Shown here: piece after piece, positions 1-22,436 of the stretch
How the letters are laid out: every line of letters begins with the position of its first letter
How positions within the stretch are numbered: position 1 is the stretch's first letter
Assembly: GCA_016931085.1 (NCBI GenBank)
Contig: JAFGFO010000237.1
Location: 1-22,436, forward strand
Reading direction: 5' to 3'
Length of the DNA stretch: 22,436 bases
Source of the DNA: Thermoflexales bacterium
GTDB lineage: Bacteria; Chloroflexota; Anaerolineae; Fen-1058
Notes under the pieces: model-generated
What the model saw: only the letters and a program-made list of their open reading frames with translations
What the model was told of the DNA's origin: nothing
Databases searched by the model: none
Translations under genes and position numbers: made by a program

Positions 1-1
1 C

Positions 2-460
2 GCGGGGCAGCCTTACCCGCTTGGCGGAGGACTTGTATCTGGGCGCTTGTACTGGGACACCACCGGCGTTCCCGATGGGCAATACGAGCTGCGCGCCACG
101 TTCTACGACCTGGACGGGCATGTCATCGGCCAGGCGACGCGCAGCGTGCTGGTCAACAACTCGGTGATCTGGCACAGCGGCAGCGTCACGGCCGGTGAGA
201 CCTGGACGGCCGATCGGGTGCACGTGGTCGAGTCGCCCCTCAGCATCGCTGGGGGCGTCACGCTGACGATACAAGCCGGTGCGGTGGTCAAGTTCGCGCC
301 TGGGACGAGCATCGCTGTGGAGGACGGAGCCATCTTGCACATCCCGGCGACAGCAGACGCGCCCGTTATCCTCACCTCGCTGGCCGATGACACCGTCCCC
401 ACAGGGGATGGCGACACCAACCTGGACGGCGATCAAACGCTGCCCGTCCCCGGCGAATAG
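2..460 (+). CDS. Secreted beta-helix/Ig-like surface protein, C-terminal part (5' end outside window)
   Basis: The frame is open to the left edge, so this is the 3' part of a longer gene; a TTG at 47 is internal, not a start. The first ~50 residues look like an extracellular Ig/FlgD-type beta-sandwich (PDGQYELRATFYDLDG). The rest matches the start of a parallel beta-helix domain of large surface proteins: a V-TLTI-AGAVVKFAPGTSI strand pattern, a line about 'PVILTSLADD', and a Gly/Asp-rich DGDTNLDGD loop. Such proteins are exported and often involved in adhesion or polysaccharide binding. The reading ends at TAG (458-460), exactly where this domain type normally continues with a Trp (PGDW/PGEW), and the bases after the stop still encode NGLSLQG in the same frame. 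The gene is therefore probably truncated by a nonsense change (see next entry). I am confident it is coding, less so about its exact family. Confidence 0.75.
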   Translation, partial: AGQPYPLGGGLVSGRLYWDTTGVPDGQYELRATFYDLDGHVIGQATRSVLVNNSVIWHSGSVTAGETWTADRVHVVESPLSIAGGVTLTIQAGAVVKFAPGTSIAVEDGAILHIPATADAPVILTSLADDTVPTGDGDTNLDGDQTLPVPGE

Positions 461-531
461 AACGGCTTGAGCCTTCAAGGGGCGGGGTGCCAAACTGGGT
501 CTACTTGCCAATGGTCGTGCGTAACCAGTAG
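461..531 (+). pseudogene. Out-of-frame C-terminal remnant of the surface protein
   Basis: After the TAG at 458-460 the same frame reads NGLSLQGAG, as expected for a continuing beta-helix repeat. From about 487 onward the +1-shifted frame encodes PNWVYLPMVVRNQ followed by TAG (529-531). A C-terminal YLP-hydrophobic-RN tail is, in my experience, a recurring ending of secreted Chloroflexota proteins. A nonsense codon, then a frame change, then a recognisable C-terminal tail suggests decay, possibly with internal deletion of the beta-helix. A sequencing error could explain one lesion but hardly both. Confidence 0.55.
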
Positions 532-545
532 GTCGTTCGAATCAA

Positions 546-577
546 TCTCCCCCCCACCTGTACAGGTGGGGGGGAGA
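546..577. terminator. Perfect 32-bp palindrome, probable bidirectional terminator
   Basis: Sixteen-base arms pair perfectly around 561/562, with a run of seven C (549-555) against seven G (568-574) and a central CCTGTACAGG. It lies between the 3' ends of two convergent genes, nine bases from the minus-strand stop. No T-run follows on either strand, so it may act as an RNA-stabilising hairpin or be a repeated palindromic element rather than a classical intrinsic terminator. Confidence 0.45.
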
Positions 578-585
578 CACCCGCT

Positions 586-1059
586 CTACGACGCGATGGG
601 CAGGTAAAGGTCTAGCACCAGATCCTCGGGCTTGTCCGTCGCACTCAAGTTCTCCTCCAGGCATTGATGGCGCGCGAGCTTGTAGGGGCTGTCTTCACAC
701 CAGGCGAGCAAGCGCTTCCAGGCGGCGGGGATGCTCTCCCAGGGATTGCCTCCCGCCTCGCAGCGAGCGACCGCGTACAGCCCGCCCGGGAACTCTTTGA
801 CCTTCACCTCGCCGGCCGGCTCGGCGCCCGGCGCCAGCGTGATCCAGAACTCGTAGCCGTAATTCGGACTGGCGGGAGACGGATCGGGGTTGTTGAAGCC
901 AAAGATGCGATGCTTGCCAGGATCGTCCAACAGGCCTTGCGGTTTTGCCCATGCGGCCAGCTTTTCCCAGGCCACGCTTTCCGGGCCTTCGCCAAAGCCA
1001 TGAAAGCTGGCCACACGCACCGGCTCGAGCGTCACTATGCGCACCTCAAAGTTGTTCAT
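586..1059 (-). CDS. GyrI-like / AraC effector-binding-fold small-molecule-binding protein
   Basis: A 157-residue protein with the GyrI-like (AraC effector-binding, SOUL/BacR-type) fold: EVRIVTLEPVRVASFHGFGEGPE at the N-terminus, a YGYEFWITL strand, then KVKEFPGGLYAVARCEAGG and the late WKRLLAWCEDSPYKLA helix. It has no DNA-binding domain and no signal peptide, so it is a free-standing cytoplasmic ligand-binding domain. I chose the ATG at 1059 because AGGAG (1067-1071 on this strand) lies 7 bases upstream; an in-frame ATG pair eight codons earlier has no such site. It is divergent from a WYL/YafY regulator, an arrangement in which the regulator often controls this gene. The natural ligand is unknown; hydrophobic compounds or drugs are usual for the family. 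Confidence 0.85.
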   Translation of the reverse strand: MNNFEVRIVTLEPVRVASFHGFGEGPESVAWEKLAAWAKPQGLLDDPGKHRIFGFNNPDPSPASPNYGYEFWITLAPGAEPAGEVKVKEFPGGLYAVARCEAGGNPWESIPAAWKRLLAWCEDSPYKLARHQCLEENLSATDKPEDLVLDLYLPIAS

Positions 1060-1112
1060 CTTGTATCTCCTGTTTTTCATCAATATTTTTCACGATCACG
1101 TATGTCGCTGCT

Positions 1113-1124
1113 TGTTCCGGAACA
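1113..1124. promoter_or_regulatory. 12-bp perfect palindrome in divergent promoter region
   Basis: TGTTCCGGAACA is a perfect dyad 54 bases upstream of the GyrI-like start and within the only intergenic space shared by the two divergent genes. It could be a second operator. I see no independent support, so this is a weak call. Confidence 0.25.
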
Positions 1125-1154
1125 TCGAGTGTAGCCTCATATTAACACAACCTA

Positions 1155-1173
1155 CCTGACATCTACTGTCAGG
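1155..1173. promoter_or_regulatory. Inverted-repeat operator candidate between GyrI-like gene and WYL regulator
   Basis: CCTGACA-N5-TGTCAGG is a perfect inverted repeat with 7-bp arms, ending 30 bases before the regulator ATG and 96 bases from the GyrI-like start. WYL/YafY-type proteins bind DNA through an N-terminal winged helix and often autoregulate, so this is the best candidate binding site. A possible -10 (TAAAAT, 1193-1198) lies so close to the regulator ATG that its transcript would be nearly leaderless. Confidence 0.5.
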
Positions 1174-1203
1174 AATTTTGCGGGTTTCGTGGTAAAATAG
1201 GGT

Positions 1204-2187
1204 ATGCGTGCAGACCGCTTGTTATCGCTGCTGATGCTTTTGCAGGCTCGCGGGCAGATGACGGCCCAGGAGCTGGCCGGGCAGCTCGAAGTCTCGGTGC
1301 GGACGATCTACCGCGACATCGAGGCGCTTAGCACGGCCGGCGTGCCGGTCTATGCTGAGCGTGGGCCGGGCGGCGGCTGTTCCCTGATCGACGGCTACCG
1401 CACCAGCCTGACGGGCCTGGACGCCAGCGAAGTGCGCGCGCTGTTCATGCTCAGCATCCCGGCCTCCCTGGACGAGCTGGGCGCGGGCCGCGAGCTCAAG
1501 TCCGCCCTGCTCAAGCTCGCCGCAGCCCTGCCGGCTGCCCGCCACCAGGACGAGGAGCGGGTACGGCAGCGCATCTACCTGGATTGGAGTGTGGAGGGGC
1601 AGACCAAGGAGCCGGTGCCACACCTGCAGACGATGCAGCAAGCCGTGTGGGAGGATCGCGTGCTTCACCTGGCTTACCACCTGCAGATTGGCCCCCATGC
1701 CCTGTCGTTCAAGCGGCAGGTCGATCCCTACGGACTGGTAGCCAGGGCGGGTATCTGGCACCTGGTATGCGCCGGCGATGGCCGCATGCGTGTCTATCGC
1801 GTTTCTCGCGTGCTGGATGCACGCATCACGGACGAGCGCTTTGAGCGGCCGGCAGATTTTGACCTGGTGGCTTTCTGGAAAGCGTGGCGCGCGGGGCAAG
1901 CGGAAAATCGCCTCCCCTACCTCGTCGAGGCGCGTGTTTCACCTCAGCTCGTCCCTCTTCTGCCGCTATATTTGGGCGAAAGCATCCACAAGGTCATCGC
2001 ACAAGCCGGGTCACCCGATGCGGAGGGGTGGGTGACGCTGACACTCGCTTTCGATAGCCTGGAGCATGCACGCGAGCGCCTCCTGGAAATGGGGGGGGCC
2101 ATCCAGGTCATGGAGCCGGAAGCGCTGCGCAACAGCGTGATAGACTTCGCCGCCCAGATCACAGCTCTGTACAAAGACATGGAGTAA
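1204..2187 (+). CDS. WYL-domain transcriptional regulator (YafY/DeoR-type HTH)
   Basis: A 327-residue protein of the usual length for the YafY family. Residues 1-60 form an HTH_11-type winged helix (MRADRLLSLLMLLQ, TAQELAGQLEVSVRTIYRDIEAL), with the recognition helix at about 30-40 and a Gly-rich wing (RGPGGGC, 53-59). The middle contains the WYL domain, with KRQVDPYGLVARAGIWHLVC and the characteristic RVYRVSRVLDARI strand. A C-terminal WCX-like extension follows. WYL domains sense nucleic-acid or small-molecule ligands and control the attached HTH. It is transcribed divergently from the GyrI-like gene with an inverted repeat between them, which suggests autoregulation and control of that partner. 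There is no strong Shine-Dalgarno before the ATG, and a near-leaderless mRNA is possible. Confidence 0.9.
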   Translation: MRADRLLSLLMLLQARGQMTAQELAGQLEVSVRTIYRDIEALSTAGVPVYAERGPGGGCSLIDGYRTSLTGLDASEVRALFMLSIPASLDELGAGRELKSALLKLAAALPAARHQDEERVRQRIYLDWSVEGQTKEPVPHLQTMQQAVWEDRVLHLAYHLQIGPHALSFKRQVDPYGLVARAGIWHLVCAGDGRMRVYRVSRVLDARITDERFERPADFDLVAFWKAWRAGQAENRLPYLVEARVSPQLVPLLPLYLGESIHKVIAQAGSPDAEGWVTLTLAFDSLEHARERLLEMGGAIQVMEPEALRNSVIDFAAQITALYKDME

Positions 2188-2210
2188 CTGCCCAGCCTGA
2201 CGTATTTTTA

Positions 2211-2312
2211 GTTACACAGAGTTTCACAGAGGATACACAGAGACGCACAGAGAAGCTCTAAAAAGCTAAATCTTCTCTGTGAAACTCTTCTAACTCTGTG
2301 TATCTCTGTGAC
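2211..2312. repeat. Phased CACAGAG inverted-repeat element
   Basis: The intergenic space before glgA holds four CACAGAG copies on the plus strand (starting 2215, 2225, 2236, 2246) and, facing them, CTCTGTG copies at 2275, 2294 and 2304 plus a degenerate CTCTTCT at 2285. The copies recur every 9-11 bases, about one helical turn, and the two halves form a long imperfect hairpin around an AT-rich centre (about 2253-2274). It contains no gene. Similar CACAGAG stretches recur between genes in several environmental bacterial lineages; their function is unknown to me. Confidence 0.75.
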
Positions 2313-2327
2313 CTGAACAGTTACGGA

Positions 2328-2356
2328 TTGACATTCTTGCCACACGCGGGTAGAAT
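2328..2356 (+). promoter_or_regulatory. Sigma-70 type promoter of glgA
   Basis: TTGACA (2328-2333), a 17-base spacer, then TAGAAT (2351-2356): a consensus -35 and one mismatch in the -10. The expected transcription start is about 2363, giving a short leader of about 24 bases before the glgA ATG. Confidence 0.75.
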
Positions 2357-2386
2357 GGGCCACAATTTGCAAACTTGGGAGTTGCT

Positions 2387-3862
2387 ATGAAACCCTTGAA
2401 AATCGCCATGATCACCCCTGAGTGCGTCCCCTTCGCCAAGACGGGGGGGCTGGCCGACGTGGTCGGCGCCCTGCCCAAGGCGCTGCGCAGCCTGGGGCAC
2501 GAGCCGATCGTGATCTTGCCCAAGTATTCCAGCATCGACGCGCGCAAGCACAATCTCCAGTTCTTCCTCAGCCCTCTGGGCGTGTGGATGGGGAACACGG
2601 AAGAATGGTGCGCCACATTTACCACCAGCCTCGAGGGCGTGCCGGTCTATTTTATCGAGTCCAACCAATACTTTGATCGCTTTGGCTTTTATCACGACGC
2701 CGACTTTGAAGACTACCAGGACAACCCGCGCCGCTTTGGCTTTTTCAGCCGGGCCGCGCTTCAACTGTGCCGCGACATGGGCTTTGCCCCCGACATCGTC
2801 CACGTCCACGACTGGCAGGCGGCTCTCGCGCCGGCCTATCTCAAAATCTGGCACTGGAACGACCCTGTCCTGGGCGGGGCGGCCAGCGTCCTGACCATTC
2901 ACAACATCGGCTACCAGGGCGTTTACAACGCGGCGTACTACGATTATCTCGGTTTACAATGGGGCAACTTTACGCCTGACAAATTCGAGGATCACAAGCG
3001 CGTCAACTTCCTCAAGGGCGGGATCCAATATTCGGACGTGGTCAACACCGTCAGCCCGAGCTATGCCAACGAAACGCGCACGCCGGAAGGCGGGCACGGC
3101 CTGGCGCCGTATCTCAACGACAAGGGGAGCAACTATAGCGGCATCCTCAACGGCGTGGACTATAGCGAGTGGGACCCGGCCGTCGATCGCCTGCTGCCGG
3201 CGCGCTACTCAGCCCGCGATCTGGCGGGCAAGACTACTTGCAAGATCGAGCTTCAAAAGCGCTTCATGCTCGACGTCAATCCCGACGTGCCGCTCGTCGG
3301 CGTGATCAGCCGCCTGGTGCCTCAGAAAGGCCTGGACCTGCTGGCCCAGGTCATCGAGAGCGCCGTCGATACCATGTTGGTCCAATTCGTGATCCTTGGC
3401 TCTGGCGACAAGGGGCTGGAAGCGTACTTTGGGGCCCTACCCGGCCGCTACCCTGGCCGCATCGGCAGTTTCATCGGCTACAACAACGAATTGGCCCACT
3501 GGATCGAGGCCGGTTCTGATTTCTTCGTCATGCCCTCCCGCTACGAGCCGTGTGGCCTCAACCAGATTTACTCGCTCAAGTACGGCACGCTGCCCATCGT
3601 GCGCGCGACCGGCGGCCTGGACGACACGGTACAACAATACGGCGAGGGCACGGGGTTGGGCACCGGTTTCAAGTTCTGGGATGCCAGCGCCAGCGCGGTG
3701 TATTACACCATCGGGTGGGCCGTCAGCACCTACTACGACCGCAAGCATCACATACGGCAAATGATCCAGGCCGCAATGGCACAGGACTTTTCGTGGCACA
3801 AGAGCGCCGAGGCCTATCTTCAACTGTACGAGCAGGCCATCGCCAACAAGGCTGCCTTATAG
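2387..3862 (+). CDS. glgA: Glycogen (starch) synthase, GT5 family
   Basis: Transfers glucose from ADP-glucose (or UDP-glucose) to the non-reducing end of alpha-1,4-glucan in the cytoplasm, the chain-elongating step of glycogen synthesis. The 491 residues match the usual GlgA length. N-terminal GT5 domain: the ADP-glucose-binding KTGGLADV motif at 18-25, HVHDWQ at 139-144 and TIHNIGYQG at 170-178. C-terminal GT-B half: SRLVPQKGLD (R309, K314) and the RYEPCGLNQIYSLKYG catalytic loop with E387, then ATGGLDDTV. I start at ATG 2387, five bases after GGGAG; an in-frame TTG at 2375 is less likely. It has its own strong promoter and no other glg gene next to it. It converges on a carbohydrate operon that may supply glucose-1-phosphate. 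ADP versus UDP preference cannot be read from sequence alone. Confidence 0.96.
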   Translation: MKPLKIAMITPECVPFAKTGGLADVVGALPKALRSLGHEPIVILPKYSSIDARKHNLQFFLSPLGVWMGNTEEWCATFTTSLEGVPVYFIESNQYFDRFGFYHDADFEDYQDNPRRFGFFSRAALQLCRDMGFAPDIVHVHDWQAALAPAYLKIWHWNDPVLGGAASVLTIHNIGYQGVYNAAYYDYLGLQWGNFTPDKFEDHKRVNFLKGGIQYSDVVNTVSPSYANETRTPEGGHGLAPYLNDKGSNYSGILNGVDYSEWDPAVDRLLPARYSARDLAGKTTCKIELQKRFMLDVNPDVPLVGVISRLVPQKGLDLLAQVIESAVDTMLVQFVILGSGDKGLEAYFGALPGRYPGRIGSFIGYNNELAHWIEAGSDFFVMPSRYEPCGLNQIYSLKYGTLPIVRATGGLDDTVQQYGEGTGLGTGFKFWDASASAVYYTIGWAVSTYYDRKHHIRQMIQAAMAQDFSWHKSAEAYLQLYEQAIANKAAL

Positions 3863-3870
3863 GCTAAAGG

Positions 3871-3897
3871 CTTCCGAGGTTTTAGAAAGCTCAGAAG
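3871..3897. terminator. Weak hairpin between convergent glgA and solute-binding gene
   Basis: CTTCCGAG (3871-3878) can pair with CTCAGAAG (3890-3897) with one mismatch and an 11-base loop. It sits in the 48-base gap between two convergent stops. No clear T-run follows, so termination is only a guess. Confidence 0.25.
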
Positions 3898-3910
3898 TCT
3901 GATAGGCGTC

Positions 3911-5125
3911 CTACAACCTGTCTTGAGCCAGCACCATATTCAGGGTACGGGCCAGCGGCTCAACGCGGCGGGCGATGATCTCATCCAGATCAAGCTCGTC
4001 ACCGGCCAGCACATCTTGCCATATCTGGTTCAGCATGGCGACCAAGCCATCCTCGATCAAGCCCCACAAAGGAAAGTTGGGAAAAGTGCGACCTGCTTTC
4101 ACCCCCTCGACCAAGACCTTGAGCACAGGATGATCGGCATAAGGGGATTCGTGCAGCACATCCAATCGAACCGGGAGCAAGCTCCCCAGCGGACAATAAG
4201 CGGCCTGGGCTTGCCGGCTAGTCAGGAAACGCACCAACTCAACGGCCAATCTTTGGCGAGGGCTGTGCTCCCATACCACCAGGTGAGAGCCACCCACAAA
4301 TGGCATTCCCCCTGGTGGCAAGGCGGCACCTACCCTGGCCATCAAGTCTGGAAAGGGTGACGGCGCCATGTTCAACAGCATCAGCCATGGGCCGCTGATG
4401 GTCATGGCGGCCTTCTCCTGCAAAAAAAGCGCATCGGATGAGGGAACGCTGTTCAGGCTGCGGGCAGCGGGTAGCATATAACGATGCAAATCAAAGTAAG
4501 CCTTCAAGCCAGCGCGAGCTTCTGGCTGGTCGAACAAGATGCGCTTGCCGTCTGGGCTGATCCAGTCGCCCCCAGCCGCCCACACCCAACCGGATACGTT
4601 GTGCAGCGTGAGCGAGGTAGACTGAGTAACTACAATCCAGGGGGTAGCAGAAACTCCGCTGGCTCGCAGTTGTCCCAGGGTTTGCTTGAGCGCGGCGGGT
4701 GTGAGGAAAGCACTCGCTTCGTCTATGCCCGCCTGTTGGAGCCAATCGCGCCGGTAGTAGATGAGGCGCGTATCGGCCAGCCATGGCACCGCCCACACTT
4801 CTTTTTCTCCAAGCACGCTGCCACCTTGCCAGGCAGTCGGCAGAAAAGCCGAGGGCGCACCGAGAGCAGCCAACTCGGTCTTGTGGAAAGGATGCAGCGC
4901 CATCATGGTGACCAGGTTGCCGACCCAATTTGTGCCCACTTCCGAGACGTCGGCGCCGGTCTTGTACAAGGCAAGCTTGACCAGGCTGGCCCAACCAGTT
5001 GCCCAGCTAAATGCATCAACGTGAACGGGAACGTGGTACTCGGCCTCGAACTGGTCCAACAGCGGCCGCAAGTCACCGACGGGGTCGACACCCCGTGCCA
5101 TAATGGTGAGCGTGAGTGCGTCCAT
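3911..5125 (-). CDS. Family-1 extracellular solute-binding-like protein lacking a signal peptide
   Basis: A 404-residue protein with the fold pattern of sugar ABC-transporter binding proteins: LTIMARGVDPVGDLRPLLDQFEAEY, GADVSEVGTNWVGNLV, the domain-crossing WAVPWLADTRLIYYRRDWLQQAG, GWVWAAGGDWIS, and a late FLTSRQAQAAYCPLGSLLPVR. Normally these are exported or lipid-anchored. Here the N-terminus starts directly with the first beta strand, and TAG (5141-5143) lies in frame six codons before the ATG, so no signal peptide or lipobox can be encoded in this frame. No permease genes are adjacent. It is the last gene of the GH94 operon, 97 bases after the mutarotase-like gene, with a repeat element in that gap. 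It could be a cytoplasmic sugar sensor or a gene that lost its 5' end. GTG at 5128 is an alternative start. Confidence 0.8.
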   Translation of the reverse strand: MDALTLTIMARGVDPVGDLRPLLDQFEAEYHVPVHVDAFSWATGWASLVKLALYKTGADVSEVGTNWVGNLVTMMALHPFHKTELAALGAPSAFLPTAWQGGSVLGEKEVWAVPWLADTRLIYYRRDWLQQAGIDEASAFLTPAALKQTLGQLRASGVSATPWIVVTQSTSLTLHNVSGWVWAAGGDWISPDGKRILFDQPEARAGLKAYFDLHRYMLPAARSLNSVPSSDALFLQEKAAMTISGPWLMLLNMAPSPFPDLMARVGAALPPGGMPFVGGSHLVVWEHSPRQRLAVELVRFLTSRQAQAAYCPLGSLLPVRLDVLHESPYADHPVLKVLVEGVKAGRTFPNFPLWGLIEDGLVAMLNQIWQDVLAGDELDLDEIIARRVEPLARTLNMVLAQDRL

Positions 5126-5141
5126 CACATACCCCCAACAC

Positions 5142-5213
5142 TATCCACAAAGGACACTCAGGAACATGAAAACTGGCTCAAAACCTTAGTGGATCTTCGT
5201 GTCCTTCGTGGTA
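5142..5213. repeat. AAAGGACAC-type inverted repeat element
   Basis: CCACAAAGGACAC (5145-5157) faces a 12-of-13 inverted copy, GTGTCCTTCGTGG (5199-5211), with further partly matching blocks inside, so the RNA could fold into a long imperfect hairpin. It fills nearly the whole gap between the mutarotase-like and solute-binding genes, immediately upstream of the latter. The 10-base core CAAAGGACAC also occurs at 19810-19819, upstream of the GNAT stop. Confidence 0.65.
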
Positions 5214-5222
5214 AAGAAATTC

Positions 5223-6125
5223 TTAAGCCTCGGTTAATGCCAGCCCAAGCTGGTTCAGCACAGCGCGCACGCCATCCGGGGTGGGCGGCACGTCGGGGGC
5301 AGCGTGGACTTCCCACTGTTCGGTATGGCTGACAGACTGGCCCGGTTCCAGTTTACACACCGGCCCCAGCGTCTCCAGCTCGATAAACTGGTTACAGCAA
5401 TAGACCTCGCTGTTGCAGCCCGTATCGGGATGCACATGCTCCACTTGAGGCTGGAAGCGCTTGAGGAAGAAGACGTTCTGCACCAGGTAACCCAACCAGC
5501 CGTGGTGGCCTAGAAAACCAACTTTGCATGCCCCATCTTCTGGCTTGGCCGCAATGAACACATAAGGCCCCTGCAAGAGCAAGCGCGGGTCTTGCCATCT
5601 CGTATAGGGCCACAACACCAGGTGACGGTTGGACAAGAGCGGTTTCGGGCTGGGGGCCGCGTGCGGCAGCACGGCCAAGCCCCCCACCCGCAGTTGGGTG
5701 ATGGCCCACGGCGCCAGCTCGACCGGCCACAAGCCGTCGTTTTGCAGGCGATGACAGATGGTGAGGCTGGGGCGCTCCTCGTGCAGATGGATTTCCATGC
5801 TCTTGGTGATGCCGGCCGCGACCTCAGTCGGCTGGCGTAGAAGCACGCCATTCCCTTGCAATGACTCGACTTGGAGGCCCTCATTGTCAGGGATATAGGT
5901 GCGTACAGGGTCCTCTGGCGCGTGCCACAGGCGATGTCCGCCGCGTATACAATAGTCACCATAGGGTGTAGATGACACGGCGTCGGGTATTTCGGCCAAC
6001 AAGTTCTCGCGCGAACCGTTTAGCATCAGCCGCACCAGGCGCGGCCCGGCCTCGGCCAGGAACTCGAGCTGCAAGTGGCCATTGCTGATGATTTGAGTGA
6101 GTAAGCCATAGTAATCGCCTTTCAT
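5223..6125 (-). CDS. Galactose-mutarotase-fold protein (aldose-1-epimerase-like)
   Basis: A 300-residue cytoplasmic protein. The opening NGHLQLEFLAEAGPRLVRLMLNGSRENLLAE is the beta-sandwich start seen in aldose-1-epimerase and DUF4380-like proteins, where a sugar-facing sheet follows. GGHRLWHAPE (62-71) carries a His of the kind that lines the sugar site in this superfamily, and a late PDTGCNSEVYCCNQFIELETLGP strand resembles the closing part of the domain. It probably binds or epimerises a sugar or oligosaccharide; the exact reaction is unknown. The start ATG has AAAGGAG seven bases upstream. It follows the GH94 gene by 21 bases on the same strand, so the two are almost certainly co-transcribed, and it may supply the anomer that the phosphorylase uses. 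Confidence 0.75.
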   Translation of the reverse strand: MKGDYYGLLTQIISNGHLQLEFLAEAGPRLVRLMLNGSRENLLAEIPDAVSSTPYGDYCIRGGHRLWHAPEDPVRTYIPDNEGLQVESLQGNGVLLRQPTEVAAGITKSMEIHLHEERPSLTICHRLQNDGLWPVELAPWAITQLRVGGLAVLPHAAPSPKPLLSNRHLVLWPYTRWQDPRLLLQGPYVFIAAKPEDGACKVGFLGHHGWLGYLVQNVFFLKRFQPQVEHVHPDTGCNSEVYCCNQFIELETLGPVCKLEPGQSVSHTEQWEVHAAPDVPPTPDGVRAVLNQLGLALTEA

Positions 6126-6146
6126 ATATGTTCTCCTTTGAAATGA

Positions 6147-8585
6147 TTATCCCATGATAACACGCACCTGATGCGTCTGCCCGTCGCCCAGGCTCGGCAC
6201 AACGTTACTCTGGACAGATTGCCCATCCATCTGGACAGACTTGACGCCTTGACACACGTGGTCGGGGTTTTCTACCTGGATCTCGTACACGGCGCTGCGG
6301 AACTCGCGCCTCACTTTGAAGCCATCCCACTCTTGGGGGATACAAGGATTGATAGACAGTCCCTCGTGCACCGGTTTGACGCCCAGGATATACTGGGTGG
6401 CGGCCTGGTACATCCACGAGGCCGTGCCAGACAGCCAACTGTTGCGGGCCAGCCCGAACTGGGGGTGCTCGTCGCCCAAGATGTTCTGCGGGTAGACATA
6501 CGGCTCGCATTCAAATTCGTCGATGCGGCCGTTTCTGGCCGCCGGGTTGATCTGGTCATAGTACTCAAACGCGCGGTTGCCGTTCCCGGTCAACGTCTCG
6601 GCGATAATGGCCCACGGGTTGGCGTGCAAAAAGATGCCGCCGTTTTCCTTGGCGCCCGGTGGGTAAGTCGTGATGCCGCCCTTGTCTGGATCATAGCCAT
6701 CAAAGCCCGGCGCGCTCAACTTGATGCCGTTGCGCGTATTGAGTCTTTTGTAAAGCGCGTCCAGGGCGGATCTGGCACGCTGGGGGGGAGCGAAACCTGA
6801 GATGACCGGCCACGACTGGCCGTTGGCGTAAATCTGGCCATGCGCGTTGGTGTGGGAGCCTAGCGGCGTCCCGTCGAAATCGAAATAACGCACGTACCAC
6901 TCCCCATCCCAGGCGTGCAGGTTGACCCGGCCTTCCATCTCTGTGTAATAAACGCCGTACTTTTCGGCCGAGGCCGCATCGCCCAGGACACCGGCCAGCT
7001 CGATCATCTCACGCAGCGCCTTGCCGTAAAGATTGGCCGTGAAGGCCGATTCGGCGCCCTTCCGCAGGTTGACCGTATCGTTCCAGTCGGCAAAGCCAAG
7101 CAGCGGCAGGCCGTGCGCGCCCACCGTGTGCCGCGTGAACTCGATCGCCCGCTGCAAATGCTCCAGCACGCTGCCCGACTCGAGCGGCTGCCCGTTTGGA
7201 TCCTTTTCATAATAGGGGATCAGCTCGTCAAGGAAGGTCCGATCGCCACTTTCTTTGAGATAAGCGCTAACTGCCAGAACGATCCACAGGTGATCGTCGC
7301 TGTAATAGTCAGGCCGGTCCCCCTCACCCGCCTCGCCCGTGGTGCCTTCCATCGTGAGCGGATTGAACTGGTGCATGGCCGAGCCGTCGCGCTTCTGCAC
7401 GCGCAGCAGTTGCCGGATGAGGTCCAGGCCCTCGGCGGGCATGCTGGCCAACACCCCCATCACGTCTTGCGAGCTGTCCCGAAAGCCAATGCCTCGCGAG
7501 CTGCCATAACCCAGTTGGTACAGCGAGAGATAGCGCGACCAGTTCTTGGTCGTGTGGCACTGGCGAGGATTGAACACGTTCAGCATGCGGTTCATGGCCA
7601 CATTGGGGGTTTCTACTTGCAGCTTGGACAGGTAGGCATCCCAGAAGCGGCGCATATCCTCGAGGGCGCGCTCGACGGCCGCCTCGTCCCTGTAAGTGCT
7701 GGTGAAATGCTCGACGGCGGGATCCTCCCAAAACCCTATCCCCTCGACGTCGATCTGGCCAAGTTGGGTAATCAACTGCCTGCTCTCGCCTGGCTGGATG
7801 ACTCCCAGGTGGTGCAGCAAGGCGGCTATGTTATCACTGCGCAGCGCCTCATAGTCGCTCAGCTCGGCCTGCTGCAGGCTGAGCGGGTTGGCCCACGAGC
7901 CATATTCATTATCCCCCAGGAATCTCTTGCGATCGGACTCGAAAGAAGAGGCCGGCAGGTTGGAGGTGAAATAGTTGAGCCGGAAGTCACGGAGCATGAA
8001 AGGGTACTGGAAAAGCAGCACGCGCCCGGCCTCGTCCTTGACCGCTCTGCTTTGCATCGTCTGGGGCACCCAGTCGGCATTCGTGAATTGCTTGAGCGCG
8101 TCCGGGTGAGTATATTCCACCACGGGTATGGCGTCCAGCTCGAGGGGGTGGGAGCCCACGTTGGTCAAGCGGATGTCACGGATCTCGCACTGCACCCTCT
8201 GGTCGTGAGGGACAAAGATCGTGACCTGGCTGCGAATGCCGTAACACTCTGAAATGATGCGGGTATAACCCAGCCCCACCCGGCACTCGTAGCTGTCAAA
8301 TGGCGCCAGGCACGGCACATAGAAAGGCGAGAAAAGCCGGTAGCCCTGTCCCTCCTTGATGCGCAGATAAAGTGTCTCGCCCTTAAAGTCCGAGCTGGGC
8401 AATTGGGCCACGTAGCGGGTGATGCGGTTGAGCGCCGGGTCACGCCGGCAGATCAACGCGCCGCCGGTGTGATCCACAAAGCCGCCAAACGCCAGCGTGC
8501 CGGTATAGTTGATCCACTTGACCGGCGTTTTAGGATTGGTGATGACGTATTCACGCCGTGCGTCGTCAAAAAAGCCGTATTGCAC
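6147..8585 (-). CDS. GH94 glycoside phosphorylase (cellobiose/cellodextrin phosphorylase-like)
   Basis: Cleaves a beta-glucoside with phosphate to give alpha-glucose-1-phosphate plus the shortened sugar, in the cytoplasm. The N-terminus YGFFDDARREYVITNPKTP matches cellobiose-phosphorylase-type GH94 enzymes, and 812 residues is close to the length of those enzymes. Domains: N-terminal beta-sandwich (about 1-290), linker helices, an (alpha/alpha)6 barrel (about 320-740) with GFADWNDTVN (498-507; DWND holds the general acid in GH94), and a C-terminal beta-sheet cap. The GTG start at 8585 is preceded at 5 bases by a strong GGGGGGAGG; an in-frame upstream ATG at 8717 would put the promoter inside the coding region. 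Substrate (cellobiose, laminaribiose, cellodextrin) cannot be fixed from sequence. First gene of the operon with the mutarotase-like and solute-binding genes. Confidence 0.88.
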   Translation of the reverse strand: MQYGFFDDARREYVITNPKTPVKWINYTGTLAFGGFVDHTGGALICRRDPALNRITRYVAQLPSSDFKGETLYLRIKEGQGYRLFSPFYVPCLAPFDSYECRVGLGYTRIISECYGIRSQVTIFVPHDQRVQCEIRDIRLTNVGSHPLELDAIPVVEYTHPDALKQFTNADWVPQTMQSRAVKDEAGRVLLFQYPFMLRDFRLNYFTSNLPASSFESDRKRFLGDNEYGSWANPLSLQQAELSDYEALRSDNIAALLHHLGVIQPGESRQLITQLGQIDVEGIGFWEDPAVEHFTSTYRDEAAVERALEDMRRFWDAYLSKLQVETPNVAMNRMLNVFNPRQCHTTKNWSRYLSLYQLGYGSSRGIGFRDSSQDVMGVLASMPAEGLDLIRQLLRVQKRDGSAMHQFNPLTMEGTTGEAGEGDRPDYYSDDHLWIVLAVSAYLKESGDRTFLDELIPYYEKDPNGQPLESGSVLEHLQRAIEFTRHTVGAHGLPLLGFADWNDTVNLRKGAESAFTANLYGKALREMIELAGVLGDAASAEKYGVYYTEMEGRVNLHAWDGEWYVRYFDFDGTPLGSHTNAHGQIYANGQSWPVISGFAPPQRARSALDALYKRLNTRNGIKLSAPGFDGYDPDKGGITTYPPGAKENGGIFLHANPWAIIAETLTGNGNRAFEYYDQINPAARNGRIDEFECEPYVYPQNILGDEHPQFGLARNSWLSGTASWMYQAATQYILGVKPVHEGLSINPCIPQEWDGFKVRREFRSAVYEIQVENPDHVCQGVKSVQMDGQSVQSNVVPSLGDGQTHQVRVIMG

Positions 8586-8654
8586 GAGAACCTCCCCCCA
8601 AACAAGCCGTAGGCCGGCATCCCTATGCCAGCCTTGGTGTCGGTTACGGTCTCT

Positions 8655-8683
8655 ATAATACCACAAAGAGCTAATAGTGTAAA
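8655..8683 (-). promoter_or_regulatory. Promoter of the GH94 operon
   Basis: On the minus strand TTTACA (8683-8678), 17 bases, then TATTAT (8660-8655). The predicted start near 8648 gives a leader of about 62 bases before the GTG at 8585. Confidence 0.65.
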
Positions 8684-8735
8684 ACCTGACGCGAGGGATC
8701 AGGCACCATGGGCGCACCGTTGTGCGCAGCCCCCC

Positions 8736-9530
8736 CTACGGCGAGGCCGTTGGCGTGGGGCGCTCCGAGGGCGGCGTGGGCGATGGCGGCGACTGTGTGG
8801 CCGTAGGACGCTCCGAAGGCGGCGTGGGTGAAGACGGCGGAGGAGGGGGAGGCGGAGGCGGTGCATCCGTCGGCGTGGCCGTGGGTGTGGGCAAGGGCGT
8901 AGACGTGGCTGTAGGCAAGGGCGTACGAGTGGCCGTGGGCAGGGGCGTCAACGTGGCCGTGGGCAGGGGTGTCAACGTGGCCGTGGGCAGGGGCGTCGGT
9001 GTAGAGCTGGGAGGCAGCGTCGGCGTCGTGCTTGGCGAGAGCAGAGGCGTGACGCTGGCTGGGGGCAAGGAAGTCGCGCCCGGGGCGGGCGTGCTCGTGG
9101 CGGCCGGAGGCGGACTGGATGGAGCACCCGTGGCAGCCGGCGCACCCGTGGCCAGTGGAGGACTGGGTGGAGCCGTCGCGCCAGCCGGCAGGGCACTGCC
9201 TGGCGTCGGCGTCGCGCTGGGCAGGGGTCGCTCGGTCACCACTGGCACCGCCAGCATGGCCGTGACAGTCGCCCGCACCTCACTGACGGAGCTCCGTCCG
9301 CCGGCCGCGTCGGCCACGATCGCCTCCAGGAGCTGCGAGCCGGCAGGGGCGATATGTGTGCCGCGAGGGTCAGTGCTATAGTCAGCCGTCAAAGGAGAAC
9401 GCAAATCGACCGGGTACTGGCTGGCTAAGGCCAGTCTGAAATTGCCTCCCACCATGCCGGCTAAAACCGGCAAGATCACAGCCACGATCAGCAGAGACAA
9501 GATGAGGCTCTGGTCGGAACGCTCAGGCAT
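8736..9530 (-). CDS. Membrane-anchored Pro/Thr-rich surface protein coupled to the cyclase
   Basis: A 264-residue protein. Residues 1-6 are polar, then one hydrophobic segment (about 7-29, LILSLLIVAVILPVLAGMV) acts as a signal anchor. About 70 residues of ordinary sequence follow (ASQYPVDLRSPLTADYSTDPRG...SQLLEAIVADAAGG). From about residue 110 the chain is almost only Pro, Thr, Ser and Ala, including PLPTATLT-type octapeptides and an eight- to nine-Pro run, ending SERPTPTASP. This is typical of stalk-like or wall-spanning regions exposed outside the cell. The ATG at 9530 lies within the last codons of the cyclase (8-base overlap ATGCCTGA) with GAGGGG before it, which indicates translational coupling. 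An upstream in-frame extension inside the cyclase is not believable. Function is unknown; it may shield or anchor the cyclase sensor. Confidence 0.75.
   Translation of the reverse strand: MPERSDQSLILSLLIVAVILPVLAGMVGGNFRLALASQYPVDLRSPLTADYSTDPRGTHIAPAGSQLLEAIVADAAGGRSSVSEVRATVTAMLAVPVVTERPLPSATPTPGSALPAGATAPPSPPLATGAPAATGAPSSPPPAATSTPAPGATSLPPASVTPLLSPSTTPTLPPSSTPTPLPTATLTPLPTATLTPLPTATRTPLPTATSTPLPTPTATPTDAPPPPPPPPPSSPTPPSERPTATQSPPSPTPPSERPTPTASP
8881..9000 (-). repeat. 24-bp tandem repeats encoding PLPTATLT octapeptides
   Basis: Four 24-base units (8905-8928, 8929-8952, 8953-8976, 8977-9000), preceded by a diverged longer unit, encode PLPTAT-x-TP steps of the Pro/Thr-rich protein. Two units differ by one base, so the array has probably expanded recently and its copy number may vary between strains. 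Confidence 0.8.
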
Positions 9531-12126
9531 GCGCTTCCCCCTCGGCGACCGCGTAGATGTGCACCTGGGAGGTTTTGCCCCTGACCCCAACCTGGCCCAG
9601 ATCGCGGAGCTCGAAGCCATGGTCGACGCCCAGGGCGTCCAGGGTATCCTGGCTGATCAGCAGATCGTAGGGGGCGAACTGGCGCGTCAGCCCCTCGATG
9701 CGCGAGGCAACGTTGACCGGGTCGCCAATCGTGGTGTATTCCAGCCGCTCGGCGGCGCCGACCGTGCCCACGATGACCTCACCCGTGTTGATGCCAATGC
9801 CAACGTGAATAGGCGGCTGTCCCCTGGCCGCGCGTTGGATGTTCAGCTCGTTCAAGGCAGACTGCATGGCCAGGGCAGCTTTAACGGCTCTGGCGGCGTG
9901 GTCAGCCTGCGGAATAGGAGCGCCAAAGATAGCCAGGGTCGAATCTCCGCCGAACTTGTTGACGACTCCCCCGTGCTCGGCAAGAGGTGGGTAGATCGCC
10001 CCAAAGAACTCGTTGAGCATAGCGACCACCTGGCTGGCTTTGTGCTGTTCGGAGAAGGCGGTAAAGTCCTTGATGTCGCAGAACAGGATCGAGACGGTGC
10101 GGGACTCTCCCCCTAATGTGATTTGGCCGTTAGAGACGGCCTGGATCAAGGCCGCGCTGACCTCGGGCGACACGGCCCGCCCAAAGATATCTCTGACGGC
10201 TTCGCCCAAGCGCAGTTGGACGACCATTTCGTTAAAAGCTTGCGCCAGATCGCCCACTTCGTCGTGGGTGTCTACCACCACCTCTTGATCCAGGTTGCCC
10301 CCGGCCACCTGGCGTGACGCACGAGCGAGGGCCATGATCGGCTGGGTGATGTGCCGGGCGACCGCCGTGCCGACTCCCATCACGCCCAGCAGAGCCGCCC
10401 CGATCAGCCCGATCAGGCCGACCTGGCTGATCGGGCTGGCGTGCACCAGGTAGCCTTCCGACATGGCGATCGCCAAGACAGCCATGTCAGCCCCTCTGCG
10501 CGCCTCGAAGGGGAGAAAAACCTGGCTATAGCGCTGTCCCCTCTCTTCAAACGCGCCGATATGAGCGCTGCTTTGCCTGCTCAACACCTGGGCATAGCGT
10601 TGGGGTGTGATGTCCAGTCCAACGCTCGTGGGAAAAGTGCTGGCCGCCACGTGCCCATCGCTGGCGTACACGGTGGCGTGATCTGCGCCCGAAGCCTCGT
10701 AGATGGCTTCGGTCAGCTCGTCCAGGTAGGCGCCGATCAGGACGACGCCCACCATCTCCTCCCCGTCCAAAAGCGGGGCGGCGACGTAGAAAGCATCGCC
10801 CAACGGCGCACCGAGGACCAGGCCGGCGAACTTGTCACCCAGTTGGTCTTGCTCGCCGGCCAACACCCGCTTGACAAAGGCTTGGCTGGCGTAAAAATCG
10901 GTGCCCTTGACGGCGTCATACGCCACGGCCGAGTTGTCGAGCTGGCGGCGCAGAGACAACAACGTCACCCCCTGCCGGTCGAGCACTTCGAGCAAATCAG
11001 TTTGGTTGTTGGCCACCCACGGGTAGGCAAGTGCGCGAGCTGCCTCGGCGTCGCCGCGGCGCACAGCTTGGGCCAGGCCCTCGGTGTTGGCCACCAGCCG
11101 CAGCGTAGCCAGGTGCTCGCGCTCGACCTTGACCACGTGATTGGCGGCCAGGCGCCCGGCCGCCAACAATTGCTCGACAAAGCGCTGTTGAACCGAGTCG
11201 ACGACGAGCCGGCTGATCACCACGGCGCTCAAGATGGCCAAGAACCCCGCCAGGAGCGCGTAAGGCAGCGTGATTTTAAAGCGCAGACTGGGGTTCAGCC
11301 ACGCACCCAAGCGAGCGCCAGCCTCAACCCAAGGCAGCGGGGAGTGTTCAAGCTCATCTGAAACAACTTCTTCCACAGGCTGAGTAGACGCAGCAGAGGT
11401 GTACTCGGCGGATGCGTCTCGAGCCCAGTCCTGCTCCTGATCCCTTGGCAAGGGAAGCTGACGATCGAGAGAAACGTGCGCCTGAGGCGCAGACATCTCT
11501 TCGTAGCTTTGACGCTCGACAGGCGGGGTGGTCGTTTCAACAGGCGGGTCCAGGCGAGCAGCGGCCTGCTTGTGAGCCAGGGCAGCCGCGCGATAGCTCA
11601 AAGCCTGCTTCAGCGCGTGCGCCAGCTTGCCGCGGTCGTCGCCGGTGCTGATCATGTCCTGTTTCTGAAAGTAGCCATCAGCACCCAACTGCATGGCGTT
11701 GACGGCCGACTTGACGCTGCCCAGGCGGGTCAATACGACGACGGTGCTTTCATCCTCCTCCTGGCGGATTCGTTGGAGCAGCTCCAGGCCATCCATATCC
11801 GGCAGCAGCAGTTCGAGCACGATCAGGTCATAGCGCTGCATGGCCAGCTCTGCCAGCCCAGCCTGAGCGTTGGCGGTGACTGTGACCGTGGCGCCCAGCG
11901 AGCCCAGGAGTTTGCCAAGATAGCTTCGCACGGCCTCAGAGTTATCAGCGACCAGCACACGCTTGTCTCGGAATTGCTCCTCAAGCCGCAGCTCTTCGGC
12001 CTGCCACAGTTCCAGGCCAGCCAATCGCTGTGCAGCGTAGGCTTGAGCCGAGCCGTTATGTGGAGAGTCATCCTCCTGAGGTCGGGCTTGCGCGGTGTCC
12101 TGTATCGATATCCAAGTTTGCTCCAT
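9523..12126 (-). CDS. Transmembrane class III adenylate/guanylate cyclase with N-terminal pseudo-receiver, Cache and HAMP domains
   Basis: Makes a cyclic nucleotide (probably cAMP) at the membrane. Order in 867 residues: receiver domain 55-158; Pro/acidic linker; TM1 about 287-308; Cache-like extracytoplasmic sensor about 310-560; TM2 about 569-590; HAMP about 590-640 (HDEVGDLAQAFNEMV); class III catalytic domain about 674-860. The catalytic part has metal Asps D684 (FCDIKDFT) and D728 (KFGGD), substrate-selecting K724, T798 at the partner position (class IIIb style), and N805/R809 for the transition state, so it looks active. The receiver keeps T133 and K155, but the phospho-acceptor Asp is Glu (E105, VLELLLPD) and the acidic pair reads D61-N62, so it probably cannot be phosphorylated and may mimic the 'on' state. 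Start ATG follows GAGGG closely. Coupled to the downstream Pro/Thr-rich gene. Confidence 0.9.
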   Translation of the reverse strand: MEQTWISIQDTAQARPQEDDSPHNGSAQAYAAQRLAGLELWQAEELRLEEQFRDKRVLVADNSEAVRSYLGKLLGSLGATVTVTANAQAGLAELAMQRYDLIVLELLLPDMDGLELLQRIRQEEDESTVVVLTRLGSVKSAVNAMQLGADGYFQKQDMISTGDDRGKLAHALKQALSYRAAALAHKQAAARLDPPVETTTPPVERQSYEEMSAPQAHVSLDRQLPLPRDQEQDWARDASAEYTSAASTQPVEEVVSDELEHSPLPWVEAGARLGAWLNPSLRFKITLPYALLAGFLAILSAVVISRLVVDSVQQRFVEQLLAAGRLAANHVVKVEREHLATLRLVANTEGLAQAVRRGDAEAARALAYPWVANNQTDLLEVLDRQGVTLLSLRRQLDNSAVAYDAVKGTDFYASQAFVKRVLAGEQDQLGDKFAGLVLGAPLGDAFYVAAPLLDGEEMVGVVLIGAYLDELTEAIYEASGADHATVYASDGHVAASTFPTSVGLDITPQRYAQVLSRQSSAHIGAFEERGQRYSQVFLPFEARRGADMAVLAIAMSEGYLVHASPISQVGLIGLIGAALLGVMGVGTAVARHITQPIMALARASRQVAGGNLDQEVVVDTHDEVGDLAQAFNEMVVQLRLGEAVRDIFGRAVSPEVSAALIQAVSNGQITLGGESRTVSILFCDIKDFTAFSEQHKASQVVAMLNEFFGAIYPPLAEHGGVVNKFGGDSTLAIFGAPIPQADHAARAVKAALAMQSALNELNIQRAARGQPPIHVGIGINTGEVIVGTVGAAERLEYTTIGDPVNVASRIEGLTRQFAPYDLLISQDTLDALGVDHGFELRDLGQVGVRGKTSQVHIYAVAEGEAHA

Positions 12127-12211
12127 CTGCCCTCAACATGCCCCGCATGCTTTCCACGTCCCCCTGCCCTACTCTGGCCTTGTAGCCGCGCTTTACGCAG
12201 CGCGTCTCATT

Positions 12212-12239
12212 CGAGTATACCGTGTCCTTCCTATACTCG
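12212..12239. promoter_or_regulatory. Inverted repeat CGAGTATA-N12-TATACTCG upstream of cyclase
   Basis: Perfect 8-bp arms at 12212-12219 and 12232-12239, about 87 bases upstream of the cyclase ATG. Each arm contains a -10-like TATA sequence (TATACT on the minus strand at 12219-12214), but no good -35 is spaced from it. The surrounding 12127-12382 gap contains no gene that I can support. It is a candidate operator/promoter of the cyclase operon. Confidence 0.35.
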
Positions 12240-12361
12240 CGTTACAAGGCCGTTACACTAGCATTACCACAGCAAGGGGACAGCCTCCCTCAGACAGAGG
12301 GGCAAGCGGCACAGGGGCAAGTTTTGACGGGCTTATCGCACTGGTGGGGGCTGAGGCATGA

Positions 12362-12385
12362 CCGGAACCTTCCGGGGGCCGGTCA
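12362..12385 (-). terminator. GC-rich hairpin at the end of the P-II-like gene
   Basis: CCGGAA-CC-TTCCGG (12362-12375) is a perfect small hairpin, and TGACCGG (12359-12365) can alternatively pair with CCGGTCA (12379-12385). It overlaps the stop of the minus-strand operon. No T-run follows, so efficient intrinsic termination is doubtful. Confidence 0.3.
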
Positions 12386-12760
12386 CCTACTGACGTCTCG
12401 CTTCCAGTACGGGCGCATCCCCATCGCGCGCGTCACGGGCATGACGAACAACAGGCCGCTGTTTGGCGCGTTAAAGTCGCCGCCCACAGCGCGCTCGGTG
12501 GCCGCGATCAGGCCATCCAGGTCCAGATCGTCATCCACGACGACGAACACGGTCCGGTGAGGGTGTTCCTCGCTTTCCAGCAAATGCACAATCGAGGGAA
12601 ACAGGGGCAGATCGTCGCGCTGTGCGCGCGCGTTTCGAATCCCTTGCAGCCCAATGCTTTCCAGGATCGTCACGCCTGACACGCCAAGTTCTTCCCAGGC
12701 GTCCAGCACGGCATGGCATTTATCAGCATCAGGCATGACAACAAAGATCGCATTAGGCAT
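12383..12760 (-). CDS. P-II-like (GlnB/CutA-fold) small regulatory protein
   Basis: A 125-residue protein with a ferredoxin-like P-II pattern. MPNAIFVVMPDADKCHAVLDAWEELGVSGVTILESIGLQG aligns with the first beta-alpha-beta of GlnB-type proteins (…GVxGxTV-E-x-GFG). The region 45-68, where a T-loop would lie, is unlike GlnB and has no uridylylated Tyr. RTVFVVVDDD at 69-78 and SGLLFVMPVTRAMGM at 101-115 match the later strands (GKIFVLPV in P-II). Such proteins bind adenine nucleotides or metals and control a partner transporter. The ATG overlaps the antiporter stop by 8 bases (ATGCCTAA), so the two are translationally coupled and probably form a functional pair. Fold assignment rests on pattern similarity alone. 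Confidence 0.65.
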   Translation of the reverse strand: MPNAIFVVMPDADKCHAVLDAWEELGVSGVTILESIGLQGIRNARAQRDDLPLFPSIVHLLESEEHPHRTVFVVVDDDLDLDGLIAATERAVGGDFNAPNSGLLFVMPVTRAMGMRPYWKRDVSR

Positions 12761-13994
12761 GCTCGGCCTCCTTTTTAGCCTCCCCGGCCCGGCCAGTCTC
12801 GCCAGGCCGGGCGATATACGTCAGCCGCAGCAAAGGCGGCGTGACCAGCGTGGTGGCCAGCACAAGGAGCGTGACAACCGAGAACAAGTCTGTCTCGATA
12901 ATGCCGGCCTCCACACCCACCGAGGCGATAATCAATCCCACCTCGCCCCGGCTGACCATTCCCACACCCACTCGCAGCGATTCGTGGTTGGTGAATCCGC
13001 CCATCCGCGCGCCCAGGCCACACCCGATCACCTTGGCAACGATCGCCACTCCGATTAACACCAGGGCAAACGGCAAGTCCCGTCCGGCCAATTGGTGCAG
13101 GTCGGTCTCCAGGCCAATGTTCACGAAAAAGATCGGGACAAAGAAGGCGTAGGTGATCGTGTGCATCGCGCGCGCGATTTTGTCGCGCAGGTGGCTGCGC
13201 CCAAATCCAAGCCCGGCGATGAATGCGCCGGTGATGGCCACCAGCCCGCCGGCAAGCTCAGCCGACCATGCAAACGCCAGGGCTGACACCATGACGAACG
13301 AGATCAAGCCCTCGCTGATGGGCTGGCGATCTACCCAGGCGGCTATGCGCGGAAGCAACAAGAATGCCACCGCGGTGGCCAAGCCGAGATAAAGCGCCAT
13401 CTTGAGCGGCACGAGCCAGAGTCCACTGCCGGATGTGCCGCCCGTCATCGCCATAAAAGTCGACAGCAGCAAGACAACCACCACGTCGTCAATCACGGCT
13501 GCCCCCAACAAGGCCAGGCCCTCACGTGTGCGCAGCTTGCCCAATTCCAGCAAGGTCTGCGCGCTGATGCTGACGCTGGTCGCCGTCAGAATGATACCGA
13601 CAAACAAAGCTGAGGAGACCTGGTAGCCAAACAGCCACGCCGCCAACCAGCCAAAAACCAACGGGACGAGCACACCATTGAGGCCAGCCAGCAGTGATAC
13701 GCGGCCAGAGCGGAGCATTCTTTCCAGGTCGATTTCCAGCCCGGCCATGAACATCAGGCAGATCACGCCCAGTTCCGCCAATTCGAGAATGGTGACGTGC
13801 AACAGCTTGGGATCATCCGGGTTGGCGAGGATTCCTTGGCCCAGCAAGTCGAGCAGGCTGGGGCCGAGCAACACACCCACCAGCAGCTCGCCCAACACGG
13901 CCGGCTGGCGCAGCCAGTTGGCGATCCGCCCGCCAGCCTTGGCACCCGTGATGATGATGGTTAGCGAGAAAAGCAGTTGAAGAAAAGGCGTCAT
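12753..13994 (-). CDS. CPA2-family cation/proton antiporter (Kef/NapA type, membrane domain only)
   Basis: Exchanges Na+ or K+ for protons across the cytoplasmic membrane. 413 residues, essentially all transmembrane (11-13 segments). Family features: PAVLGELLVGVLLGPSLL (31-48), ELGVICLMFMAGLEIDL (74-90) and GAAVIDDVVVVLLL (164-177) with the paired Asp (D169, D170) that binds ion and proton in electrogenic CPA2 members. There is no TrkA-N/RCK domain at the C-terminus, where Kef-type channels carry their regulatory part; the coupled P-II-like protein may fill that role. The ATG at 13994 begins a good first helix. The longer frame continuing to 14372 runs antisense through two tRNA genes and is not real. 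The preceding promoter (14048-14020) fits this start. Confidence 0.9.
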   Translation of the reverse strand: MTPFLQLLFSLTIIITGAKAGGRIANWLRQPAVLGELLVGVLLGPSLLDLLGQGILANPDDPKLLHVTILELAELGVICLMFMAGLEIDLERMLRSGRVSLLAGLNGVLVPLVFGWLAAWLFGYQVSSALFVGIILTATSVSISAQTLLELGKLRTREGLALLGAAVIDDVVVVLLLSTFMAMTGGTSGSGLWLVPLKMALYLGLATAVAFLLLPRIAAWVDRQPISEGLISFVMVSALAFAWSAELAGGLVAITGAFIAGLGFGRSHLRDKIARAMHTITYAFFVPIFFVNIGLETDLHQLAGRDLPFALVLIGVAIVAKVIGCGLGARMGGFTNHESLRVGVGMVSRGEVGLIIASVGVEAGIIETDLFSVVTLLVLATTLVTPPLLRLTYIARPGETGRAGEAKKEAEHA

Positions 13995-14019
13995 GTCATG
14001 ACCTGTTTTTAGATGCCCA

Positions 14020-14048
14020 AGTGTACCAGTTATCCTTCTAAATTGCAA
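14020..14048 (-). promoter_or_regulatory. Promoter of the antiporter/P-II-like operon
   Basis: On the minus strand TTGCAA (14048-14043), 17 bases, TACACT (14025-14020), followed 25 bases later by the antiporter ATG. It is divergent from the tRNA-Ala promoter. Confidence 0.5.
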
Positions 14049-14089
14049 GACGTTCCCCGGGATTGCGCTATCCCCTCCCCAAAGCTCGT

Positions 14090-14118
14090 TTGACAAAGCG
14101 CCCACGCCATAGTATACT
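14090..14118 (+). promoter_or_regulatory. Promoter of tRNA-Ala(CGC)
   Basis: TTGACA (14090-14095), 17-base spacer, TATACT (14113-14118); predicted start about 14125, seven bases before the mature tRNA 5' end. Confidence 0.8.
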
Positions 14119-14131
14119 AGGCTCCACACAG

Positions 14132-14204
14132 GGGCCTGTGGCTCAGTTGGGAGAGCGTTCGGTTCGCATCCGAGAGGTCGCGGGTTCGAATCCCGCCAGG
14201 TCCA
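14132..14204 (+). tRNA. tRNA-Ala (anticodon CGC)
   Basis: A complete 73-base cloverleaf: acceptor GGGCCTG/CAGGTCC containing the G3:U70 pair that marks alanine tRNAs, D arm GCTC/GAGC, anticodon stem TTCGG/CCGAG with loop TTCGCAT (anticodon CGC, 14165-14167), and T arm GCGGG-TTCGAAT-CCCGC. The CCA end is not encoded. A 12-bp palindrome (14217-14228, GGTTCGCGAACC) follows without a T-run. Confidence 0.97.
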
Positions 14205-14257
14205 CTCCGTAGAAGTGGTTCGCGAACCGCCTGGTGCAAGTGGGTATGTCAAGGCGG

Positions 14258-14286
14258 TTGACAAACTTGTAAATTGCGTATAAAAT
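14258..14286 (+). promoter_or_regulatory. Promoter of tRNA-Ala(GGC), probably also of leuS
   Basis: TTGACA (14258-14263), 17 bases, TAAAAT (14281-14286). The predicted start (about 14293) lies six bases before the tRNA. No other promoter-like sequence lies between the tRNA and leuS, so leuS may be read from this site through the tRNA and the T-box platform. Confidence 0.75.
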
Positions 14287-14298
14287 AGGTGCATTATT

Positions 14299-14371
14299 GG
14301 GCCCATAGCGCAGTTGGGAGCGCGTCTCAATGGCATTGAGAAGGCCGAGGGTTCGAATCCCTCTGGGTCCA
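14299..14371 (+). tRNA. tRNA-Ala (anticodon GGC)
   Basis: A complete 73-base cloverleaf: acceptor GGGCCCA/TGGGTCC with G3:U70, D arm GCGC/GCGC, anticodon stem TCTCA/TGAGA with loop ATGGCAT (anticodon GGC, 14332-14334), T arm GAGGG-TTCGAAT-CCCTC, discriminator A. The CCA end is not encoded. It lies only 12 bases upstream of the T-box antiterminator of leuS. Confidence 0.97.
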
Positions 14372-14383
14372 CTTGGCTACGAT

Positions 14384-14440
14384 CAGGGTGGTAGCGCGAA
14401 GTGCAGCCCCTTCGTCCCTGTGGCGAAGGGCTGTGTGTTT
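14384..14440 (+). promoter_or_regulatory. T-box antiterminator/terminator platform of leuS without Stem I
   Basis: AGGGTGGTAGCGCG (14385-14398) matches the conserved T-box (AGGGUGGNACCGCG) at all but one base. Antiterminator: CAGGG (14384-14388) pairs with CCCTG (14416-14420); a seven-base bulge TGGTAGC (14389-14395) carries UGGU, complementary to the ACCA end of a tRNA with discriminator A; GCGAAG (14396-14401) pairs with CTTCGT (14410-14415). The competing terminator pairs 14404-14414 with 14424-14433 (one bulged C), followed by TGTGTTT. The two structures share 14410-14420, so they are mutually exclusive as in true T-boxes. No Stem I with a Leu specifier is possible, because tRNA-Ala ends 12 bases upstream. 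Confidence 0.8.
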
Positions 14441-14456
14441 AAGGTGAGCTAAGCTT

Positions 14457-17249
<2,793 letters not shown>

Positions 17250-17285
17250 AACGCCCCTTGGCAAGCTCGGGATGATGTGAAACGT

Positions 17286-17318
17286 AAGGGGGACTCGATG
17301 AATTCGGGTCCCCTTTTT
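17286..17318 (+). terminator. Intrinsic terminator of leuS
   Basis: AAGGGG(G)ACTCGA pairs with TTCGGGTCCCCTT (one bulged G, one G-T pair), with a short loop, then five T (17314-17318). It lies 37 bases after the leuS stop. Confidence 0.85.
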
Positions 17319-17357
17319 GCATGCAACCTTTCGGCAGTATTTGCGTATATTAAGGTA

Positions 17358-17381
17358 GGGACAAAGCTATGTGTCTGTCCC
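17358..17381. promoter_or_regulatory. Inverted repeat GGGACA-N12-TGTCCC before the small membrane gene
   Basis: Six-base perfect arms, 31 bases upstream of the next ATG. An AT-rich TATATT (17346-17351) just before it could be a -10, but no -35 is evident. Candidate operator only. Confidence 0.3.
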
Positions 17382-17412
17382 AGAGCAAATGTTATGGTCA
17401 AGTAGGAGCAAC

Positions 17413-17637
17413 ATGTCTAAAGAAAACAAAGGCGTACCGTGCGTGTTGTGGCCCTTTTGGGCCGTGTGGCGGCTGGTGGTGGGCATCGTCGAGGTCACCG
17501 GGCGGCTGTTGGCCATCACGCTCGGCGTGGTACTGATGATCGCGGGCGTGATCCTGAGCGCCACCGTCATCGGCGCCGTGGTCGGCATTCCGCTGCTCAT
17601 GTTCGGGCTTTTGCTGGTCGTGCGCGGCTTGTGGTGA
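17413..17637 (+). CDS. Small two-helix membrane protein
   Basis: 74 residues: a short polar start (MSKENKG), then an amphipathic WPFWAVWRLVVGIVEVTGRLLA segment and a strongly hydrophobic hairpin (ITLGVVLMIAGVILSATVIGAVVGIPLLMFGLLLVV), ending RGLW. AGGAG lies 4 bases before the ATG; an in-frame GTG at 17371 has no such site. I do not recognise a named family. It lies 39 bases before the LiaF-like gene on the same strand and is probably co-transcribed, which suggests a membrane or envelope-stress role, but this is by association only. Confidence 0.75.
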   Translation: MSKENKGVPCVLWPFWAVWRLVVGIVEVTGRLLAITLGVVLMIAGVILSATVIGAVVGIPLLMFGLLLVVRGLW

Positions 17638-17639
17638 AC

Positions 17640-17676
17640 AGATAGAGAAATCAGAGATAGAGAGGTCAGATAGAGA
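17640..17676 (+). repeat. AGATAGAGA triple repeat between two membrane genes
   Basis: Three exact copies of AGATAGAGA (17640-17648, 17655-17663, 17668-17676), 13-15 bases apart, fill the gap; the last abuts the ATG of the next gene, so the repeat forms its translation initiation region (AGAGG at 17661-17665 may be a distant Shine-Dalgarno). Same unit as inside leuS (16733-16758). Confidence 0.75.
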
Positions 17677-18627
17677 ATGAGCGAGTATAGACAATTGCCC
17701 TCCCCTCGTCCGTATCGAAGGCCAAGCTTGTTCTGGCCCATCCTGCTGATCGGCGCGGGCGTGATCTTTTTGTTGTCCAACCTGGGACTGCTGCCGGCTG
17801 ACCCGTGGCCGCTGCTGTGGAACATGTGGCCGCTGATCCTGATCATCATCGGCTTGGATATCCTGCTGGGCCGGCGCAGCGTGGTGGGCGGCGTGCTCAG
17901 CGCCATCCTGGCACTGCTGCTCGTGGGCGGCGTGGTGACCATGCTGTTCGTGGCGCAGAACTATCCTCAGTGGGGCGCCTGGGGAAACGCCAATCTCCGC
18001 CAGGACTATGTGAGCCACCCCCTGGGAGGGGTGGAGCAGGCCAAGGTGGTGATCGACTTTCCATCAAGCACTTCTCGCCTGTTTGCGCTGGACGATTCAT
18101 CCAACCTGATCGAAGCTAACCTGCGCTACTATGGCAGCCTGAACAAGAGCGTGTCTGTTAGCGGCGACAGCGCTCGCGTGCGCCTGGACAGCCGTTGGGA
18201 CAACTGGTGGGGCGGGGGCTGGTGGCGTGGAGGCTCCAACTGGATCATCGGGCTACATCCGGCCGTCGAGTACGACCTGGAGCTGGATAGCGGCTCGAGC
18301 GACTGCGAGTTCGAGTTATCCCAGCTTCGCCTGCGCTCGTTTCGCCTGGATGCCGGCTCGGGGCGCATCCGGCTGACGTTGCCGGAAAGGGGACAATACC
18401 GCCTCAAGCTCAACGCTGGCAGCGGCGATATCGACATCGATGTCCCTGCAGGTGTAGACGTGCGCCTCGAGTACGAAGCTGGCTCAGGTGAGCTGGACAC
18501 ACCAGGCTTACGTGAAGTCAGCCGCCGCGGCCGTGACGCGATCTACGAAAGTGACGAGTTTTCCCAGGCGGGCGATTCCGTCACGATCGAGCTCGACGGC
18601 GGCAGCGGGGACGTGCGCATCCGCTAA
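17677..18627 (+). CDS. LiaF-like membrane protein with toastrack-type C-terminal domain
   Basis: 316 residues. The N-terminal part (about 18-95) has three or four membrane helices with the LiaI/LiaF-like (DUF5668) pattern: SLFWPILLIGAGVIFLLSNLGLL, then NMWPLILIIIGLDILLGRRS, where a Pro-Trp pair precedes each helix. After a linker, residues about 120-316 form a repetitive beta region with recurring SGS or GSG turns (DSGSSDCEFELSQL, DAGSGRIRLTLPERG, NAGSGDIDIDVPAG, EAGSGELDTPG, DGGSGDVRIR), the DUF2154/DUF4097 'toastrack' type. LiaF proteins inhibit or sense cell-envelope stress together with LiaRS; no two-component system is adjacent, so regulation by that route is unproven. An aromatic insert (RWDNWWGGGWWRGG) in the early beta region is unusual. 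Confidence 0.85.
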   Translation: MSEYRQLPSPRPYRRPSLFWPILLIGAGVIFLLSNLGLLPADPWPLLWNMWPLILIIIGLDILLGRRSVVGGVLSAILALLLVGGVVTMLFVAQNYPQWGAWGNANLRQDYVSHPLGGVEQAKVVIDFPSSTSRLFALDDSSNLIEANLRYYGSLNKSVSVSGDSARVRLDSRWDNWWGGGWWRGGSNWIIGLHPAVEYDLELDSGSSDCEFELSQLRLRSFRLDAGSGRIRLTLPERGQYRLKLNAGSGDIDIDVPAGVDVRLEYEAGSGELDTPGLREVSRRGRDAIYESDEFSQAGDSVTIELDGGSGDVRIR

Positions 18628-18632
18628 GCTGC

Positions 18633-18652
18633 AACCTGGAACCTGAAACCTG
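18633..18652. repeat. AACCTG repeat, 7-base period
   Basis: AACCTG occurs at 18633, 18640 and 18647, exactly seven bases apart, in the 40-base gap between the convergent LiaF-like and ATP-grasp genes. It has no hairpin or T-run. Confidence 0.6.
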
Positions 18653-18667
18653 CCGACCGGAAACCCA

Positions 18668-19759
18668 CTACGGGACGTGGTAGCTACGCAGCGACAGCAC
18701 CCCGTAGCGCTTGAGGGCCGCGTCGAGAACCATGTTGACCAGTTGCGGGTGGCTGATGCCGACTGCCTGGGCCTCGATGCACAAGTCGCTGATTTCCGGG
18801 TTCATGCCAGGCAGCGGGTTGATTTCCAGGATGTAGGGCTGGTCGTCCTCGTGCTTGTTCAAGCGAAAGTCCACACGGGCCACGTCGAGACAATCTGTCA
18901 CGCGGAACACCGCCGCCGCCAGCCAATTGAGTTGGGCGAGCTGCTCTTCGTTCAGCGGCGCCGGGCAGAGATAGCTCAATTGTTCCGGGATTTGCGACTT
19001 GAGCCGGCTGCTGTAGATACCACCCTCCTCTTTCTCAAAGGGCGCCAGGTCCACCTCCAACGGCGGCAAAAAGTGCAAGCCAAAGGTCACCCTCGGGTCA
19101 TCTTCGTCGTTAGGAATGCGGCGCGCCACCGGTCCGACCAGGTTCCCCACCATACCGACGGTCACTTCCCGCCCCTCGATGAAGCGCTCGACCAGCGCCG
19201 GCTGCTTGTACTTGTGGTGAATGATGTGCACTTGCTGGCGCATTTCTTCCTCAGTATGGCAAATCGAGTGGGCGGTGACCCCCATGCCGGTGCCCTCGCG
19301 GCTGGGCTTGACGAACAGGGGAAAGACGAGGTCGTCGTCTAAAGGCTCATCCACCCGCTCGATCGTCTGCCAGGCTGGCGTGGGTAAATCGTGCCAGGAC
19401 AGGATACGCTTGGCCATCGACTTGTCGAGCGACAGCGACAGCGCCATCACCTTGCTGCCGGTGTACGGGATGCGCAACATTTCCAACAAGGCCGGCACTT
19501 GGGCCTCGCGCGAGTCGCCCCAATGTCCCTCGCTCATGTTGAAGCAGATATCGGGGCGATCAGCACGCAGCTTGTCGATCAGCGTGATGTCGCTCTCGTA
19601 AAACACGGCCTCGTGTCCACCCATGCGGATCGCATTCAGCAGCGCCTCTATCGTTTCTTCAGAATCCAGGTCGGACCATACGTCCTCCGCTTCGCCAGGG
19701 AAATGGGGGGCGTTCTTTTTTAGATTGGCCAACACTGCAACTTTGACTCCAGTTGCCAT
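18668..19759 (-). CDS. D-Ala-D-Ala-ligase-like ATP-grasp enzyme (first paralogue)
   Basis: 363 residues; forms a peptide-type bond using ATP through an acyl-phosphate. Ddl-like landmarks: VAVLANLKKN at the start, ICFNMSEGHWGDSREAQ (71-87), IPYTGSKVMALSLSLDKSMAK (97-117), the ATP-binding LFVKPSREGTGMGV, ALVERFIEGREVTVGMVGN, and the Mg-binding DVARVDFRL...YILEINPLPGMNPEIS. Ordinary Ddl enzymes are slightly shorter and lack the LHFLPPLEVDLAPFEKEEGGIYSS insertion. The ATG at 19759 has AAGGAGA six bases upstream; GTG at 19762 is an alternative. It is the last gene of the minus-strand cassette with a GNAT enzyme and a second, distant paralogue. It is probably not the housekeeping ligase, and the substrate amino acids are unknown. 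Confidence 0.88.
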   Translation of the reverse strand: MATGVKVAVLANLKKNAPHFPGEAEDVWSDLDSEETIEALLNAIRMGGHEAVFYESDITLIDKLRADRPDICFNMSEGHWGDSREAQVPALLEMLRIPYTGSKVMALSLSLDKSMAKRILSWHDLPTPAWQTIERVDEPLDDDLVFPLFVKPSREGTGMGVTAHSICHTEEEMRQQVHIIHHKYKQPALVERFIEGREVTVGMVGNLVGPVARRIPNDEDDPRVTFGLHFLPPLEVDLAPFEKEEGGIYSSRLKSQIPEQLSYLCPAPLNEEQLAQLNWLAAAVFRVTDCLDVARVDFRLNKHEDDQPYILEINPLPGMNPEISDLCIEAQAVGISHPQLVNMVLDAALKRYGVLSLRSYHVP

Positions 19760-19794
19760 CACATCTCTCCTTCGAATGAATTTCGGTGACTATT

Positions 19795-19838
19795 AGCCAC
19801 AACTTTTAGCAAAGGACACCAAGAATGCCTCCTCTCGC
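19795..19838. repeat. Partial AAAGGACAC-type element
   Basis: The gap between the GNAT stop and the ATP-grasp start contains GCCACAACTTTTAGC followed by CAAAGGACAC (19810-19819) and CAAGAA. The 10-base core is identical to 5148-5157 in the element before the solute-binding gene; the second half of that element is missing here. Confidence 0.45.
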
Positions 19839-20378
19839 TCATACCAGGTGCTCGCCCGGCATGGAGCCAGCCGGCAGGCGCTGAACGTACACGACCAGGT
19901 CATCGCCCGGCGCGTAAAAGTCGGGGATGGTCGCTGCTCGCTCGTAGCCATGTGTTTCATAAAAGCGGCGCGTCGGCAAATAGTCAGCCCGGCCCGAGGT
20001 CTCGGCGATGATCAAGCGCCCGCCCATAGCCTGTACCGCCTGGGCCACTCGCTGCAGCAGCGCTCCGCCGGCACCGCGCCCCTGGGCGCTCTTGTCGACA
20101 GCTATCCAATACAGGTCAAAGGTGTTGCCGTGTGTCAGCGCGCGCGGGCCATAGCAGGCAAAGCCTAGCACGCGCCCGTCCGAACGGCACGAGAGAAAAG
20201 TGTAGCCGCTGGCCAGCGCTCCCCGGCTGAGATACTCGCGCACCAGCTCGTCGCCTATCATCACTTCCTCGTCGTCAAATGCCCCAACACCGCGGATGAT
20301 AGCCCGAATCGCATCGACTTCCTCCGGGCGGGTCGGGGCAATGTCAAGTTGAGATGTAAAATTCGAAGAAGAACACAT
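19839..20378 (-). CDS. GNAT-family N-acetyltransferase
   Basis: 179 residues; transfers an acetyl (or other acyl) group from CoA to an amine. GNAT core: EEVDAIRAIIRGVGAF helix, GYTFLSCRSDGRVLGFACYG, YWIAVDKSAQGRGAGGALLQRV (90-111) with the acetyl-CoA pyrophosphate loop QGRGAG (99-104), IIAETSGR and the late FYETHGYERAATIPDFYAPGDD. I start at ATG 20378; a longer reading to 20537 would overlap the upstream ligase and the hairpin element. GGAGG lies 12 bases upstream, rather far. It lies between two ATP-grasp ligase genes on the same strand, so its acceptor may be the product of one of them, or it may protect the host from it. The true substrate is unknown. Confidence 0.88.
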   Translation of the reverse strand: MCSSSNFTSQLDIAPTRPEEVDAIRAIIRGVGAFDDEEVMIGDELVREYLSRGALASGYTFLSCRSDGRVLGFACYGPRALTHGNTFDLYWIAVDKSAQGRGAGGALLQRVAQAVQAMGGRLIIAETSGRADYLPTRRFYETHGYERAATIPDFYAPGDDLVVYVQRLPAGSMPGEHLV

Positions 20379-20403
20379 AAGCGCTTGGCGCCTCCGAGCC
20401 TCA

Positions 20404-20434
20404 GAAACCGGGTTTTCAAGAAAAACTCGGTTTC
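20404..20434. repeat. Palindromic element GAAACCGGGTTTT / AAAACTCGGTTTC
   Basis: 13-base arms with one mismatch around a 5-base loop (CAAGA), placed between the ATP-grasp stop (20443) and the GNAT start (20378). Similar 'aaaccgggttt' hairpins are dispersed in many Chloroflexota and cyanobacterial genomes as short palindromic repeats; here it could also stabilise or attenuate the operon mRNA. Confidence 0.65.
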
Positions 20435-20442
20435 CAAGATTT

Positions 20443-21507
20443 CTAGTGCGCGTGCCAGGACCGCCACCATGCCCACGTGGCGATCTGGCTCGCCATGCGG
20501 GGGTAATCATAACCGGCCACGCGGGCGGCGTTGGCAAAGCCGCCGTCCGTTGCCAGGCACGGGTTGGGGTTGACCTCGAGCACGTAGGGCATGCCGTCCT
20601 TTTCGCGCATATCTACGCGGGCATAGTCACGGCAGCCCATGGCCTGGTAGGCTGCCAAGGCCGTCCGGCGGATGCGTCTGGCCAATGGACTGGGAATCGG
20701 GGCCGGGCACAACACCGGCATGCTCCAATACTCCCGCGAGTCCTCGTTCCACTTGGCGTCAAAGTTGACCACGCGCAGGTCGTGCTCCGGCCAGGCTGAA
20801 AAGTCAATCTCGGCGATAGGCAAGACATGCGTCGTGCCATTTCCCCACACGCCCACGTTAAACTCGCGCCCGTCCAGGAACATTTCCACCAGCGCCGGCT
20901 GCCGATAAGTGTCCAGGATATACGCCACCTGCCGCCGCAAGGCTGGCTCGTCCCATACGACCGAATCGCGCGTGATCCCCAAGCTGCAATCCTCGGCCAC
21001 CGGCTTGACGATGGCCGGCAGTGGGACACGCACAGGCTCCTGCGGGTGATGAAATAGCTGGTAGGAAGCGGTGGGGACGCCCAGCTTGGACAGGCGCGCC
21101 TTGGTGCAGCTCTTGTCCAGGCACTCGTCTAAGGTGTTGGCCGTCGCGCCGGAATAGCTAAAGCCCAAGCGATCCAGCCAACGTGGCACTGTCGATTCGT
21201 CGCTCGACCTGCCGCCCAATGTCTCGCACAGGTTAAAGATCAGCGTCGTCCGCGGATCTAGCCCCTCGACTACCTTCGGTATATCCTGTTCACATCGCAC
21301 GGGGGCCATCGTCACCCCGCACTCCAGCACACCCAGCCCATCTGCGATAGAATGTGCGGTCTCTGTCGTTTCCAAGTCAGTCACGATATCGCGGGCCTCA
21401 CCACGTTGGGGTGTTTCCACCACGCTGTACATGACCAGGATAGACGCAAGATCTGGAGGAGGCTCTTCTTCCTCCTGATAAAGCGAAGACATTGTGCTCG
21501 AGTCCAT
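20443..21507 (-). CDS. D-Ala-D-Ala-ligase-like ATP-grasp enzyme (second paralogue)
   Basis: 354 residues, first gene of the cassette; ATG with AAGGAG six bases upstream. An acidic N-terminal extension (YQEEEEPPPD) precedes the ligase fold: TTLIFNLCETLGGRSSDEST, FSYSGATANTLDECLDKSCTKARL, AIVKPVAEDCSLGIT (ATP site), PALVEMFLDGREFNVGVWGN, and DYARVDMREKDGMPYVLEVNPNPCLATDGGFANAARVAGYDY with the Mg-binding Asp/Glu/Asn set. It differs from true Ddl in the C-terminal NPCLATDGG segment (Ddl has N-x-x-PGMT), so another acceptor is likely. It shares cassette, strand and order with the GNAT enzyme and the first ATP-grasp paralogue. A promoter and a 26-base operator-like dyad lie directly upstream, which suggests regulated expression. 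Confidence 0.85.
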   Translation of the reverse strand: MDSSTMSSLYQEEEEPPPDLASILVMYSVVETPQRGEARDIVTDLETTETAHSIADGLGVLECGVTMAPVRCEQDIPKVVEGLDPRTTLIFNLCETLGGRSSDESTVPRWLDRLGFSYSGATANTLDECLDKSCTKARLSKLGVPTASYQLFHHPQEPVRVPLPAIVKPVAEDCSLGITRDSVVWDEPALRRQVAYILDTYRQPALVEMFLDGREFNVGVWGNGTTHVLPIAEIDFSAWPEHDLRVVNFDAKWNEDSREYWSMPVLCPAPIPSPLARRIRRTALAAYQAMGCRDYARVDMREKDGMPYVLEVNPNPCLATDGGFANAARVAGYDYPRMASQIATWAWWRSWHAH

Positions 21508-21553
21508 CGAATCTCCTTTTTCTCTTTACTAGGTCTTACACGCTACAGACTAT

Positions 21554-21579
21554 TGCGATTGTATTCAAATACAATTGCA
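21554..21579. promoter_or_regulatory. 26-base operator-like dyad before the ATP-grasp cassette
   Basis: TGC-g-ATTGTATT-ca-AATACAAT-t-GCA: perfect 8-base inner arms and 3-base outer arms separated by one mismatch on each side. It begins directly downstream of the minus-strand -10, so a bound protein would cover the transcription start. A repressor site is the simplest reading. Confidence 0.55.
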
Positions 21580-21580
21580 T

Positions 21581-21609
21581 AGTATATAGCATAATGACAA
21601 AAATGCAAG
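21581..21609 (-). promoter_or_regulatory. Promoter of the ATP-grasp/GNAT cassette
   Basis: On the minus strand CTTGCA (21609-21604), 17 bases, TATACT (21586-21581). The -10 is good, the -35 weak, consistent with a regulated promoter. Confidence 0.5.
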
Positions 21610-21633
21610 TGTCCATCCTAAAGTAGCAGCGGC

Positions 21634-21662
21634 TTGACAAAAACAGCCATTGCCAGTATAGT
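21634..21662 (+). promoter_or_regulatory. Promoter of tRNA-Ser(CGA)
   Basis: TTGACA (21634-21639), 17-base spacer, TATAGT (21657-21662); predicted start about 21669, five bases before the tRNA. Confidence 0.75.
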
Positions 21663-21673
21663 CCAGGGTACTT

Positions 21674-21760
21674 GGAGGGGTCGCATAGTCCGGCCGAGTG
21701 CGTGCGACTCGAAATCGCATGAGCAGCAATGCTCCGTGGGTTCAAATCCCACCCCCTCCG
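21674..21760 (+). tRNA. tRNA-Ser (anticodon CGA)
   Basis: 87-base class II tRNA: acceptor GGAGGGG/CCCCTCC, anticodon stem TGCGA/TCGCA with loop CTCGAAA (anticodon CGA, 21710-21712), a long variable arm (GAGC...GCTC) typical of serine, T arm GTGGG-TTCAAAT-CCCAC, discriminator G. CCA is not encoded. No integrase or attachment-site duplication is visible at its 3' end. Confidence 0.96.
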
Positions 21761-21776
21761 CCTGACTGCCCAAAGA

Positions 21777-21802
21777 TAGAGACGCAGCATGCTGCGTCTC
21801 TA
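21777..21802. repeat. Perfect 26-bp palindrome after tRNA-Ser
   Basis: Thirteen-base arms (TAGAGACGCAGCA and its complement) pair perfectly around 21789/21790. It lies 17 bases after the tRNA and 20 before the helicase ATG. It may end tRNA transcription, and it resembles the dispersed GAGACGC...GCGTCTC palindromes seen in cyanobacterial and Chloroflexota genomes. Confidence 0.7.
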
Positions 21803-21821
21803 CAATTGTCGGTTTGAAAAG

Positions 21822-22436
21822 ATGGATTTGCTCGAAGGACTCAATCCCCAACAACGCCAGGCCGTCGAAGCGCCCGATGGACCGGTGTTGGTATTGGCCG
21901 GGCCAGGCTCTGGCAAGACGCGTGTGCTGACCCAACGCGTGGCCTACTTGGTCGGCGTGCACAACATCGCGCCCTACCACATCCTGGCCGTCACATTTAC
22001 CAACAAGGCCGCCCGCGAGATGCGCTCGCGCCTGGAAAAAGTCCTGGGGGGCGCGCGGGTGGCCGACCTGATGCTGGGCACGTTTCACGCGACGTGCGCG
22101 CGTTGGCTGCGCCGCGACGCGCCGCACATCGGGCTAGAGCGCGGCTTTGTCATTTACGACAGTGCGGACCAGGAGGCGTTGGTCAAGCAGGCGCTCAAGG
22201 CATTGGACATAGACGACAAAAAATACAAGCCGTCTGGCCAGTTGAACAAGATCAGCTCCGCCAAGAACGAGCTGATCGGCCCCGAAATCTACCAGGCCCG
22301 CAGCTACGCTGACGAGATCACCCGGCGTGTGTACGAGCGCTACCAGGCCTTGCTGGTCGAAAACAACGCGGTCGACTTTGACGATTTGCTCATGCTGGCC
22401 GTGCGCCTGCTGGACGAGAACCCGGAGCTTTTGCGC
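21822..22436 (+). CDS. pcrA: UvrD/PcrA-type superfamily 1 DNA helicase (5' part, continues past window)
   Basis: The first 205 codons are open to the right edge. A 3'-5' DNA helicase of nucleotide-excision and mismatch repair and plasmid or conflict processing, acting in the cytoplasm on DNA. Seen: Q-motif region LEGLNPQQRQAV (4-15), Walker A AGPGSGKT (26-33), motif Ia AVTFTNKAAREM (56-67), motif Ib GTFHATCARWLRR (86-98), and NNAVDFDDLLMLAV near the edge. Full-length members are about 700-780 residues, so most of the gene lies outside. The ATG has only a weak A-rich Shine-Dalgarno. Distinction between UvrD and PcrA naming is conventional. Confidence 0.95.
   Translation, partial: MDLLEGLNPQQRQAVEAPDGPVLVLAGPGSGKTRVLTQRVAYLVGVHNIAPYHILAVTFTNKAAREMRSRLEKVLGGARVADLMLGTFHATCARWLRRDAPHIGLERGFVIYDSADQEALVKQALKALDIDDKKYKPSGQLNKISSAKNELIGPEIYQARSYADEITRRVYERYQALLVENNAVDFDDLLMLAVRLLDENPELLR

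What the first reader, a model, noticed from the sequence alone, without database searches (positions are those of the whole stretch)
14258..14459. T-box switch without Stem I, joined to a tRNA-Ala gene, upstream of leuS
A full T-box expression platform (antiterminator with 7-base UGGUAGC bulge, competing terminator, both sharing 14410-14420) sits before leuS. Known T-box leaders carry Stem I with a specifier codon, which gives tRNA identity. Here only 12 bases separate the platform from a complete tRNA-Ala(GGC) gene, so Stem I cannot exist. Options: (a) a tRNA gene replaced or was inserted over Stem I, leaving a non-specific sensor; (b) RNase processing of the tRNA releases a minimal leader that reads only free NCCA ends; (c) the tRNA body in cis acts as a scaffold. 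The bulge UGGU fits both tRNA-Leu and tRNA-Ala (discriminator A). Such a tRNA/T-box hybrid is not a class I know.
Basis: partly seen in the sequence, partly recalled or inferred. Interest (0 to 1): 0.85.

Follow-up and report, generated by a model that had tools for sequence, protein, structure and literature searches.

The report
tRNA gene nested in leuS riboswitch
In many bacteria a tRNA-Ala gene sits inside one arm of the RNA switch that controls the leucyl-tRNA synthetase gene; this window holds a stripped-down descendant that keeps the tRNA and the on/off hairpins but has lost the sensing part.

Summary
In detail: intact tRNA-Ala(GGC) (14299-14371), T-box antiterminator/terminator (14385-14433), leuS (14457), no Stem I. 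The reading needs changing. Related loci show a widespread arrangement: a class I leuS T-box with Stem I (usually a CUC leucine specifier), Stem II and pseudoknot upstream, and the whole tRNA-Ala(GGC) gene nested in the loop of Stem III. In 30 of 30 genomes searched, the nested gene is the only tRNA-Ala(GGC)-like match. Record titles include Firmicutes, Chloroflexi, Armatimonadetes, Caldisericota and Coprothermobacterota. A LeuS tree groups the window with four such loci, but the window has lost Stem I, Stem II and the 5' arm of Stem III; a promoter now lies directly before the tRNA. Seven loci in a related order kept promoter and tRNA-Ala and lost the T-box. The window most likely works as a tRNA terminator with fixed read-through into leuS. 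Ten full-text searches found no report of a tRNA gene nested in a T-box.

The parts
14132..14205 (+). tRNA-Ala(CGC); in 11 relatives the same tRNA stands 5' of the T-box Stem I
14206..14298 (+). Interval that holds Stem I, Stem II, pseudoknot and the 5' arm of Stem III in relatives (192-336 nt there); 93 nt here, no Stem I found
14258..14286 (+). Promoter-like site TTGACA, 17 nt, TAAAAT, directly before the tRNA
   Evidence: consensus match only
14299..14371 (+). tRNA-Ala(GGC), G3:U70, A73, no encoded CCA
14375..14380 (+). GGCUAC at the place of the 3' arm of Stem III; no partner upstream better than chance; GCUAC 14376-14380 can pair with GUAGC 14391-14395 in the bulge
14385..14419 (+). T-box antiterminator: A1 14385-14388/14416-14419, bulge UGGUAGC 14389-14395, A2 14396-14401/14410-14415
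14404..14433 (+). Competing terminator hairpin, tail UGUGUUUAA after it
14457..17249 (+). leuS, 930 aa

Best explanation
Class: a leuS class I transcriptional T-box whose Stem III is capped by a complete tRNA-Ala(GGC) gene. Each leader transcript contains the tRNA whether it stops at the T-box terminator or runs into leuS, so the terminated leader is a tRNA-Ala precursor (inferred). Only read-through should depend on uncharged tRNA-Leu, held by Stem I with specifier CUC (inferred from anatomy). RNase P and 3' processing then cut the tRNA out and separate the sensor from the leuS mRNA (inferred). Window: the sensor (Stem I, Stem II, pseudoknot, 5' arm of Stem III) is lost and a promoter lies directly upstream of the tRNA. 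What is left is promoter, tRNA-Ala, terminator with its old antiterminator, leuS. It most likely serves as the tRNA's terminator with a roughly fixed share of read-through feeding leuS, no longer steered by tRNA-Leu charging.
For: Class: 113 of 120 loci of an identity-blind pattern scan are tRNA-Ala(GGC) + T-box, LeuS downstream in 110 of 120. Full Rfam T-box spans the tRNA at gathering score in 6 of 15 loci given. Stem I model: 104 of 107, 78 of 81 without the training rows, all on the right strand and 23-173 nt before the tRNA. Stem III arms flank the tRNA: cognate mean 15.1 against 10.9 re-paired, maximum 11.8 of 2000; AA after the arm in 76 of 78. Only tRNA-Ala(GGC)-like match in 30 of 30 genomes. 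Window: tree places it with L079, L075, L089, L091, SH-aLRT 96; tRNA-Ala(CGC) upstream as in these; 24 identical bases shared with L089; no Stem I; Stem III score 10, chance level; promoter before the tRNA, none found between tRNA and leuS; bulge AGC in none of 108 relatives. Seven loci of a related order have promoter + tRNA-Ala and no T-box.
Against: No transcript data. The window's antiterminator/terminator energy gap is ordinary (7.6 kcal/mol, rank 23 of 108) and its T tail is within the relatives' range (35 of 108 have as few T or fewer), so the platform does not look badly decayed and may still switch. Stem I presence in the four nearest loci rests partly on model training rows; Rfam scores for L075 and L089 (70.9, 60.8) are below gathering. 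The tree is a quick one and L089 fills 37% of its columns. One genome only shows the window's form.
Confidence: 0.72

Rival explanations
1. Working minimal T-box: the window's antiterminator still senses uncharged NCCA ends (tRNA-Ala, tRNA-Leu and others with A73) without Stem I, giving a general starvation response.
For: Antiterminator helices and UGGU intact; energy gap ordinary; a second Stem I-less locus, L115, keeps Stem III and the whole platform.
Against: No Stem III or purine string in the window, which PMC7583486 (passages) calls indispensable; GA instead of AA before the switch; bulge AGC unique among 108 relatives and able to pair with GCUAC upstream. L115's close relative L211 has Stem I, so L115 looks like another recent loss.
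Confidence: 0.14
2. Processing-coupled switch: folding or RNase cleavage of the tRNA-Ala just upstream decides between antiterminator and terminator in cis.
For: Only 12 bases separate tRNA and platform; the tRNA-platform order is kept in lineages that lost Stem I (window, L115).
Against: Platform sits at 9-31 nt from the tRNA in relatives without a fixed distance; no motif tying the two was found; termination is usually decided before processing (general knowledge).
Confidence: 0.07
3. Assembly artefact: the window's contig lost Stem I between two tRNA-Ala genes.
For: Two tRNA-Ala genes flank the gap; L016 shows that a contig can be damaged here (it lacks the 5' half of the tRNA).
Against: The gap holds 93 nt of unique sequence with a good promoter-like site, and both tRNAs are intact; a collapse between repeats would fuse the tRNAs.
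Confidence: 0.05

Closest known systems
Class I T-box riboswitch, Rfam RF00230 (leuS leaders)
   Same: Relatives: Stem I, Stem II, pseudoknot, Stem III, antiterminator with UGGN bulge, terminator, leuS downstream. Window: antiterminator, terminator, leuS.
   Different: Relatives carry a complete tRNA-Ala(GGC) gene in the Stem III loop. The window in addition lacks Stem I, Stem II, the pseudoknot and Stem III.
Short T-boxes (class II / translational, with insertions in Stem III or helix A2; PMC7583486, passages only)
   Same: Shortened sensor, and insertions in the discriminator domain are known.
   Different: Those keep a Stem I with specifier, and the passages seen mention no tRNA gene as insert.
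Ordinary tRNA gene with its own promoter and terminator upstream of a coding gene (as in L147, L163, L181, L182, L188, L189)
   Same: Promoter, tRNA-Ala(GGC), terminator, then leuS.
   Different: The window's terminator is the T-box one and still carries the competing antiterminator, and leuS follows at once instead of 400 nt or more downstream.

Membership tests
T-box riboswitch (RF00230), window element | Stem I with specifier | tested here: not met
T-box riboswitch (RF00230), window element | Stem III with RRRxG and AA flanks | tested here: not met
   score 10 = chance; GA in place of AA
T-box riboswitch (RF00230), window element | Antiterminator with 7-nt UGGN bulge and competing terminator | tested here: met
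   bulge ends AGC instead of ACC
T-box riboswitch (RF00230), window element | Covariance model score at gathering threshold | tested here: not met
   15.8 bits against 93
T-box riboswitch (RF00230), window element | Read-through induced by uncharged tRNA | not testable with these tools
   needs in vitro or in vivo assays
T-box riboswitch (RF00230), related loci with nested tRNA | Stem I upstream of Stem III and antiterminator | tested here: met
   104 of 107 loci; Rfam full model at gathering score in 6 of 15 given
T-box riboswitch (RF00230), related loci with nested tRNA | Specifier matching the regulated gene (Leu, CUC) | tested here: met
   GAACUC in 87 of 99 loci with 250 nt upstream, related CUC motif in 10, neither in L083 and L113
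tRNA-Ala gene | Cloverleaf, GGC anticodon, G3:U70, A73 | tested here: met

The most novel reading that the evidence does not exclude
An undescribed class of T-boxes carries the genome's only tRNA-Ala(GGC) gene as the cap of Stem III of the leuS switch. One transcript is at once riboswitch, tRNA precursor and mRNA leader: the OFF product is a pre-tRNA, and tRNA maturation cuts the sensor off the mRNA, making the switch single-use and tying the alanine tRNA supply to the leucine switch. Lineages such as the window's shed the sensor and keep tRNA and platform.
Probability: 0.55. Interest if true: 0.9.

Novelty: new variant of a known kind. Interest (0 to 1): 0.78.

Why it matters
T-boxes sense tRNAs; that a T-box also encodes one, apparently the only copy of an isoacceptor, nested inside its own structure is, as far as my searches show, not described. 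It would make tRNA processing part of the life of a riboswitch, and it offers a natural series (switch with tRNA, switch without, tRNA without, and the window in between) for studying how a riboswitch is built and lost. Isolates named in record titles carry it (Syntrophomonas, Thermosyntropha, Desulfofundulus, Desulfovirgula, Orenia), so it is directly testable.

Tried and rejected
Rejected: a tRNA in place of Stem I (relatives have both). Rejected: Stem I hidden between the two tRNA-Ala genes of the window; the hairpin 14225-14259 holds CUGGUGCAAG, reminiscent of a Stem I apical loop, but scores as noise. Rejected as chance hits of the pattern scan: L006, L009, L021, L053, L072, L095, L109. 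Of tRNA-Ala + T-box type but without LeuS in the downstream DNA held: L051, L052, L080. My first motif test for Stem I was too strict (50 of 99 loci with enough upstream DNA) and was replaced by the covariance model. I first read the window's T tail as degenerate; one search shows 35 of 108 relatives with as few T or fewer, so I do not lean on it. tRNA copy number in the window's own genome could not be tested. I recalled a Weinberg motif named LOOT as a possible earlier description; one search found no paper with that phrase, the 2017 Weinberg and 2008 Vitreschak papers are not held, and no family other than tRNA and T-box matches the element at gathering score in the window or the 15 loci given, so mention there cannot be excluded.

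Full report
What is in the window. One search shows, in order on the + strand, tRNA-Ala(CGC) 14132-14205, a 93-nt interval, tRNA-Ala(GGC) 14299-14371, a 13-nt linker, an antiterminator/terminator pair 14385-14433 and leuS from 14457. Rfam's T-box model matches 14382-14419 only over its last part, at 15.8 bits against a gathering score of 93. A promoter-like site with 11 of 12 consensus matches lies at 14258-14286, directly before the second tRNA, another at 14090-14118 before the first; the scan reports none between the second tRNA and leuS.

How the class was found. Of the 120, 113 are tRNA-Ala(GGC) with a T-box: 111 by ARAGORN, plus L014, cut by the edge of the stretch held (its tRNA is confirmed), and L016, damaged. 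The other 7 I count as chance. LeuS lies downstream in 110 of 120 (111 of 121 records with the window). The discriminator is A in 114 of 114 tRNAs and CCA is encoded in 81 of 114 (these 114 include the window and two unrelated tRNAs, L072 and L109). G3:U70 in 108 of 108.

Stem I is upstream of the tRNA. Rfam's full T-box model (1-219) spans the tRNA at gathering score in 6 of 15 loci given, best 133.2 bits in L005; L075 and L089 score 70.9 and 60.8, below gathering. The printed alignments (L005, L013, L008) put Stem I, Stem II and the pseudoknot 5' of the tRNA and the two arms of Stem III on either side of it. A covariance model built from 26 Stem I segments hits 104 of 107 loci at E below 1e-5 (53 of 53, 51 of 54); without the 26 training rows, 78 of 81. 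Each of the 104 hits is on the strand of the tRNA and ends 23-173 nt before it. Six of the 113 loci were not given because their upstream DNA is cut (L047, L062, L069, L084, L103, L112). The misses are L014 (cut), L016 (the contig lacks the 5' half of the tRNA) and L115, which lacks Stem I but keeps a short Stem III arm and the platform; its close relative L211 has Stem I. GAACUC is present in 87 of 99 loci with at least 250 nt upstream, a related CUC motif in 10 (L115 among them), neither in L083 and L113.

The tRNA is nested in Stem III. For 104 elements (window included) I scored the best helix between the 60 nt before the tRNA and the linker after it: mean 15.1, against 10.9 for 2000 random re-pairings of flanks (maximum 11.8); the window scores 10. 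Individually the signal is weaker: the true partner is in the top 5% of all flanks in 38% of elements. With a strict anchor, 78 of 103 loci have a helix of score 11 or more, with 64 distinct arm pairs, and 25 do not; the 3' arm is followed by AA in 76 of the 78, AA stands at that place in 95 of 103, and the RRRNG purine motif precedes the helix in 64 of 78. Median linkers are 6 nt (5') and 9 nt (3', CCA included). These are the flanks that PMC7583486 (passages seen) describes as the purine string of the discriminator.

The nested tRNA looks like the working copy. In 30 of 30 genomes searched (30 of the 113, picked by hand) the only tRNA-Ala(GGC)-like match is the one in the T-box, its position checked in all 30. 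Eight of these genomes have further pattern matches that I judged by eye not to be tRNA-Ala; I did not run ARAGORN on them. The reversed-pattern control also gave one match in each of 3 of the 30 genomes. Many of the genomes are MAGs and may be incomplete.

Breadth. Pattern tallies: 50 of 63 genomes in the class of Syntrophomonas palmitatica (a slightly stricter pattern), 13 of 43 in the phylum of an Armatimonadota MAG, 20 of 251 in the phylum of L085, an Anaerolineales MAG, 24 of 119 in the phylum of Desulfofundulus, 16 of 81 in the class of a Sphaerobacter MAG. Some genomes occur in more than one tally. Reversed-pattern controls show 0 in these five tables. These are counts of a tRNA-Ala(GGC)-plus-T-box pattern, not of checked leuS leaders. 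Titles also include Caldisericota and Coprothermobacterota, and MAGs labelled Actinobacteria, Proteobacteria and Desulfovibrio, whose labels I did not verify.

Loss series around the window. In the order of L085, 154 of 154 genomes gave a match to LeuS, some of them weak and perhaps to other synthetases. I examined 70 loci: the 30 returned by the tool plus 40 that I took from the list in its order; 5 of the 70 are places already held. After reading the sequences: 30 have the tRNA inside a T-box (10 of these with a compensated A1 helix, GGA with UCC, which my first regular expression missed); 7 have promoter-like sequence and tRNA-Ala(GGC) without a T-box (L147, L160, L163, L181, L182, L188, L189; a plain terminator hairpin visible by eye in 6, not in L160); 6 have a T-box with an ordinary Stem III and no tRNA (L121, L127, L133, L151, L155, L190); 27 have neither in the stretch held (3 of these hold under 400 nt upstream). 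The Stem I model hits 6 of 6 tRNA-less T-boxes and the 10 of the 30 that I gave it, and 0 of the 7 tRNA-only loci. In 7 loci from genomes whose tRNA-Ala(GGC) lies elsewhere, the tRNA has no Stem I before it and, by eye, a plain terminator after it in 6 of 7.

Where the window fits. A quick LeuS tree of 87 rows puts the window with L079, L075, L089 and L091 (SH-aLRT 96; order inside the group open; L089 fills 37% of the columns). These four have Stem I (but all four were training rows of the model; their sequences are) and tRNA-Ala(CGC) upstream; the spacing between the two tRNAs is 192, 235, 215 and 336 nt in L079, L075, L089 and L091, and 93 nt in the window. L089 and the window share 24 identical bases across the switch. 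The window's bulge ending AGC is found in none of 108 relatives (ACC 104, AAC 2, AUC 2; the search pattern fixed the neighbouring bases). Against a simple relic reading, its antiterminator/terminator energetics are ordinary (gap 7.6 kcal/mol, rank 23 of 108) and its T tail is within the range of relatives.

Mechanism. Shown: anatomy, conservation, loss series. Inferred: co-transcription, processing, leucine response. For the class I infer that the terminated leader is itself a tRNA precursor and that maturation of the tRNA separates sensor and mRNA after the decision. For the window I infer steady tRNA-Ala synthesis with a fixed share of read-through into leuS; residual tRNA sensing is possible but disfavoured by the loss of Stem III.

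Literature. Ten full-text searches of an open-licence library (listings and starts of abstracts seen) and term look-ups in six papers (PMC7778990, PMC2494555, PMC7583486, PMC4919913, PMC12452182, PMC4052509; passages only) show no tRNA gene inside a T-box. PMC2494555 reports ileS and trp T-boxes for the two Dehalococcoides it covered (passage). Most subscription papers are not held, so earlier mention cannot be excluded.

Noticed in passing
L030, L065, L066, L075, L079, L089, L091, L097, L114, L118, L119: In these 11 relatives tRNA-Ala(CGC) stands 5' of Stem I, so the T-box sensor lies between two tRNA-Ala genes in what may be one transcript.
   Followed up: partly
L138, L141, L146, L153, L154, L156, L157, L158, L159, L161: The antiterminator helix A1 is changed on both sides (GGA with UCC instead of GGG with CCC), a compensatory change that speaks for function.
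   Followed up: partly
L115 (Peptococcaceae bog_1190): A second locus without Stem I, which keeps a Stem III helix and the platform; its relative L211 has Stem I.
   Followed up: partly
L011, L029, L069, L078, L096, L106: About 1.7-2 kb lie between the T-box and leuS, room for further genes under the same switch.
   Followed up: no
L075:1731-1919: Rfam group I intron match (RF00028, 54.3 bits) near a tRNA, on the strand opposite to the T-box.
   Followed up: no
window 12753-14372, minus strand: The listed 539-aa ORF runs from a far GTG across both tRNA-Ala genes; the true start of this membrane antiporter-like protein is probably near 13995 (function guessed from the sequence, no search run).
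   Followed up: no
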